From: Chitinophagaceae bacterium
Lineage (GTDB): Bacteria > Bacteroidota > Bacteroidia > Chitinophagales > UBA10324
Length of the DNA: 64,000 nucleotides
Reading direction: 5' to 3'
NCBI GenBank assembly: GCA_947469485.1
Contig: CANIPU010000005.1
Location: forward strand, 1 to 64,000
In this document: positions 1 through 64,000 of the stretch, piece after piece
Numbering within the stretch: the first letter of the stretch is position 1
Layout: every line of letters begins with the position of its first letter
Program-made: the position numbers and the translations under genes
Notes under the pieces: generated by a model
What the model was told of the DNA's origin: nothing
The model's database searches: none
The model's input: only the letters and a program-made list of their open reading frames with translations

Positions 1-41
1 ACCTCTTCTGGCAACAGTGAAATAATTTGGCTTGCATCCAT
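1..41 (-). CDS. Start of an unidentified CDS, cut by the left edge (possibly a transposase)
   Basis: On the minus strand an ATG at 41 opens a frame that stays open to the window edge and encodes MDASQIISLLPEE. That is only 13 full codons, so the call is weak. The start resembles the N-termini of some Bacteroidota IS transposases as I remember them, which would suit the repeat-rich DNA next to it, but no catalytic motif is visible. It could also be chance. The sequence to the left would settle it. Confidence 0.3.
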   Translation of the reverse strand, partial: MDASQIISLLPEE

Positions 42-321
42 GTCGCAAACCTCTTGTTCGAACAATTTAATTTTCTAAATCCTTCTTGTTAGTTATACTG
101 AAAATCATTCCTTTGTGCAGTCTTCCGAACAGTTGTGGTGAAAACACCAAGCAGGGGCGGGATAGGAGAAACACCAACACACTAAAAAGATTTATTAAGA
201 GAAAACAAAAGAGGAGAAAATATTTTGAAATGTTCATGGGTGTAAAAATAATTTAAGTATTAGTTTTTTATTTTGTCAGAAAATATCATCAAACAATAAA
301 TCGTTTATCAAATAAAAAATT
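42..321. other. Non-coding spacer upstream of the amine oxidase
   Basis: No convincing coding frame lies here. The stretch is AT-rich and holds the first copy of a 45-bp direct repeat (135-179) containing the small palindrome TGGTG-AAAA-CACCA. I see no clear TAnnTTTG promoter in front of the amine oxidase gene. Confidence 0.6.
135..179 (+). repeat. 45-bp direct repeat, copy 1
   Basis: This copy matches 1770-1814 at 39 of 45 positions in the same orientation. Both contain TGGTGAAAACACCA, able to form a 5-bp stem with an AAAA loop, then GCAGGGGCG and later AAACACCAACA. The two copies bracket the amine oxidase gene. They may be boundaries of a small cassette, or a dispersed intergenic repeat. 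Confidence 0.75.
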
Positions 322-1689
322 ATGACAAGAATGAATCGTCGTCGGTTTGTAAAAAATGTTGCGCTAGCTTCTCCGATTTTATTGGCCCCGGAATTACTTG
401 CGGGTTGCAATAAACTAAAAATACCCAAGGGCAGTTACTCAGGAAAAATAATTGTGATTGGAGCGGGTGCGGCAGGAATGGTTGCTGCGAAATTATTAAC
501 CGAACGAAATGTGGATGTGTTGGTATTGGAAGCCGCTTCAGTGCATGGAGGTCGCGTTTTGCCGCTCAATGATTTTGCTTCGTTTCCTGTAGAACTCGGA
601 GCAGAAGAAGTACATGGGCACCGAACCCGCTGGTATCAGATTGTTAAAGATGCGAATGCTGATTTCATTAATGAGCCGGGTGAGAATTATTATTTCCTGG
701 ATTCAAAGGTTCAAATTGAAAGCAAAATCAGAAATGATGCTGAATCCTCTAAAGCATTGGATATGGTGGCTGCAATGGATACTTATTCGGGCGGAGAAAT
801 AACTGCCGAGCAATATTCAATTAACAATGGTGTAACAGCCCATGTAAAATTTATTGACGATGCACAAGTAGGAGGTGAGTTTGGAACCAGCATGGACCGA
901 TTGAGTTTTTCAGGAGTAAAAACCTCCAATGATTTATGGAGCGCAGGTAACAATAATTACATGATTAAAAATAAATCGTTGCTCTCAGTACTCGATAATT
1001 ATTGTAGCAATATGTTGTCGAAAATTATTTATGATACACAGGTCGTAAGTATTGATTACAGTCAGCCGAAAATTATTCTCACCGACCAGAATGGTTCAAC
1101 TTATGAAGCCGATAAAGTGATTATCGCAGTGCCGCTTACTGTACTTCAGCAAAACAGCATTGCTTTTACGCCGGCTTTGCCTGCAACAAAAATTTCTGCC
1201 ATCAACGGAATAGGAATAGGAGCCGGAATGAAAATTATTCTGAAGTTCAATGCGGCATTTTGGCAAAATGATTTGGGTTCGCTTTACAGCGATGGTGTAG
1301 TGCCCGAATACTGGCCAACTGCTCTTGAGAAAAGCACGAGCGATTTTCTGCTCACTGCATTTGTAATGGGAAGTTTTGCCGAATATCTGAGCGCGCAGGG
1401 AAGCAATGCTGTTACACTTTGCCTTACACAATTAGATGCAGCATATGCCGGTGCAGCCACTGCACATTTTACCGATTCACATATCATTGACTGGAGCTTG
1501 CAACCATTCATTGGAGGGGCTTATTCATTTCCAACGCAAACAAGCAACCAACCGCGAACCGACCTTGCAGCTTCAGTAAGCGACAAATTATATTTTGCCG
1601 GCGAGGCAACCAATACCGAAGGAAGTTTTGCCACTGTGCACGGTGCAGTGGATAGTGCTTTTAAAGTGGTGGAAGAAATATTGAGTTAA
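322..1689 (+). CDS. Flavin amine oxidase family protein, Tat-exported lipoprotein
   Basis: FAD-dependent amine oxidase (monoamine/polyamine or L-amino acid oxidase type) expected to deaminate an amine, giving aldehyde or keto acid, ammonia and H2O2. The dinucleotide motif GAGAAG lies at residues 47-52, with E70 at the expected ribose-binding position and GGR at 76-78. The C-terminal FAD motif is LYFAGEATNTEGSFATVHGA. The N-terminus has a twin-arginine pattern (NRRRFVKN) followed by a lipobox LAGC with C29, so a folded, cofactor-loaded protein anchored outside the inner membrane is likely. 455 residues is normal for the family. It stands alone between two copies of a 45-bp repeat and looks more GC-rich than its neighbours, which hints at transfer. 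The substrate cannot be read from sequence. Confidence 0.85.
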   Translation: MTRMNRRRFVKNVALASPILLAPELLAGCNKLKIPKGSYSGKIIVIGAGAAGMVAAKLLTERNVDVLVLEAASVHGGRVLPLNDFASFPVELGAEEVHGHRTRWYQIVKDANADFINEPGENYYFLDSKVQIESKIRNDAESSKALDMVAAMDTYSGGEITAEQYSINNGVTAHVKFIDDAQVGGEFGTSMDRLSFSGVKTSNDLWSAGNNNYMIKNKSLLSVLDNYCSNMLSKIIYDTQVVSIDYSQPKIILTDQNGSTYEADKVIIAVPLTVLQQNSIAFTPALPATKISAINGIGIGAGMKIILKFNAAFWQNDLGSLYSDGVVPEYWPTALEKSTSDFLLTAFVMGSFAEYLSAQGSNAVTLCLTQLDAAYAGAATAHFTDSHIIDWSLQPFIGGAYSFPTQTSNQPRTDLAASVSDKLYFAGEATNTEGSFATVHGAVDSAFKVVEEILS

Positions 1690-1769
1690 GGAAATATTTT
1701 CTTCCTGCCTTTTTGTTTTTAATTATATTGTGAGCGCAGTTTCGGTTTGTGAGGCCACGAAAAAACCTG

Positions 1770-1814
1770 CTGGTGAAAACACCATGCAGGGGCGCAATAG
1801 GGAAAACACCAACA
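1770..1814 (+). repeat. 45-bp direct repeat, copy 2
   Basis: Second copy of the element at 135-179 (39 of 45 identical), 80 bp downstream of the amine oxidase stop. It keeps the TGGTG-AAAA-CACCA hairpin and the GCAGGGGCG core. Confidence 0.75.
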
Positions 1815-1892
1815 TAATAAAAAAAATAGAATTTTATTTTGAGAGGAATAAACTTCACCGATAAGAATAAATTTATACCGAGAAATAAAAAA

Positions 1893-1943
1893 ACCGACTG
1901 CAAGTCGGAATAATTAAAACAACTCGGCGGCACTCCGAGCTGA
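1893..1943. repeat. Pair of REP-like palindromes
   Basis: CCGACT-GCA-AGTCGG forms a perfect 6-bp stem with a 3-nt loop. About 17 nt later CTCGG ... CCGAG forms a second short stem. Short GC-rich stems around a GCA-type loop in AT-rich spacer DNA resemble the REP elements tied to RAYT transposases in Bacteroidota. No RAYT gene is visible here, so the family assignment is inference. Confidence 0.5.
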
Positions 1944-2014
1944 ACTGAGAAAGCTAAAGCTCCTAAAAGAACAGCCGATATTTTTTTTCTTTCTAAAAAT
2001 TAAAAACACACAAA

Positions 2015-3685
2015 ATGAAAAAGAAAATTTTACTTAGCGTAATTGCAGTTAGCATTTTATCAATTATTTTAATAATTGGTTGTAAAAAGGAACTTAGTAA
2101 TCCCAATGACCCATTAAATAATTTAGCTCAAATGAGATGGGAAGGTCTCTCTGGTATAAGAGCTGAGAATGGGATGTTGGTTTTTGATAGCAGGGAATCA
2201 TTCAATAGAACTTTAGAAATATTGGCTCGTGAAGATACATCAAAGGAATACTTTAAAGAATACAATTCAACAAGTACAACAGTTTATAGTAGTGGAGGTG
2301 GTGATAGTGATGTTACTACCACTACTGCTACTGTTGCTTTTGGTAATCTTGTAAGTGGCGTAATAAAAGTTGATTCGACTAAGGGTGACACAACTGTTTA
2401 TGACCCGACTGAATCAATAATTTACGATAGGGTTTTAGATGATTTTGAAAGAAAATTTGATTTTAAATCTTTAAGGAAAGATATTGAAAACAGAGAAATA
2501 GAATATTTGGATGGAGGAAGTGTGGGAGATGACCCTACACATCATTTTATTGCAAATGAGTATTTGCGAACTGTTTTAAATCCAGATTTAGAAGTTCAAA
2601 TTGGGGATACGATTGTAAGGTTTGTTAATGAATACAGATATATATTAATTGCAGATGGAGATTATAGGACATTGGAAGAAATAAGAAAGAATCCATTGGA
2701 CTATAATCATTTTCCAAATGTGTTAGAGCGTTCTGTTTTGGGAGAAATCTATTGGTCAGGATATAAAACAGATGGAGATTGTGATGCAAATTTTTCTATT
2801 TATGAGCAACCTTCAGAGATTTTTTCCTTTACCGACCATTCAACTTCTTCAACCACGATTACAAATTATGATTGGAATTTTGGAGACGGGTCACCTCATT
2901 CTTTGGCACAAAATCCGACTCATGCTTATACGGATGGAGCAACTACACATACTGTTACATTAGCAATATATTGCTCTTCTGACCATTGTTCTTCAAGCTA
3001 TGTCTATACTATTTATGATTGTTGGGCTCACTTTACATATACCATGCAGGATTTAAAAGTAAATTTTAATGCAATAAATTTTGGTGCTCCTTATTACTTT
3101 ACTTATGCATGGGATTTTGGCGATGGAGGAACTGCATCAACTCAGGATGCAACACATCTTTTTGCATTGCCAGGAATTAAACATGTTTGTTTAACTGTAA
3201 CGAATAATATAACTGGATGTGTAAGCGACCCTGTTTGTCAGGATATTACTGTAACTGCTCCGGTTATTGGTACATGTAAGGGAACGATGGAAACTTGGGG
3301 AGGGGCGGTTTATGCAAATAATTCAAACAAAAAATTTGATTGTAAATTATGGGTCTGTAATAATTGGATGGTTAGTGAAGTTGGAACTAAAACGATTAAT
3401 TACAAAAAGAAATCGAATGGTAATTGGGCTGAGGATAAAGCAACAACATTGCATGACCAAATTTGGGGAGATTTTTATGATGTAGATTGCAACAACCGAA
3501 TGAATGTTCCATTGACAGGGGCATATGTTGATGATGGAACTACAGCAAAATCAATAACTACAACATGGGGACCTTCTCATTTTTGGAGTTCGGGTGTTCA
3601 TACAATTTATGTTCATCAGCTTGGGCTTCACTCTTTACATTATGTAAATTCTGAAACGGCAGTTTATTTAAATCTCTGGCAATAG
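2015..3685 (+). CDS. PKD-domain lipoprotein
   Basis: The signal peptide ends in a lipobox-like IIGC (C23) followed by KKE, so this is probably an outer-membrane or surface lipoprotein. Residues 40-250 match no family I know. Two PKD domains follow, at roughly 256-325 and 336-414, each with the typical WNFGDG or WDFGDG motif. The remaining C-terminal 140 residues (from about TCKGTMETWGG) are unrecognised and rich in aromatic residues. PKD domains usually mediate binding to proteins or glycans at the cell surface. There is no catalytic motif. A gene for a small barrel-like protein starts 12 bp after its stop, so the two are probably co-transcribed. Confidence 0.75.
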   Translation: MKKKILLSVIAVSILSIILIIGCKKELSNPNDPLNNLAQMRWEGLSGIRAENGMLVFDSRESFNRTLEILAREDTSKEYFKEYNSTSTTVYSSGGGDSDVTTTTATVAFGNLVSGVIKVDSTKGDTTVYDPTESIIYDRVLDDFERKFDFKSLRKDIENREIEYLDGGSVGDDPTHHFIANEYLRTVLNPDLEVQIGDTIVRFVNEYRYILIADGDYRTLEEIRKNPLDYNHFPNVLERSVLGEIYWSGYKTDGDCDANFSIYEQPSEIFSFTDHSTSSTTITNYDWNFGDGSPHSLAQNPTHAYTDGATTHTVTLAIYCSSDHCSSSYVYTIYDCWAHFTYTMQDLKVNFNAINFGAPYYFTYAWDFGDGGTASTQDATHLFALPGIKHVCLTVTNNITGCVSDPVCQDITVTAPVIGTCKGTMETWGGAVYANNSNKKFDCKLWVCNNWMVSEVGTKTINYKKKSNGNWAEDKATTLHDQIWGDFYDVDCNNRMNVPLTGAYVDDGTTAKSITTTWGPSHFWSSGVHTIYVHQLGLHSLHYVNSETAVYLNLWQ

Positions 3686-3697
3686 AAAATTAATGTC

Positions 3698-4564
3698 GTG
3701 AGGAGAACGATATTAATTTTGGTAATTATTTTTTTGACAACTACAGGAAAGTCCTTTGCACAGAAAGGACTTTCCTTTGGTTTATCAGTTGATTATTCTA
3801 ATAATTATTTAAAAGTTGATAAGCAAAATTCAAGTGGTATGAATTTAAAATCAACTTCAGATTGGATGTTTAAAGGTCAATTGAAATTCAATTATGATAT
3901 AACTAAAAGATTTTACCTATCAAGTGGAATAGGAATTCATAAAGAGAGAATTGCTGTTAACTGGTATAAACCATATATACCCTATTCTGAAATCAATAAC
4001 AAGAATTTTCATGTTGATGTTTTTTCTGAAAATTTAAGACCAAATTTTTTTCTTCCTATTTCAATAGGTTATAAAGTTGGAAATGAAAAGAAGTGCATGT
4101 TTACTGTTGAAGCAGGATTGATGGCGAGTTTATCGGGAGGTAATTTTGGGAAACCGATTGCAAGTGGCAGCCAACATTTTAGTCATTCCTATCAAGAAGG
4201 AGATTCTGTTTACCTTGAAAGATGGTATTCTAACTATACTTATGTAAAACCGATTGCCATAAATCTCATTTCTAAAATTGGAATAACTTTTACTTCGAAA
4301 AGAGAATCTGTTTTTGATATTCATTTGCTAATATCAAAGGGGTTGATAAAAACAATTACGGGCGACCTAAAATATTTTTCAAAGGCAAGTTCAACAATTG
4401 ATTATTTAAGTTTCATTTATACGAATCCTACTCCGAATGAAACTTATAATTTCTTTAACAGAGGTTCACAATATGGTTTGGGAATTTCCTATATGATAAA
4501 TTGGAATGAGTTAAAGAAAAATAAAAGATTGGAAAAGGAATATGAAAATCAAGAAGGGAAATAA
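3698..4564 (+). CDS. Probable outer-membrane beta-barrel protein (PorT/OMP_b-brl-like)
   Basis: The start is GTG: the ATG at 3693 runs into a stop after one codon, while the GTG frame gives a proper signal peptide (MRRTILILVIIFLTTTGKSFAQ). The mature 266 residues alternate short amphipathic strands and turns with many aromatic residues, as in Bacteroidota outer-membrane barrels (FYLSSGIGIHKER, FFLPISIGYKVG, YGLGISYMINW). No family-specific motif is certain. It follows the PKD lipoprotein by 12 bp and is followed by a strong terminator, suggesting a two-gene unit of surface lipoprotein plus barrel. Confidence 0.6.
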   Translation: MRRTILILVIIFLTTTGKSFAQKGLSFGLSVDYSNNYLKVDKQNSSGMNLKSTSDWMFKGQLKFNYDITKRFYLSSGIGIHKERIAVNWYKPYIPYSEINNKNFHVDVFSENLRPNFFLPISIGYKVGNEKKCMFTVEAGLMASLSGGNFGKPIASGSQHFSHSYQEGDSVYLERWYSNYTYVKPIAINLISKIGITFTSKRESVFDIHLLISKGLIKTITGDLKYFSKASSTIDYLSFIYTNPTPNETYNFFNRGSQYGLGISYMINWNELKKNKRLEKEYENQEGK

Positions 4565-4586
4565 ATTTTTCTTAAAGAAAAAAATT

Positions 4587-4615
4587 AAAGCCGCACTAAC
4601 ACTGCGGCTTTTTTT
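4587..4615 (+). terminator. Rho-independent terminator
   Basis: AAAGCCGCA-CTAACAC-TGCGGCTTT forms a perfect 9-bp stem with a run of T after it. It closes the PKD lipoprotein/barrel unit. Confidence 0.9.
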
Positions 4616-4639
4616 GTGAGAGCAAATGAGTGCGTCAGC

Positions 4640-4762
4640 CGCAAGAAGGATTGAAGGGAAAATCCTTTTATTGTAATCAATAAAAGATTGGAATGACAGC
4701 CTGACCGCTTGCATTGTAATCAATGCTTGGGGGCTTGCCCTAATTATTTTACTGAGTGAATT
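4640..4762. repeat. Cluster of palindromes sharing an ATTGTAATCAAT core
   Basis: Two hairpins share the core ATTG-TAAT-CAAT: one has stem CTTTTATTG/CAATAAAAG (9 bp, about 4664-4690) and the other GCATTG/CAATGC (about 4712-4727). A third, GTGAAT-TGT-ATTCAC, lies at the ALDH 3' end. The repeated core with different flanks suggests a folded intergenic repeat, possibly doubling as the ALDH terminator region. Confidence 0.6.
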
Positions 4763-4766
4763 GTAT

Positions 4767-6341
4767 TCACACATCAAACTTAATTCCCTGCGCGAGGGGG
4801 AGTGAGTTGCCGTAGTTGATGGTGTTGGTTTGACGGCGCATGTAGAGTTTCCAACTGTCGCTGCCTGATTCGCGCCCGCCACCGGTTTCTTTTTCGCCAC
4901 CGAATGCGCCACCGATTTCGGCTCCGCTGGTTCCGATGTTTACATTGGCAATGCCGCAATCGCTACCGGCAGTGGAGAGGTATTTTTCTGCCTCGAGCAT
5001 ATTTTCGGTGAAGATGGCTGACGACAAACCCTGCGGAACATCGTTTTGCAGGTGAATGGCTTGGTCGAGATTTTTATATTTCATGAGGTAAAGAATGGGC
5101 GCGAAGGTTTCTTCTTTTACAATGTGCAAATTCCCTTTCACCTCAATGATGCATGGCTGCACATAGCAACCGCTTTGGTATCCCTTGCCCGACATGACAC
5201 TGCCGCCGAATAAAATTTTTCCGCCTTGTGCCTGCGCAATCTGAATGGCTTCGGTGAACTGGCGCACGGCATCTTTATCAATGAGCGGACCGACATGGTT
5301 GTTTGTATCGAGCGGGTCGCCGATGGTGAGTTGCGAATAAACTTTGAGGAGCCGCTCTTTCACTTTGTTGTAATTTTTTTCGTGAATGATTAAGCGGCGT
5401 GTGGAGGTGCAGCGCTGACCGGCAGTGCCGACGGCTCCGAATGCAACGGCACGAATGGCTAAATCAAGATTTGCATTTTCGGAAATGATAATGGCATTGT
5501 TGCCGCCGAGTTCGAGAATGGTTTTTCCGAATCGCTCGCCAACAATTTTTGCCACATGCCGACCCACGCGGGTTGAACCTGTTACACTTAGCAACGGAAG
5601 GCGGGCATCTTTTAAAATTTCGTCGCCTATTTCTTTTCCGCTTCCGATTATTAATGAAAGAACTCCTTCAGGAATTTTATTGTCGCGCAAAACTTTTTCC
5701 ATCAGTTGATGAACTGCCACTGCGCAGATTGGAGTTTTGGAAGATGGTTTCCATAACACGACATCGCCGCACACCAATGCGAGCATTGCATTCCAACTCC
5801 ACACTGCAACCGGAAAATTAAATGCGCTGACAACTCCGACCACACCAAGGGGATGATACTGCTCGTACATGCGGTGATTGGGGCGCTCGCTGTGCATGCT
5901 CAAACCATATAACTGGCGCGAAAGTCCGACTGCGAAATCGCAGATGTCAATCATCTCTTGTACTTCGCCGAGACCTTCCTGCAAGCTTTTTCCCATCTCG
6001 TAAGAAACTAATTGTCCGAGTGGTTCTTTATAGTTGCGCAGTTCATTTCCCATCTGGCGAACAATTTCGCCGCGCTTAGGGGCAGGAATCAATCGCCATT
6101 GTTTGAATGCGTTTTCTGCTATTGTTAAAATTTTATCGAGGTCGGCTTTGGTTGCCTGTTTTACAGAACCAATCAGTTGCGAATCAACCGGAGAATAGGA
6201 GTGTAGCACTTCGCCGCTTGTCTTGAGCCAATCAACTCCTGTGCTTGCGCCGGAACTAAGTTGTTTGAGTTTTAATGCTTTTAAAAAATTATGATTTACA
6301 GTTTTTGATTTCGCTTTTGGTTTTGCTGGTGCTTCTATCAT
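4767..6341 (-). CDS. amaB: ALDH7-family aldehyde dehydrogenase (alpha-aminoadipate semialdehyde dehydrogenase type)
   Basis: NAD-dependent oxidation of an aldehyde to the acid. Within the family the closest match is antiquitin (ALDH7), which oxidises L-2-aminoadipate 6-semialdehyde in lysine breakdown. The catalytic cysteine is C311 in GQRCTSTRR, the general-base glutamate is E277 in LELGGNN, and the NAD-binding SVTGSTRVG is at 252-260. The C-terminal NIGTSGAEIGGAFGGEKETG and MRRQTNTINYG are hallmarks of ALDH7. 524 residues is slightly above the usual 500-510. The extra N-terminal 20-30 residues are Lys/Ala-rich, so translation may begin further in. It is a single-gene unit with GC-richer codon use than its neighbours. 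The lysine role is inferred from family; no other lysine catabolic gene is near. Confidence 0.85.
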   Translation of the reverse strand: MIEAPAKPKAKSKTVNHNFLKALKLKQLSSGASTGVDWLKTSGEVLHSYSPVDSQLIGSVKQATKADLDKILTIAENAFKQWRLIPAPKRGEIVRQMGNELRNYKEPLGQLVSYEMGKSLQEGLGEVQEMIDICDFAVGLSRQLYGLSMHSERPNHRMYEQYHPLGVVGVVSAFNFPVAVWSWNAMLALVCGDVVLWKPSSKTPICAVAVHQLMEKVLRDNKIPEGVLSLIIGSGKEIGDEILKDARLPLLSVTGSTRVGRHVAKIVGERFGKTILELGGNNAIIISENANLDLAIRAVAFGAVGTAGQRCTSTRRLIIHEKNYNKVKERLLKVYSQLTIGDPLDTNNHVGPLIDKDAVRQFTEAIQIAQAQGGKILFGGSVMSGKGYQSGCYVQPCIIEVKGNLHIVKEETFAPILYLMKYKNLDQAIHLQNDVPQGLSSAIFTENMLEAEKYLSTAGSDCGIANVNIGTSGAEIGGAFGGEKETGGGRESGSDSWKLYMRRQTNTINYGNSLPLAQGIKFDV

Positions 6342-6446
6342 TTGAAATGGAAATTTTGAGGATGCAATATTAGGTTGAAAAAGTGTTTAGACGAAAGTTT
6401 AGAATGTTTTGAATGTTAAGAAAGATGCTGAATGAGAATGGTAGAA

Positions 6447-8507
6447 TTATTTTGATATAAACTTTTCGCATTCCATCAGTCTCGTTCTTGAAAACTCGTG
6501 TTGCGGATTGTATTGAAGCGCTGTTTCAAAATACTTTTTTGCTTCGGTGTAATTTTTCTTTTGCATTTCAATTACTCCTGCATTTGCATAAGCTTCCACA
6601 TAATCAGGTTTGAATTTTATTGCCTTGATGTAATATTCTGAAGCTGCATCGTAATTATTTTTCTGGAAAAAATAATTTCCTTCATTGAGATAAGTATTAG
6701 CAAGATTACTTGTTGCTAATTGATGTGTTGGTTGAAGGGCTAATGCTTTATTGAAATAAAATTCGGCGGAATCAAATTTTTGTAAAGCAAAATAAACCGT
6801 GCCGATATTATTATAAGCATCAGCATAAGTTGAATCGAGTTCAACTTGCTTTCTGAAAACTATCAATGCTGAATCTTCTTTCTTGTCAGTATGAAGTTTC
6901 GCTCCCTTTTTCTGTAACACTCCAAGCAGGTTATTTTTTGCCATTGCAAAATCTTTAACCCCAATTGATTTCTGGTAATAATATTCTGAGCTATCAGTTT
7001 GGTTTATCAGGTTGTAATAAGCGCCGAGATGATTAAATAGATCGGCAGTTGCGTAAACGGCTATTCCTCTTTTGAATAAATGAAAAGCGCTATCGAGTTT
7101 TTCCTTTTTGATGGTTTCGTCTTTTGAAGTATCGGCTTCTGTCATCAGGATGGAACCATAATTCAGAGTTGCTTTCACGCTGTTCGGAACCTTTGGTTCA
7201 TCAGCAGCGAAAATTGATTTATTGCTTTTCCAATCGAAATTTCTTTCGAAAGTTTCAAATGAATAGAAACCTGTCAGGATTAAAACTACAATGAAAATCG
7301 TTAGCTTTCTTTTTGTTTCGTCTTTCTGAATTTTATAAAACATAAATAGTGTTCCGACCATCATCAGGCAAATTCCAATGGAAGGAAGAAATAAAAACCG
7401 GTCGGCGAATGGTGCACCAACATTGAAAAATAAATTGGAAACTAAAATTATGGGCAGTAACCAAATCAATAAAAGAAGTGCATGATATTGTTTTTTGAAA
7501 ATGGAAACAACAATCCATACACTCATTGCCGAAAACAACAGCAGAGAAAACCAAACCTGTGGTTGCGAAAAGTTTGAATACGGAATTGCGTTGTAGGTAT
7601 AGTCGTAAGATAGTGAGTATGGATAAAATGATTTAACGAGATAAAGGAGAAGAGCATAAAATATTGATGCAAGTTTTTCCGAACAAGAAGCAAGCAGGTA
7701 AGGATTGTTCATGATGTCATCGGAAACTCTATCACCAACTGTTCCGACAAATAATGAACGAATGAATAAATAAAACCCGGCGACAATGATGAATGGAATA
7801 AGTGAAATCAAAATTCGTTTCACTGTTGTTTCTTTATTCAACCACCAGGCAAGCGGCAACCAAACCAACAACAGAATTGCCTGCTCTTTTGATAATAATG
7901 CAAGAGCAAAAGCGAACAATGCGACAATTAAAAATAGCACCTTTTTCTCCTTCAATAATTTCATCCAGAAGAAAAAAGTGGCGAGAATAAAAAGCAGGCA
8001 AAGAATTTCATCGCGGCTTTTAATGTTTGCAACTACTTCGGTGTGCGAAGGATGTACAACAAATAAAAGTGCACCACCAAAAATTATCAGGGGAGATAAT
8101 GAAGGGAATAAAAGATAAAGTGTAAACAACAACAGTACGCAAGTCAAAGCATACAACAACACATTCATGATGTGCGCGAATGGCGCATTGTTTCCAAACA
8201 GTTCATGCTCGAGGGCAAATGTGATTAAAGAAAGCGGTCGATACCTGCCACCAGTTAAATCGCTGTTCCCCTGATTGTATCCATAAAAACTATCCTTCGT
8301 AAGCAAATCAGGAATTCCTGCAATTCCTTTTTGTACAACAGAGTTTGATTGAATAACGATGATATCATCGTAAACATATTCGTGATTGAAAGTGTTTGCA
8401 TAAATCCCGATGGCAACAAAAAATAAAACTATAGCCTGTAAATTTCTATTACCCAGTAACATATTGATAAAACCGGGGTGCTTTTTTTGAGAAGGAATTT
8501 TATTCAC
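6447..8507 (-). CDS. GT-C-type membrane glycosyltransferase with C-terminal TPR repeats (TMTC-like)
   Basis: About ten hydrophobic segments fill residues 22-410, followed by roughly 270 residues of TPR repeats (for example YADAYNNIGTVYFALQKFDS and YVEAYANAGVIEMQKKNYTE). The first loop carries an acidic pair D47-D48 in YVYDDI, where GT-C enzymes that use lipid-phosphate sugars have their catalytic acid. The layout matches the TMTC/protein O-mannosyltransferase-like family, which would transfer a sugar at the membrane while TPRs bind the target. Substrate and target are unknown. The gene is alone, with a terminator hairpin (8551-8582) between it and the next minus-strand gene upstream. Confidence 0.75.
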   Translation of the reverse strand: MNKIPSQKKHPGFINMLLGNRNLQAIVLFFVAIGIYANTFNHEYVYDDIIVIQSNSVVQKGIAGIPDLLTKDSFYGYNQGNSDLTGGRYRPLSLITFALEHELFGNNAPFAHIMNVLLYALTCVLLLFTLYLLFPSLSPLIIFGGALLFVVHPSHTEVVANIKSRDEILCLLFILATFFFWMKLLKEKKVLFLIVALFAFALALLSKEQAILLLVWLPLAWWLNKETTVKRILISLIPFIIVAGFYLFIRSLFVGTVGDRVSDDIMNNPYLLASCSEKLASIFYALLLYLVKSFYPYSLSYDYTYNAIPYSNFSQPQVWFSLLLFSAMSVWIVVSIFKKQYHALLLLIWLLPIILVSNLFFNVGAPFADRFLFLPSIGICLMMVGTLFMFYKIQKDETKRKLTIFIVVLILTGFYSFETFERNFDWKSNKSIFAADEPKVPNSVKATLNYGSILMTEADTSKDETIKKEKLDSAFHLFKRGIAVYATADLFNHLGAYYNLINQTDSSEYYYQKSIGVKDFAMAKNNLLGVLQKKGAKLHTDKKEDSALIVFRKQVELDSTYADAYNNIGTVYFALQKFDSAEFYFNKALALQPTHQLATSNLANTYLNEGNYFFQKNNYDAASEYYIKAIKFKPDYVEAYANAGVIEMQKKNYTEAKKYFETALQYNPQHEFSRTRLMECEKFISK

Positions 8508-8550
8508 AGCGAGTAAATATAAAAGTGTTTGTATTTCATATGCAAAAACA

Positions 8551-8582
8551 AAAGAGCTCTCCGGTTTTCCGGAGAGCTCTTT
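8551..8582 (-). terminator. Strong terminator hairpin
   Basis: AAAGAGCTCTCCGG-TTTT-CCGGAGAGCTCTTT is a perfect 14-bp stem. Read on the minus strand it follows the small membrane protein gene (8611-9030) and is trailed by a T-rich tract, so it ends that gene before the TPR protein gene begins. Confidence 0.9.
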
Positions 8583-8610
8583 CAGAAAATAAATTTTTTA
8601 AATTAGTTCT

Positions 8611-9030
8611 TTATTCTTTAACCATTCCCATAGCCAGGCCTGTAATACCACCTGCGAGTGTTGCGAGAATTGTTCCAACTAAAATATCAGTTAGAGCACC
8701 ATTTAATGTCATTAAGTTGGAAGTGCCATACATAATAAAATCGCTGCCGGCATTCATTAAAAATCCAATTACTGCCCCCATAAAAAGTCCGGACATTAAT
8801 CCATCGTGTTTCGACCAGCTGAATACAACAGAGAACAAAAATCCCCACATCAGATTTCCAATAAAAATTGCTCCCAAATTCATTTCTTCATCAGCTCTTT
8901 CAACTCCTGTTGCAGTTCCAGCCCCAGCTGCCATCAGGTCCTTAAATAAAATGCCGTAGCAAAGCCAACCCAATAAAAAGAAGGCAACACCTCCGGCAAT
9001 GCCTCCGATTAAGATTTTTTTCATGTTCAT
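8611..9030 (-). CDS. Small membrane protein of unknown function
   Basis: 139 residues with about four hydrophobic segments (residues 5-27, 51-70, 80-97 and 112-135), rich in glycine and alanine. The N-terminus MNMKKILIGGIAGGVAFFLLGWLCYGILF is the first segment and no signal cleavage site follows. Charged residues are concentrated in the first loop (RADEEMN). No catalytic motif is seen. It resembles small DUF1761-like membrane proteins in size and layout, but I cannot assign it firmly. Single-gene unit with its own terminator. Confidence 0.7.
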   Translation of the reverse strand: MNMKKILIGGIAGGVAFFLLGWLCYGILFKDLMAAGAGTATGVERADEEMNLGAIFIGNLMWGFLFSVVFSWSKHDGLMSGLFMGAVIGFLMNAGSDFIMYGTSNLMTLNGALTDILVGTILATLAGGITGLAMGMVKE

Positions 9031-9122
9031 TTTTTTGATTTTTTGGATTAATAAAAATGTGATTTCGAAAGTTAAACTAATTTAGATAGAATGCCGGAGT
9101 ATTTTAAGCACCCTATGATTTG

Positions 9123-9130
9123 TAAATTTG
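9123..9130 (+). promoter_or_regulatory. Possible Bacteroidota -7 element before the short ORF
   Basis: TAAATTTG fits TAnnTTTG and lies 13 nt before the GTG at 9144, implying a very short leader. A TTTT about 17 nt upstream is a poor -33 element. Confidence 0.4.
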
Positions 9131-9143
9131 TAAAAACCTGCTT

Positions 9144-9323
9144 GTGAAAAAGATTTCTAATGGAATAAATAAGGAATGGAATGAGGCACACCGAATGCCT
9201 TTGAATGCAAAATTTGAACAACGAATTGAATGGCACATTGAAAATGCAAAGTATTGTGCTTGCAGAGAAATGCCATTAAAGATTCAGGAAGAAATAAAGA
9301 AGCGGAAAATCAAATTGAAATAG
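9144..9323 (+). CDS. Short conserved-looking protein, 59 residues, GTG start
   Basis: The frame starts with GTG and reads VKKISNGINKEWNEAHRM, ending KKRKIKLK. The segment NEAHRMP followed by FEQRIEWHIENAKYCACRE looks like a small uncharacterised Bacteroidota family that I recall with the same HRMP and EQRIEWH signatures; that is from memory, not a search. It is basic, with a Cys pair (CAC) that could bind a metal. A -7 element lies just upstream and an intrinsic terminator begins 1 nt after the stop, which supports a real one-gene unit. Function unknown. Confidence 0.65.
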   Translation: MKKISNGINKEWNEAHRMPLNAKFEQRIEWHIENAKYCACREMPLKIQEEIKKRKIKLK

Positions 9324-9354
9324 AAAATCCGAATCAAAACTGATTCGGATTTTT
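9324..9354 (+). terminator. Rho-independent terminator
   Basis: AAAATCCGAATCA-AAAC-TGATTCGGATTTT is a 13-bp stem followed by T. It begins directly after the stop of the 59-residue ORF. Confidence 0.9.
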
Positions 9355-9360
9355 AAATGG

Positions 9361-9434
9361 TCGGGGTGACAAGACTCGAACTTGCGACCCCCAGCACCCC
9401 ATGCTGGTACGCTAGCCAACTGCGCTACACCCCG
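9361..9434 (-). tRNA. tRNA-Pro (GGG)
   Basis: On the minus strand: acceptor CGGGGTG pairs with CACCCCG, anticodon stem CCAGC/GCTGG has loop ATGGGGT and so anticodon GGG, and the T-loop is TTCGAGT. Discriminator A; CCA is not encoded. 74 nt, all arms intact. Confidence 0.95.
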
Positions 9435-9563
9435 AATGATGTTTTAATCAGAAAAAGGGGGTGGCAAAAATAAAAATCAAAAGCACAATTCATTTCACTC
9501 AGTTCCGTTATTTTCGCCAAACTATTTCAATCAATAATTTTTTTAAAAAAATTAAACTAAGAA

Positions 9564-11594
9564 TTGTCGTTTTTATTTCCTTCGTTTCTCTGGGCTCTCC
9601 TTGCTATAAGTATTCCGATTATTGTTCACCTGTTTAATTTCAGGCGGTACAAGACCATTTATTTTCCGAGTATCAGGTTTCTGAAAGAAGTGCAGCAACA
9701 AACCCGTTCTACTTCTCAGCTCAAACACTTATTGGTTTTAATTGCCCGCATTCTTGCAATTTTATTTTTAGTGGCTGCATTTGCGCAACCCTATATTAAG
9801 CCCACAGAAGGAGTTGTGAATACGGGTAAAAAAGCTATTAGTGTATACATCGACAACTCATTCAGTATGAATGCCCGAAACGGAGATGTTCCATTAGTTG
9901 AAATGGCTAAACGAAAAGCATTGGAAATTGTATCTGCCTATTCGCCTGACGATGAGTTTCAATTATTGAGTAATGATTTTGAAGGGAAGCAGCAGCGTTT
10001 GGTAAATCGTGATCAGTTCAAACAGTATTTAGAAGAAGTAAAGTCATCACCTGCAACACGCACGCTTTCTCAGGTAATTAGCAGGGAAAAAGAGGCATTG
10101 TCCCGTTCAATATCAGAACAGAAATTTATTTATATTATTTCGGATTTTCAAAAATCAACTTCCGATTTACAAAATATTCCAATTGATAGTAACACAAAGG
10201 TTTACTTCATTCCGCTAAAATCTTCAGCTCAAAAAAACATTGCAGTCGATAGTTGTTGGCTGGAGGCTCCGGTTCAAATGGTTAACCAACCTGCGAAATT
10301 GCATTTAAAAATTACCAACTATGGTAATGAAGATATTGCTGATGAAAGAATAACGCTGAGAATTAATGATGAAATAAAAACCATTGCTGATTTAAATATT
10401 TCAGCTAATGGTTCAGCAGAAGATACGCTGACATTCAATATTACACAATCCGGATGGAACAGAGGTGAATTACAGATAAGTGATTTTCCGGTTTCATTTG
10501 ATGATAGCTATTTCTTTACTTTCAATGTAAAGCCATTGGCTACTGTTTTAATTGTTAATGGAACAAATGCAAATCCGTTTATTGATGCTTTGTTTGGAAA
10601 TAATAATTTGTTCAGCACCAAATCATCTTCACTTAATCAACTTGATTATTCTACTATAAAAAGCTTTGATTGTATAATACTCAATCAACCAACAATTATT
10701 TCATCAGGCTTAAAAGATGCTTTCAGTCAGTATGTTCAGGGAGGTGGTAATCTGTTGTTGGTTCCTGAACCAAATTCAAAACTCGATAACATTAATGAGT
10801 TTTTATTGAGCATGAATGCTGATGAGTTGCAACAATGGATTAAGCAAGGAAGGCAGGTTACAACTATCAATACGAAAATGAATGTGTTTGCTGATGTATT
10901 CAGCAGAGTTAAAGAAAATATCGCTCTACCAAAAACTTCCGGCTACTTTTTGTTGAAATCAAGAACTCAAAGCCCGGCCGAAGCGCTTATGAAGTTTAAT
11001 GATGGAAACAGTTTGTTTACTCGTTATGCCAGTGGTAAGGGCAATTTCTATCTGTCATCAGTACCATTTGATAAAACGGTAACGGATTTTCCGCTCAATC
11101 CCGTTTTCGCTCCTTTATTATTTAAAGTTGTTGTATTAAAAAACAGCAATCCAGCACTTGCTTATAAAATTGGAGAAGCATCATTTTTTGAAGCTGAGAA
11201 TTTTTCTGATGGTGAAAAAATGATTTACAGAATGAAAGGTGTTTCAAGAGAATTTATTCCTGCTCAACGGCCGCTTGGAAATCAGTTGATGATTAATTTT
11301 GGTAATGAAATTCGTGATGCAGGATTTTATAATTTGTATTTACCTGATAGTGCCAATAATTATTGGTTAGGATTTAATTTTAACAGAATGGAATCAAACC
11401 TCTCATTGCTAAATACAGACGAAATAAAAGTTCAGGCTGAAAGAATTAAGGCCCAGATAATTTCTAATGTTGATTCTGATATTTCAGTTTTAGTTTCTGA
11501 AATGAACAGGGGAATTGCATTATGGAAGTACTGTATAATGCTGGCGCTTTTGTTTATTGCGGCTGAAATTTTATTGCTTCGGTTTTTGAAATAG
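9564..11594 (+). CDS. BatA/VWA-domain membrane protein (aerotolerance regulator N-terminal domain)
   Basis: Translation starts at TTG, giving MSFLFPSFLWALLAISIPIIVHLFNFRR, the classic start of the BatA N-terminal domain: one membrane helix, then HLFNFRRYKTIYFPSIRFL. A second helix (residues 60-75) precedes a von Willebrand-like domain whose metal site reads DNSFSM (DxSxS-like, about 95-100). A GATase1-like region follows (about 325-500), and a last membrane helix lies at 655-672. Bat proteins anchor at the inner membrane with domains in the periplasm and are linked to stress tolerance, but their biochemistry is poorly known. No MoxR ATPase or other bat gene is beside it, and the next gene is the dihydroorotase homologue 84 bp downstream. 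Confidence 0.8.
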   Translation: MSFLFPSFLWALLAISIPIIVHLFNFRRYKTIYFPSIRFLKEVQQQTRSTSQLKHLLVLIARILAILFLVAAFAQPYIKPTEGVVNTGKKAISVYIDNSFSMNARNGDVPLVEMAKRKALEIVSAYSPDDEFQLLSNDFEGKQQRLVNRDQFKQYLEEVKSSPATRTLSQVISREKEALSRSISEQKFIYIISDFQKSTSDLQNIPIDSNTKVYFIPLKSSAQKNIAVDSCWLEAPVQMVNQPAKLHLKITNYGNEDIADERITLRINDEIKTIADLNISANGSAEDTLTFNITQSGWNRGELQISDFPVSFDDSYFFTFNVKPLATVLIVNGTNANPFIDALFGNNNLFSTKSSSLNQLDYSTIKSFDCIILNQPTIISSGLKDAFSQYVQGGGNLLLVPEPNSKLDNINEFLLSMNADELQQWIKQGRQVTTINTKMNVFADVFSRVKENIALPKTSGYFLLKSRTQSPAEALMKFNDGNSLFTRYASGKGNFYLSSVPFDKTVTDFPLNPVFAPLLFKVVVLKNSNPALAYKIGEASFFEAENFSDGEKMIYRMKGVSREFIPAQRPLGNQLMINFGNEIRDAGFYNLYLPDSANNYWLGFNFNRMESNLSLLNTDEIKVQAERIKAQIISNVDSDISVLVSEMNRGIALWKYCIMLALLFIAAEILLLRFLK

Positions 11595-11678
11595 AAAATT
11601 TCGTTTCACACTTCAACTTTCAATAACTCTTTTTCTTTCTATCTTGCGCCCGACAACAAAAAACTTTTTAACTATTCA

Positions 11679-12944
11679 ATGAATTTGCTGCTTCGTTCGG
11701 TTACAGTTGTTGACCCCAATTCACCTTTCAATCAGAAGCAGACCGATATTTTTATTGCAAATGGAATTATTTCTTCTTTTGGAAAAAAGATAAAAACAGA
11801 AGGAAAGTTTACTGAAATTGATTGCAAGGGATTGTTTATTTCTCCGGGTTGGTTTGATATGCAGGTTTCTTTTTGCGACCCTGGTTTCGAACATAAAGAA
11901 GATATAGAGAGCGGAGTGAAAGCCGCTGCTGCCGGCGGTTTCACAGGTGTGGCTGTTTTGCCTGATACACAACCGGCATTACATTCCAAATCAGAAATTG
12001 AATACATACTGAATCGCGCAAAGGGTAAAATAGTTGATGTACATGCACTTGGAGCAATTACCCGGAAATGTGAAGGCAAAGATCTTGCTGAGATATTTGA
12101 TATGCATCATGCAGGTGCTGTTGCATATTCTGACGCAAGTAACCCTGTAGCTGATTCAGGGGTTATGATGCGTGCTTTACAATATGTAAAACTGTTTGAT
12201 GGGGTTGTTTTTTCGCACCCTGATGATGTAAATGTGTCGCACGATGGAAGCATGAATGAGGGTGTAATGAGCACAAATCTTGGATTGAAGGGAATGCCAT
12301 CGCTTGCCGAAGAATTAATGGTGGTACGCGATATTTATTTGGCTGAGTACACTCAAAGCCGGGTTCACTTCAGTTTGATTTCTACAGCTCGTTCAGTTGA
12401 TTTAATTCGAGCTGCAAAAAAGAAAGGTGTAAAAATTACTTGTGCTGTTTCTTCACTACATCTGATGTTTGATGATAGTGAGTTGAAAGAGTTTGATACA
12501 AATTTTAAATTAAATCCTTCGCTTCGGACTAAAAAAGATATAACTGCATTAATTGCCGGATTAAAAGACGGAACAATTGATGTAATTGTATCAGCGCATC
12601 AACCGCAGAATATTGAGTTGAAAGATGTGGAGTTTGAGTATGCTGATTTTGGTGTTATTAATCTTCAAACAACTTTTTCAGTAGCAAATACTTCCGTTGG
12701 AAATAATATTGGATTAGTGGCGTTAATTGAAAAAATTTCAATTAACCCACGAAAAATTCTTGGATTAAAAATTCCAACTATCTCTAGTGGCGAAGAAGCA
12801 AACTTCACACTTTTTAATCCAACCGAGGAGTGGAGTTTAACTTCCGAAAAGAATAAGTCAAAATCAACTAACACACCTCTTTTGAATAAAAAATTTAAAG
12901 GAAGAGTTGTAGGAGTTTTTAATCACAATCAGTTTTTGCAATAA
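11679..12944 (+). CDS. pyrC: Dihydroorotase-family amidohydrolase lacking metal ligands (pseudo-dihydroorotase)
   Basis: Overall fold and length (421 residues) match type I dihydroorotase, the zinc enzyme of pyrimidine synthesis that cyclises carbamoyl-aspartate. The first metal motif, normally DxHxHxRxPG, reads DMQVSFCDPG (residues 60-69), so both histidines are replaced. The later motif, normally TDHAPH, reads SAHQPQ, and TPHHL has become VSSLHL. This pattern is known from non-catalytic dihydroorotase homologues such as PyrC' partners of aspartate transcarbamoylase, and Bacteroidota relatives share WFDMQVxFCDPG. It is probably structural or regulatory, with an active PyrC elsewhere. The symbol reflects family, not activity. 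It may be co-transcribed with DUF4199 and the glycosyltransferases. Confidence 0.8.
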   Translation: MNLLLRSVTVVDPNSPFNQKQTDIFIANGIISSFGKKIKTEGKFTEIDCKGLFISPGWFDMQVSFCDPGFEHKEDIESGVKAAAAGGFTGVAVLPDTQPALHSKSEIEYILNRAKGKIVDVHALGAITRKCEGKDLAEIFDMHHAGAVAYSDASNPVADSGVMMRALQYVKLFDGVVFSHPDDVNVSHDGSMNEGVMSTNLGLKGMPSLAEELMVVRDIYLAEYTQSRVHFSLISTARSVDLIRAAKKKGVKITCAVSSLHLMFDDSELKEFDTNFKLNPSLRTKKDITALIAGLKDGTIDVIVSAHQPQNIELKDVEFEYADFGVINLQTTFSVANTSVGNNIGLVALIEKISINPRKILGLKIPTISSGEEANFTLFNPTEEWSLTSEKNKSKSTNTPLLNKKFKGRVVGVFNHNQFLQ

Positions 12945-12965
12945 TCACAATAAATATTTATCACC

Positions 12966-13520
12966 ATGAATGAAGAAACATTTGATTTAAATAAAAACAA
13001 TAAACCTGAAATGATGAGCCTCGTTTTAAAATGGGGATTAATTATTTCATTTGCTTTAGTAGCCATTTCAGTAATCGTATATATTGCCGGTATGAGCACC
13101 AACAAAGCCATTGGTTGGGTAAATTATATTCTGATGTTTGTGGGTGTAATTTTCGCTACCAAAGTTTTTCGTGATGAAAAATGTGGTGGCTATATTTCAT
13201 TTGGCACGGCCTTTAAATTCGGTTTCTTCACTTTGTTTTTGGTTGGCGTTATTACAGCTATTTATACTTATGTTTTCTTTTCATTTATAGCGCCTGAATT
13301 AACCGGTCAGATTTTAACTCAAGTTGAAAACGATATGCTTAATAGTGGGCAAAGCGAGGAGCAAATAGAAATGGCTATGTCATATACCAGAAAATTTATG
13401 ACTCCTGGATGGATGGTAGCCTGGGTTTTGGTTGGTTCGGTTTTTATGGGAGCAATTTTTTCTTTAATTTCTGCAGCAGTTGTAAAAAAGGAGAATCAGG
13501 ATCTTCAGCCGCCTGTTTAA
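12966..13520 (+). CDS. DUF4199 family membrane protein
   Basis: 184 residues with about four membrane helices (residues 20-43, 52-68, 86-112 and 140-165). The pattern of a charged N-terminus, VLKWGLIISF, then FRDEKCGGYISFGTAFKFGF and a C-terminal helix pair is typical of DUF4199, a Bacteroidota family that often sits next to DPM1-like glycosyltransferases. That is the case here: the GT2 gene starts 41 bp downstream. The function is unknown; the neighbourhood suggests a membrane partner of glycan assembly. Confidence 0.85.
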   Translation: MNEETFDLNKNNKPEMMSLVLKWGLIISFALVAISVIVYIAGMSTNKAIGWVNYILMFVGVIFATKVFRDEKCGGYISFGTAFKFGFFTLFLVGVITAIYTYVFFSFIAPELTGQILTQVENDMLNSGQSEEQIEMAMSYTRKFMTPGWMVAWVLVGSVFMGAIFSLISAAVVKKENQDLQPPV

Positions 13521-13561
13521 TTTAATTTTTTCTAAAATCAATTCAATATTTACATCATCAC

Positions 13562-14503
13562 ATGCAGTTATCTGTAGTTATACCATTTTTAAACGAAGTT
13601 GAATCGCTGGCAGAACTTGTACAATGGATTGAAAAGGTAATGATCTCAAATAATTTCACTTATGAAATTATACTTGTTGATGATGGAAGCAAGGATGGTT
13701 CATGGAATTTTGTTCAACAGATTTGTTCAGAGAAACAAAATATAAAAGCAATAAAATTTCGCCGAAACTACGGAAAGAGTGCCGCGCTCAACGAAGGATT
13801 CATACAAGCACAAGGTGATGTAATTATTACTATGGATGCTGACCTACAGGATAGCCCGGATGAAATTCCAGGTTTGTATAAAATGATTTCAGCAGATGGT
13901 TACGATATTGTATCGGGTTGGAAGAAAAAACGCCACGACCCCATTTCTAAAACTATTCCGTCAAAATTATTTAACCGTGTTACGCGAAGCATGAGTGGAA
14001 TTCATATTCACGACTTTAATTGTGGATTAAAGGCATACAAGAATGAAGTGGTAAAAAGCATTGAATTAATGGGCGAAATGCATCGTTATATTCCTGTAAT
14101 TGCAAAATGGGCAGGCTTTACAAATATCACTGAAAAAGAAGTGACTCATTACGAACGCAAGTATGGTAAAACAAAATTCGGATGGGAGCGATTTGTAAAT
14201 GGTTTTCTTGATTTATTAACTATCAGTTTCGTATCTCGTTTTGGAAAGAAGCCAATGCACCTCTTTGGTTCACTTGGAATACTTTCCTTTATTTTTGGTT
14301 TAGGAATAAGTGCATATTTAACTTTTGCAAAATTTTATTGGCAAGAATATAAAATGACAGATAGACCGATTTTTTACCTGGCATTAGTTTCCATGGTTAT
14401 TGGTGTTCAATTATTTCTTGCAGGTTTTTTGGCTGAACTAGTTAGTCGGAGTTCTCATGAACGCAATTTATATTCAGTTGAAAAAAAATTAAATCTTCAA
14501 TAA
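13562..14503 (+). CDS. Family 2 glycosyltransferase (DPM1/GtrB-like polyprenyl-phosphate type)
   Basis: The GT-A domain occupies residues 1-215, with VDDGSKDGS at the nucleotide-sugar site, the DxD-type MDADLQD (about 96-102) and a conserved RRNYGKS. Two membrane helices follow (about 233-257 and 278-303), the arrangement of enzymes that load a sugar onto polyprenyl phosphate at the inner face of the membrane. Length 313 is normal. It lies between DUF4199 and a GT4 gene with 18 bp to the latter, so joint action on a surface glycan is likely. The sugar is not readable from sequence. Confidence 0.85.
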   Translation: MQLSVVIPFLNEVESLAELVQWIEKVMISNNFTYEIILVDDGSKDGSWNFVQQICSEKQNIKAIKFRRNYGKSAALNEGFIQAQGDVIITMDADLQDSPDEIPGLYKMISADGYDIVSGWKKKRHDPISKTIPSKLFNRVTRSMSGIHIHDFNCGLKAYKNEVVKSIELMGEMHRYIPVIAKWAGFTNITEKEVTHYERKYGKTKFGWERFVNGFLDLLTISFVSRFGKKPMHLFGSLGILSFIFGLGISAYLTFAKFYWQEYKMTDRPIFYLALVSMVIGVQLFLAGFLAELVSRSSHERNLYSVEKKLNLQ

Positions 14504-14521
14504 CAAATTGAAGTTTGCCAA

Positions 14522-15646
14522 ATGAAAATAATTATACTTGGCTCGGCACATCCATTAAGAGGAGGTCTTGCAACTTATAATGAACGACTCGCAAGAGCAT
14601 TTATAGAAGCAGGCCACCATGTAACTATTTATAGTTTTAGCTTGCAATATCCAGGATTCCTTTTCCCAGGGAAATCACAATTTAGCATTGATCCACCACC
14701 GGACGATATAAAAATAAAATCAAGAGTAAATTCAATTAATCCTTTCAATTGGATTAGTGTTGGTAACGAAATAAAAAATCTGAAACCGGATTTAATTGTG
14801 GTGAAATATTGGCTGCCGTTTATGGGGCCTTGCTTCGGAACAATACTTCGAAGAGCTAAAAAAAATAAACACACAAAAGTAATTTCTATACTAGATAACA
14901 TTATTCCTCACGAAAAGAGATTCGGTGATACTGCATTTACAAAATATTTTGTAAAACCTATTGACGGATTTGTTTCTATGTCGGCTAATGTTAAGGACGA
15001 TCTTAAAAAATTTGATACAATTAAGCCTTCGATACTTCAACCTCATCCACTTTATGATAACTTCGGAGAAAAGGTTTCAAGAGAAGTAGCGTTGAAAGAA
15101 TTAAATCTATCCCCTGATTTTAGATATATTTTATTCTTCGGCTTCATCCGTAAATATAAAGGCCTCGATATTTTATTGGATTCAATGGCTGAAGAGAAAA
15201 TAAAGGCGCTTCCGATCAAATTAATGGTGGCAGGAGAATTTTACGAAGATGAAAAGCCATATCTCGAACAAATGGACAAGTTGAAACTTAATGAAAGAGT
15301 TTTAATGTATGAAGATTTTATACCGAATGATAAAGTAAAATATTTTTTTTCTGCTTCTGATCTTGTTGTTCAGCCATATAGGCACGCAACACAAAGTGGA
15401 GTAACACAGGTTGCTTATCAGTTTAATGTGCCAATGATTGTAACCGATGTAGGAGGTTTAGCTGAAATTGTTCCGGATGGGAAAGCCGGATATGTTGTTT
15501 CGCCTAATTCAAATCAAATAGCAAGTGCTATAGAAAAGGCATTTCAAAAGGAAAATTTATCTGGATTAATAGAAGGAGTGCTTGTAGAGAAAAAACGCTT
15601 TAGTTGGAAGGCAATGGTTGATTCAATTCTTGGCTTATTCAGCTGA
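14522..15646 (+). CDS. Family 4 (GT-B) glycosyltransferase
   Basis: A GT-B enzyme of 374 residues. The N-terminal Rossmann half begins KIIILGSAHPLRGGLATYNERLA, a typical acceptor-side glycine motif. The C-terminal half carries the nucleotide-sugar site: FFGFIRKYKGLDIL, then VQPYRHATQSGVTQVAYQFNVPMIVTDVGGLAEIV. No signal peptide or membrane helix, so cytoplasmic or membrane-associated. It is the last gene of the DUF4199-GT2-GT4 block; rpsU follows with its own promoter. Substrate unknown. Confidence 0.85.
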   Translation: MKIIILGSAHPLRGGLATYNERLARAFIEAGHHVTIYSFSLQYPGFLFPGKSQFSIDPPPDDIKIKSRVNSINPFNWISVGNEIKNLKPDLIVVKYWLPFMGPCFGTILRRAKKNKHTKVISILDNIIPHEKRFGDTAFTKYFVKPIDGFVSMSANVKDDLKKFDTIKPSILQPHPLYDNFGEKVSREVALKELNLSPDFRYILFFGFIRKYKGLDILLDSMAEEKIKALPIKLMVAGEFYEDEKPYLEQMDKLKLNERVLMYEDFIPNDKVKYFFSASDLVVQPYRHATQSGVTQVAYQFNVPMIVTDVGGLAEIVPDGKAGYVVSPNSNQIASAIEKAFQKENLSGLIEGVLVEKKRFSWKAMVDSILGLFS

Positions 15647-15669
15647 TTTTAGAATAATTTTTTACTTTC

Positions 15670-15699
15670 TTGTTTTTCAGGCACAAACAATTATTTTTG
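15670..15699 (+). promoter_or_regulatory. Bacteroidota promoter of rpsU
   Basis: TTG at 15670-15672, a 19-bp spacer, then TATTTTTG at 15692-15699 (TAnnTTTG). Transcription should start near 15706, giving a leader of roughly 18 nt. Confidence 0.8.
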
Positions 15700-15711
15700 T
15701 CGCCCTTAAAC

Positions 15712-15715
15712 GAGG
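15712..15715 (+). promoter_or_regulatory. Shine-Dalgarno of rpsU
   Basis: GAGG lies 8 nt before the rpsU ATG. Most genes in this window have no such site, as expected for Bacteroidota, where the anti-SD is hidden in the ribosome. An SD on rpsU fits the known bS21 autoregulation in Flavobacteriia. Confidence 0.6.
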
Positions 15716-15723
15716 TAAAATAA

Positions 15724-15924
15724 ATGTTAATCATCGACACACGCGAAAGCGATTCATTAGACAAAGCTTTAAAAAAGTATAAGAAAAAATTTGAAAAGAC
15801 CCAAACGATTAAAGAGTTAAGAAGTCGTCAGTCTTTTACAAAAAAATCTGTTGTAGCCCGTACTCAGGTTAAAAAAGCTGTTTATCGCGATAAAATGATT
15901 CGCGAAGCTGAAGGAGGAGCATAA
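15724..15924 (+). CDS. rpsU: 30S ribosomal protein bS21
   Basis: 66 residues, basic, with the S21 pattern MLIIDTRESDSLDKALKKYKKKFEKT and a Lys/Arg-rich C-terminal helix. It joins the small subunit near the 3' end of 16S rRNA, where in Bacteroidota bS21, bS18 and bS6 help hide the anti-Shine-Dalgarno. It has a clear promoter and a GAGG site 8 nt before ATG. rpsU upstream of xerC and hpf is a common Bacteroidota order. Confidence 0.95.
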   Translation: MLIIDTRESDSLDKALKKYKKKFEKTQTIKELRSRQSFTKKSVVARTQVKKAVYRDKMIREAEGGA

Positions 15925-16010
15925 TATTCATCTTTTCTTTCTGTTTGAAATAATAGTCAGAAAGAATTGCCGTTATTTAAAACAATTACAATTTTGATTT
16001 ATTGAAATAG

Positions 16011-16018
16011 TAGATTTG
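16011..16018 (+). promoter_or_regulatory. Possible -7 element before xerC
   Basis: TAGATTTG matches TAnnTTTG and ends 19 nt before the xerC ATG. TTTTG upstream is spaced too closely for a good -33 element, so this is tentative. Confidence 0.4.
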
Positions 16019-16037
16019 AATAAGGCAAAAGTGTAGA

Positions 16038-16919
16038 ATGGATTATAGCAATTTTTTAAGTTATTTAAAATTCGAGAAAAGATATTCAGTTCATACAGTT
16101 GTTGCATATGAAAATGATTTGCAACAGTTTTCGGATTACATAGAAAAAATTTACGAATTAAATCAGGCAAGCCAGGTGCGACACACACAAGTTCGCAGTT
16201 GGCTTGTTTCATTAATGGAAGGCAAGATTGATGCACGAAGTATAAATCGGAAAATATCTTCACTGAAATCTTACTTTAAGTTTTTAATGAAAACTGGTTC
16301 ATTGGATAAAGACCCGATGAAAAAGGTGCAATCACCTAAAGTTTCTAAACGACTTCCTGCATTTGTTGAGGAAAAGAATATCCGTGATTTTATTTCGTCT
16401 TACCCTTATCCGGATAATTATATAGGTGTTAGAAATAAATTGATTTTAATATTATTTTATTCAACAGGAATGAGATTAAATGAATTGGTGAATTTAAAAG
16501 TTGAAGACATTGATTTTTATAATCAATCAATAAAAGTTTTAGGTAAAGGAAACAAACAAAGACTTATTCCGTTTGGAGGAGAACTTAACGACTTATTGAA
16601 GAACTATATAATGATTAGGAAAAAGGAATTTATTACTGAAACAGAAAAATTGTTTTTGACAGATAAAGGAATAAAAATTTATCACCGTTTGGTTTACAGG
16701 ATTATTAACCAACAATTACAAGTACTTACTACTATAGAAAAAAAGAGTCCACATGTGTTGCGGCATAGCTTTGCGACTCACATGTTAAATCATGGCGCTG
16801 ACATAAATGCAATTAAAGAAATTCTGGGGCATGCAAATCTTTCGGCTACACAGGTTTATACTCATAATACAATTAACAAACTAAAAAACATTTACAAACA
16901 GGCACATCCTAAAGCCTGA
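16038..16919 (+). CDS. xerC: Site-specific tyrosine recombinase XerC/XerD
   Basis: 293 residues. The N-terminal SAM-like DNA-binding domain (1-90) is followed by the catalytic domain with the full set: R in STGMRLNELVNL, K in GKGNKQRLIPF, H-x-x-R in HVLRHSFATHML, H in LGHANLSATQVY, and the nucleophile Y in that last motif. Xer recombinases resolve chromosome dimers at dif. Whether this is the XerC or XerD partner cannot be settled; its place between rpsU and hpf and its length favour the housekeeping XerC of Bacteroidota, not a mobile integrase. Confidence 0.9.
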   Translation: MDYSNFLSYLKFEKRYSVHTVVAYENDLQQFSDYIEKIYELNQASQVRHTQVRSWLVSLMEGKIDARSINRKISSLKSYFKFLMKTGSLDKDPMKKVQSPKVSKRLPAFVEEKNIRDFISSYPYPDNYIGVRNKLILILFYSTGMRLNELVNLKVEDIDFYNQSIKVLGKGNKQRLIPFGGELNDLLKNYIMIRKKEFITETEKLFLTDKGIKIYHRLVYRIINQQLQVLTTIEKKSPHVLRHSFATHMLNHGADINAIKEILGHANLSATQVYTHNTINKLKNIYKQAHPKA

Positions 16920-16951
16920 TTTTTTTCATAAAATAAAAATCAAACTAAAAT

Positions 16952-17251
16952 ATGAACATCAAAATTCATTCAATCCATTTCGATGCAGATTCTAAACTTC
17001 TTGATTTTATTAACAAGAAATTAAGTCGCATGGAAAATTTTTTCGATAAGATTATTGGTGCAGAAGTTTTTCTGAAACTGGAAGGAAATGGCCAGGTCAG
17101 TGATAAAATTGCAGAGATAAAAGTCAGTATTCCTGGTAAGGTTTTGTTTTCTGAAGAAAAAAGCAAAGTATTTGAAGAGTCAGTTGATTCTGCTTTTGAA
17201 AATATGCTTCGTCAGATAAAAAGGCACAAGGAAAAAGAATCTCACGAATAA
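16952..17251 (+). CDS. hpf: Ribosome hibernation-promoting factor, short form
   Basis: 99 residues with the HPF/RaiA fold: MNIKIHSIHFDADSKLLDFINKKLSRMENF at the start, then the strand-rich core and a basic C-terminal helix (MLRQIKRHKEKE). It binds between ribosomal subunits and stops translation in starved cells. It lacks the C-terminal dimerisation domain of long HPF. It lies 32 bp after xerC, in front of the tRNA-tuf block, the usual context in Bacteroidota. Confidence 0.9.
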   Translation: MNIKIHSIHFDADSKLLDFINKKLSRMENFFDKIIGAEVFLKLEGNGQVSDKIAEIKVSIPGKVLFSEEKSKVFEESVDSAFENMLRQIKRHKEKESHE

Positions 17252-17287
17252 ATTTTTTATTGCACTTTTATATGTAGAGTGGAATAT

Positions 17288-17295
17288 TATATTTG
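17288..17295 (+). promoter_or_regulatory. -7 element of the tRNA-tuf transcript
   Basis: TATATTTG matches TAnnTTTG. TTTT (17266-17269) sits 18 nt upstream as a weak -33 element. It precedes tRNA-Thr by about 75 nt and probably drives the tRNA-tuf-secE-nusG-rplK run. Confidence 0.6.
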
Positions 17296-17369
17296 CACAC
17301 CTTTTTAAACCAGGGCAGAGAATTGGTGTGCAAAATCAGCAATCTTTACCTTGACTTTAATTAGGAAAA

Positions 17370-17443
17370 GCCGATGTAGCTCAGTTGGCCAGAGCTACTG
17401 ATTTGTAATCAGTGGGTCGGGGGTTCGAATCCCTCCATCGGCT
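17370..17443 (+). tRNA. tRNA-Thr (TGT)
   Basis: Acceptor GCCGATG/CATCGGC, anticodon stem ACTGA/TCAGT with loop TTTGTAA, T-loop TTCGAAT, discriminator T. 74 nt. First tRNA of the cluster before tuf. Confidence 0.95.
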
Positions 17444-17458
17444 CATTGTTTAAGGAAT

Positions 17459-17541
17459 GGGGAGATTCCAGAGTGGCCAAATGGGGCAGACTGTAAATCT
17501 GTTGTCTTACGACTTCGAAAGTTCAAATCTTTCTCTCCCCA
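17459..17541 (+). tRNA. tRNA-Tyr (GTA)
   Basis: Acceptor GGGGAGA/TCTCCCC, anticodon loop CTGTAAA, and a long variable arm (around TGTCTTACGACTT) as expected for class II bacterial tRNA-Tyr. 83 nt, 15 nt after tRNA-Thr. Confidence 0.95.
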
Positions 17542-17671
17542 CTTGATTGAGTTGAAATGTTCTTTTGCTCATGATAAAATTGTTCTTTGAAAATGAAGTG
17601 AAATCAATCACTTCTTTTAGAAATTGAAAGGAGAAATCAATAGAATGGTTTCTTTAGATGAAAATTATCAG
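17542..17671 (+). promoter_or_regulatory. Structured spacer inside the tRNA cluster
   Basis: The 130 nt between tRNA-Tyr and tRNA-Gly contain GAAGTGA-AATCAA-TCACTTC, a perfect 7-bp hairpin, and TTGTTCTTTGAAAA just before it, which resembles the boxA-like motif in Bacteroidota stable-RNA leaders. Both point to RNA processing or antitermination. No coding frame. Confidence 0.45.
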
Positions 17672-17744
17672 GCGGGAGTAGCTCAGTTGGTAGAGCATCA
17701 GCCTTCCAAGCTGAGGGTCGCGGGTTCGAGTCTCGTCTCCCGCT
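17672..17744 (+). tRNA. tRNA-Gly (TCC)
   Basis: Acceptor GCGGGAG/CTCCCGC, anticodon stem TCAGC/GCTGA with loop CTTCCAA, T-loop TTCGAGT, discriminator T. 73 nt. Confidence 0.95.
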
Positions 17745-17756
17745 CTAATTTTTTAA

Positions 17757-17829
17757 GCCAATGTAGCTCAGTTGGTAGAGCACATCCTTGGTAGGGATGA
17801 GGTCACCGGTTCGATTCTGGTCATTGGCT
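17757..17829 (+). tRNA. tRNA-Thr (GGT)
   Basis: Acceptor GCCAATG/CATTGGC, anticodon stem CATCC/GGATG with loop TTGGTAG, T-loop TTCGATT, discriminator T. 73 nt. Second Thr tRNA; the order Thr-Tyr-Gly-Thr-tuf is ancient and widely kept in bacteria. Confidence 0.95.
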
Positions 17830-17852
17830 CATCAGAAGCAAAAAGAGGAAAT

Positions 17853-17929
17853 GTTAATTTAGCTCAGTGGTAGAGCAGACTTAATCGAAAGAATAAGAAA
17901 GATTGCCGGTTCGAATCCGGTTATTAACA
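17853..17929 (+). ncRNA. tRNA-like element with an abnormal anticodon region
   Basis: The acceptor stem (GTTAATT/TATTAAC, 6 of 7 pairs), a perfect D-arm (GCTC-AGTGGTA-GAGC) and a perfect T-arm (GCCGG-TTCGAAT-CCGGT) are those of a tRNA. The 27 nt between the D- and T-arms exceed the usual 22, and no 5-bp stem with a 7-nt loop and U33 can be drawn. They can instead fold as CTTA-A-TC-GAAA-GA-A-TAAG, a broken stem capped by a GNRA loop. It lies 59 bp before tuf. It may be a degraded tRNA, or a tRNA-shaped leader or processing signal for tuf. It cannot decode in the normal way. Confidence 0.65.
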
Positions 17930-17988
17930 CAAGGTTAAAACCTTAATTAAAATTTTAAAACAATCACAACAAATTAAACAACACAAGC

Positions 17989-19176
17989 ATGGCAAAAGAA
18001 AAATTCGAACGGACCAAACCCCATGTTAACATCGGTACAATCGGGCATGTGGATCACGGTAAAACTACCTTGACTGCTGCTATTACGGAGGTATTAGCTA
18101 ACAAAGGACTTGCTCAAAAGCGTTCATACGACTCAATTGACTCAGCACCTGAGGAAAAAGAGAGAGGTATTACAATTAATACAGCGCATGTTGAGTACGA
18201 AACGGCCAATCGCCACTATGCGCATGTGGACTGTCCTGGACACGCCGATTACATCAAGAACATGGTTACAGGTGCCGCCCAAATGGATGGTGCAATCATT
18301 GTAATTGCTGCTACTGATGGTCCTATGGCTCAAACTCGTGAACACATTCTTCTTGCTCGCCAAGTAGGTGTTCCTTCATTGGTTGTATTCTTGAACAAAT
18401 GCGATTTAGTTGACGATCCAGAATTACTCGAATTAGTAGAAATGGAGGTTCGCGAATTGCTTAGTTTCTATAAATTCGATGGTGATAAAATCAAAATCAT
18501 TCGTGGTTCTGCTTTGAAAGCATTGAATAAAGATCCAGAAGGAATTAAAGCTATCGAAGATTTAATGGAAGCAGTTGATACTGAAATTCCAATTCCTCCT
18601 CGTGCAAAAGACAAACCTTTCTTAATGCCGGTTGAAGATGTGTTCTCGATCACAGGTCGTGGAACTGTTGCTACAGGTCGTATTGAAAGAGGTGCAATTC
18701 ACACAGGAGATCCTGTTGAAATTGTTGGTCTCATGGATGCTTCTTTAAAATCAACTGTTACAGGTGTTGAGATGTTCCGTAAAATTCTTGACGATGGAGA
18801 AGCCGGCGATAATGTTGGTTTGCTTCTTCGTGGAGTTGAAAAGGATGACATCCGTCGTGGCATGGTAGTTTGTGCCCCAGGTTCAATTACTCCACATACT
18901 GATTTCAAATGTGAGGTTTATGTTCTTTCTAAAGAAGAGGGTGGTCGTCATACTCCTTTCTTTAACAAATATCGTCCACAGTTCTACATGAGAACTACAG
19001 ATGTTACTGGAGAATGTGAATTACCAGCAGGAATTGAAATGGTTATGCCTGGTGATAATGTGTCAATAATTGTTAAACTCATTACTCCGGTAGCTATGGA
19101 AAAAGGTCTTCGTTTCGCAATACGCGAAGGAGGTCGTACTGTAGGTGCGGGTCAAGTGACTGAAGTAATTAAATAA
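17989..19176 (+). CDS. tuf: Elongation factor Tu
   Basis: 395 residues. G-domain motifs are intact: GHVDHGKTT (about 19-27), DCPGH (about 81-85), NKCD (about 136-139) and GSALKAL. The switch I region ([16 protein letters not shown]) and domains 2 and 3 follow with normal length. It delivers aminoacyl-tRNA to the ribosome with GTP. It is preceded by four tRNAs and a tRNA-like element and followed by a structured spacer and tRNA-Trp, so a long RNA that is cut into tRNAs and mRNA is likely. Codon use is biased, as for highly expressed genes. Confidence 0.98.
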
Positions 19177-19199
19177 TAAAAAATTGAAGTTTAAATTTT

Positions 19200-19307
19200 C
19201 GGGTTTAAAGTTCGAAGTTCAACAAAGCTTCTTACTTTAAACCCGAAGGTTTTAATGGGAGAGTTGAAACTCACTGAAAAGTTTATTCGAAAAGAAGCCC
19301 ATTAAAA
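19200..19307 (+). promoter_or_regulatory. Two large hairpins between tuf and tRNA-Trp
   Basis: First, CGGGTTTAAAGT (19200-19211) pairs perfectly with ACTTTAAACCCG (19234-19245), with GAAG/CTTC inside. Second, TTTTAATGGG (19250-19259) pairs perfectly with CCCATTAAAA (19298-19307), with an inner GAGT-TGAA-ACTC hairpin. Neither has a T-run after it, so processing sites or a leaky stop fit better than a plain terminator. Confidence 0.65.
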
Positions 19308-19326
19308 TTTACATTTGAACTCAAAT

Positions 19327-19399
19327 ACGGGTGTAGCTCAATTGGTAGAGTAGCGGTCTCCAAAACCGTTGGCTGGGAGTTCGAGTCTCTCCACCCGTG
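19327..19399 (+). tRNA. tRNA-Trp (CCA)
   Basis: Acceptor ACGGGTG/CACCCGT, anticodon stem GCGGT/ACCGT with loop CTCCAAA, T-loop TTCGAGT, discriminator G. 73 nt. It lies between tuf and secE, the usual Bacteroidota position. Confidence 0.95.
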
Positions 19400-19413
19400 C
19401 AAACTTAAACAAC

Positions 19414-19605
19414 ATGAATAAGGTAAGTTTATACATCAAAGAATCCTATGCTGAGTTAATGACTAAAGTGTCTTGGCCAACCTGGGATGAGTTAACTAAC
19501 AGTGCAATTGTAGTAGCTATCGCAGCGCTGATAATGGCATTACTTGTTTTTGGAATGGATAAAAGTGCGAGCCTCATTCTGGGAACTTTCTATAAAGCAT
19601 TTTAA
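19414..19605 (+). CDS. secE: Preprotein translocase subunit SecE
   Basis: 63 residues from the ATG at 19414, 14 nt after tRNA-Trp. An in-frame extension upstream would run into the tRNA and is rejected. The protein has the short single-helix SecE form: an amphipathic start (YIKESYAELMTKVSWPTWDEL, with the conserved KVSWPTW) and one membrane helix at 33-57. It clamps SecY in the Sec translocon. Its stop is directly followed by the nusG ATG (TAAATG). Confidence 0.95.
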   Translation: MNKVSLYIKESYAELMTKVSWPTWDELTNSAIVVAIAALIMALLVFGMDKSASLILGTFYKAF

Positions 19606-20169
19606 ATGATAACCATGACCGAAGAGAAGAAATGGTATGTTATGCGCGTTATAAGTGGTAAAGAGCGCAAAACAAAGGAATACATCGAAGGAGAAATCAA
19701 TCGCTCTAAATGGGGCGAAATTATTTCTCAGGTGTTGGTTCCAATGGAGAAGATTTATAAAATTAAAGACGGAAAAAAAATTATTAAAGAAAGGAATTTT
19801 TTTCCAGGATATATTTTATTGGAAGCAGATGAAACCCGTTTAACCGGTGAGATGCTTCAAACAATAAAAAATATTACGGGAGTTATTAATTTCCTTACAG
19901 GAAATAATAATAAACCTCAAGCTCTTCGGAAATCTGAAGTAAACAGAATTTTAGGTAAGGTGGATGAAATGCTCGGAGTTGGCGAAACAACTGCTGAACC
20001 ATTTTTGGTTGGAGAAACAGTGAAAATTATTGATGGACCTTTTAACGACTTTATGGGATTGGTGGAAGAAGTGAATGAAGAGAAAAAGAAACTTAAAGTG
20101 AATGTGAAAATATTCGGGCGTAAAACTCCTGTTGAATTAAATTATGTGCAAGTAGAAAAACAAGTCTGA
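19606..20169 (+). CDS. nusG: Transcription termination/antitermination protein NusG
   Basis: 187 residues: the NGN domain ([20 protein letters not shown], then [10 protein letters not shown]) and a C-terminal KOW domain ([22 protein letters not shown]). NusG binds RNA polymerase and links it to Rho or to the ribosome. Two ATGs are possible, 19606 and 19615; the second gives MTEEKKWYV, closer to homologues, so the true start may be 19615. No space separates it from secE. Confidence 0.95.
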
Positions 20170-20285
20170 TTGTAAAGTTTGATTCGTCAGCTGAATTCCG
20201 AAAGGAGCTTCCTTCAGATGACTTGGCAGTTTCAAGCAATAATCAGAAATCATTAAATCATAAATCTAAAATCTCAAATCAGAAA

Positions 20286-20726
20286 ATGGCAAAAGAAATT
20301 GAAACATATGTGAAGTTGCAGGTGAAAGGCGGACAGGCAAATCCTGCTCCTCCAATTGGCCCGGCACTTGGTGCGAAGGGGGTTAACATCATGGAGTTCT
20401 GTAAGCAGTTCAACGCTCGGACACAGGACAAAATGGGAAAAGTTCTTCCAATTGTGTTGACAGTATACAAAGACAAAAGTTTTGACTTTGTAATTAAAAC
20501 TCCACCAGCTGCAGTTCAGTTGCTAGAAGCAGCAAAAATTGAAAGCGGCAGCAAGGAGTCAAACAGAAATAAAGTTGGAACAGTTAGTTGGACACAGGTT
20601 GAAGCAATAGCTAAAGATAAAATGCCAGACTTGAATTGTTTTACTATTGAGTCAGCTATGAAAATGGTTGCTGGTACAGCAAGAAGTATGGGAGTTGTTG
20701 TGGAAGGTAAAGCTCCCTGGGCTTAA
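20286..20726 (+). CDS. rplK: 50S ribosomal protein uL11
   Basis: 146 residues from the ATG at 20286. A longer in-frame start at 20223 would add a tail ([15 protein letters not shown]) absent from L11 proteins and is rejected. The protein has the proline-rich [13 protein letters not shown] and the rRNA-binding C-terminal domain ([25 protein letters not shown]). It forms the GTPase-associated stalk base. It ends at a strong terminator instead of running into rplA, an unusual arrangement. Confidence 0.97.
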
Positions 20727-20754
20727 GCATTTCAGCTTTTCAAATTTTAAGTTC

Positions 20755-20782
20755 AAAGCCTCGGTATAATTGCCGGGGCTTT
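20755..20782 (+). terminator. Rho-independent terminator after rplK
   Basis: AAAGCCTCGG-TATAATTG-CCGGGGCTTT is a 10-bp stem (one G-T pair). The tail (GTTGTATTTC) is only moderately T-rich. It closes the secE-nusG-rplK run. Confidence 0.8.
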
Positions 20783-20824
20783 GTTGTATTTCATAAAAAA
20801 TAATTTTAGTATTAAATTGATAAA

Positions 20825-21877
20825 ATGTTAGACGAAGAAATTACAGAAGAGGTAACTGAAGAAGCTGAAGATGGATTGTATGAACATCATCGGATTGTGG
20901 TTGATAAAGGACAAACTCCTCTTCGTATTGACAAATTTTTATTTAACAGGATTGTAAAAGTGAGTCGTAGCAGAATTCAACGAGCAGCTGATAGTGGGGG
21001 CGTATTGGTTAATGGGGATTCAGTAAATTCAAATTATAGAGTTCGACCTGATGATATAATTACTATCATGATGCCAGAACCAAAAACAGAATATGATGTA
21101 ATTGCCGAAAATATTCCATTGAATTTTATTTATGAGGATGAAGATATAGCTATCGTAAATAAGTCTCCGGGTTTGGTAGTTCATCCTGGTGTTGGAAATT
21201 CTTCCGGCACATTAGTAAACGGTCTGCTTTATCATTTTAATCAATTGCCTGCAGTTTCAGGTAATGAGGTTCGTCCAGGGTTGGTGCATAGAATTGACAA
21301 AGACACAAGCGGACTGTTGGTAGTAGCAAAAAATGAATATGCATTAAACTTTCTGGCTAAACAATTTGCTGATCATACAATTGATAGAAAATACATTGCT
21401 CTAGTTTGGGGAGATGTTAAGGAAGATGAGGGAACTGTAACGGGACATATTGGTCGAAATCTAAAGGACAGAAAAAAAATGGATATTTTTCCGGAAGGTG
21501 ATCATGGGAAAGACGCTATTACTCATTACAAAGTGTTAGAGCGTTTTCATTACACCACTTTAATAGAATGTAAATTAGAAACCGGGCGCACACATCAGAT
21601 TCGGGTGCACATGAAATCAATCGGACACCCATTGTTTTATGATGAAACTTATGGCGGAAATAAAATTGTGAAAGGAACTATATATAAAAAATACAAACAG
21701 TTTGTTGACAATTGTTTTGAAGCGTGTCCGCGTCAAGCTTTGCATGCCGCTTCATTAGGATTTACTCATCCAACAACTTTAAAGCATATTTATTTCGAAT
21801 CTGATTTGCCTGATGATATGAAGGACCTTGTACTTCGCTGGAGAAAATATTTTGTAGCAGTAAGTGCTAGAGAATAA
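20825..21877 (+). CDS. rluD: RluA/RluD-family 23S rRNA pseudouridine synthase
   Basis: 350 residues. An acidic start (DEEITEEVTEEAED) is followed by an S4 RNA-binding domain (about 30-90: RIDKFLFNRIVKVSRSRIQRAADSG) and the synthase domain with catalytic aspartate in HRIDKDTSGLLVVAK (about 160). Also present are GRTHQIRVHM and HAASLGFTHP. It converts uridines in rRNA to pseudouridine, in RluD in helix 69 of 23S rRNA. The symbol is by family; RluC or RluA specificity cannot be excluded. Its place beside the ribosomal genes is fitting. Confidence 0.85.
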   Translation: MLDEEITEEVTEEAEDGLYEHHRIVVDKGQTPLRIDKFLFNRIVKVSRSRIQRAADSGGVLVNGDSVNSNYRVRPDDIITIMMPEPKTEYDVIAENIPLNFIYEDEDIAIVNKSPGLVVHPGVGNSSGTLVNGLLYHFNQLPAVSGNEVRPGLVHRIDKDTSGLLVVAKNEYALNFLAKQFADHTIDRKYIALVWGDVKEDEGTVTGHIGRNLKDRKKMDIFPEGDHGKDAITHYKVLERFHYTTLIECKLETGRTHQIRVHMKSIGHPLFYDETYGGNKIVKGTIYKKYKQFVDNCFEACPRQALHAASLGFTHPTTLKHIYFESDLPDDMKDLVLRWRKYFVAVSARE

Positions 21878-21960
21878 TTTGAATATGAATTGTTAAAAAT
21901 TGTCGTTATTTTAAGATTGGTTGAAAAGAAATTCATAACATACTTTTGAATAAAAAAAAC

Positions 21961-22164
21961 ATGGATTCAAATAAAACCGCTCAATACATGGCAAACAAGA
22001 TTCTTCAAAGTTATTGCTTGACTATGGCAATGCTCGAAGATTATTGTAAACAAACAGCGCATACAACAAGAGAACACCCTGAAAGTATAAAAAAAAGAAT
22101 AATGGTATCAGGAGAAAAAATGAAAGTGAAATTAATGGAGGAAATTGCCGCTTTAAAGGGATAG
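21961..22164 (+). CDS. Small protein of unknown function
   Basis: 67 residues from the ATG at 21961; a TTG at 21946 in the same frame is less likely. The sequence MDSNKTAQYMANKILQSYCL ... YCKQTAHTTREHPESIKKRI is helical and charged, without signal peptide or membrane segment. No family recognised. It follows the pseudouridine synthase by 83 bp, with a long AT-rich gap after it. The tidy length and Lys-rich helical end support a real gene, but only moderately. Confidence 0.5.
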   Translation: MDSNKTAQYMANKILQSYCLTMAMLEDYCKQTAHTTREHPESIKKRIMVSGEKMKVKLMEEIAALKG

Positions 22165-22288
22165 ATTTTTTAAATTGACTCATATAGAACTTATATTATA
22201 TTCTATAACTTTTTAGTAAATGGTGTATTAGTAAAACAAACAATTAAAGGAGTTAGATAGTTTTATCAGGCATATAAATTGGCAATGC

Positions 22289-22318
22289 TTTCCGCTCAGT
22301 TATTGCGACTTATATTTG
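22289..22318 (+). promoter_or_regulatory. Bacteroidota promoter of the M43 protease gene
   Basis: TTT (22289-22291), a 19-bp spacer and TATATTTG (22311-22318) fit the TTTG/TAnnTTTG pattern. The leader to the ATG at 22341 would be about 15-17 nt. Confidence 0.65.
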
Positions 22319-22340
22319 AGCATTATTATTTTAATTTTTA

Positions 22341-23918
22341 ATGAAGCAGAAGTTTCTTTTTTATTTATTTTTTTTCTATAGTCTACAAATTTTCGCTCAG
22401 GAGCAGCGATGCAATTCTTATGAATATCAGCAATACTTAAAAGAAACAGTTCCTGGGTATGCTGAAATGATTGAGCAATCAGAAATTTATTTACAGGATT
22501 ATATCAAGACACACAAAAACAAAAGTGGCAGATCTATAATTACAATTCCGGTTGTTGTTCATCTGTTGTATCATCCGGATAGTACCAATCAGCAATTAAG
22601 CGACTGGCAAATCACATCACAGATAGATGCACTTAACGAAGACTATAGAAGATTTAATGCAGATAGGTTTAAAACACCATCACTCTTCGATTCAATTGCT
22701 GCTGATTGTGAAATAGAATTTTGTTTGGCAAAACGCGACCCGAATGGTAATGCAACAAATGGAATAAGACGAATTGTAACATCAGAAAGTTTGTTTGTTG
22801 ATTTTTCAAGCCCTAAACAAACTGTAGCCGGTGGAGATGATCCTTGGCCATTTACTGAATACCTGAATATTTGGGTGTGCGGACTTCAATATCCCTTACT
22901 TGGTTTTGCAACTTTTCCCTCAAATTCTATCAATCCGGCGGATGATGGTGTGGTTATACACTACAAAGCATTCGGAAGAATTAATTGTTTTTCAAAAAAA
23001 TACTACGAAGGTCGAACCGCAACTCACGAAGTAGGGCATTGGCTAAACCTCGTTCATATTTGGGGAGATACACCCGGGTGCAGTCCTGATGATAATGTTG
23101 ATGATACACCCATTCAGGCTGAAGAGCATTATAAATGCGATGGATTTCCATATCCAAGTTGTAGTAACACCAGTGATATGTTTATGAACTATATGGATTA
23201 CACACTTGATAGTTGTATGAATGTTTTCACTTTTGGCCAAAAGACAAGAATGGTTAATTCTGTAAATGCATTTCGTTCAAGTTTACTTTCTTCAAATGGG
23301 TGTGATCCTTTGCCATCTTCATATGCTTGGGATATTGGGGTTACAAAAATTTTATATCCCGATGAGTTTATTTATGGTGAAACCATGCAGCCGGTAGTTA
23401 CCATTAAAAATTTCGGAATTCAATCTATAACTTCAGCTGATATAATTTATACAAAAAACTGGAGGAGTTCACCTCACACCTATTCATGGACAGGGGATCT
23501 TGGTCCAAATGAAGGCACTGATATCACCCTTCCTGAAATTGCAGATAGTTCGTGGTACAATTTGTTTTGTGCCTGGACTAAAAATCCAAACGGATTTCAG
23601 GATGCCGATACAACTAATGATTTTAAAACAAGAAGTTACATTGTAAGTTTTGAATATCCTCCGATAAATGATTTATTAATTTACCCAAACCCTACAGGAA
23701 GTTTAATTGTTCTTGATTTTGGTGAAGTGGTTGAATTAAAAGGAACAGTTGGAATTTATAATGTTCTCGGGCAGATGGAACAGGTGAACATGCAAGCTCT
23801 TTCAATTTCAAAATTCCAAATTGATTTAAGTAATTTTCCTTCAGCATTATATTTCATTGAGTTGAATGTAAATGGAGAAAGAGTGGTTAAAAAAGTTATT
23901 GTTCAACACGAACTGTAA
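22341..23918 (+). CDS. M43 (cytophagalysin/pappalysin) zinc metalloprotease with type IX sorting domain
   Basis: 525 residues. The signal peptide ends near residue 19 (IFAQ). The catalytic zinc motif is HEVGHWLNLVHIWGD (about 229-243), the metzincin HExxHxxxxxH followed by GD, and the Met-turn lies near MFMNYMDYT. After the protease domain comes an Ig-like region (about 330-435). The last 80 residues form a type A sorting domain (LLIYPNPTGSL ... GIYNVLGQ ... LYFIELNVNGERVVKKVIV). It is therefore exported through the outer membrane by type IX secretion and digests extracellular protein. It has its own promoter and stands alone before the menaquinone genes. Confidence 0.92.
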   Translation: MKQKFLFYLFFFYSLQIFAQEQRCNSYEYQQYLKETVPGYAEMIEQSEIYLQDYIKTHKNKSGRSIITIPVVVHLLYHPDSTNQQLSDWQITSQIDALNEDYRRFNADRFKTPSLFDSIAADCEIEFCLAKRDPNGNATNGIRRIVTSESLFVDFSSPKQTVAGGDDPWPFTEYLNIWVCGLQYPLLGFATFPSNSINPADDGVVIHYKAFGRINCFSKKYYEGRTATHEVGHWLNLVHIWGDTPGCSPDDNVDDTPIQAEEHYKCDGFPYPSCSNTSDMFMNYMDYTLDSCMNVFTFGQKTRMVNSVNAFRSSLLSSNGCDPLPSSYAWDIGVTKILYPDEFIYGETMQPVVTIKNFGIQSITSADIIYTKNWRSSPHTYSWTGDLGPNEGTDITLPEIADSSWYNLFCAWTKNPNGFQDADTTNDFKTRSYIVSFEYPPINDLLIYPNPTGSLIVLDFGEVVELKGTVGIYNVLGQMEQVNMQALSISKFQIDLSNFPSALYFIELNVNGERVVKKVIVQHEL

Positions 23919-23942
23919 ATAAATATTCTGGGTACTACCGTC

Positions 23943-25133
23943 ATGACAAATGAACTAACAGCAAATTCAGATTCAATTCAATTTATACTGAATGATGATT
24001 CATTGAATTCTGAAGTAAAAAGAATAGGAAAAAAAATTTTAAACTCTGAAAGAATAACTACTGACGAAGGTTTGTATTTATATGAAAATGGAAGCTTAGG
24101 ATTTCTTGGTTCACTCGCCAATTTTATTCGGGAAAAGAAAAATGGTGATGCTGTTTTCTTTAATCGTAATTTTCATATTGAGCCAACCAACAAATGTGTT
24201 TTTGCCTGCAACTTTTGTTCTTACTCACGATTGATTCAGCAGGAAAATGAATCATGGGAATTATCGCATGAACAAATGATGGATATTGTTCGAAAGTATG
24301 ATGGTGATCCAGTTACAGAAGTACATATTGTCGGAGGTGTTCATCCGAAAATGAATCTTGATTTTTTCTGCAATCTCATCAGGGAAATAAAAAAACATCG
24401 TTCCGATTTGCATGTGAAAGCATTTACTGCAGTAGAATTGGAATATATGTTTCGCAAAGCTAAAGTGAGTATTGTTGAGGGAATGCAGAAACTGAAGGAT
24501 GCCGGAATGGATTCAATGCCAGGAGGTGGTGCCGAAATTTTTGATGAAGAAATCAGAAGTAAAATCTGTAACGATAAAGCTTCATCAGATGAATGGCTCG
24601 CAATTCACGAAACTGCTCATAAACTTGGAATCCCTTCAAATGCAACAATGTTGTATGGTCATATTGAAAATTATGCTCATAGAATTGATCATATGAATCG
24701 CTTGCGTGAATTGCAGGATAGAACCAATGGCTTCAATACCTTCATTCCTCTCAAATTCAGAAATGGTGATAATGAAATGAGCAATGTAAAAGAATCAACC
24801 ATTGTTGAAGACATGAAATGTTATGCCATGTCAAGAATTTTTCTGGATAACTTTAATCACATAAAGGCATACTGGCCAATGATTGGAAGAACCAATGCTC
24901 AGTTATTATTGAACTTTGGCGTGGATGATATTGATGGTACAATTGATGACACAACAAAAATTTACGCAATGGCAGGAGCAGAGGAGCAAAATCCAACCAT
25001 GAACACTAGAGAATTGGTTGATTTAATTTTGGCCGTAAATCGCAGACCAATTGAAAGAGACACTTTATATAAACCTATTCGTGATTTTATTTTAAATCCT
25101 TTTGAAAAGGAAAAAATGAAAAAGCATATCTGA
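23943..25133 (+). CDS. mqnE: Aminodeoxyfutalosine synthase MqnE
   Basis: Radical SAM enzyme of the futalosine menaquinone pathway. It joins 3-[(1-carboxyvinyl)oxy]benzoate, the MqnA product, to SAM-derived adenosyl to give 6-amino-6-deoxyfutalosine. The cluster motif CVFACNFCSYSR (CX3CX2C) is at about residues 84-91, preceded by FHIEPTNK. Also present are EVHIVGGVHP and the SAM-binding SMPGGGAEIF. 396 residues, normal length. It is in one run with a histidine phosphatase and mqnA. The related MqnC can look alike, but the partner mqnA and the GGGAEIF pattern favour MqnE. Confidence 0.9.
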   Translation: MTNELTANSDSIQFILNDDSLNSEVKRIGKKILNSERITTDEGLYLYENGSLGFLGSLANFIREKKNGDAVFFNRNFHIEPTNKCVFACNFCSYSRLIQQENESWELSHEQMMDIVRKYDGDPVTEVHIVGGVHPKMNLDFFCNLIREIKKHRSDLHVKAFTAVELEYMFRKAKVSIVEGMQKLKDAGMDSMPGGGAEIFDEEIRSKICNDKASSDEWLAIHETAHKLGIPSNATMLYGHIENYAHRIDHMNRLRELQDRTNGFNTFIPLKFRNGDNEMSNVKESTIVEDMKCYAMSRIFLDNFNHIKAYWPMIGRTNAQLLLNFGVDDIDGTIDDTTKIYAMAGAEEQNPTMNTRELVDLILAVNRRPIERDTLYKPIRDFILNPFEKEKMKKHI

Positions 25134-25165
25134 ATTAATTTGTTTTAAGTAAGAATACACACCAA

Positions 25166-25780
25166 TTGAAAGAAATATTTTTAATACGCCACGGCGAAAC
25201 TGATTATAATAAAAAGGGAATTGTTCAGGGCCGAGGGGTAAACCCTTCGTTAAATGAAAAAGGAAGGTCACAAGCTGATTCTTTCTTTCAAAAATATCAA
25301 AACGAACCATTTGAAATTGTTTACACTTCAACTTTGCAGCGTGCAATTGAATCGGTCCAGTCATTTATTGATTTAAAAATTCCGCATGAAAAATTTTCGG
25401 AACTGGATGAAATAGGTTGGGGAGATTTTGAAGGAAGAGAAGTTGATGATTATTTCCACAGCGAGTTTAAAAGAATAATAGGTGAATGGAAATTAGGAAA
25501 TCTTGAAGAAAAAACAATTAATGGAGAGAGCCCGTTGGAATTGCAGCAAAAACATTTTCAGTTTATTAATATTTTAAATTCCCGTCCCGAAAAAAAAATA
25601 CTAATGTGTATGCATGGAAGAGCCATGCGTATTTTGTTATGTACTCTTTTAAATAAGTCATTGAGCGAAATGGATAATTTTCCTCATTACAATCTATCAC
25701 TATACCGATTGGTATATGATGGAAAGGAATTCAAACTAACCACTTTCAACGACTTATCTCATTTGCATGTCGAAGTATAA
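25166..25780 (+). CDS. Histidine phosphatase family protein (phosphoglycerate mutase-like)
   Basis: The start is TTG at 25166, directly before the catalytic motif: MKEIFLIRHGETDYNKKG, with phosphate-accepting H in RHGE. No upstream start is compatible. The second half carries the acid residues (EIGWGDFEGRE) and the second histidine in CMHGRAMRILLC. 204 residues fits alpha-ribazole phosphatase or broad-range phosphatases; the substrate is unknown. It lies between mqnE (32 bp) and mqnA, overlapping the latter by 14 nt, so it is translationally linked to menaquinone synthesis. Confidence 0.85.
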   Translation: MKEIFLIRHGETDYNKKGIVQGRGVNPSLNEKGRSQADSFFQKYQNEPFEIVYTSTLQRAIESVQSFIDLKIPHEKFSELDEIGWGDFEGREVDDYFHSEFKRIIGEWKLGNLEEKTINGESPLELQQKHFQFINILNSRPEKKILMCMHGRAMRILLCTLLNKSLSEMDNFPHYNLSLYRLVYDGKEFKLTTFNDLSHLHVEV

Positions 25781-26528
25781 GATTGCATCAGTTGCATATT
25801 TAAATTCGAAACCGTTTTTATACGGACTAAATAATTTTCCATTCAAATCTGATATTGAATATACTGTTGATACTCCTGCAAACATTTCTGTAAAATTATT
25901 GAATGGCGAAGTTGATTTGGCTTTAGTACCGGTTGCAGTTTTAGCTCTACTGAAACATTATTATTTATTAGATGGATATTGTATTGGGGCTAAAGGACCT
26001 GTGCAATCGGTTTGTTTATTTTCAGAAAGGCCTATTGAAAATTGCAATAGAATATTATTGGACTATCAATCCCGGACTTCTGTAATGCTAACTAAAATTC
26101 TGATGAGTAAACACTGGAAACTATATCCTGAATTTGTATCAACTGAGGTTGGTTATGAAAACGAAATAAAAAATGAAACAGCTGGATTAGTAATTGGAGA
26201 CAGAGCACTTGAATTGAAAAGCAAATTTAAATTCATATACGATTTAAGTGAAGAGTGGATGAAGCTGACAGGTTTGCCTTTTGTTTTTGCTGTATGGGTA
26301 AGTTTGAATGAAATTCCCGATGAAATAAAATCAGAATTGACCAAAGCCTTTCAATTTGGAATTAACTCAATTGATAAAGTAATTGCTGAGGAGGAAAAAA
26401 AGTTTATTGGTATTGATGTCGGAAATTATCTCACCTATGGTATTGATTATATATTTAATGATGAAAAATTAAAAGCAATGCAGTTGTTTCTGAATTATAT
26501 AATTGAAATTGAAGAAACTGTTGTTTAA
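25767..26528 (+). CDS. mqnA: Chorismate dehydratase MqnA
   Basis: First enzyme of the futalosine menaquinone pathway; it removes water from chorismate to give 3-[(1-carboxyvinyl)oxy]benzoate. The periplasmic-binding-protein-like fold starts KIASVAYLNSKPFLYGL, followed by DTPANISVKLLNGEVDLALVPVA and DYQSRTSVMLTKIL, all typical. No signal peptide, 253 residues, cytoplasmic. Its start lies inside the phosphatase gene (14-nt overlap). mqnB, mqnC and mqnD are not in the window. Confidence 0.92.
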   Translation: MSKYKIASVAYLNSKPFLYGLNNFPFKSDIEYTVDTPANISVKLLNGEVDLALVPVAVLALLKHYYLLDGYCIGAKGPVQSVCLFSERPIENCNRILLDYQSRTSVMLTKILMSKHWKLYPEFVSTEVGYENEIKNETAGLVIGDRALELKSKFKFIYDLSEEWMKLTGLPFVFAVWVSLNEIPDEIKSELTKAFQFGINSIDKVIAEEEKKFIGIDVGNYLTYGIDYIFNDEKLKAMQLFLNYIIEIEETVV

Positions 26529-26630
26529 ATCCTTTTTTCGATCAGAATAATTTTTCAACGAAATTCGAAATTCAATAAATTTAGTTTCAGTTCAAACAAT
26601 TTTAAATTTTGTTTGTTAATTCTGAATCAG

Positions 26631-27536
26631 ATGGCTCAATACTCAATTAAGGATTTAGAAAAACTTTCAGGAATTAAGGCGCATACATTGCGAATTTGGG
26701 AGTTGCGTTATGGAATAATTACCCCTAACAGAACTGATACTAATATCAGGTATTACGATGACAATGATTTAAGGAGCCTTTTAAATATTGCTTTGCTCAA
26801 TCAACATGGTATTAAAATTTCTAAAATTAGCGGAATGACTCCTGCTGAAATTGAGAAAGAGATACTTGCTATAACAGAAACTAGTAAGGATGTAACTGGT
26901 TTTATTGAAGCATTAACTATTGCAATGATTGAGGTAAATGAGCAAAAGTTTGAGAAGGTAATTAGTAACGCAGTATTAAAATTCGGATTTGAAAAAACGA
27001 TGATTGAAATCATTCATCCTTTTTTAGTTCGGATAGGAGTGATGTGGCAAGTTGGAAGTATAAAGCCTGCGCAGGAACATTTTATATCAAACCTGATTAG
27101 GCAGAAATTAATTTCAGCTATTGATGGACAGCATGTTGAAAGCGGAAATAACTCGCCCAAATTTCTATTGTGCTTACCCGAAGGAGAAATGCACGAGTTA
27201 TCGCTACTGTTTTTATCATTTTTCATTCGTGCCAGGCATATGCATGTAACCTATTTAGGGCAAAGCGTTCCTTTCGAAGATATTGTTTCTGTAAGCCAAA
27301 CTTATGAACCCGATTATATAGTAAGTATTTTCACCACCTATCCCACTGTTAATCATTTGTCAGATTATATAAAGAAACTTTCCTCAGGGTTAAAAAAGCA
27401 AAAGATAATTTTATCCGGGTACCGGACTCTTGATTTTAAGGAAAAGATTCCGGCTAATGTTATCATGCTAAAACAAATCCAGGATATTTTGTCGTTTATA
27501 CAAAGCTGCCAGATAGATGCAGCGCATAAAAACTAA
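26631..27536 (+). CDS. MerR-family regulator with cobalamin-binding domain (LitR/CarH-like)
   Basis: The ATG at 26631 (MAQYSIKDLEKLSGIKAHTLRIWE) is preferred over the TTG at 26613 because it starts at the MerR wing-helix domain. Residues 1-70 are the MerR DNA-binding domain. Residues 80-170 form the four-helix B12-binding cap (WQVGSIKPAQEHFISN, a pattern of the LitR/CarH family). Residues 180-295 form the Rossmann-like B12 domain, whose ExHxxG motif reads EMHELS, so Gly is replaced by Ser. CarH-type proteins use adenosylcobalamin as a light sensor to derepress carotenoid genes. Here an ECF sigma gene follows after a 260-bp spacer with repeated inverted half-sites. No carotenoid genes are visible. 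Confidence 0.88.
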   Translation: MAQYSIKDLEKLSGIKAHTLRIWELRYGIITPNRTDTNIRYYDDNDLRSLLNIALLNQHGIKISKISGMTPAEIEKEILAITETSKDVTGFIEALTIAMIEVNEQKFEKVISNAVLKFGFEKTMIEIIHPFLVRIGVMWQVGSIKPAQEHFISNLIRQKLISAIDGQHVESGNNSPKFLLCLPEGEMHELSLLFLSFFIRARHMHVTYLGQSVPFEDIVSVSQTYEPDYIVSIFTTYPTVNHLSDYIKKLSSGLKKQKIILSGYRTLDFKEKIPANVIMLKQIQDILSFIQSCQIDAAHKN

Positions 27537-27543
27537 ATTTTTA

Positions 27544-27575
27544 TTGTTTAAATAATAGTAATATAAATTAAACAA
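27544..27575. promoter_or_regulatory. Inverted half-site pair 1
   Basis: TTGTTTAA (27544-27551), 16-bp spacer, TTAAACAA (27568-27575). The match extends to 11 bp each side (TTATTGTTTAA). It lies directly after the regulator's stop, so it could also help end that transcript. Confidence 0.6.
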
Positions 27576-27702
27576 TAATAAAATTCATAAGCAGCATAGT
27601 TTATTATTAAAAAATAAATAAAATATTTTTTAATGATTCCCATGCGAATAATCAAGCTATTTTCATTGGTAAAAAGTGATTTAATCATGTATTCTGGAAT
27701 TT

Positions 27703-27738
27703 ATTTGTTTAACAAATATTTAAAATAAGTTAAACAAA
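27703..27738. promoter_or_regulatory. Inverted half-site pair 2
   Basis: TTTGTTTAAC (27704-27713) and GTTAAACAAA (27729-27738) form a perfect 10-bp inverted repeat. The left arm is also part of ATTTGTT-T-AACAAAT, a palindrome in itself. It lies about 60-90 bp before the sigma gene, in the promoter zone. Confidence 0.65.
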
Positions 27739-27759
27739 ATTTGGATTGTTGTGTTTTTA

Positions 27760-27789
27760 TGTTTAACATTGCACCGTAAAGATTAAACA
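27760..27789. promoter_or_regulatory. Inverted half-site pair 3
   Basis: TGTTTAA (27760-27766), 16-bp spacer, TTAAACA (27783-27789), ending just 7 nt before the ECF sigma ATG. A protein bound here would block transcription or translation start of the sigma gene. Confidence 0.6.
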
Positions 27790-27796
27790 AAACACT

Positions 27797-28300
27797 ATGA
27801 CAACCCTACAATTTAACGAACAAGTAGTTGATTTCTCAGGTAGCTTAAAACCATTTGCATACAAGCTCACCAGAAATTCAGATGATGCTTCAGATTTAAT
27901 ACAGGAAACTGTGTACAAGGCCTTAATTAATGCCGATAAATTTCATAAAGGCACTAATTTGAAAGCATGGTTATTTACAATCATGCGTAATATTTTCATT
28001 AATAATTACCGTCGTAATTCACGACATGGAATTGTTTCGGACCCAACTGAGAACTTATCACTTTTAAATTCAATAAGAAATTCTACAACCAATAGCGGTT
28101 TAGTAAATATTCATATGGAAGAAGTTAATAAGGCACTTGAAAATTTATCAGAAGAATTTCGAATTCCATTCTTATTGCATTACGAAGGATTTAAGTACAA
28201 TGAAATTGCAGAAGAATTGCAATTGCCTCTTGGAACTGTTAAGAGCAGAATATTCTTTGCCCGGAAAGCTTTACAAAAAATGATTGATCGTTTGGTTTAA
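27797..28300 (+). CDS. ECF-type RNA polymerase sigma factor
   Basis: 167 residues with regions 2 and 4 only. Region 2 has DDASDLIQETVYKALINADKF and LKAWLFTIMRNIFINNYRR; region 4 has ALENLSEEFRIPFLLHYEGF, then EIAEELQLPLGTVKSRIFFARKALQ. No anti-sigma gene is adjacent; the next gene encodes the membrane protease PrsW. MerR/B12 plus ECF sigma is a pairing used for light-induced genes in other bacteria, and repeats shared through the spacer suggest the regulator controls this gene. Which promoters it reads is unknown. Confidence 0.9.
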   Translation: MTTLQFNEQVVDFSGSLKPFAYKLTRNSDDASDLIQETVYKALINADKFHKGTNLKAWLFTIMRNIFINNYRRNSRHGIVSDPTENLSLLNSIRNSTTNSGLVNIHMEEVNKALENLSEEFRIPFLLHYEGFKYNEIAEELQLPLGTVKSRIFFARKALQKMIDRLV

Positions 28301-28354
28301 TCAAAACAAATTATTTCAGGTTTAGTTTTTATCATTGATTAAAAATTAAGCGAA

Positions 28355-29029
28355 ATGTTTTTAGGAGCGCTTGCTCTTGCCCCCGGCTTGGCAATAATGA
28401 TTTTTATTTATTGGAAGGATATATTCGAGAAGGAGCCCAAACAACTATTAGCATTAAGTTTTTTACTTGGAGCATTAAGTATTATTCCTGCAATTATATT
28501 AGAAATGATATTCAGCAATTATGCTGAATCAATACCAATTTATCTTATTTCTAATGCTGTTAAAGCAGTTTTAGTTGTTGGATTGGCTGAAGAGGGTTCT
28601 AAATATTTTATGGCCCGTTATTTTTTATTTCCCAGAAGAGCTTTTAATGAACCGTTTGATGGAATTACCTATTGCGTTATGATTTCGATGGGTTTTGCAA
28701 CAATTGAAAATGTTATGTATGTAATGGATGGTGGGGTTACAACTGCATTATTAAGAATGGTTACTGCAGTTCCTGCTCATGCAACATTCGGGATTATTAT
28801 GGGATATTATTTAGGGCTGAAAAAGTTTGATTCCGAAAATAGATATTATGGATTAAAAGCATTGGGATTTGCGGCATTGTTACACGGAGCATATGATTTT
28901 TTTCTTTTCATAAATTATTATCCGGGTATGGCAATTGGCGCATTATTATCTTTAAGATACGGTATTATCTTTTCAAGAAAAGCAATTAAACTGCATCAGC
29001 AGGCTTCGCCATTTAATATGAAAAATTAG
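28355..29029 (+). CDS. prsW: PrsW-family intramembrane metalloprotease
   Basis: 224 residues, about seven membrane helices. Conserved motifs of the PrsW/CAAX-like fold are present: EEGSKY (about 78-83), GFATIENVMYV (about 112-122), HATFGIIMGYYLG (about 143-155) and a final HGAYDF. Bacillus PrsW cuts an anti-sigma factor to release an ECF sigma. Here the gene follows an ECF sigma gene by 54 bp, so a link is attractive, but no anti-sigma is seen. Other family members act on different substrates. Confidence 0.85.
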   Translation: MFLGALALAPGLAIMIFIYWKDIFEKEPKQLLALSFLLGALSIIPAIILEMIFSNYAESIPIYLISNAVKAVLVVGLAEEGSKYFMARYFLFPRRAFNEPFDGITYCVMISMGFATIENVMYVMDGGVTTALLRMVTAVPAHATFGIIMGYYLGLKKFDSENRYYGLKALGFAALLHGAYDFFLFINYYPGMAIGALLSLRYGIIFSRKAIKLHQQASPFNMKN

Positions 29030-29100
29030 AAAGCATGTTTTTCTTTAAAAAACAACGAAATATTTTACCAAGGGTAGCAACTTTTAAGATTTGAAAAAGT

Positions 29101-29137
29101 AAAGAGGTGCAACCCGAAAGGGCAAAACACCTTTTTT
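29101..29137 (+). terminator. Terminator-like hairpin touching the porin start codon
   Basis: AAAGAGGTG pairs with CACCTTTTT around an inner CCC-GAAA-GGG hairpin, followed by a T-run that ends directly at the GTG start (29138). It may end prsW transcription. For any transcript reading through, it covers the ribosome-binding region of the porin gene. Confidence 0.65.
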
Positions 29138-29929
29138 GTGAAAAACTTAATACTCAAAACTCTTGGTTTTACTTTCATTAGTACTATTGTATTTGCACAG
29201 GAAGGCGGTGGCACGAAAACCATCGTAGCAGATTCAACACAACAACAGCAAGAATCTGTTTTTTCAATATCCGTTGAATCAGCATTTACCAATTCTTATT
29301 TATGGCGTGGCATTGAATTCAATAAAGGAATAATTCTTCAACCTTCAGTTAATTTAGAATACAAAGGTTTCATTCTTAACCTCTGGAATTCAACAAGTAT
29401 TTTAGAAACAAATAACAATTCAATAGCGCAGGAAATTGATTTCACTTTATCGAAAATTATTGAGCCTGGCAATTTTTATTTTGAACCGGCTCTTTTGTTA
29501 TATACCTATCCCTCGAAAAATTCTTTTAATGCAACAGCTGAAGCATCAGTTTTTGCTGCCTACTATAAAGGAGACTTTGGTCTTTTTATAAATCCTTCTG
29601 TTGACATATTATCAAATTCGGGAGGTGCATTTTCTGAAACCGGATTTACTTACGATCATGAATCTGAAAAAATACATATCGTTACGAATTTTGCCTATGG
29701 TTTAGGCAATAGAAAATTTGTTAATTATAATATACTATTTGATGAATCGCAAAGTATTAATTCAAATTATCGATTAATTGATATTAACGGATATGTACAG
29801 AAAAGTTTAAATGAAACTCTGTATATCAAACCTTCATTTAATTTCTTCCATTTAATAGGAACTGCCTTTACAAACACTTTAAACACTAATCAATTGAATA
29901 TTGCCATTTCAATTGGTGCCGAATTTTAA
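29138..29929 (+). CDS. Porin-like outer-membrane protein
   Basis: GTG start; MKNLILKTLGFTFISTIVFAQ is a clear signal peptide, so no later start works. The mature protein (about 243 residues) has alternating strands and the motif FTNSYLWRGIEFNKGIILQPSVNLEY, seen in TorF-type putative porins and similar Bacteroidota barrels, and ends in a strand with terminal phenylalanine (IAISIGAEF), as barrels do. Function unknown. It is coupled to the hybrid kinase gene, which starts 6 nt after its stop, so the two are surely co-transcribed. Confidence 0.75.
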   Translation: MKNLILKTLGFTFISTIVFAQEGGGTKTIVADSTQQQQESVFSISVESAFTNSYLWRGIEFNKGIILQPSVNLEYKGFILNLWNSTSILETNNNSIAQEIDFTLSKIIEPGNFYFEPALLLYTYPSKNSFNATAEASVFAAYYKGDFGLFINPSVDILSNSGGAFSETGFTYDHESEKIHIVTNFAYGLGNRKFVNYNILFDESQSINSNYRLIDINGYVQKSLNETLYIKPSFNFFHLIGTAFTNTLNTNQLNIAISIGAEF

Positions 29930-29935
29930 AACACT

Positions 29936-32900
29936 ATGAAAATCCAGGTACGAATTATTTTATTGCTTACAATTATCCTGGCGAGTGCAATAGGTGTTAT
30001 TTCCTATATGCGCAATTCTGAAACGGATAAAATGTCTTTACTGTTAAAAAACAGATTGGCTGAAAAGGATAGCATTTACGACAAGATTCTTGATTTAAAA
30101 TCAAACAGTCTATTCATGATTGCAAGCTATGAATATTCAATTTGGGATGAAATGGTTGAGTATACGAAGCTTGCATCAACACCAATTTTAGATGAAGAAC
30201 AAACCACTAAAAAAACTGAGTTTGAAGAAAACAGTATTGATTTTTTATTAGATCAATATAATTTTTGCGGAGTATGGGTTTATGATCTCACATTCGGATG
30301 TTTATATGCTGTCAATAATTATGATGTTGATTCTAAAAGTAAAATTCCATTATCAAGATTTGATTTATCAAAGGCATTTATTAAACAAAACGAAGGAAGA
30401 GGAGATCATTTTACACACTTCTTTATAAAAACCAGCGAAGGTGATTTAATGGAGATTCGCGGGGCTACTATTCATGGAACATTAGACAATGAAAGAAAAG
30501 ATGCGCCTGCTGGATATTTATTTGCTGCTAAACTTTGGGATAATAAATATTTGGCAGAATTGGGGGCTCTAAATATTGCTGAGGTAGGAATTTCATTTGA
30601 TACTTCAATACACAAAATAAATTCAGGACTAAAGCAAATTGATAAAAAAGGAACATTGGTAAGTTCACGAAGTTACAAAGGGTTTGATGGAACTTTTTTA
30701 GCTAAAACAATAATTAATTATCCAACTCCATTCTATGATCAACTTGTTTCTGGAACGGATAAAGCAAATATGGTTTTTGTCGGGTTCTGTATTATTCTGT
30801 TGATTTTGGTAACTGCAGCATTTATTTCCTGGGTTCGAAATCCATTGCACCGTATTTCACAAAGTTTAAATTTTGATAATCCTAAATTCATTTCGAAACT
30901 CTCAAATTCTAATACAGAATTTGGTAAATTGGCACAACTCATAATTAACTTCTTTAAACAAAAAGAAGATTTACAAATTGAAATACAAGCCAGACAGGAA
31001 AATGAATTAGCTCTTCGCTATAGTGAAAAAAGATTTATTGATGTAACAGAAGCTGCAGGTGAATTTGTTTGGGAAACAAATGAAAAAGGAGAGGTGATTT
31101 TTATTTCAAACAGAATATTTGATGCAATTGGTTATAATATAGATGAATGTTTAAATGCCTCGATTTATAGTATCATTTGCGATGAAGATAAGGCTAAAAT
31201 CGGTGAGGAATTTAATAAGTACATAAATAATTCTGAGTCATTTAAAGACATTGAATTTCGTGTGATACGAAAAGATTCTTCAGTCGGATTTATGCGAATA
31301 AGCGGAACTCCGGTTTTTAATGATTTGCAAAAGGTAATTGGATTCAGAGGTACTGGACAGGATGTAACTGTTCAAAAACAATTCGAAGAGGAACTTCGTC
31401 AGGCAAAAGAATTAGCAGAAACTGCCAATCTTGCTAAGAGTGAATTTTTAGCAAACATGAGTCATGAGATTCGTACTCCAATGAATGGAATTATGGGTAT
31501 GACCGAACTTACTCTTGCTACCAACTGTACAGAAGAACAACGCGAATACCTTGAATTGGTAAAGACTTCAGCCGATAATTTATTAATTGTAATTAATGAT
31601 ATTCTGGACTTCAGTAAAATTGAAGCAGGCAAACTGGAACTCGAAGAAATTGATTTTGATCTTCGTGAAATGATGAGCAAAACAATGAAATTGCTTGCAT
31701 TAAGAAAGAAGGATAAAGGCATTGAAATGATTTTGGATATTGATGAAAATATTCCAAAAGTTATTGTCGGCGACCCTGGCCGTTTGCGTCAGGTAATTAT
31801 TAATATTGTAGGTAATGCAATTAAGTTTACTGAAAAAGGTGAAATAGGATTACATGCAAAATTAAAGAGGACGGAAAATGGAAGGTCTGTTATAGATTTC
31901 ACAATTTCTGATACCGGAATTGGAATCCCTCAAGACAAGCTTAAATCTATTTTCGAACCATTTACGCAGGCTGATGGCTCAACTACACGAAAGTTTGGCG
32001 GAACAGGTTTAGGCTTAACTATAACGCGCAAACTTATTTCACTCATGAAGGGTGATGTGTATTTAATAAGTGAAATAGGTAAGGGAAGTCAGTTTCATTT
32101 CAATTCCGAATTTGGAGTTGGTCAGGCAGTAACACGGTATTTGCCGGCTGATTTTGATGTATTGCGAAAATTAAAAGTTTTAATTGTAGATGATAATTTA
32201 ACTAACCGCAGAATTATGGAGGGGCAGTTAAAAAATCTGGTAGATAATATTGTTTCAGTTGATAACGGGCGAAATGCATTATTTGAATTAAGCAAAGCCT
32301 ACAACGAATCAAATCCGTTTGATTTGATGTTGCTCGATGTTCAAATGCCGGGTATGGATGGATGGGAAGTTGCTCGTAAAATGAAAGAGAATCCAAACTA
32401 TTCAGCAACAAAAATATTTGTGCTGTCAAGTGTGGCTGACAATATTGATACAAGTGAACGACAAAAATTAAATATTACGGCATTCATGGCCAAACCTGTT
32501 ACTTATCAGGAATTGCTCGATGAATTATTTAAACTGTTTGGAAAAGTTGAAAGTCAAAACACATATGATTATCACGAAGCTCAATCTGTTAAAGTTTATC
32601 ACCATCAGTCGTTAAATATTTTGCTTGCAGAGGATGATTTAATTAATCAGAAACTGGCAATAACTGTTCTCGAAAAAAATGGATTTAAAGTTACGCTTGC
32701 AAATAACGGGTTAGAAGTTCTTGACCTGATGAAAAAGGACAAGTTCGATCTTATATTCATGGATGTTCAGATGCCACATCTCGATGGATATGAAACTACA
32801 TTAAAAATTCGTGAAAACGAGTTGGCATCAGGCGAACATATTCCAATTATTGCCATGACTGCTCATGCTATGAAAATGCATCGCGACCGTTGCTTTGAAG

Positions 32901-33391
32901 TTGGAATGGATAACTATGTAAGTAAGCCAATTAAAACCGATGAAGTTTTTAAAGTAATGGCGAAACTTTTTGAAGGAAAAGAGATTGCAATTAACGAATC
33001 AACAGTTGAATCAAATAATTCCCAGGAATTCAGATTTAAATATTTTGATGCAAATTTCTTTAGTGAACAATGCGTTAATGATTCAGTGCTTATGGGAGAA
33101 TTGATTAAAATGTTTTTAAATAGTATATATCCTCAAATAGAAACATTAGACAAAGCAATTGAAAACAAAGATTTTAATGATATTAACCGAATAACTCATA
33201 AAATGCGTGGAAGCATTTCACCATTTGGAGCAAAATCAACAGGCGATTTATTGTATGATCTCGAAGCTATGGGAAAAGATAAAACATTTGCAAACATTGA
33301 AGAAGTTTATAATGATGCGAAAAATTCAATAAACGGATTAATCGATGAAATGAAATTCTTTATTGATAAACCCAAAATCAAAGTGGCATAA
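29936..33391 (+). CDS. Hybrid sensor histidine kinase (CHASE4-PAS-HisKA-HATPase-REC-REC-Hpt)
   Basis: 1151 residues. Membrane helix 1 (about 7-24) and helix 2 (about 279-300) enclose a periplasmic domain of CHASE4 type (YSIWDEMVEYT). Then come a PAS domain (from about 360), HisKA with phosphorylated H in MSHEIRTPMNG (about 508-518), HATPase with N-box INIVGNAIKF and GGTGLGL (about 690), receiver 1 with acceptor D in LLDVQMPGMDG (about 802), receiver 2 with D in FMDVQMPHLDG (about 943) and a C-terminal Hpt domain with H in THKMRGS (about 1086). This is a complete internal phosphorelay with no DNA-binding output, so it must pass phosphate to a separate regulator. It is linked to the porin gene by a 6-nt gap. 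Confidence 0.92.
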   Translation: MKIQVRIILLLTIILASAIGVISYMRNSETDKMSLLLKNRLAEKDSIYDKILDLKSNSLFMIASYEYSIWDEMVEYTKLASTPILDEEQTTKKTEFEENSIDFLLDQYNFCGVWVYDLTFGCLYAVNNYDVDSKSKIPLSRFDLSKAFIKQNEGRGDHFTHFFIKTSEGDLMEIRGATIHGTLDNERKDAPAGYLFAAKLWDNKYLAELGALNIAEVGISFDTSIHKINSGLKQIDKKGTLVSSRSYKGFDGTFLAKTIINYPTPFYDQLVSGTDKANMVFVGFCIILLILVTAAFISWVRNPLHRISQSLNFDNPKFISKLSNSNTEFGKLAQLIINFFKQKEDLQIEIQARQENELALRYSEKRFIDVTEAAGEFVWETNEKGEVIFISNRIFDAIGYNIDECLNASIYSIICDEDKAKIGEEFNKYINNSESFKDIEFRVIRKDSSVGFMRISGTPVFNDLQKVIGFRGTGQDVTVQKQFEEELRQAKELAETANLAKSEFLANMSHEIRTPMNGIMGMTELTLATNCTEEQREYLELVKTSADNLLIVINDILDFSKIEAGKLELEEIDFDLREMMSKTMKLLALRKKDKGIEMILDIDENIPKVIVGDPGRLRQVIINIVGNAIKFTEKGEIGLHAKLKRTENGRSVIDFTISDTGIGIPQDKLKSIFEPFTQADGSTTRKFGGTGLGLTITRKLISLMKGDVYLISEIGKGSQFHFNSEFGVGQAVTRYLPADFDVLRKLKVLIVDDNLTNRRIMEGQLKNLVDNIVSVDNGRNALFELSKAYNESNPFDLMLLDVQMPGMDGWEVARKMKENPNYSATKIFVLSSVADNIDTSERQKLNITAFMAKPVTYQELLDELFKLFGKVESQNTYDYHEAQSVKVYHHQSLNILLAEDDLINQKLAITVLEKNGFKVTLANNGLEVLDLMKKDKFDLIFMDVQMPHLDGYETTLKIRENELASGEHIPIIAMTAHAMKMHRDRCFEVGMDNYVSKPIKTDEVFKVMAKLFEGKEIAINESTVESNNSQEFRFKYFDANFFSEQCVNDSVLMGELIKMFLNSIYPQIETLDKAIENKDFNDINRITHKMRGSISPFGAKSTGDLLYDLEAMGKDKTFANIEEVYNDAKNSINGLIDEMKFFIDKPKIKVA

Positions 33392-33414
33392 ACAAAATAA
33401 TATTCAACTGAAAT

Positions 33415-33450
33415 AAAAAGGGCAACAGAATTTTTCTGTTGCCTTTTTTA
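33415..33450 (+). terminator. Rho-independent terminator
   Basis: GGCAACAGA and TCTGTTGCC form a perfect 9-bp stem with a TTTTT-type loop and a T-run after it. It closes the porin-kinase unit. Confidence 0.9.
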
Positions 33451-33565
33451 TTTTTCTGAAAATACTATTACATAAAACTCACAATTTTATTTTGATATTC
33501 GTTTGAAATATATTGGTACGCAGGGTTACATTTAGCCCGATAAAAATTTTTATTTTTTATAAAGA

Positions 33566-36418
33566 ATGAATAAAAAAATTGTAATAATCATTTTAATATT
33601 TTTTAATATTCATCTGCTTTATGCTCAAAAGACTGCAAGAATATTTGGTGTAATTACCGATAAAGCAGACAAGAGTACATTAATAGGAGTGACGGTTGCA
33701 CTAAAAGGTACTTCATTTGGAACAGTTACCGATATTGATGGAAATTATTCTATTAATAATATTCCTTCAGGTACTTATAATATTGAATGCAGTTATGTTG
33801 GTTATGAAAGAATATTACTGACAGGTATTAAAATTTCCGACGGGGAACAAAAAAAGATTGATATTCAATTAGGTGTTAGCGCAATTACTCTTGATGATAA
33901 TATTGTGGTAATAGGAGAAAAACCTTTGGTTGATGTTGAAGATTCAAAAAGTTCGCAAAAAATAGGCAAGGATCAAATAGAATCGGCTCCTTCTAGGCAA
34001 ATTCAAGGTATAATAAATACTTCGTCTGGTGTGGTGCAAAATGCAGAAGGTATTCATATTCGTGGAGGACGGACTTACGAAACCGGATTTTTTATCGATG
34101 ATGTTTCAGCTACTGATCCTCTTGCTGGTACTGGCTTCGGAATTGATTTAGGAAGCAATGCCATTGATGATATTGAAGTAAGCACAAGCAGTTCGTCTGT
34201 TGAATATGGAAATTCCACTTCAGGAACTGTAAATGCGAAAACAAAAAGCGGGGGTGATAAATTTTCTGTTAATGCCTCACACAAGCGCGATAACTTTGGA
34301 TTTAATAAAGACTGGAATTCAACTTTCAATAATTCAATTTACGAATTGGGAATAGGTGGCCCTCTCAAATTTAAAAAGGATGTTGCTTCGAAATTAAAAT
34401 ATTACACCTCTTTCAAATTTAACTTTACTGATAATTATTTTCATAATCCTGCCAATCAGGTTGTGTCATCTGTTTATCCGGATACTTTGTGGAGTCCTTA
34501 TCAGGATAATCGTTGGGCAGGTATGTTAAAGCTGAATTATGATTTTTCGTCAGCAAAAAAATTATCCTTCACTTATTTAAAAAGTATAACCATAAATCAG
34601 GATTTTAATATGCTTCGCATTACCGGCAATGATGTTGGATTCACACCTGGATATCAATACAATTTTGCATTGCAACCTGATAATGCTAACACCTATACAC
34701 ACGATACAAATCTGGAATCTCTCGTTTGGATTCAAACGCCAAAACCATCATTCTCATATCGAATTACAGCATCGCGTTTATTTGTTCATTTAAGGGCTGA
34801 TGCAAATGGCAGAGAATGGCGACCGCAACAAGTGAATAGTGAATTCGATCCTTCAAGTATTGTAACTTTTCCTACACAATATTTTAACCCATCAGATAGT
34901 ATCGTTTTTGTGTTGCCTGGTCCGGGACTTTATAACAATGATGGTATTGCAACATTGTGGCATGATCATTATGTTGAAGAATATACTTTAAAATCATCAG
35001 CAACTTTTTATTCAAAAAACACCAGCAACAGATTTTATGTTGGAGGAGAATTAAAAAGGAGAGAGATGCAATGGATTGATATTACTCGTCCATGGATAGG
35101 AGCACCAATTCAGCTACCTGATGGAAATTATACTCAATCTTTTCGACTTGGTGATTTAAGTGATGCATGGCATGTAGTTCCTGTTCGAGGAGCATTTTAT
35201 GTTTCGGATAAATATAAATTCCGTGGTTTAATTGCTGATTTAGGGTTGAGATATGAATACTGGTTTGCTGGTAAATTTGTTGACAATGCCATAGATAATT
35301 CTGACGCACCCATTGCAGATGTTATAAGATCGGAATATTTAAAACACACTGTTAATGTTTTCGGAAGCAGAATGAAAATGCGTTTGCTTCCTAAACTTGC
35401 GGCAAGTTTTCCAATTAAGGAAAACCAGGTTATGTATTTTAATTACGGTCATAACATGGTTGAACCGCATCCTTCCTATATCTACACTGGCCTTGATCCT
35501 TATTATGCAGATCGTTCTACATTAGCAAGGGTAGGAAATCCTGATTTAAATCCTGAGGTTGATATTTCATATGAATTAGGATTAAAATCACAATTAGGAA
35601 GTAATGACGCTTTGAATGTTTCTGTTTATTGGAAAGACAAGTATGATTTTATTACTAGCAGCACTATTTATTTGAAAGATGCAACTGGAAGAGAAGTAGC
35701 AAGAACTATTAGAATTAATGCAGATTATGCCCGCGTAAGAGGATTTGAAATTGCATATATAAAAAGAATTGCAAAATGGTTTAGCAGTCAGGTTTCATTT
35801 TCTTATAGTGCCGCAACTGGACAAAGCTCATCCGCGTCACAAAGTTTATCACAGATTCTAGCAACCGGAAATTCGGTAAGTTCAAAAGAAACTCCGCTCG
35901 CCTGGGATTCTCCAATTGATGCAAAAGGATTTGCGATATTTACTGTTAACAAAGACAAGGGATTATTTGATTCCAAAATCTTAAATCATTTTAGTTTTTA
36001 TACCGAAGCAATTTTTAGGACAGGGAAAAGATATACTCCATATTTGTTTGAAGGATATGAAGAATACTCAGGTCGGCCAATTTATGAAATTGATGGAAAT
36101 CCTGAAAATCAAAACCAAAAAATTTCGATACCATCATTTTGGCTAAATGCAACTTTACGGAAATGGATTAAAATTAAAAGAACCGATGTATCATTTACTC
36201 TGGAATTGACTAATATTCTCAATACAAAAAATCCATTAATAATTAATCCTGTTACTGGAAATGCTTATTCTGACGGCGATCCCGTTCCATCAGAATCAAG
36301 AGATCCAAAATATTTAGACCCAAGAGATTATAGGTCATATGGCACTCCACCCAATAATCCGGCAAGATATGATTCACCTTTTCATTTTGTTTTTGGAATA
36401 GCAATAAAATTCCGGTAA
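33566..36418 (+). CDS. TonB-dependent receptor with CarboxypepD_reg-like N-terminal domain
   Basis: 950 residues. Signal peptide ending near residue 20 (LLYAQ); CarboxypepD_reg-like domain (about 22-105: RIFGVITDKADKSTLIGVTVALKGTSFG); plug domain (about 125-230, with GIHIRGGRTYETGFFIDDVSATDP); then the 22-strand barrel, ending in FHFVFGIAIKFR. It would import a bulky ligand across the outer membrane using TonB energy. The barrel includes TonB-receptor boxes such as NPDLNPEVDISYELGLK. No SusD-type gene follows, so it is not a standard polysaccharide-utilisation pair. Ligand unknown. Confidence 0.9.
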   Translation: MNKKIVIIILIFFNIHLLYAQKTARIFGVITDKADKSTLIGVTVALKGTSFGTVTDIDGNYSINNIPSGTYNIECSYVGYERILLTGIKISDGEQKKIDIQLGVSAITLDDNIVVIGEKPLVDVEDSKSSQKIGKDQIESAPSRQIQGIINTSSGVVQNAEGIHIRGGRTYETGFFIDDVSATDPLAGTGFGIDLGSNAIDDIEVSTSSSSVEYGNSTSGTVNAKTKSGGDKFSVNASHKRDNFGFNKDWNSTFNNSIYELGIGGPLKFKKDVASKLKYYTSFKFNFTDNYFHNPANQVVSSVYPDTLWSPYQDNRWAGMLKLNYDFSSAKKLSFTYLKSITINQDFNMLRITGNDVGFTPGYQYNFALQPDNANTYTHDTNLESLVWIQTPKPSFSYRITASRLFVHLRADANGREWRPQQVNSEFDPSSIVTFPTQYFNPSDSIVFVLPGPGLYNNDGIATLWHDHYVEEYTLKSSATFYSKNTSNRFYVGGELKRREMQWIDITRPWIGAPIQLPDGNYTQSFRLGDLSDAWHVVPVRGAFYVSDKYKFRGLIADLGLRYEYWFAGKFVDNAIDNSDAPIADVIRSEYLKHTVNVFGSRMKMRLLPKLAASFPIKENQVMYFNYGHNMVEPHPSYIYTGLDPYYADRSTLARVGNPDLNPEVDISYELGLKSQLGSNDALNVSVYWKDKYDFITSSTIYLKDATGREVARTIRINADYARVRGFEIAYIKRIAKWFSSQVSFSYSAATGQSSSASQSLSQILATGNSVSSKETPLAWDSPIDAKGFAIFTVNKDKGLFDSKILNHFSFYTEAIFRTGKRYTPYLFEGYEEYSGRPIYEIDGNPENQNQKISIPSFWLNATLRKWIKIKRTDVSFTLELTNILNTKNPLIINPVTGNAYSDGDPVPSESRDPKYLDPRDYRSYGTPPNNPARYDSPFHFVFGIAIKFR

Positions 36419-36470
36419 TAAAATATTTGGACAATGAACAAAAAAGTGTGTTGATTATTTTTCAAAAACC

Positions 36471-36499
36471 TTGTTTTTTATTCTTTCTGATTATCTTTG
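36471..36499 (+). promoter_or_regulatory. Bacteroidota promoter of the OmpA-family gene
   Basis: TTG (36471-36473), 18-bp spacer, TATCTTTG (36492-36499): an excellent match to the TTTG/TAnnTTTG consensus. The leader to ATG 36544 is about 38 nt. Confidence 0.85.
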
Positions 36500-36543
36500 T
36501 CGGGTTTTAAAAAAAAACTGTTACAAACATCAAAACAACAATT

Positions 36544-38166
36544 ATGAAATCAACCAAAATTTTCCTTGTATCAGCACTCTTTACAGTTGTGCTATCGTAC
36601 TGCATGCCGGTTAAGGCACAAATGATGCAGGACCCTAAGAAATACTACAAAGGAACCTCTATCACATTAAAGGGTGGTATAACTAGTGCTTACACTGATA
36701 TCAGATCATTTGACTTCGCTCGTGTTTCAGCAGGAAGCCCCAAGGTTTCTGAATGGAAACCTGGATTTGGAATTTCTGTAAATCAAATGTTTAGTAGTGT
36801 ACTAGGTATTCAAGGTAATTTCCTTTATGGAAAATTATTAGGTATTGCTGACTACGCAAACAAAGCAGATTATAAAGACAAATATTTCGAAGATGCAAAT
36901 ATTTGGGCACCGAACAAGTTAGGTTTTACTGAACCAATTTATTTTAGCACTAATATTATTCATGGTAGTGCTGATTTGTATATCAACCTTTCAAATTTGG
37001 CTATGAGCTTGAAGAAAGCTAATCAAAAGCCTAAGAGCAGCAGAAAGCTTGGGATTTATACTTCTATCGGAGTTGGGTTTGTAAATTTTGATTCTAAGAT
37101 TCAAGGTCTTTATGATACAAAACCATCTGATTATGATTCAATTCTTCCTTATACTCATTTTAGTAATTATGATTCAGTTAGATTCGGAAGTGGTTCAAGT
37201 AAAATTGGAGGTTACTTAAGAGGGTATTCAGGAAAAACTATGGAAGTTGAATTTCCTGTAGCTTTTGGATTAAAATATAAACTTTCCCGTTCATTGGATT
37301 TAGGAATTGAAAACACCATGCATTTCACAGTAACTGATAAATTAGATGCATATGTTGCTGATTTGAAAAATGCTGTTAAAAAGAATAATGATAAATACAT
37401 GATGACTAATTTGACTCTTACTTATAAATTCGTAGGTAAAGATGAGAATAAAGATTATGTAGAATGGATGGATCCAACTGAAACTATGTATGATGAGTAC
37501 CAGTTGCTAGCTGACAAAATGAGAAAAATGACAACCGATTCTGATAATGATGGTGTTGCCGATATTTTTGATAAAGAACCTAATACAGCAGCTGGTAATA
37601 AAGTTGACGGATCTGGTGTTAGCATGGATGTTGATGGTGATGGAGTTGCTGATTCAAAAGATGCTGATTTATTCTCACCTAAAGGAGCTACTGTTGATGC
37701 AGATGGTAAACCAAATGACGCTGATGGTGACGGCATTGCTGATGTTAACGATAAAGAACCTAACACCAAACCTGGTGCTTTGGTTAACTATCAGGGAAAA
37801 ACTATTAAGCAAGACTTTGCTACAGGCAATACTTCAGGTGGATATATCCCTCCAACTATTTATTTTGATTTGAATAAGAGTGAAATAAAAGGAATGTACT
37901 ATCCTGAATTAAGCGAATTAGCTAAATACATGAAGGCTAATGCTTCAGTTAAAATCAATGTTATTGGTAATGCTGACGAAAGAGGTTCTGATGGTTACAA
38001 TAACGATTTAGGAATGAAGCGTGCAAATGCCGTTAAAGATTACTTGGTAAAATACTATGGTGTTGATGGTGGAAGAATTACTGCTTCTTCACAAGGAGAA
38101 AAGAGTCCATTAATGAAGTCTGCTTACAATGTTAACCGTCGAGTTGATGTTGAAATAAGCAAATAA
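36544..38166 (+). CDS. OmpA-family outer-membrane protein with thrombospondin type 3 repeats
   Basis: 540 residues. Signal peptide (about 1-26, ending VKAQ), an N-terminal beta-barrel (to about 305), then Ca-binding thrombospondin type 3 repeats (DSDNDGVADIFD, DVDGDGVADSKD, DADGDGIADVND; about 333-405). A C-terminal OmpA peptidoglycan-binding domain follows, with PPTIYFDLNKSEI and NVIGNADERGSDGYN ... KRANAVKDYL. It would tie the outer membrane to the cell wall. The strong promoter fits an abundant protein. The barrel-TSP3-OmpA layout is common in Bacteroidota. Confidence 0.93.
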   Translation: MKSTKIFLVSALFTVVLSYCMPVKAQMMQDPKKYYKGTSITLKGGITSAYTDIRSFDFARVSAGSPKVSEWKPGFGISVNQMFSSVLGIQGNFLYGKLLGIADYANKADYKDKYFEDANIWAPNKLGFTEPIYFSTNIIHGSADLYINLSNLAMSLKKANQKPKSSRKLGIYTSIGVGFVNFDSKIQGLYDTKPSDYDSILPYTHFSNYDSVRFGSGSSKIGGYLRGYSGKTMEVEFPVAFGLKYKLSRSLDLGIENTMHFTVTDKLDAYVADLKNAVKKNNDKYMMTNLTLTYKFVGKDENKDYVEWMDPTETMYDEYQLLADKMRKMTTDSDNDGVADIFDKEPNTAAGNKVDGSGVSMDVDGDGVADSKDADLFSPKGATVDADGKPNDADGDGIADVNDKEPNTKPGALVNYQGKTIKQDFATGNTSGGYIPPTIYFDLNKSEIKGMYYPELSELAKYMKANASVKINVIGNADERGSDGYNNDLGMKRANAVKDYLVKYYGVDGGRITASSQGEKSPLMKSAYNVNRRVDVEISK

Positions 38167-38188
38167 AAAAACAGTTTTGATGTTAATT

Positions 38189-38226
38189 GAAGGGCGATTC
38201 TTTTTAGAGTCGCCCTTCTTTTTTTA
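38189..38226 (+). terminator. Rho-independent terminator
   Basis: GAAGGGCGA and TCGCCCTTC form a 9-bp stem, followed by a T-run. It ends the OmpA-family gene and could serve the minus-strand methylase gene too. Confidence 0.9.
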
Positions 38227-38254
38227 TGAGAGTTAGGTGATATTTTAAAATTTA

Positions 38255-38785
38255 CTATGATTGGGTTTTTATAAAATATTCCCATAAAACAATTCCTGCA
38301 GAAATTGAAATGTTGAATGAGTGTTTTGTTCCGAATTGGGGAATTTCTATTGCCGAATCTAATTGATTTAATATTTCATCACTTAAACCATGCACTTCAT
38401 TTCCAAAGACTAGTGCAATTTTTTCAGTTTTGTTAAATTGGAATTTATTTAAAAAAATGCTTTTATCTAGTTGCTCGATTCCAATAATTCTAAACCCGGA
38501 TTTTTTTAAATCAGAAATTGATTCAATTGTTGCTGGAAAATATTTCCATTCAATTGATTCCTGCGATCCAAGTGATGCTTTTAGTAAATCACGGTTTGGA
38601 GGAACTGTTGTTATTCCACAACAATGAATGGACTTAACAACAAAGGCATCCGCGGTTCTAAACACACTTCCAACATTATGGGCGCTTCTTATATTGTCAA
38701 GCACAATTATAACATTCGACTTTTCCTTTTTCCTGAATTCCTCAATTGAAGGTCTGCCTAATTCATCGTTCAATATTTTTCTCAT
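38255..38785 (-). CDS. TrmH/SpoU-family RNA methyltransferase
   Basis: 176 residues with the three SPOUT motifs: NIRSAHNVGSVFRTADAF (motif 1, catalytic Arg), LVFGNEVHGLSDEIL (motif 2) and IEIPQFGTKHSFNISISAGIVLWE (motif 3). It would move methyl from SAM to a ribose 2'-OH in tRNA or rRNA. It lacks an N-terminal substrate-binding domain, like TrmL or short TrmH forms, so the target base is not known. It is divergent from mutS, with 49 bp between the start codons. Confidence 0.9.
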   Translation of the reverse strand: MRKILNDELGRPSIEEFRKKEKSNVIIVLDNIRSAHNVGSVFRTADAFVVKSIHCCGITTVPPNRDLLKASLGSQESIEWKYFPATIESISDLKKSGFRIIGIEQLDKSIFLNKFQFNKTEKIALVFGNEVHGLSDEILNQLDSAIEIPQFGTKHSFNISISAGIVLWEYFIKTQS

Positions 38786-38834
38786 TAAATTTAATTTCAG
38801 TGGTTTATTTTGCCTGCATATTTAGTAATTCAAA

Positions 38835-41438
38835 TTGAACAAGGTAAAAGAAATTAAAGAAACGCCTTTAATGGCTCAGTATAATAAGATCAAAGGAAAA
38901 TATCCTGATGCAATCTTGTTATTCAGAGTAGGTGATTTCTATGAAACATTCGAACAGGATGCTGTTACTACTTCTAAAGTGTTAGGTATCGTATTAACGA
39001 GAAGAGCAAATGGTTCTGCATCTTTTGTTGAATTAGCAGGATTTCCGTACCACTCACTTGATAACTATTTACCTAAATTGGTAAAAGCAGGTTATCGGGT
39101 AGCGATTTGTGATCAGCTTGAAGACCCTAAACTAACAAAAACAATTGTTAAAAGAGGTGTTACAGAAATGATAACACCTGGAGTAACTGATAATGAAAAA
39201 TTATTAGACCATCGCTCTAATAATTTTTTATGTTCAGTGCATTTCGATGGTCAATATTACGGGCTGGCTTTTCTGGATATTAGTACCGGTGAATTTTATG
39301 CAGCGCAGGGAAATGCAGAATATGCTGATAAGATGCTTCAGAGCTTGAAACCTAGTGAAGTTATTTTCAGTAAATCATTTAAAAAAGATTTTGCTACACA
39401 ATTTGGTTCCCGGTTCTACACTTACGCAATTGAAGATTGGATTTTTCAATTTGATTACACAAACGAATTATTACTCCGGCATTTTCAGGTTCTATCATTA
39501 AAAGGTTTTGGAATTGATGAAATGAAACCGGCAATTATTGCTTGTGGTGCTGCGCTTCAATATTTATCTGATACGGAACATCCTAACATAGGCCATATCA
39601 CTTCAATTTCAAGAATTGAAGAAGAAAAATATGTCTGGTTAGATCGGTTCACTATTCGAAATCTAGAGTTATTGCAATGCCAGCATGAACATGGAAAGTC
39701 ATTATTGCAAGTAATGGATCATACACTTAGCCCAATGGGCTCGCGTATGATGAGGAAATGGGTTGTACTTCCTTTAAAAGATAAGCATCAGATTGAAGAA
39801 AGATTGGAAATGGTGAAACTGTTTATTCTTGAATCGGAGTTATTAAAAAACTTACAAACTGGATTAAAACAAGCCGGCGATTTAGAAAGATTGATAGCGC
39901 GTGTTCCTTTAGGAAAAATAAATCCTCGGGAAGTAATTCAACTTAGAAGGTCATTAATTTCTGTTGAAAAACTGATAAATGATTTTCAGTCATATCAGGT
40001 TTTACAAAACATTTCGGGGCAATTGAATCCTTGTTTATATATCCGAGAGAAAATTGAAAAGACCTTGCAGGAGGAAGCTCCAGCTGTTATTCAAAAAGGA
40101 GGTGTGATTAAAAACGGAGTTTCAGTTCAATTAGATGAATATAGAAATCTGGCTTATTCAGGAAAAGAATATTTGCTTCAGATTCAAAAAGAAGAAATAG
40201 AAAAGACAGGTATTACATCATTAAAAATTGGATTCAATAATATACATGGCTATTATCTTGAAGTAACAAACACACATAAGAACCGGGTTCCGGCAGATTG
40301 GATTCGAAAACAAACATTGGTTAGTGCTGAACGATATGTAACTCCGGCATTGAAGGAATACGAAGAAAAAATTCTTGGTGCGGAAGAAAAAATTCTACAA
40401 CTCGAACAACAACTTTTTACTGAGTTAGTTAATGAGCTGAATGAATATGTTCAAATAATTCAGTTAAACGCTTCTGTTTTAGCTCGATTGGATTGTTTAC
40501 AATCATTTGCGACTCTTTCATTAAAACATAACTATCATAAACCTTTGCTGGATGATAGTTTTATAATTGATATTAAAGATGGAAGGCATCCGGTTATTGA
40601 ACAACAGTTACCATTGGGGGAACAGTATGTTCCTAATGATATTTTTCTTGACAATGAATCGCAACAAATAATTATTATAACGGGTCCGAACATGGCTGGA
40701 AAGTCTGCACTGATTCGGCAAACTGCTTTAATCGTATTAATGGCTCAGATGGGATGCTTTGTGCCCGCTACTTCTGCAAGGATTGGAATGGTAGATAAGA
40801 TATTTACCCGGGTTGGAGCTTCTGATAATATATCTTCCGGTGAATCAACCTTTATGGTTGAGATGAGTGAGACTGCAAGTATTTTAAATAATATTAGTGA
40901 GCGTAGTTTGATTTTACTTGACGAAATTGGTAGAGGCACCAGTACTTTTGATGGCATTAGTATCGCGTGGGCAATAGCTGAGTACCTTCATACTAATACC
41001 AAGGGAAAACCTAAAACTCTTTTTGCAACTCATTATCATGAGTTGAATGAGCTAGAAGAAAAATTTCCAAGAATAAAAAATTTCAATGTTTCAATTCGTG
41101 AGAGCGGAAATAAAATTATTTTTTTAAGGAAATTGGTTGAAGGAGGCAGTCAGCATTCGTTCGGAATTCATGTCGCAAAAATTGCTGGAATTCCTACATC
41201 TGTTGTAGACCGAGCAAACGATATTCTGTCACAAATGGAATCAAAAACAATTGGAAATGATTTAAAAAAGATTGCAAAAGAAATAAGACCGAAAGAAATG
41301 CAACTTAGCATTTTTGAGGCAGGGAACCCGAAGTTTAAAAAGATAAAGGAGCAAATAGAACAAATTGAAATTAACACAATGACCCCTGTTGAAGCATTGC
41401 TAAAGTTACATGAATTGAAGAAATGCATAGAGGAATGA
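38835..41438 (+). CDS. mutS: DNA mismatch repair protein MutS
   Basis: 867 residues, TTG start (MNKVKEIKETPLMAQYNKIKGKYPD); the ATG at 38871 would cut into the conserved N-terminus. Mismatch-binding domain with the F-x-E motif in VGDFYETF, then connector, core and clamp regions. The ATPase has Walker A GPNMAGKSALIRQ (about 617-629), Walker B LILLDEIGRGTSTFDG and the ATHYHELNELE loop. It recognises mispaired bases and recruits MutL. MutL is not in this window. Length normal. Confidence 0.97.
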   Translation: MNKVKEIKETPLMAQYNKIKGKYPDAILLFRVGDFYETFEQDAVTTSKVLGIVLTRRANGSASFVELAGFPYHSLDNYLPKLVKAGYRVAICDQLEDPKLTKTIVKRGVTEMITPGVTDNEKLLDHRSNNFLCSVHFDGQYYGLAFLDISTGEFYAAQGNAEYADKMLQSLKPSEVIFSKSFKKDFATQFGSRFYTYAIEDWIFQFDYTNELLLRHFQVLSLKGFGIDEMKPAIIACGAALQYLSDTEHPNIGHITSISRIEEEKYVWLDRFTIRNLELLQCQHEHGKSLLQVMDHTLSPMGSRMMRKWVVLPLKDKHQIEERLEMVKLFILESELLKNLQTGLKQAGDLERLIARVPLGKINPREVIQLRRSLISVEKLINDFQSYQVLQNISGQLNPCLYIREKIEKTLQEEAPAVIQKGGVIKNGVSVQLDEYRNLAYSGKEYLLQIQKEEIEKTGITSLKIGFNNIHGYYLEVTNTHKNRVPADWIRKQTLVSAERYVTPALKEYEEKILGAEEKILQLEQQLFTELVNELNEYVQIIQLNASVLARLDCLQSFATLSLKHNYHKPLLDDSFIIDIKDGRHPVIEQQLPLGEQYVPNDIFLDNESQQIIIITGPNMAGKSALIRQTALIVLMAQMGCFVPATSARIGMVDKIFTRVGASDNISSGESTFMVEMSETASILNNISERSLILLDEIGRGTSTFDGISIAWAIAEYLHTNTKGKPKTLFATHYHELNELEEKFPRIKNFNVSIRESGNKIIFLRKLVEGGSQHSFGIHVAKIAGIPTSVVDRANDILSQMESKTIGNDLKKIAKEIRPKEMQLSIFEAGNPKFKKIKEQIEQIEINTMTPVEALLKLHELKKCIEE

Positions 41439-41478
41439 AATTTCTTTTTTCTGAATTATGATTTTTACTGTCAAACTC

Positions 41479-41486
41479 TATATTTG
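41479..41486 (+). promoter_or_regulatory. -7 element upstream of tRNA-Gly
   Basis: TATATTTG (TAnnTTTG) lies 31 nt before tRNA-Gly (GCC). The -33 side shows no clear TTTG. Confidence 0.55.
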
Positions 41487-41517
41487 CGGCGCAATAAAAA
41501 TTTAATTGATTGCAAAA

Positions 41518-41590
<73 letters not shown>

Positions 41591-41705
41591 CATTTTTTTT
41601 AGTTATTTGTTGCTATAGTTTAGTTGTTAGAAATACTTTCTCTTCTAATAATTTTTATTGAATAACAAATAATATTTCTACTGATTTTTTTCACGAAAGT
41701 GAAGC

Positions 41706-41791
41706 GCCCGGGTGGTGGAACTGGTAGACACGCAGGACTTAAAATCCTGTCGCCCGAAACGGCGGTGCGGGTTCGATTCCCGCCCCGGGCA
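41706..41791 (+). tRNA. tRNA-Leu (TAA)
   Basis: Acceptor GCCCGGG/CCCGGGC, anticodon stem CAGGA/TCCTG with loop CTTAAAA, long variable arm of class II type, T-loop TTCGATT, discriminator A. 86 nt. Confidence 0.95.
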
Positions 41792-41882
41792 CATTTATTT
41801 AGTTAGGAATTATTTATATTACTTATTGTATTCTGATCATACAATAACTTTTTGTTTAAGTATTTTTGTAAAAAATTATTAA

Positions 41883-43175
41883 TTGATTTCTGAATTATTT
41901 CTCGTCCTTTTACTTATTTGTATAAGTGGTGCATTTGTGTTGGCTGAAATTGCATTAATATCTTCCAGGAAAGCAAGACTTGAAAAATCAGCTAAACAAG
42001 GAAGAATAGGAGCTAAGGTTGCTCTGAAATTAATGGAAAAGCCACAGCAATTTTTATCTGTTGTGCAGATTTATATAACATTAATCAGTTTCATTGCTGC
42101 TACATATGGCGGGACTTCAATTGCACTTCATCTCTCTCATTTTTTTCAGCAATATGATATGCTAAAAAAATATTCAGATGTTTTAGGAATTGCATCTATT
42201 GTTTCGTTCACTACATACCTGAGTTTATTGCTGGGCGAATTAGTTCCTAAAACTTTAGGTATAAATTACCCTGAAAAGGTCGCAATGTTTTTTGCTCCTG
42301 TTATTCAGGTAATGGGTTGGATCGCTAAACCAATTGCTGTGTTTTTGCAATTTTCAACCAAAATGGTTTTAAAAATTTTAATGATTAAAACCAATATTGC
42401 TCAAACAGTAACTGAAGAGGAATTGCACCATATGATTGATCAGGGATCTCAGCATGGAATATTAGAGAAACAGGAATCAGATATGATGCGCGGAATTATC
42501 AGAATTGGCGATAGAAAAGTTAATTCACTTATGACCCATAGAAGTGAAATTATTTGGGTTGATATTGATATTCTCGAAGATGATTTGTTGAAACATTTAA
42601 GTGCAAGCGTGCATTCAAGTTTTCCGGTTTGTGATAAAGAATTAGATAAAGTGTTGGGTATGGTTTTTATTAAAGACATTTTTACTCAATTGGCCGAAAA
42701 GAAAAAACTTGATTTAAAATCACTATTAAAACCACCTGTTTTTTTTCCGGAGACTATGCCGGCTTTGGAATTGTTGGAAACATTTAAAAAGACTCATAGT
42801 CACTCCGGGTTAATTGTGAATGAATATGGTTCTCTCGAAGGTATTGTGTCTTTACATGATATAATGGAGTCAATTGTTGGCGATCTTCCAATAGATTCCA
42901 CCGATGATGAGCAAATGGCCGTTCGAAGAAAGGACGGTTCATGGCTTATTGATGGGTTAATGCAAATTGATAGTTGTGTAGAACTAATAGGCTTAGATGA
43001 AATTTCTGATGCTGATTCCGGGGCATACACCACAGTTGGAGGTTTTGTCATGCATCAACTGGGAAAAATTCCTAAAGCTGCCGATAGTTTTGAATTTAGA
43101 AACTTTGTTTTTGAGGTAATGGATATGGATGGCCACAGAGTTGATAAAATACTTGTAAAAACTATGGATCAATAA
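41883..43175 (+). CDS. CNNM/CorC-type membrane protein (hemolysin family)
   Basis: 430 residues from a TTG start. The DUF21/CNNM membrane domain (about 1-195) has ALISSRKARLEKSAKQGRIGA and LGELVPKTLG, followed by a CBS pair (about 215-335: MTHRSEIIWVD, then VNEYGSLEGIVSLHDIMESIVGD) and a C-terminal CorC_HlyC domain (about 350-428). Family members are linked to Mg/Co efflux; the name hemolysin is historical. Its 3' end overlaps the convergent minus-strand gene by 14 bp. Ion specificity cannot be read. Confidence 0.9.
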   Translation: MISELFLVLLLICISGAFVLAEIALISSRKARLEKSAKQGRIGAKVALKLMEKPQQFLSVVQIYITLISFIAATYGGTSIALHLSHFFQQYDMLKKYSDVLGIASIVSFTTYLSLLLGELVPKTLGINYPEKVAMFFAPVIQVMGWIAKPIAVFLQFSTKMVLKILMIKTNIAQTVTEEELHHMIDQGSQHGILEKQESDMMRGIIRIGDRKVNSLMTHRSEIIWVDIDILEDDLLKHLSASVHSSFPVCDKELDKVLGMVFIKDIFTQLAEKKKLDLKSLLKPPVFFPETMPALELLETFKKTHSHSGLIVNEYGSLEGIVSLHDIMESIVGDLPIDSTDDEQMAVRRKDGSWLIDGLMQIDSCVELIGLDEISDADSGAYTTVGGFVMHQLGKIPKAADSFEFRNFVFEVMDMDGHRVDKILVKTMDQ

Positions 43176-44319
43176 TTCTCGGAAATGAGTTTTTAGTTCC
43201 TTTAATTAAATGAGCATCTTCATTTAATTTAAATAAAAGATGAAGATGAATTCCGTATTCCAGTAATTTGTTTTTAAAATCGTAATAGGGTTCACCTGAA
43301 AGCATCAGCACTGCATTTTTTGCAATTTCTTTTTCATATTTAATTGTGAAGAAAAAAAGTTTTCGGTCTTTTTCTGAATAACCTTTACTCGGGTATACTG
43401 ACTCTACACTTTGCACCAATGAATTTCCTTTTGGTGAAATAAAATTCTTCCCTTGCCAGTAAGCCGCTTCAATTCCAAATCCTTTTTTTGATTTCATTTT
43501 TATTATCGCCCATATCCCATTTCCCTCTTTAAAAAACATATTTGGATTTGGAGAGTAATCTCTGAAGTAAACAAAATAGGCTTCGGCACTGATCCTAATT
43601 GGATAGTGTTCTACCTCACCAATTTCAGACTTTATTCCCACAGCCCCATTTAAAATAGTTTGAACATAAAAAGATGTATCGGGTTGATTGATTTGGCCTC
43701 CAATGTGCTGTATACAAATCTGTATTGGAAATTGAATTAATCGATGATTGTTTTTATTTGGGTTGAAATTTAATGTTACTCCACCGAAAACTTTTTCCTG
43801 AAAATCAGATCCTTTTTTTATAGCACGATTCCAATCAAGCCAGCTATCTATCTCAAAGTGTTTTAATTTTTGTTTAAGATTATATCCATTCTCAATATTA
43901 TCAGTTACCAGATTATCAGAAAACCATAATGGTTCAATTAGTTGATGGCCATTTTCATTTCTGTAATTTCCTATGCAGAAATCATTTTTTTTATTTCTAA
44001 TAGTCAATAAAAATGTAGGTTGTATCCTAATTGAATCATCTCCAAAATTTTGTTGAATAAAGACTCCACTTCGAAAGGAAATTTTATCGGAGGAATTAAA
44101 AACTAAGGTTGGTTGAACTATGCTGCCGAATAAAGTATAACCTTCTGTAATTGGAGAGAAGTATTCATAATCCCTTAGATAATTGAAATTGTAAATTCCG
44201 ATTTCAAGTTTCTTTTTCTGTGGAACCGAATCTGTTCGAGATTGTGAAAAAGAATTAAACGCATTAAAAAAAACAATGCCTGCTGTAAGTAGCAAGCATT
44301 GAAAGATTTTATAATTCAT
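43162..44319 (-). CDS. Secreted or outer-membrane protein of unknown function
   Basis: 385 residues with a signal peptide ending near residue 26 (NSFSQ). The mature part is rich in aromatic residues and in alternating strand patterns (GYTLFGSIVQPTLVFNSSD, GGVTLNFNPNKNNH, VEHYPIRISAEAYFVYF, YGIHLHLLFKL), so an outer-membrane barrel is likely. No family recognised and no catalytic motif. It lies 17 bp downstream of the Calx-beta protein gene on the same strand, so the two may be co-expressed; a role near type IX cargo is speculation. Confidence 0.6.
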   Translation of the reverse strand: MNYKIFQCLLLTAGIVFFNAFNSFSQSRTDSVPQKKKLEIGIYNFNYLRDYEYFSPITEGYTLFGSIVQPTLVFNSSDKISFRSGVFIQQNFGDDSIRIQPTFLLTIRNKKNDFCIGNYRNENGHQLIEPLWFSDNLVTDNIENGYNLKQKLKHFEIDSWLDWNRAIKKGSDFQEKVFGGVTLNFNPNKNNHRLIQFPIQICIQHIGGQINQPDTSFYVQTILNGAVGIKSEIGEVEHYPIRISAEAYFVYFRDYSPNPNMFFKEGNGIWAIIKMKSKKGFGIEAAYWQGKNFISPKGNSLVQSVESVYPSKGYSEKDRKLFFFTIKYEKEIAKNAVLMLSGEPYYDFKNKLLEYGIHLHLLFKLNEDAHLIKGTKNSFPRIIDP

Positions 44320-44336
44320 TTTAATATTAACTAAAA

Positions 44337-46229
44337 TTATTGCTTGATTAATTTCAATGTTTCCGAAATATTGCCGTTAAAAACACTTACAAAATAAACT
44401 CCGGCTGCAAAATCTGTAAGTTTAATTGTAGCGGTTTTTTGATTATGGATATTTGATGCTTGAATGATTCTTCCTGCTGAATCACGAATTTCAAAGAATT
44501 CGAATTTTCCATTGGTAAAAAGAATGGCCTTTTCGTTTGTTGGATTAGGAATTAGCATTACTTCATTCCCATTTAAAATTTCTTTAGCTGAATTAGGATC
44601 ATTATCAATAATATTAATTTGAATGCTTTCAGAAAGATTGGTATTCAAAGCTGAATTGTTAGTGAAATTTGATAGAGTAAGAACAAAATGTTCTGTTGAT
44701 TCTACTAATGCATCGTCAATCAAATGAAAAATTGCATATTGAGAATTTGGTGGTCCTGCAGGCCATGTAACTGTAGTATCATTAAAAATAAAATCTACTC
44801 CGGAGGTTGCAGTAGTTTGAGCCACCACTAATGAAACATCAACACTGGTTGGAGCAGTTGTTGTTGTTCCGGAAAACATTTCTAAAGTTGCAGAATAGAC
44901 AGGCATTGTTTCAGATACAGAATCCACTGAAAGCCAAAATCCAATATATGAGTTAATTTCTACATTGGTAATCGTAACAATTTCTTGTGAAACTGTAATT
45001 GTTGCGTTGTTTGTTGCATTGCTTAATGAAACATTAAATGTTTCGTCCAATTCTAAATTAGCGTCATTAATAATCGTAACACTAACAGTTTGATTTGCAG
45101 AAGAGCCCGCTGGAAATGTTACTGTCACAGGATTTCCTGTTAAATTATAATCAGTTCCAATTGAAGCTGATATATCACTTAAAGTTAGTATTACTGAAGT
45201 TGCATTTGCATTTGGATTGTTAATACCAACCTGAATATTAATAGAACCACCAGATTCGCTTACTGATTGTGTTGCATTTACTAAAAAAACCTCAGGACCG
45301 GGAGTATCATTATCTTGAATGGTAACAACTTCCTGGGTGGTTGAAATAGTTGCATTATTGGTAGGATTTGAAATTGTAACATTAAATGTTTCTGCTGATT
45401 CAATATTTGCATCATCAATTATTGAAGCATTTACTGTTTGATTTGCAGAAGAACCTCCTGGAAAAGTTACTGTTATTGGATTTCCTGTTAAATCATAATC
45501 CTGAGTAATTGTAGCGCTTAAATCAGACAAGGTTAAAGTTACTGAGGTAGCATTTGCATCCGGATTTGTAATTCCTAATTCCAAAGTTATTGAGCCAGCA
45601 CCTTCATTCACAGTTTGAGTAGCATTAACTAAATAAACATCCGGGGGAGTTGCTGCGCACGGTGTCATGGAATGCGAGCCAAGTTGAGTGAAGTCGTTTG
45701 ATGGGAAGACATTCCACTCTGTTGCACCTATTACCCAATCATGTTGTCCGCTATTTACACTTGCTATTCGGGTTAATGTATGAAGTTGAGTTGAGCCTGA
45801 ACCAACTACCCAAAATGTTCCGGGGTCAAATCCAATTACACCAATAATGTCTAGGGTGTCATCGCTTGAAGTATCAATTAATGCAACTGCATCATCACCA
45901 TTAAAATCCAACGCTCCACTTAGCTGATCTGCTAAAGCAAGAACAGGAGCACTAGCAGATGTGTTTGCTAAAACATAAACTGAATCTGGATTCAGAATCC
46001 CTTGTAGGTAGACTGAAGAGGTTGTAGTTCCTCCGTTGAATGAAATCCATACTTTATAATTAGTAAGGTTGATTGGTGAAGTTGTAGGGTTATATATTTC
46101 TAAAACTTTATTATTGTTTGTTCCTTCAATATATTCTGAGAAAAATAAATCAGAACATGGTGCAGGATTTTGAGCAAACAATGTTGTTGTAGAAAACAAC
46201 ATCACTAAAAAATTAAATAATCTTTTCAT
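44337..46229 (-). CDS. Secreted protein with lamin-tail and Calx-beta domains and type IX sorting domain
   Basis: The ATG at 46229 (MKRLFNFLVMLFSTTTLFAQ) is chosen over an upstream in-frame ATG at 46259 because it starts the signal peptide; this gives 630 residues. Lamin-tail domain about 22-150 (DLFFSEYIEGTNNNKVLEIYN, FNGDDAVALID), three Calx-beta domains (about 196-309, 312-423 and 425-540) and a type A sorting domain at the end (MLIPNPTNEKAILF ... AGVYFVSVFNG). Calx-beta and lamin-tail domains bind calcium, protein or DNA; no enzyme is present. Probably a cell-surface adhesin or matrix protein. Confidence 0.85.
   Translation of the reverse strand: MKRLFNFLVMLFSTTTLFAQNPAPCSDLFFSEYIEGTNNNKVLEIYNPTTSPINLTNYKVWISFNGGTTTSSVYLQGILNPDSVYVLANTSASAPVLALADQLSGALDFNGDDAVALIDTSSDDTLDIIGVIGFDPGTFWVVGSGSTQLHTLTRIASVNSGQHDWVIGATEWNVFPSNDFTQLGSHSMTPCAATPPDVYLVNATQTVNEGAGSITLELGITNPDANATSVTLTLSDLSATITQDYDLTGNPITVTFPGGSSANQTVNASIIDDANIESAETFNVTISNPTNNATISTTQEVVTIQDNDTPGPEVFLVNATQSVSESGGSINIQVGINNPNANATSVILTLSDISASIGTDYNLTGNPVTVTFPAGSSANQTVSVTIINDANLELDETFNVSLSNATNNATITVSQEIVTITNVEINSYIGFWLSVDSVSETMPVYSATLEMFSGTTTTAPTSVDVSLVVAQTTATSGVDFIFNDTTVTWPAGPPNSQYAIFHLIDDALVESTEHFVLTLSNFTNNSALNTNLSESIQINIIDNDPNSAKEILNGNEVMLIPNPTNEKAILFTNGKFEFFEIRDSAGRIIQASNIHNQKTATIKLTDFAAGVYFVSVFNGNISETLKLIKQ
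44961..45638 (-). repeat. Internal duplication: two Calx-beta units of 348-bp period
   Basis: Segments 45309-45638 and 44961-45290 encode near-identical domains (VYLVNATQTVNEGAGSI and VFLVNATQSVSESGGSI; TGNPITVTFPGGSSANQTV and TGNPVTVTFPAGSSANQTV). This points to a recent tandem duplication within the gene. Recombination between units could add or remove a domain. Confidence 0.8.
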
Positions 46230-46371
46230 GGGGTGTTTATTTAGTGCAAAAATAGCCAAAAACTTAAGTCGTCAGATTTTTAAAACCATCATTTACATAT
46301 TCTTAACAAATTGTTATTACAAAAATTTAAACTGATTATTTATGCAATTACATTAGCAGAAAAATAGTTTG

Positions 46372-46869
46372 ATGGCAATAAAAATTCTTGTTACCGGTGG
46401 AACATTTGATAAGGAATACGATGAAATAAACGGAAAATTATTTTTTAAAGACACACATCTTTCTGAATTACTTGAATTAGGAAGAAGTAAATTAATTGTG
46501 AATGTCAGAACACTTATGATGGTAGATAGTTTGGAGATGAATCAGGATGACCGGGAATTGATACTTAAGAATTGCATGCACTGCGATGAAGATAAAATTG
46601 TAATAACTCATGGAACTGATACAATGGAAGTAACAGCTAAATTTTTAGGGCAACAAAAATTGGCTAAAACTATTGTGCTTACTGGTGCAATGATTCCGTA
46701 TAAATTCGGTAGTTCAGATGGATTATTTAATTTAGGATGTGCACTTGCTTTGGTTCAAACATTACCGAATGGTGTTTATGTGGCAATGAATGGAAAATAT
46801 TTTTTATGGAATAATGTTCATAAAAATAAAAGCACTGGAACTTTTGAAGAAATTAATTCTTCTAATTAA
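46372..46869 (+). CDS. Single-domain asparaginase homologue
   Basis: 165 residues from the ATG at 46372 (an in-frame TTG lies one codon upstream). It carries both N-domain threonine motifs of type I/II asparaginase: VTGGTFDKEYDE (about 7-18) and THGTDTMEVTA (about 81-91), plus AMIPYKFGSSDG. The C-terminal domain that closes the active site in normal asparaginases (about 330 residues) is missing, and the gene ends cleanly, so this is a short family and not a broken gene. The activity is unproven. Its end overlaps the convergent Nudix gene by 4 bp. Confidence 0.8.
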   Translation: MAIKILVTGGTFDKEYDEINGKLFFKDTHLSELLELGRSKLIVNVRTLMMVDSLEMNQDDRELILKNCMHCDEDKIVITHGTDTMEVTAKFLGQQKLAKTIVLTGAMIPYKFGSSDGLFNLGCALALVQTLPNGVYVAMNGKYFLWNNVHKNKSTGTFEEINSSN

Positions 46870-47426
46870 AGTTTTCCTTCAATCATCAAGAGTTTGGTTT
46901 TCATTACTGCAAGCATTGATAAACTATCAGTAATCTCTCCATTTAAAACCATTTTGTAAACTTCTTCAAATGCTATTTTCTTAACTTGTAATTCTTCAGT
47001 TTCTTCCGGAGAAGATTTTTGAAAGCTCAAGCCTTTTGCGATATAAATAATTCCGAATTCATCCATAGCGCTGTTGCTTAAATGTGTTTCAATAATCGGA
47101 ATCCACTCTTGAGCTTCAATACCGGTTTCTTCCAGCAATTCTCTTTTTGCTGATTCAATAGGGGGAATATTTTTTTTCCCGCCACCTTCAGGAATTTCCC
47201 AGCTATAATGTTTTAAAGGAAATCGATATTGACCTACCAACCATGTATTGTTTTCTTCATCTAATGGAAGAATACCAATTGCGATATTGTGAAAATGAAC
47301 CACACTGTATATTCCTTTTCCACCTTGTGGATTTAAGACATCAAACTCGGATAATTCAATCCAGGGATTATTATATATTTTTTTTTCGGCTAGAATTGTC
47401 CATGGATTTTTATTAGGGTCAATCAT
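46866..47426 (-). CDS. Nudix hydrolase (ADP-ribose pyrophosphatase-like)
   Basis: 186 residues with the Nudix box GGGKKNIPPIESAKRELLEETGI (about 82-104), which binds Mg and cuts a diphosphate linkage. The preceding LVGQYRFPLKHYSWEIPEGGG matches NudF/ADP-ribose pyrophosphatases, which give AMP and ribose 5-phosphate. Its start codon overlaps the stop of the sirtuin gene (ATGA), so the two are translated together, and ADP-ribose derivatives from sirtuin action would be its obvious substrate. Confidence 0.88.
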   Translation of the reverse strand: MIDPNKNPWTILAEKKIYNNPWIELSEFDVLNPQGGKGIYSVVHFHNIAIGILPLDEENNTWLVGQYRFPLKHYSWEIPEGGGKKNIPPIESAKRELLEETGIEAQEWIPIIETHLSNSAMDEFGIIYIAKGLSFQKSSPEETEELQVKKIAFEEVYKMVLNGEITDSLSMLAVMKTKLLMIEGKL

Positions 47427-48124
47427 TGTTTAATAATTTTTAATAGTTTTTCTGCTAGTTCAGGCATTCCTTCACTTCCTTTTTTCTCAATGCATACTAT
47501 GTTTTTCAAAAAGTTTACATCTGGAATATTCGGATCAACTAAAAATTTAGGAACCATTGGATGAACATAATTTATTAATCCTGCTGCAGGATAAACTTGC
47601 AATGAAGTTCCTACAATAATAAAAATATCTGCTGAGGAAACTTCTTTAGCAGCAATTTCAATCATAGGAACTGCTTCATTAAACCAAACTATAAAAGGGC
47701 GCAATTGCGAACCTTTTTCGCATTTATCTCCAATTAAAATATCCTTTTCACATTTATAAATCAATTTTGAATCTATTGTGCTTCTTGATTTCAAAATTTC
47801 TCCATGCAAGTGAATGACTTTTGATGAACCTGCACGCTCATGAAGATTATCGATGTTTTGTGTAATTACCACCACCTCAAATTTTTCTTCAAGTTCCGCA
47901 ATTGCTATATGTCCTTTATTTGGAATTGCTTTTAACACATCTCTTCGTCGTTGATTATAAAAATCAAGAACAAGTTGTGGGTTGTTGCGCCAACCTTCAG
48001 GTGAAGCAACATCCTCAATCCGGTGTTCTTCCCATAAGCCATCTGTTGCGCGAAAAGTCTTTAACCCGCTTTCAGCACTTATTCCTGCACCGGTAAGTAT
48101 TACTACTTTTTTACTGTTAGTCAA
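47423..48124 (-). CDS. cobB: NAD-dependent protein deacylase (sirtuin, CobB-like)
   Basis: 233 residues. The NAD site GAGISAESG (about 12-20), QNIDNLHERAG and catalytic H in HLHGE are present. FYNQRR carries the Y-x-x-R pair of class III (SIRT5/CobB) enzymes that accept succinyl- or malonyl-lysine. The zinc ribbon is reduced: only two cysteines are found (YKCEKD and DKCEKG) where sirtuins normally have four, and RPHIVWFGE reads RPFIVWFNE. Related Bacteroidota sirtuins also seem to lack the zinc cysteines, so it is probably active. Overlaps the Nudix gene by 4 nt. Confidence 0.88.
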   Translation of the reverse strand: MTNSKKVVILTGAGISAESGLKTFRATDGLWEEHRIEDVASPEGWRNNPQLVLDFYNQRRRDVLKAIPNKGHIAIAELEEKFEVVVITQNIDNLHERAGSSKVIHLHGEILKSRSTIDSKLIYKCEKDILIGDKCEKGSQLRPFIVWFNEAVPMIEIAAKEVSSADIFIIVGTSLQVYPAAGLINYVHPMVPKFLVDPNIPDVNFLKNIVCIEKKGSEGMPELAEKLLKIIKQ

Positions 48125-48130
48125 ACAATT

Positions 48131-49591
48131 TTAATTTTTCACAGCAATTTGATATGGGTCTGTACTAACTTCACTTCTATAGCTTTTTAAAAACTCCAAT
48201 GAATTTAAATCAACCAATCTGATATAACCATTCCTTCCTCCGCAAACCGAGGTGTGATGTGGTGCTGGACCATTCGGACTCACATTTCTGTTTGCAATAA
48301 TCAGTAAATTGTTTTTTTCATCAACTGCAATTCCATGAGGTTCAAAAAGGTTGTCATTTAAAATTTTTACAACTTGAAAAGTATTGTAATCGATTACATA
48401 CACTGCACCTTTAAAATTTATTTGACTCTGATCATATTCGCATGAAACAAACAAGTAAGAATGGCTTTTTGAAAATGAAAATTCTAGTGGAAATACTCCA
48501 ACAGGAATTACAGCTAACAGAGAATCATTGCTTTGCTTAAACACTCGAACTTCATTTGAAGCCTGACATGAAACAAAATACTTGGTACCATCAGGACTCA
48601 ATGCAACTTCATGTGGATCATATAAATCATGTACATCAGATTGTGTTTGCCCGGGTACTATTACAACCGTTGAAATTTCAGGTAATAAAATATTAGAAAC
48701 ATCAATTTTATAAATGTAATTACCATATTGGTTTGTTATATAAAGAGTTTTGAAATCAGCGGTGGCTGTTATTCCATGTGGTGTAAATAAAATGCTTGCT
48801 GCAGAAATTGTTTTAATTATGTTAAGGTTTTCCAGGTCAACATATGCAATTCTTCCATTATTACTGAAGTCAACTATGTACGCAAACTTTCCATCATTAG
48901 ATATTATAAATGTATTCCAGCTACCCTGAGAAATTTCTATTGATCCGACAAAAGAATCATCAGCAGTTCTGAATTTTTGTATTACATCACCTGTTGCAAA
49001 AATCACATACCAGTATTTTCCATCAGGCGATACTTTAATGTTGTGTGGGGTTTCAATATTTTCCGACACCCCAACTTTTACATAGCGCATGGCTAATTTT
49101 GATTTTGTATCAAATACCGTTACTATATCACAACCTTGATTTGTTACATAAAATTTGTTTCTGTTTGGATCATCTGCAAAAGCAATTTCCCCGTTTGCTG
49201 ATGGTGCACCATTATTAATCCATTGTTGTAATAATTCAACTTCTTTATATGATAATTTACCAGAGTTAATTGGCATAGTAGGGGTTAAGCTAATACCTAA
49301 ATCAGAAAATGTATTTATAAAATAGCTTAACCAGCTTTGCTCAGAACTAAACGGAACAACAACTGATCCAGCACTTCCACCTTCAAATAATTTGTCCCAG
49401 GTTTCTAGTGCTAGTCCACCAGCAGCAGCTTTGCTCGATTCAACATGGCAACCTGAAGTTGCGCACTTCTTTACTATAATTTCTCCAACATTTGCCGGAT
49501 ATCCCTGCAATTCAGTAGTAGAAATATCTTTCTTGCAACTTGAAACAAGAATTATGAAAAGGAAAATCAGGAATTGAATTATTCGATTCAC
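48131..49591 (-). CDS. Lipoprotein with heme-type CX4CH motif and YVTN-like beta-propeller
   Basis: 486 residues. Lipobox VSSC (C19) after a hydrophobic signal. A cytochrome c-like domain follows (about 30-135) with the widened heme motif CATSGCH and a methionine in TPTMPIN as a possible sixth ligand. The rest (about 140-486) is a seven-bladed YVTN/lactonase-like propeller (HNIKVSPDGKYWYVIF, HEVALSPDGTKYFVSC). Such fusions may carry out extracytoplasmic electron transfer or sense redox, but no specific reaction is known. It sits 6 bp upstream of the sirtuin gene on the same strand. Confidence 0.75.
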   Translation of the reverse strand: MNRIIQFLIFLFIILVSSCKKDISTTELQGYPANVGEIIVKKCATSGCHVESSKAAAGGLALETWDKLFEGGSAGSVVVPFSSEQSWLSYFINTFSDLGISLTPTMPINSGKLSYKEVELLQQWINNGAPSANGEIAFADDPNRNKFYVTNQGCDIVTVFDTKSKLAMRYVKVGVSENIETPHNIKVSPDGKYWYVIFATGDVIQKFRTADDSFVGSIEISQGSWNTFIISNDGKFAYIVDFSNNGRIAYVDLENLNIIKTISAASILFTPHGITATADFKTLYITNQYGNYIYKIDVSNILLPEISTVVIVPGQTQSDVHDLYDPHEVALSPDGTKYFVSCQASNEVRVFKQSNDSLLAVIPVGVFPLEFSFSKSHSYLFVSCEYDQSQINFKGAVYVIDYNTFQVVKILNDNLFEPHGIAVDEKNNLLIIANRNVSPNGPAPHHTSVCGGRNGYIRLVDLNSLEFLKSYRSEVSTDPYQIAVKN

Positions 49592-49647
49592 ATATTTAAA
49601 ATTGAAATGGAAAATTAAGGCTTTCGAATTTATATTGAAGTAAATTC

Positions 49648-50076
49648 TTATTTAGTCATTGCTAAAATTCTTTTCTTGAAATTTAAAATGGCTTTATGTT
49701 CAAGCAAAAGATCGCAACCAATTACTCCGTCAATCGGTAATAAGTTAACCTGTTCATATGTTTCATTCACATGAGAAAGATCTAAAATATGAGCGTGGTA
49801 ATTTTTAATTCGAAGCTTGCCTATTTTTAAAAGAGGAATAACTGCCTCTTCGCTTTCAATAGTGTTACTTCCAAGTCCTGTGGTAAGTTGTTCTGATTTC
49901 TTAGTATAAAGTTCGTTCAGATGTTTATTAATAAACTCTTTTGAAAATACTGTTTTGGAAGCTCCTGTGTCAATCAGTAACCGAGCCGCAATGCCATTAA
50001 CCTTTACTGGAATAAAGCAATGTATTCCATAATCCTGAATTGATTTTACTTCAATTTCGATTTTATATCTAGCCAT
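49648..50076 (-). CDS. Retropepsin-like aspartic protease, single domain
   Basis: 142 residues. The active-site motif LIDTGASKTVFS (about 34-45) and the C-terminal hydrophobic-hydrophobic-Gly motif GVIGCDLL are those of clan AA retropepsins, which work as dimers of one domain each. No signal peptide, so probably cytoplasmic. The target is unknown. It is a single gene between the lipoprotein and mdh. Confidence 0.82.
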   Translation of the reverse strand: MARYKIEIEVKSIQDYGIHCFIPVKVNGIAARLLIDTGASKTVFSKEFINKHLNELYTKKSEQLTTGLGSNTIESEEAVIPLLKIGKLRIKNYHAHILDLSHVNETYEQVNLLPIDGVIGCDLLLEHKAILNFKKRILAMTK

Positions 50077-50163
50077 TTTTATAAAAATATCCGTTGGTTA
50101 GTTTTTGTTATTCAAAATAAATAATCTCAAAGAAACTAATCAACGGATATTCAGCAAAAAAAA

Positions 50164-51105
50164 TTAATTAGCAGGAACAGTCATTTTATCCAGTACAGAC
50201 ATAACCTCTTTTACTGCAATAGCAGAATCATTTAACAATTTAGATTCTTCAGCATTAAGTTTAAGTTCAATAATTTTTTCAATTCCGTTTTTTCCTAATT
50301 TAACAGGAACTCCTAAATAAACATTCTTCATACCGTATTCCCCTTGCAACCAAACACAACATGGATAAATTCTGTTTTCATTTTTTGCAATCGCTTCAAC
50401 CATTTGAGCTGCTGCTGCACCAGGTGCATACCATGCACTTGTCCCCATTAGATTGACTAATTCACCACCGCCTTTTTTGGTGCGTTCGATAATAGCATTC
50501 AATTTATCTGAATCAATTAATTCAGTTACCGGAATTCCACTCACAGTTGTGTATCGAGGTAAGGGGACCATTGTATCACCATGACCACCCATTAACACGG
50601 CTTGAATATCTTTAGGAGAACAATTCAAAGCCTCAGCAAGAAATGCTTTATAACGAGCTGTATCTAAAATTCCAGCCATGCCGAAAACTTTTTTTGAATC
50701 AATTTTAGCTGTAAGAAAAGCGCAATAAGTCATTACATCCAATGGATTACTAACAACAATTACAATTGTATTGGGTGAGTACTTCATTATATTTTCAGTA
50801 ACCCCTCTGACAATTCCTGCATTAGTTGAAATCAAATCATCACGACTCATCCCCGGTTTGCGAGGAAGACCGGAAGTAATAACAACAACATCAGAATTAG
50901 CTGTTCGTGCGTAATCGTTTGTAACTCCAATAACACGTGTATTATACATATTAATAGCAGCTGTTTGCCATATGTCAAGCGCTTTGCCTTCAGCTATTCC
51001 TTCTTTAATATCAAGCAAAATCACTTCGCTTGCATAATCGCCATGAGCGATAACATTTGCGCATGTTGCACCAACATTTCCTGCGCCGATTACTGTAACT
51101 TTCAT
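50164..51105 (-). CDS. mdh: Malate dehydrogenase
   Basis: 313 residues, LDH-like MDH group. NAD motif VIGAGNVGATCA (about 4-15) with the NAD-selecting Asp in LLDIKEG, substrate arginines in GLPRKPGMSRDDL, N in VSNPLDVMTY and catalytic H in GGHGDTMVPLPRY. It interconverts malate and oxaloacetate in the TCA cycle. Single-gene unit, divergent from porQ. Confidence 0.96.
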   Translation of the reverse strand: MKVTVIGAGNVGATCANVIAHGDYASEVILLDIKEGIAEGKALDIWQTAAINMYNTRVIGVTNDYARTANSDVVVITSGLPRKPGMSRDDLISTNAGIVRGVTENIMKYSPNTIVIVVSNPLDVMTYCAFLTAKIDSKKVFGMAGILDTARYKAFLAEALNCSPKDIQAVLMGGHGDTMVPLPRYTTVSGIPVTELIDSDKLNAIIERTKKGGGELVNLMGTSAWYAPGAAAAQMVEAIAKNENRIYPCCVWLQGEYGMKNVYLGVPVKLGKNGIEKIIELKLNAEESKLLNDSAIAVKEVMSVLDKMTVPAN

Positions 51106-51236
51106 TTTTATGTATTTTTAATGCATGCAAAAATATAATTCCAATTCAATGCTGAAATGATTTTACTCACAACATTTCAACTATTCAGAAAATAAAATTT
51201 AAACACTGTCGTTTCATTTCCGATTTTTACCCTCCT

Positions 51237-52292
51237 ATGAAAATAAAATTCATTCTGATTTTTGCAGCCCTTATTGTTATTACTCAATATCGTTCACAAG
51301 CACAAAATACCGGCCAGCAAACTTTTTTATCACTAACATTTCCTGGTTCATCACACATTGCATCGCTGGGTGGTCAGGATTTGGCAACATGGAATAAAGA
51401 GAGCACTTACTTCCTTCAAAATCCTGCAATCCTTGATTTAAGAAATAACAATAGTTTCTTTTTTAATTACACGCCACTTTCGGGAAATATAAAAAACTCA
51501 GTAGCTGGCTTTTCCCATTCAATTAAGAATGCAGGCAATTTCGGATTAGGAATTCAGTTTTTAGATTATGGTGTTTTTGAAAATACCGATGAGTATGGCT
51601 ATGATTTAGGTGAGACTTTTTATGGAAAAGATTTTTCGCTTTCAGCTGGGTATTCAAATTCATTAACCAAACAAATCAATTATGGCGTATCAATTAAATA
51701 TGTTTATTCAAGTATTGAAAATTATAAGGCTTGCGGAATGGTAATGGATGCAGGGATGATTTTTCAGGATACTTCAAAAGGAATTACTGCCGGAATTGCT
51801 TTAAAAAACGCAGGGGTTTTGTTAAGTGACTTTTCCGAAACATCATCAAGCAAATTTCCTTTTGACCTACAGGCAGGAATAAGTAAAAAACTAATTCATA
51901 CCCCTTTTACTATTTTTTTGAATTTGCATGATTTAAATGAATTTGATGTTAGATATCCAAAAGTCGAACAACAACAACAGCTTGTCGTTGATTCTTCTGA
52001 ACTGAAAATAAAAAAATATACTTTTGATAAAATTGCACGACACGCAAATCTGGGATTACAGATTGATGCCGGAAAATATTTTAGAATTGATATTGGTTAT
52101 AATCATCAAAGAAGGCAAGAACTTGCTTTTGATATAAGAAAAAGCTTGGCAGGGTTCTCATTTGGATTTCAATTGGAGGTGAAAAAACTAAATTTTGGTT
52201 ATAGTTATTCAATTTATAATATTTCAGGTGGCCAAAACAATCTATCATTTTCATTTAATTTCAATGAATTTGCCGGAGTAAGAAAAATGTGA
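51237..52292 (+). CDS. porQ: Type IX secretion system protein PorQ
   Basis: 351 residues with signal peptide (ending near SQAQ). Typical PorQ features: FLSLTFPGSSHIASLGGQ at the mature start, FLQNPAIL and FNYTPLSGNI, and a barrel-like body ending in FSFNF. PorQ is an outer-membrane partner of PorU/PorZ in the attachment complex that processes T9SS cargo and anchors it to A-LPS. The gene for a T9SS cargo candidate (CotH protein) follows in the same direction. Confidence 0.88.
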   Translation: MKIKFILIFAALIVITQYRSQAQNTGQQTFLSLTFPGSSHIASLGGQDLATWNKESTYFLQNPAILDLRNNNSFFFNYTPLSGNIKNSVAGFSHSIKNAGNFGLGIQFLDYGVFENTDEYGYDLGETFYGKDFSLSAGYSNSLTKQINYGVSIKYVYSSIENYKACGMVMDAGMIFQDTSKGITAGIALKNAGVLLSDFSETSSSKFPFDLQAGISKKLIHTPFTIFLNLHDLNEFDVRYPKVEQQQQLVVDSSELKIKKYTFDKIARHANLGLQIDAGKYFRIDIGYNHQRRQELAFDIRKSLAGFSFGFQLEVKKLNFGYSYSIYNISGGQNNLSFSFNFNEFAGVRKM

Positions 52293-52346
52293 ATTACTTA
52301 TTTGGATGTCTTTGGTTAGTTTAATGTTGTGAACTACTTTCACACA

Positions 52347-52370
52347 TTAATTAATTAATTAATTAATTAA
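52347..52370 (+). repeat. (TTAA)6 tetranucleotide tract
   Basis: Six perfect TTAA units, ending 6 nt before the ATG of the CotH gene. Tetranucleotide tracts can gain or lose units during replication; here that would alter the leader or promoter spacing of a surface protein. Confidence 0.9.
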
Positions 52371-52376
52371 AGCTTA

Positions 52377-54908
52377 ATGAAAAAAGTCGCCTTTTTATTT
52401 ATTTTATTTTTTGGATTCAAAGCTTCATTTGCTCAAATCGTTATTAACGAATATTCGTGTTCAAACTTTACAACAGTTGCCGATAATTTCGGAAGCAATG
52501 AGGATTGGATAGAATTATTTAACACCACCGGCGCAGCAATAAATCTTTCAGGTTTTTATTTAAGCGACAAGTCAACAAATCCAACGAAATGGCAGTTTGC
52601 TGGAGGCAGCATTCCTGCAAATGGAACAGTTATAATATGGGCATCAAAAAGTGATTTATCTGCTGGCCCAAATTTTCACACTAATTTTTCACTGACTCAA
52701 ACTAAACCGGAAGAAATTGTTTTAGCAAATTCAACAGGAACAATTATTGACCAACTTATACTTAATCCTACTCAGGCAGATCATTCGCGTGGAAGAACTA
52801 CAAATGGTGGAGCAACATGGTCATTATTTACAACGCCTACACCTAATGCAGCAAATACAGGCGCTCAAGCAGGATATGTAGCGAAGCCTGTTTTTAATTT
52901 AGCACCAGGCAATTATGCAAGCGCACAGAATGTTTCCATTACTTGTGCTACTGCGAGTACTCAAATCAGATATACTACAGATGGTTCAGATCCTACTGCA
53001 ACATCTACAATTTATGCTGGACCTATCAATGTTGCAATTACTACTTTAATAAAAGCAAAAGCATTTAGTACCGTTGGAGCTCCGACTTCCTTCATGGAAA
53101 CAAATACTTATTTCATTAATTTAAGTACCACATTGAATGTGGTTTCATTAGGATCTTTTGATACTGAAACTCTTGTTACTAATGGAGGCGGTGGCGGACC
53201 AGTTCACTATACTACCTACGAATATTTTACTCCTTCGTGTAGTTTTTTATATGAAGTTGATGGTGAGGTGAATCCACATGGAAATGACTCATGGGCTTAT
53301 GACCAACGAGGAGTTGACTTTGTATGCGAGGATAGATATGGTAATAGTTATGCAATTACTTCTCCGATTTTTGATCCGAATATTACTGATCGTGCTGAAT
53401 TTGACAGAATCATTTTAAAGGCAGCTGCATCAGATAATTATCCTTTTGGTCCATCTGCAAGTTGCCATATTAGAGATGCTTTTGTTCATACTCTTTCGCA
53501 GAATGCTCATCTTGAAACTGATGAAAGAACAAATCACTCATGTATTGTTTATCTCAATGGAAAATATTGGGGGGTTTACGAAATCAGAGAAAGAATGAGT
53601 CATGCTGGTTATACTGACTACTATTATAATCAAGATAAAGACAATATTGATTTGTTAAGATTTTGGGGAGGTGGAGTTGTACAATATGGTTCTGACACTG
53701 CATGGGTAAATCTGTATAATTATATTATGGCAAATAGCCTGGCTGTTCAAGCAAATTATGATTATGTTGCTTCTAAACTTAACCTAAATAATGTGATTGA
53801 TTATACTATTCTCAATACTTATGCTGTTAATTCTGATTGGATAAATTGGAATACTATGTGGTGGAGAGGTCGTAATCCGAATGGCAATAAGAAAAAATGG
53901 CGTTATGTGTTATGGGATGAGGATAATACCTGGAACCTTGGTCAAAATTTTACTGGTTGGCCAACTACTGGTTGGAATGCTGATCCTTGCGATTTACAAG
54001 GAAGTTATAGTAACTCGGGATCTTGGATGGCTTCCATGGATATATTAAATAAGTTATTAGCAAATCCTGACTTTGAAGATGCGTATATAAATCGTTATGC
54101 TGATTTGATGAATACTTGTTTATCGTGTCCATCTACAATTGCATTAGTTGATTCAATGATTGGAGTAATTGCTCCTGAAATGCCTAATCAAATTGCAAGG
54201 TGGGGAGGTACTATGGCTGATTGGCAGAATAATGTTACAAATCTTCATAACTTTATTTCAAACAGGTGTGCTTTTATTGATAGTTCTTTAATTGGTTGTT
54301 ATAACTTAACAGGCCCTTATGATTTAACAGTTTCAGTTTCTCCTCCGGGGTCAGGTAATGTTATGATCAACACCATAGTTCCTACAGCATATCCTTGGAC
54401 AGGAACTTATTTTGGGGGAGTTAATTTGAAATTTCAGGCTATTGCAAACCCAACTTGGTATTTCGATCATTGGGAGATGCTAGTAAATGCCCCAATTCCA
54501 TCAAGTACAGAAGATACTATTAGTATGGATTTAACTTCAAGTGATAACATAGTCGCATACTTTGTTCAGGTTCCACCTGTTCCTGAGCCTCCAGTAGTAA
54601 TACCTCCGGTGATAACAATTACGCAAGTTCCAGATGTATTTATTCCCACCGCATTCAGTCCAAACGGAGATGGTAAAAATGACTTTCTATTTATCTATGA
54701 TTATTTTAACAATATTGCTTCCTTCAGTTTTAAAATTTATGATAGAACCGGTGAAATGGTTTATGAATCATCAGATAAAACAAGAGGTTGGGATGGAACT
54801 TTTAACGGATTGCCATTAAATACTGAAGTTCTTGTTTATCAATTATATGCTAAATTGTATGACGGAACGGAAGTTGTTAAAAGCGGTGATTTGACACTTA
54901 TTAGATAA
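52377..54908 (+). CDS. CotH-kinase family surface protein with lamin-tail domain and type B (gliding) C-terminal domain
   Basis: 843 residues: signal peptide (ends SFAQ); lamin-tail domain (about 20-130: IVINEYSCSNFTT); chitobiase C-terminal-like domain (about 175-245); CotH domain (about 295-620), with RIILKAAASDNYPFGPSASCHIRDAF and the DEDNTWNLG acidic motif. Then an InlB-B-repeat-like segment, a proline-rich linker (PPVPEPPVVIPP) and a type B/CHU_C-like sorting domain (FIPTAFSPNGDGKNDFLFIY). CotH proteins are atypical kinases that phosphorylate spore coat or other secreted proteins; activity here is inferred. It is exported by T9SS. Confidence 0.87.
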   Translation: MKKVAFLFILFFGFKASFAQIVINEYSCSNFTTVADNFGSNEDWIELFNTTGAAINLSGFYLSDKSTNPTKWQFAGGSIPANGTVIIWASKSDLSAGPNFHTNFSLTQTKPEEIVLANSTGTIIDQLILNPTQADHSRGRTTNGGATWSLFTTPTPNAANTGAQAGYVAKPVFNLAPGNYASAQNVSITCATASTQIRYTTDGSDPTATSTIYAGPINVAITTLIKAKAFSTVGAPTSFMETNTYFINLSTTLNVVSLGSFDTETLVTNGGGGGPVHYTTYEYFTPSCSFLYEVDGEVNPHGNDSWAYDQRGVDFVCEDRYGNSYAITSPIFDPNITDRAEFDRIILKAAASDNYPFGPSASCHIRDAFVHTLSQNAHLETDERTNHSCIVYLNGKYWGVYEIRERMSHAGYTDYYYNQDKDNIDLLRFWGGGVVQYGSDTAWVNLYNYIMANSLAVQANYDYVASKLNLNNVIDYTILNTYAVNSDWINWNTMWWRGRNPNGNKKKWRYVLWDEDNTWNLGQNFTGWPTTGWNADPCDLQGSYSNSGSWMASMDILNKLLANPDFEDAYINRYADLMNTCLSCPSTIALVDSMIGVIAPEMPNQIARWGGTMADWQNNVTNLHNFISNRCAFIDSSLIGCYNLTGPYDLTVSVSPPGSGNVMINTIVPTAYPWTGTYFGGVNLKFQAIANPTWYFDHWEMLVNAPIPSSTEDTISMDLTSSDNIVAYFVQVPPVPEPPVVIPPVITITQVPDVFIPTAFSPNGDGKNDFLFIYDYFNNIASFSFKIYDRTGEMVYESSDKTRGWDGTFNGLPLNTEVLVYQLYAKLYDGTEVVKSGDLTLIR

Positions 54909-54970
54909 TTGTTAGTCTTTTGTTACCTAACAAACTAAAGATTTAGGTTTTAAATAGTTTATAAGAAATG

Positions 54971-55005
54971 ACCGTCGAAGGTGTTTTGCTTTCGGCGGTT
55001 TTTTT
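54971..55005 (+). terminator. Rho-independent terminator
   Basis: ACCGTCGAA and TTCGGCGGT form a 9-bp stem with one G-T pair, followed by a T-run. Ends the CotH gene. Confidence 0.85.
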
Positions 55006-55019
55006 ATTACCTATGTCCC

Positions 55020-55937
55020 ATGAGAAAATTGTTTTTTTTCATTTTTTTAACACTAAATTTTTACTATCGGTCAGCGGGACAGGATATTCCACCAGCAACT
55101 GATATTTGGGTTATTCAACTCAAACCTTCCATTAACAATTCTTTTACAATTGCGAATTATAAAAAGATAACTGAAAATCCGGGCTACGATAATCAACCAT
55201 ATTTCATTCCACCCTTAAAAAGTTTATTATATGTATCAGATAACGGTGGAAGTCAAACCGATATTTATCAATTTGATTTGGAAACAGCAGTTTCCAAAAG
55301 GGTTTTAAAAACAGAATACTATAAAGAATATTCTCCAATGCGTAGTTATGATGGAAAATATATCAGTTGTATTAGCGTTGAACCTGATAATACATCACAG
55401 CGCTTTTGGGAATTTCCTTATGGAGGTGGAATGGGTAAGCCATTATTCCCGGATATTATTAATATTGGTTATTATACATGGCTAAATGAGGATCTTGTTG
55501 CTTTTTTCAGGCTTGGCGATAAAGAGGCGAAGGATACGCTTGATCAATTGGATATTGGAAATATCACAACCGGGGAATTGCAAAATTTAGATGAAAGAAT
55601 CGGCAGATGTATTCTCAGATCTCGAAATCATCCTTGGATTTATTATGTAAAGAAGTATGATTCTGAAAACTGGAAAATTCGTTGTTACGATTACGAAAGA
55701 TCTGTATATAAAGGAGACATAGTTTTACCGAAAGGGCAGGAGGATTTTACTTTAGGTCCCAACGATATGATTTGGCTGGGAAACAATGGAAAAATTGTAG
55801 AAGCTTCAATACAAAATCCAACTTGGAAAACTATTTTGGATTTTAGTTCTCTGCCGTTTAAAAATTTTTACAGACTTGTATATTCTGCTGACTTTAATTA
55901 TCTCGCAGTAGTTACTTATGAAGGCAAGAAGCCCTGA
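55020..55937 (+). CDS. Secreted protein with TolB/WD40-like propeller
   Basis: 305 residues from the ATG at 55020 (MRKLFFFIFLTLNFYYRSAGQ, a signal peptide); an earlier in-frame ATG at 54981 lies inside the terminator region and is rejected. The mature part has repeats of beta-propeller type (YVSDNGGSQTDIYQFDLET, YSPMRSYDGKYISCISVEPD), as in TolB and dipeptidyl-peptidase propellers. No catalytic domain follows, so it is a propeller on its own, probably for binding. Function unknown. Confidence 0.7.
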   Translation: MRKLFFFIFLTLNFYYRSAGQDIPPATDIWVIQLKPSINNSFTIANYKKITENPGYDNQPYFIPPLKSLLYVSDNGGSQTDIYQFDLETAVSKRVLKTEYYKEYSPMRSYDGKYISCISVEPDNTSQRFWEFPYGGGMGKPLFPDIINIGYYTWLNEDLVAFFRLGDKEAKDTLDQLDIGNITTGELQNLDERIGRCILRSRNHPWIYYVKKYDSENWKIRCYDYERSVYKGDIVLPKGQEDFTLGPNDMIWLGNNGKIVEASIQNPTWKTILDFSSLPFKNFYRLVYSADFNYLAVVTYEGKKP

Positions 55938-55944
55938 TGTATTT

Positions 55945-56865
55945 CTATTCTGAATCTTTTCCTGTTACAAATTGGCGAGTTTGAGTAGCTGCACTCATTA
56001 ACTGTTTCCGATATTTTATAATAGTATATATCACAACTGAAGATAGTATAATTCCTGATCCGATATAAAATCCAGGTTGTAATTCCTTTTGTTCATGAAA
56101 AAATATAAATGCGAAAATGATCCCGTAAATCGGTTCGAGATTGATATACAGATTGGAAGTAAACGCAGAAATATGTTGTAAAGCTTTAAGAGAAAGGTTG
56201 AACGGAATAACAGTACAGAAAATGCTGAAGAACAACAGCAGAATTAGATCGTTGCGAGTCGGAATAATTGAAGAAGAAGGGAAAATATGTTGATAAAATG
56301 GCAAAAGGATCGTGATTAAAAATAACCCACTGGCCAATTCATAAAAGGTAACAGTTTCAGACGGAAAATCTTTTACCAGTTTAGCGTTTAGGATTGTAAA
56401 GTAAGAACCAACCAAAGCAGCACCGATTCCTAATATAATTCCGGTTCGCTGAATTTCCTGAACTCTGAAAATTACCAGCATTCCGATTAAGGCAAATATT
56501 GCAAGCAGCAATTCACGAAAATTAATTTTTTTTCGGTTAACAATTGGATCTATTAGCGAGGTGAAAACTGCAATGGTGCTTAAACAACTTAGTCCAATTG
56601 ATATGTTTGAATACTTAATGCTACCATAAAACAGTACCCAATGAATTGCAACTAAAAATCCAACGAAAATTATTCGCTTTGATTCTTTAAACGAAAGTTT
56701 TTTTATGTTTCTGGAAAAAGCTGGAATCAGCAAAAGAATAATAACAGTAAATATCAACCTATACCAAACAAGCACCAATTCTTTTAACTCAATTGCCCGC
56801 CCGAATATGCCGGTGAATCCCCAGAGAAAAATAGATATGTGTAAGTAGATTAGGGCTCTTCGCAT
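55945..56865 (-). CDS. EamA-family drug/metabolite transporter
   Basis: 306 residues with ten membrane helices in two EamA halves (about 1-140 and 145-290). Features: FLWGFTGIFGRAIE near the start, IALHWVLFYGSIKYSNISIG-like helix 3 (FVGFLVAIHWVLFYGSIKYS), and second-half NLEPIYGIIFAFIFFHE, typical of the family. Exporters or importers of small metabolites; the substrate cannot be assigned. Its 3' end faces the propeller gene. Confidence 0.88.
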   Translation of the reverse strand: MRRALIYLHISIFLWGFTGIFGRAIELKELVLVWYRLIFTVIILLLIPAFSRNIKKLSFKESKRIIFVGFLVAIHWVLFYGSIKYSNISIGLSCLSTIAVFTSLIDPIVNRKKINFRELLLAIFALIGMLVIFRVQEIQRTGIILGIGAALVGSYFTILNAKLVKDFPSETVTFYELASGLFLITILLPFYQHIFPSSSIIPTRNDLILLLFFSIFCTVIPFNLSLKALQHISAFTSNLYINLEPIYGIIFAFIFFHEQKELQPGFYIGSGIILSSVVIYTIIKYRKQLMSAATQTRQFVTGKDSE

Positions 56866-56977
56866 TTTTCTTTCGGTGCAAATATGTTTTTTATGTTAAA
56901 GCATTTAAAATATTCATTTCAACATTTCATTCTTCTTATTTTCATTACAAAGAAATTATAAATGTGTTGAAGCGTAA

Positions 56978-56985
56978 TAGCTTTG
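56978..56985 (+). promoter_or_regulatory. Possible -7 element of glmM
   Basis: TAGCTTTG matches TAnnTTTG, 28 nt before the glmM ATG. A fitting -33 element is not clear. Confidence 0.5.
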
Positions 56986-57012
56986 TGATACAAAAAGAAA
57001 TAATTAACTGTT

Positions 57013-58410
57013 ATGACTTTAATAAAATCCATTTCAGGAATCAGGGGGACAATAGGAGGCAAGCCAGGTGACAATTTAACTCCACTGGATATTGTAAAGT
57101 TTACTTCAGCTTATGCTGTTTGGATGAAAACTAAAAGCGGACACAATAAAGTTGTTATTGGTCGAGATGCAAGATTAAGTGGTGATATGGTTTCGAAATT
57201 GGTTAGTGCAACATTAATAGCAATGGGAGTGGAGGTAGTTGATCTGGGCTTAAGTACTACTCCAACAGTCGAAGTTGCAGTTGTTGGTGAAAAAGCAAGC
57301 GGTGGAATAATAATTACTGCCAGTCATAATCCCGGGCAATGGAATGCGTTGAAATTGTTAAATGCAAAGGGCGAATTTATTTCTGATGAGGATGGAAAAA
57401 AGATACTTTCCATAGCTGACGAAGAACAATATGATTTTTTAACAATCGATAAAATCGGGTCATATAAATCTGACAATAGTTGGGTTGATAAGCATATTGA
57501 GTTGATTTTGAAATTACCATTGGTGAACAAGGAGAAAATTGCCAATGCAGATTTTAAAATTGTGGTTGATGCTGTAAATTCTTCCGGAGGAATTTTTGTT
57601 CCGAAACTGTTAAAAGCACTTGGAGTTAAGAATATTGTAGAACTGTATTGTGAGCCAACCGGAGTTTTTCCTCATAACCCAGAACCACTTCCTGAAAATC
57701 TTACTGCAATTTCCGCTGAGGTTAAAAAGCACAAAGTAGATTTAGGAATTGTAGTTGACCCTGATGTTGACCGACTTGCTTTTGTTTGTGAGGATGGAAA
57801 CATGTTTGGAGAAGAATATACTTTAGTTGCTGTTGCTGATTATATACTGAAAAAGAAAAAAGGAAATACAGTTTCAAACTTGTCATCGACAAGAGCATTG
57901 CGTGATGTAACTGAAGCTGCGGGTGGGGTTTATAGTGGTGCTGCGGTGGGAGAGGTGAATGTGGTAACCAAAATGAAACAGGTTAATGCCGTAATTGGCG
58001 GAGAAGGAAATGGCGGAATCATTTATCCTGAATTACATTATGGTCGTGATGCATTAGTGGGTATTGCATTGTTTCTGACACATCTTGCTGAAACTAAAAT
58101 GAAGGTTTCTGAATTGCGTGCATCTTATCCTTCTTATTTTATTGCGAAGAATAAAATTGAATTGAAGAAAGGAATTGATGTTGATGCGATTTTAAAAACC
58201 CTGCACGAAAAATTTATTGCGCAACCTTGTAATACCGAAGATGGATTGAAAATAGAATTCGGTAATGAATGGGTGCACATGCGCAAGAGCAACACCGAAC
58301 CCATCATTCGTATTTATGCTGAAAGTAAAAACGAACAATCAGCTAACGATTTGGCAAAAAAAATGATAAAGGAAATTGAAGCTGTAAGCGCAGCAACTAT
58401 GACGATTTAA
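57013..58410 (+). CDS. glmM: Phosphoglucosamine mutase
   Basis: 465 residues, alpha-D-phosphohexomutase family. Catalytic serine in TASHNPGQWNALK (about 101-113), Mg loop DPDVDRLAF (about 253-261), sugar-binding GEGNGGIIYP (about 335-344) and phosphate-binding RKSNTEPIIRIYAES (about 427-441). It turns glucosamine 6-phosphate into glucosamine 1-phosphate for UDP-GlcNAc and cell-wall synthesis. Phosphomannomutase activity cannot be excluded, but the TASHNPGQWNALK form is that of Bacteroidota GlmM. Overlaps the convergent DUF1456 gene by 4 bp. Confidence 0.88.
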   Translation: MTLIKSISGIRGTIGGKPGDNLTPLDIVKFTSAYAVWMKTKSGHNKVVIGRDARLSGDMVSKLVSATLIAMGVEVVDLGLSTTPTVEVAVVGEKASGGIIITASHNPGQWNALKLLNAKGEFISDEDGKKILSIADEEQYDFLTIDKIGSYKSDNSWVDKHIELILKLPLVNKEKIANADFKIVVDAVNSSGGIFVPKLLKALGVKNIVELYCEPTGVFPHNPEPLPENLTAISAEVKKHKVDLGIVVDPDVDRLAFVCEDGNMFGEEYTLVAVADYILKKKKGNTVSNLSSTRALRDVTEAAGGVYSGAAVGEVNVVTKMKQVNAVIGGEGNGGIIYPELHYGRDALVGIALFLTHLAETKMKVSELRASYPSYFIAKNKIELKKGIDVDAILKTLHEKFIAQPCNTEDGLKIEFGNEWVHMRKSNTEPIIRIYAESKNEQSANDLAKKMIKEIEAVSAATMTI

Positions 58411-58655
58411 AGATTCGGTAATCGTGGCTTCTTATCTTCTTTCGGTCCGCGAAGGTGTATTACTAAACCATTTAAAAAGTTGCGGAGAATCTGATCGCCG
58501 CATTGTTTAAAGTTGGGTTGATCTTCATTTCGGAATAAATCGTTTACCTCGCTTTTTGATATTTTAAAGTTTACAAGTTCAAGGATTTTTACAATCTCTT
58601 CATCGCGCAGTTGCAAAGCCACACGAAGTTTTTTTAAAATATCATTATTGCTCAT
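58407..58655 (-). CDS. DUF1456 family protein (YehS-like)
   Basis: 82 residues. The pattern MSNNDILKKLRVALQLRDEEIVKILELVN, then DLFRNEDQPNF ... LRNFLNGLVIHLRG matches one copy-and-a-half of the DUF1456 unit, a short helical protein. E. coli YehS is about 156 residues with two units, so this is a half-length form. Function unknown; no signal peptide, cytoplasmic. It follows the DUF1415 gene on the same strand by 60 bp. Confidence 0.82.
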   Translation of the reverse strand: MSNNDILKKLRVALQLRDEEIVKILELVNFKISKSEVNDLFRNEDQPNFKQCGDQILRNFLNGLVIHLRGPKEDKKPRLPNL

Positions 58656-58715
58656 GTATTATTCTGTTCAGTTTTCGAAGATGCAATTTAGCAATTCGTT
58701 TTTATGATTAAGTTT

Positions 58716-59258
58716 CTATTGCATACAAGCTGCTCTTAATAACTGCATATACTTCAGCCCTTTCTCTCTAGCTAAATCAATATTGCGCTCAGGGATTTTT
58801 TCGGGATGAGGGAAATGTGCTAAAGCTTTTGTAACACTATCTTCTCTTAAAATGTGAAGCATCGGATAAGGTGAGCGATTGGTGTAATTGGCTGCATCAG
58901 TGTTTGTTGAGCCGGCAAAACAATACTTCGGATGGAAACTTGCGAGCTGGTACACTCCTTCATAATTATTTTCTGAAATAAATTCTTCAGCCTTTTCAAT
59001 TAAGCTGAGATAAATATCGAATGATTTGAAATTATCCGGGAGAATGATGAAAGTGGTTTCGAAATCATTATTGACTTCTAAGAATTTTAATTCAGCAGAT
59101 AATGCTTCCAAACATTTTTTCGCGGTTGTTTTTGGTAACACTACATACCGGATGCTTTTTTTCAGCAAAGCCTTTGCAGCGAACGGACAAAAGTTTAAAT
59201 CAATTACAATATTTTTTATCCAGTTAATGGTATGCTCAATTATTTTTTTGTCGGTCAA
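58716..59258 (-). CDS. DUF1415 family protein
   Basis: 180 residues. Conserved pattern: WIKNIVIDLNFCPFAA at the start with a single Cys, then LASFHPKYCFAGSTNTDAANYTNRSPYPMLHILRED and a final REKGLKYMQLL. These HP, NRSP-PM motifs mark DUF1415. Family members occur across bacteria and have no assigned function; the conserved Cys, His and Arg residues suggest an enzyme. It forms a likely unit with the DUF1456 gene. Confidence 0.82.
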   Translation of the reverse strand: MTDKKIIEHTINWIKNIVIDLNFCPFAAKALLKKSIRYVVLPKTTAKKCLEALSAELKFLEVNNDFETTFIILPDNFKSFDIYLSLIEKAEEFISENNYEGVYQLASFHPKYCFAGSTNTDAANYTNRSPYPMLHILREDSVTKALAHFPHPEKIPERNIDLAREKGLKYMQLLRAACMQ

Positions 59259-59360
59259 GCGATATTAATTTTCACAAACTTAAAAGTTATAAACGATAAA
59301 ATAATTTTCTCTGTAACTCATTTGTATCCCTAACCTTTCCAATTACTTTTGAAATCAATT

Positions 59361-60821
59361 ATGAACGAACAAATAAGAAATCTCGAGCCAAAGCAACTGT
59401 GGAACAAGTTTGCTGATTTAAATGCTGTGCCGCGCCCATCGAAAAAGGAAGAGCGTGTAATTGAGTTCATGAAAGATTTCGGAAAAAGTTTAGGACTCGA
59501 AACTTTTGAAGACTCGATTCGCAATGTCATAATCAAAAAACCAGCGACTCCCGGAATGGAGAAGTATAAAACAGTGGTGTTACAGTCGCACCTGGATATG
59601 GTGCATCAGAAAAACAACGATACCAATTTTGATTTCAGCACGCAGGGAATTGAAATGCTGGTAGATGGCGAATGGGTACGCGCAAAGGGTACCACACTCG
59701 GCGCTGATAACGGCATTGGTGTAGCGACCATAATGAGCATTCTGGAAAGCAAGGACATTGCACATCCTGCTATTGAAGCATTGTTTACCATTGATGAAGA
59801 AACCGGAATGACCGGTGCGCTTGGTTTAAAAGGCGGAATACTCAACGGCGAAATTCTGCTCAACCTCGATACCGAAGAAGAAGATGAAATTGACATTGGC
59901 TGCGCCGGCGGTGTGGATGTTACAGCCAATAAAAAATACAACGAAGAGGAAACTCCTGCAGGTGTAACAGCTTTTACTGTAACAGTGAAAGGATTAAACG
60001 GCGGACACTCCGGAATTGAAATTCATAAAGGACTTGGTAATGCCAATAAAATTATGAACCGCCTGATATACAGCGGCGCAACGAAATTCGGAATGCGTGT
60101 GGCGGAAATTGACGGCGGCAGTTTGCGAAATGCGATACCGCGCGAGAGTAATGCGAGAGTGGTGGTGCCTGACACTGCTGTAAATGAATTTACAGCGGCG
60201 CTTAATAAAATTGCTGACGAAGTAAAATTCGAATTCAAAACCATTGACCCGAAACTCAACATCAGCGTTACAAAAACTGAGTTGCCTAAAAAGGTGATGA
60301 ATGCTGCCGACCAGAAGAATATTATCAATGCAATTTATGCTGCGCAGAATGGAGTTTACCGAATGAGTAACGATATTAAAGACCTGGTTGAAACATCAAA
60401 CAATGTGGCGCGCGTGCTGATTAAGGAAGGAAATATTCTGATTCAGTGCCTCACCCGTTCTTCTATTGAAACTTCGAAATTTGATTTAGCTGATTCGTTG
60501 CGAAGCGTATTTGAACTGGCAGGATGCAATGTGGTGTTTGCAGGTTCTTATCCGGGTTGGACTCCGAATGTAAGTTCTCCTGTTCTTGATTTGCTGGTTC
60601 ACTTGTATGAAAAGGAGCATGGCGAAAAGCCTAAAGTGGTTGCCTGCCATGCAGGATTGGAGTGCGGAATTTTAGGAACCAATTATCCGAAGATGGATAT
60701 GATTTCGTTCGGACCTACAATACGCGGTGCGCACTCGCCTGATGAGCGAGTGAACATTGCTTCAGTACAACGGTTCTGGAAGTTTGTTCAAGAGATTTTG
60801 AAGAATATTCCGGTTAAATAA
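59361..60821 (+). CDS. pepD: Xaa-His dipeptidase (aminoacyl-histidine dipeptidase, M20)
   Basis: 486 residues from ATG 59361 (MNEQIRNLEPKQLW); a TTG at 59349 is less likely. Metal ligands of M20: H in LQSHLDMVHQK (about 78-88), D in TTLGADNGIGVA (about 116-127), the catalytic and metal EE in DEETGMTGALGL (about 145-156), D in NLDTEEEDE (about 170-178) and H in FGPTIRGAHSPDE. A lid domain sits between. It cuts dipeptides such as carnosine. Codons are GC-richer than in the neighbouring core genes. Confidence 0.93.
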   Translation: MNEQIRNLEPKQLWNKFADLNAVPRPSKKEERVIEFMKDFGKSLGLETFEDSIRNVIIKKPATPGMEKYKTVVLQSHLDMVHQKNNDTNFDFSTQGIEMLVDGEWVRAKGTTLGADNGIGVATIMSILESKDIAHPAIEALFTIDEETGMTGALGLKGGILNGEILLNLDTEEEDEIDIGCAGGVDVTANKKYNEEETPAGVTAFTVTVKGLNGGHSGIEIHKGLGNANKIMNRLIYSGATKFGMRVAEIDGGSLRNAIPRESNARVVVPDTAVNEFTAALNKIADEVKFEFKTIDPKLNISVTKTELPKKVMNAADQKNIINAIYAAQNGVYRMSNDIKDLVETSNNVARVLIKEGNILIQCLTRSSIETSKFDLADSLRSVFELAGCNVVFAGSYPGWTPNVSSPVLDLLVHLYEKEHGEKPKVVACHAGLECGILGTNYPKMDMISFGPTIRGAHSPDERVNIASVQRFWKFVQEILKNIPVK

Positions 60822-60854
60822 GTTCAAAGTTTAAAGTTCAAGGTTTAAAGTTTT

Positions 60855-60886
60855 AGCCGCGCAGTGTTTTGCGCGGCTTCTTTTTT
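60855..60886 (+). terminator. Rho-independent terminator
   Basis: AGCCGCGC-AGTGTTTT-GCGCGGCT is an 8-bp stem, followed by a T-run. Ends pepD. Confidence 0.9.
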
Positions 60887-60947
60887 CATATGTTTTAAAG
60901 CATCTCTAATAAATATTTTCAGATACTTCGTACCTCAGCAGGACAAA

Positions 60948-61047
60948 TACTTAATAGTGAAAAGTGAATAGTGAAAAATGATAGCCGCAAAAACTATTCA
61001 CTAATCACTATTAACTATTCACTATTAACTAAACACTATTCACTACT
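60948..61047. repeat. Short tandem and inverted repeats built on TATTCACTA/TAGTGAATA
   Basis: Three 14-bp units in a row (61006-61047: CACTATTAACTATT, CACTATTAACTAAA, CACTATTCACTACT), preceded by related sequence. AGTGAATAGT (60963-60972) pairs with ACTATTCACT (60993-61002). The last unit reaches the stop of the minus-strand FN3-like gene. A folded RNA that ends that transcript is possible. Confidence 0.7.
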
Positions 61048-61660
61048 GAATCACCACTTCAACAGGAGCGGTATAATTCAGTTCATTACTGGCACCCTTG
61101 TAAGCACCAATAAAAGTGTAACGGCCACCCGACACCAAACCATCAACACTGAAAGAGCGACGGGTTTCAACCGTGGTAGGCCACTGGTTGCGTTCAGTTT
61201 TAGGTTCCATTGTGTACCTGATAATGTAGGCTGCACCGTTTTGCGGAGCAAACTCAATTAATGCCCTGCCCGGTTCTCGGCTTGCCAGCGGCACAAACAA
61301 TTTAGGCACCCCAAACGGCCCCTTTGGTTGCGGCACCTTGGCCATAATGTAACCGCTGCTTTGCAGCTTTACTTCATCGCCATCGGCGGTGGCATTTACA
61401 TACACACCGTTTTTACTGATGGCGGTGAGCAGGTCTTTTTTCGCCACATTTTTTTCGGCGGTTTGCTCGGGTGTGCCATGCAGTGCTGCAGCCAGCTTAT
61501 TTATATAAGCTGTAATGAACGCCAGAAAGGCAACCAGTGTAACAGGCAGGTTGGGGTAGGCCGCATTGCCCGTTAAACGGTCGTGAATGGTTTGCGCTTC
61601 GGTTGCCAGATTATTTTGCTTAACCCTGGCATAGTTGGTTACTACTTTTGCTTTTCGCAT
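61043..61660 (-). CDS. Protein with C-terminal fibronectin type III-like domain
   Basis: 205 residues without signal peptide. The N-terminal half (MRKAKVVTNYARVKQNNLATEAQTIHDRLTGNAAYPNLP) is helical. The middle reads AISKNGVYVNATADGDEVKLQSSGYIMAK, and the last 85 residues have the pattern of an FN3 domain (GRALIEFAPQNGAAYIIRYTMEP ... SVDGLVSGGRYTFIGAYKG). I know similar proteins in Bacteroidota only as uncharacterised; the export route and function are open. It lies next to a LytTR regulator gene on the same strand, 139 bp apart, and looks GC-rich. Confidence 0.6.
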   Translation of the reverse strand: MRKAKVVTNYARVKQNNLATEAQTIHDRLTGNAAYPNLPVTLVAFLAFITAYINKLAAALHGTPEQTAEKNVAKKDLLTAISKNGVYVNATADGDEVKLQSSGYIMAKVPQPKGPFGVPKLFVPLASREPGRALIEFAPQNGAAYIIRYTMEPKTERNQWPTTVETRRSFSVDGLVSGGRYTFIGAYKGASNELNYTAPVEVVIQ

Positions 61661-61732
61661 TGTTTTAAATTTTTGGTTGGTTAAAAATCAATTAAATAAC
61701 AATGCAAGATTACGGCACAGCGGTAACTGCAA

Positions 61733-61749
61733 CCTGTTAATGTAACAGG
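61733..61749. repeat. Short palindrome between the LytTR and FN3-like genes
   Basis: CCTGTTA-ATG-TAACAGG, a perfect 7-bp stem with 3-nt loop and no T-run. It might be an operator for the nearby regulator; nothing proves it. Confidence 0.4.
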
Positions 61750-61799
61750 CGGACGGTAACCGAAAACAAACGGTTGTGTTAAAAATACAGGCGGCTGCT

Positions 61800-64000: not shown

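Follow-up and report, generated by a model that had tools for sequence, protein, structure and literature searches.

The window, the whole 64,000-nt stretch of DNA analysed here, carries at 17370–17830 a Thr(UGU)-Tyr-Gly-Thr(GGU) tRNA cluster of the type common ahead of tuf, followed by a tRNA-like element (TLE) and, after a gap of 59 nt (17930–17988), by tuf itself, which encodes EF-Tu, the most abundant translation factor. A sequence-only reading of the window had placed the element after these four tRNAs and 59 bp before tuf, and this placement was borne out. Scans of the locus for promoters and terminators gave nothing clear. The features, all on the + strand, are as follows.

17757–17830, +, tRNA-Thr(GGU), likely parent of the TLE (called by ARAGORN and Rfam; of the tRNAs found in the genome, the closest to the TLE arms)
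17853–17929, +, TLE, whole element (kept in 6/6 members of the genus)
17853–17859, +, acceptor stem, 5' strand GUUAAUU (partner 17922–17928; 6/7 pairs in the window genome, 7/7 in three congeners)
17862–17876, +, D arm GCUC-AGUGGUA-GAGC with G18G19 (stem invariant within the genus)
17880–17897, +, central hairpin CUUAAUC-GAAA-GAAUAAG where a tRNA has its anticodon arm (stem of 7 bp in each of the six genus members, with one A-A mismatch in the window genome only)
17887–17890, +, GAAA loop of the central hairpin (invariant)
17905–17921, +, T arm GCCGG-UUCGAAU-CCGGU (5/5 pairs in all six genus members)
17922–17928, +, acceptor stem, 3' strand UAUUAAC (the discriminator position is 17929)
17931–17944, +, short hairpin AAGG-UUAAAA-CCUU directly 3' of the TLE (pairs invariant in the six congeners)
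17945–17988, +, remaining tuf leader (conserved in the genus; mean identity of 17948–17988 is 92%, against 64–73% for the inter-tRNA spacers)
17989–19173, +, tuf, a 395-aa frame (99–100% identical in congeners, about 80% across the order)

An Infernal search of the region with the Rfam tRNA model (RF00005, curated cut-off 29 bits) matched 17853–17929 with 44.2 bits (E 9.6e-8), the anticodon arm being the unaligned part. This match and the predicted cloverleaf agree with the earlier description of the acceptor, D- and T-arms as tRNA-like. ARAGORN, run on the window region, called the four upstream tRNAs and missed the TLE. The 78-nt strand of the element is predicted to fold into an acceptor stem of 6 bp, a D arm of 4 bp, a central hairpin closed by a GAAA loop and a T arm of 5 bp, with an energy of −17 kcal/mol (z −2.2 relative to shuffles). 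The D- and T-arms had also been described as perfect, which holds for the D stem and for the pairing of all five T-stem positions, except that one of these is a G-U pair in the window genome; at the base of the acceptor the same genome has a U-U mismatch (7-66). The centre had been read as a broken stem with a GAAA loop where an anticodon arm should be. The loop and the missing anticodon arm stand; the break is the A-A mismatch, which is private to the window genome, and in the five congeners the same loop caps a 7-bp stem that has no break.

The element therefore has the cloverleaf of acceptor, D and T arms that a functional tRNA requires (Rfam, 44.2 bits) and none of the anticodon features, namely a 5-bp stem, a 7-nt loop, U33 and an anticodon, the loop being of 4 nt (GAAA) in the six genus members. 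With no anticodon, it is ruled out as a functional decoding tRNA. Nor does it supply a missing decoder, as the 24 other tRNAs and the eight of the window include both Thr(UGU) and Thr(GGU). The TLE is single-copy in the window's genome, where a model built on the genus scored it at 113 bits and the next matches, which were ordinary tRNAs, reached no more than 41 bits.

Conservation in the window's genus and family

All six members of the window's genus (g1), the window genome and five others, carry the TLE with the same GAAA loop, and alignment of these relatives revealed neither an ordinary tRNA at its site nor a lack of conservation. Mean identity across the six genomes was 93% for the TLE, 92–95% for the leader between it and tuf, and 64–73% for the spacers between and before the tRNAs, with the four true tRNAs identical throughout. 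Two pairs of the central stem vary yet stay paired in the other congeners (A-U, G-U and U-G at one, U-G, C-G and U-A at the other). The covariation check that had been suggested for this hairpin gave a signal not above shuffles, the variation among the six genus genomes being too little.

At the level of the family, a TLE lies at the tuf front in ten of the 13 genomes in which this front was readable. The carriers belong to four genera, g1 (six genomes), g6 (G010), g2 (G006 and G013) and g4 (G008); no TLE was found at the tuf front of G007, G011 and G014. The T stems still pair despite divergence (GCCGG/CCGGU, AUUGG/CCAAU, UUCUG/CGGAA and UCCUG/CAGGA), and the central stems of the two g2 genomes read CCUGC/GCAGG and GCUGC/GCAGC, respectively. 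GG is present in every D loop (9/9 of the tabulated family elements), and the T loop is UUCGAAU in 6/9, that is, in g1 and g6, and is changed to AUCGUNN in g2 and G008. The acceptor of G008 has 4/6 pairs unless one base is bulged. At the place of the AAGG/CCUU hairpin, directly 3' of the TLE, hairpins of other sequence are found in G010, G006 and G013, so that this position is occupied by a hairpin in g1 and these three genomes, with a sequence differing between g1, G010 and g2. In G008 (L046), an upstream CCCGGUU is complementary to AACCGGG in the central arm of the TLE, and the species could thereby alternate between two folds.

A DNA similarity search across the order returned clear matches in the genus only, because the other elements have diverged, and a search of IMG/VR returned no close copies of the genus-type element. 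The genus-built model (R1) also picks up ordinary tRNAs and cannot by itself map the distribution of the TLE, for which reason the spacers were inspected directly.

The element in Chitinophaga

The TLE was present in 79/79 genomes of Chitinophaga (g90), all of which were searched. The D stem GCUC/GAGC, G18G19 and the T loop UUC(A/G)A occur in every one of them; the scan pattern required all three, and no genome failed it. Of the 44 arm haplotypes, 43 have a T stem free of mismatches; A-U, G-U and G-C alternate at its variable positions, the changes fall on both sides of pairs, and compensatory changes are seen in both the T and the acceptor stems. Acceptor and T pairing in the larger clade reached 0.902, compared with 0.869 (sd 0.007) for re-paired strands, of which 0/2000 were as high, in a test that relatedness inflates. 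One mismatch or bulge is usual in the acceptor stems of clade 1 (29/34 haplotypes). Identity within the genus is about 80% for the TLE arms, 38% for the centre, 31% for the spacer between tRNA-Thr and the TLE, 83% for the leader to tuf and 98% for tRNA-Thr. Over both groups, the family and Chitinophaga, the central loops range from 3 to 18 nt, and just six of the 79 distinct centres have the canonical 7 nt; these 79 centres tend to fold as hairpins (mean z −2.1).

The acceptor, D and T arms of the TLE are under purifying selection. Since the centre drifts and the arms are retained, the element has neither an anticodon arm selected for decoding nor the character of a dead gene. The sequence-only reading had offered a decaying fifth tRNA as one option and had itself argued that the kept arms speak against simple decay; its conservation in one family and in the 79 genomes of Chitinophaga rejects the option and upholds the argument. 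A functionless, decaying tRNA pseudogene would account for the missing anticodon and for a divergence faster than that of true tRNAs (about 80% identity in the Chitinophaga arms versus 98% in tRNA-Thr). Such a pseudogene would show no constraint on its arms, but every one of the 79 Chitinophaga genomes, and four family genera as well, retains them in paired form beside a flanking spacer of 31% identity, with compensatory changes in the T and acceptor stems, which makes decay extremely improbable.

The pairing of the Chitinophaga acceptor also bears on attenuation. Two partners would here compete for the 3' acceptor strand, its usual one in the tRNA fold and a CCGUU that lies downstream ahead of a U-run, and the tRNA fold would act as antiterminator by a T-box-like logic. 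Matched changes occur in clade 1 (AACGG/CCGUU, AACUG/CAGUU and AACGGC/GCCGUU; L285 and other loci), the alternative helix is often the one preferred by RNAfold, and its mean score in this clade was 11.4 versus 10.4 for re-assigned partners, with 1/1000 as high, again in a test inflated by relatedness. The signal is, however, absent in clade 2, where 903/1000 re-assignments scored as high, and no terminator-like site was detected in the window region or in L285, so we regard an attenuator as very unlikely.

The Chitinophaga tuf fronts (L249–L321) have GUUUG(UAAA) directly 3' of the TLE and, some 20 nt ahead of the tuf start, (UUU)ACAAAC. Pairing of GUUUG(U) with ACAAAC is possible over a loop of ~30–40 nt, and both strands are present in all of the Chitinophaga leaders listed; as both hardly vary, they allow no covariation test of the helix. 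In the same set ARAGORN labels 32 of the 79 elements as tRNAs, with scattered anticodons and including six of ‘Stop(tta)’, and a ‘tRNA-Cys’ in Chitinophaga record L119 is at the same place as the TLE. Annotations of Chitinophaga may thus contain false tRNAs or suppressors that derive from TLEs, which is a warning to annotators.

Origin and position relative to tuf

Among the tRNAs found in the genome, the one closest to the arms of the window TLE is the adjacent tRNA-Thr(GGU) (score 27.5, next 21.5). Some TLEs of Chitinophaga clade 2 have the acceptor GCCGAU/AUUGGC, the type common in tRNA-Thr(GGU) elsewhere (GCCGATG in 23/86), and the working tRNA-Thr(GGU) of Chitinophaga (e.g. L286) has, wherever found, the acceptor GCUGUUG/CAACAGC, unlike that common GCCGAUG type. 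To judge from these similarities, the TLE is likely to be a former copy of the tRNA-Thr(GGU) gene that has lost its anticodon arm. There may have been one inherited element or two origins, and the conversion of a tRNA gene to a TLE possibly happened more than once within the Chitinophagales.

We also scanned 92 further spacers between Thr(GGU) and tuf for the T arm and D motif; they came from other Chitinophagales, from other Bacteroidota and from a small number of outsiders. No additional TLE turned up, the sole yield being a Gly tRNA in swapped order. The order of tRNA-Gly and tRNA-Thr(GGU) is swapped in L212, L244 and L106, with Gly tuf-proximal at about 60–75 nt before tuf; some tRNA is there again at about the usual distance from the gene.

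From the end of the TLE to the tuf start codon there are 67–81 nt (median 72) in Chitinophaga and 59 nt in the window. The distance from Thr(GGU) to tuf has a median of 62 nt in the 86 TLE-less spacers and is 167–380 nt in Chitinophaga. The TLE is thus at the usual distance of tRNA-Thr from tuf and the working Thr further upstream, and therefore the fold seems to have been kept in the tuf-proximal place: the TLE seems to hold the place of tRNA-Thr, with the decoding copy upstream. No other observation hints as strongly as this position that a tRNA fold next to tuf serves the gene independently of decoding.

Possible roles in the tuf transcript

On balance, we lean towards a TLE that acts in cis within the tuf transcript and has been retained because of its tRNA fold, either for processing by RNase P and RNase Z or as a 5'-end module. 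Both enzymes largely ignore the anticodon arm of a tRNA. A role in processing is favoured because the conserved acceptor/T helix and D-T elbow are the parts recognised by RNase P and RNase Z. Features of the elbow are read by both (PMC11693755), and bacterial RNase P has non-tRNA mRNA substrates (PMC4919922). The TLE has what would be expected of a processing element: the acceptor/T helix and the elbow are kept and the anticodon is dispensable, it is homologous to a tRNA gene, being closest to Thr(GGU), and it sits at a putative mRNA end, 59 nt from tuf. A tRNA mimic that guides processing had been one of the suggestions of the sequence-only reading, and with its conserved elbow and acceptor/T helix it appears to be the best-supported one, although the cleavage itself is a step that we infer.

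In such a mechanism, the elbow and the acceptor/T helix of the TLE would recruit RNase P to its 5' end and possibly RNase Z to its 3' end. Cleavage at a constant site would separate the tuf mRNA from the tRNAs ahead of it, and the processed mRNA would gain a defined, structured 5' end. A working tRNA-Thr some 60 nt before tuf may do the same job itself in most relatives; in the TLE lineages, the job would have stayed at the tuf-proximal place and decoding would have been left to the upstream copy. The helix abutting the 3' side of the TLE (AAGG/CCUU, or GUUUG(U)/ACAAAC in Chitinophaga) might stabilise the new 5' end or block RNase Z, and the TLE would be either cut off or retained on the tuf mRNA as a 5' cap. 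Several points call for caution: the usual mismatch or bulge in the acceptor could weaken cleavage, the abutting helices could hinder RNase Z and so leave the TLE on the mRNA, the T loop is changed in g2 and G008, and the element is absent in three genomes of the family and in other genera of the order. Release of the TLE as a stable small RNA with a function of its own in trans, the link to tuf being secondary, would have a parallel in tRNA-like products such as mascRNA (PMC11693755); the continuation of the conserved block into the tuf leader and the near-fixed distance to tuf point to a role in cis, and we consider a trans-acting product improbable.

The other suggested mimic would sense EF-Tu. 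The TLE would then stay in the tuf leader, where an excess of free EF-Tu would bind the acceptor/T helix and lower tuf expression by negative feedback. EF-Tu contacts the acceptor and T stems, and the D arm and elbow are not needed. The acceptor and T arms are retained in the TLE, which is a single copy in the window's genome directly in front of tuf, but conservation of the D arm and of the G18G19/T-loop elbow is at least as strict as that of the acceptor, which tolerates mismatches and is the looser part of the element. In most predicted folds, roughly half or more of the nucleotides at −20 to −1 before tuf are unpaired (mean 0.40–0.84), so no obvious mechanism of sequestration presents itself. 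Autoregulation of tufB in Salmonella, for which a reference is cited in PMC6134099, is a precedent, yet the comparisons yielded no positive evidence for a sensor and we hold it to be quite unlikely. A decoding-dead tRNA that acts as a leader domain of tuf, senses either EF-Tu itself or how tRNA processing stands, sets the supply of EF-Tu and has arisen possibly more than once in Chitinophagales is an unlikely reading; if true, it would mean that bacteria have a real tRNA mimic regulating EF-Tu.

Returning to processing, our best reading is that the TLE may add a new variant, from bacteria, to the tRNA-derived processing elements, as a counterpart of t-elements and mascRNA. No tRNA-like element tied to tuf was found in open full-text papers, a scope that excludes most subscription journals. 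The 79 genomes of one genus and the four genera of another family form a natural experiment that separates two roles of tRNA genes in mRNA operons, decoding and the marking of RNA ends, and they make it testable whether the tRNAs ahead of tuf in many bacteria are kept for mRNA processing.

T-box leaders and the thrS operator are alike in placing tRNA-related RNA logic in the leader of a translation gene. T-boxes, however, bind tRNA rather than mimic it, and what the thrS operator mimics is the anticodon arm, which the TLE lacks. We know of no anticodon-less fifth element in the enterobacterial tufB operon. This operon, thrU-tyrU-glyT-thrT-tufB, has the same order Thr-Tyr-Gly-Thr-tuf and a tuf mRNA that needs separation from the tRNAs (PMC6134099), but it contains four working tRNAs only. 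Plant mitochondrial t-elements (e.g. 5' of cox1) are tRNA-derived folds that define mRNA ends without being charged or decoding, and cleavage by RNase P and RNase Z can set these ends (PMC11658184). The TLE differs in being bacterial, in preceding one essential gene, in its conservation across a genus and a second family, and in a cleavage that we infer. In mascRNA and menRNA (from MALAT1 and MENbeta), the acceptor, the T arm and the elbow of G-G and T loop are likewise kept, a longer stem with a compact loop replaces the anticodon arm, and the animal mascRNA can define an RNA end without being charged (PMC11693755). The D arm of mascRNA is reduced, however, and that of the TLE is full; mascRNA is also without the tRNA junction linkers. 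As to source, mascRNA originates in the 3' part of a eukaryotic lncRNA, whereas the TLE probably derives from the tRNA-Thr next to it and is located in a 5' leader.
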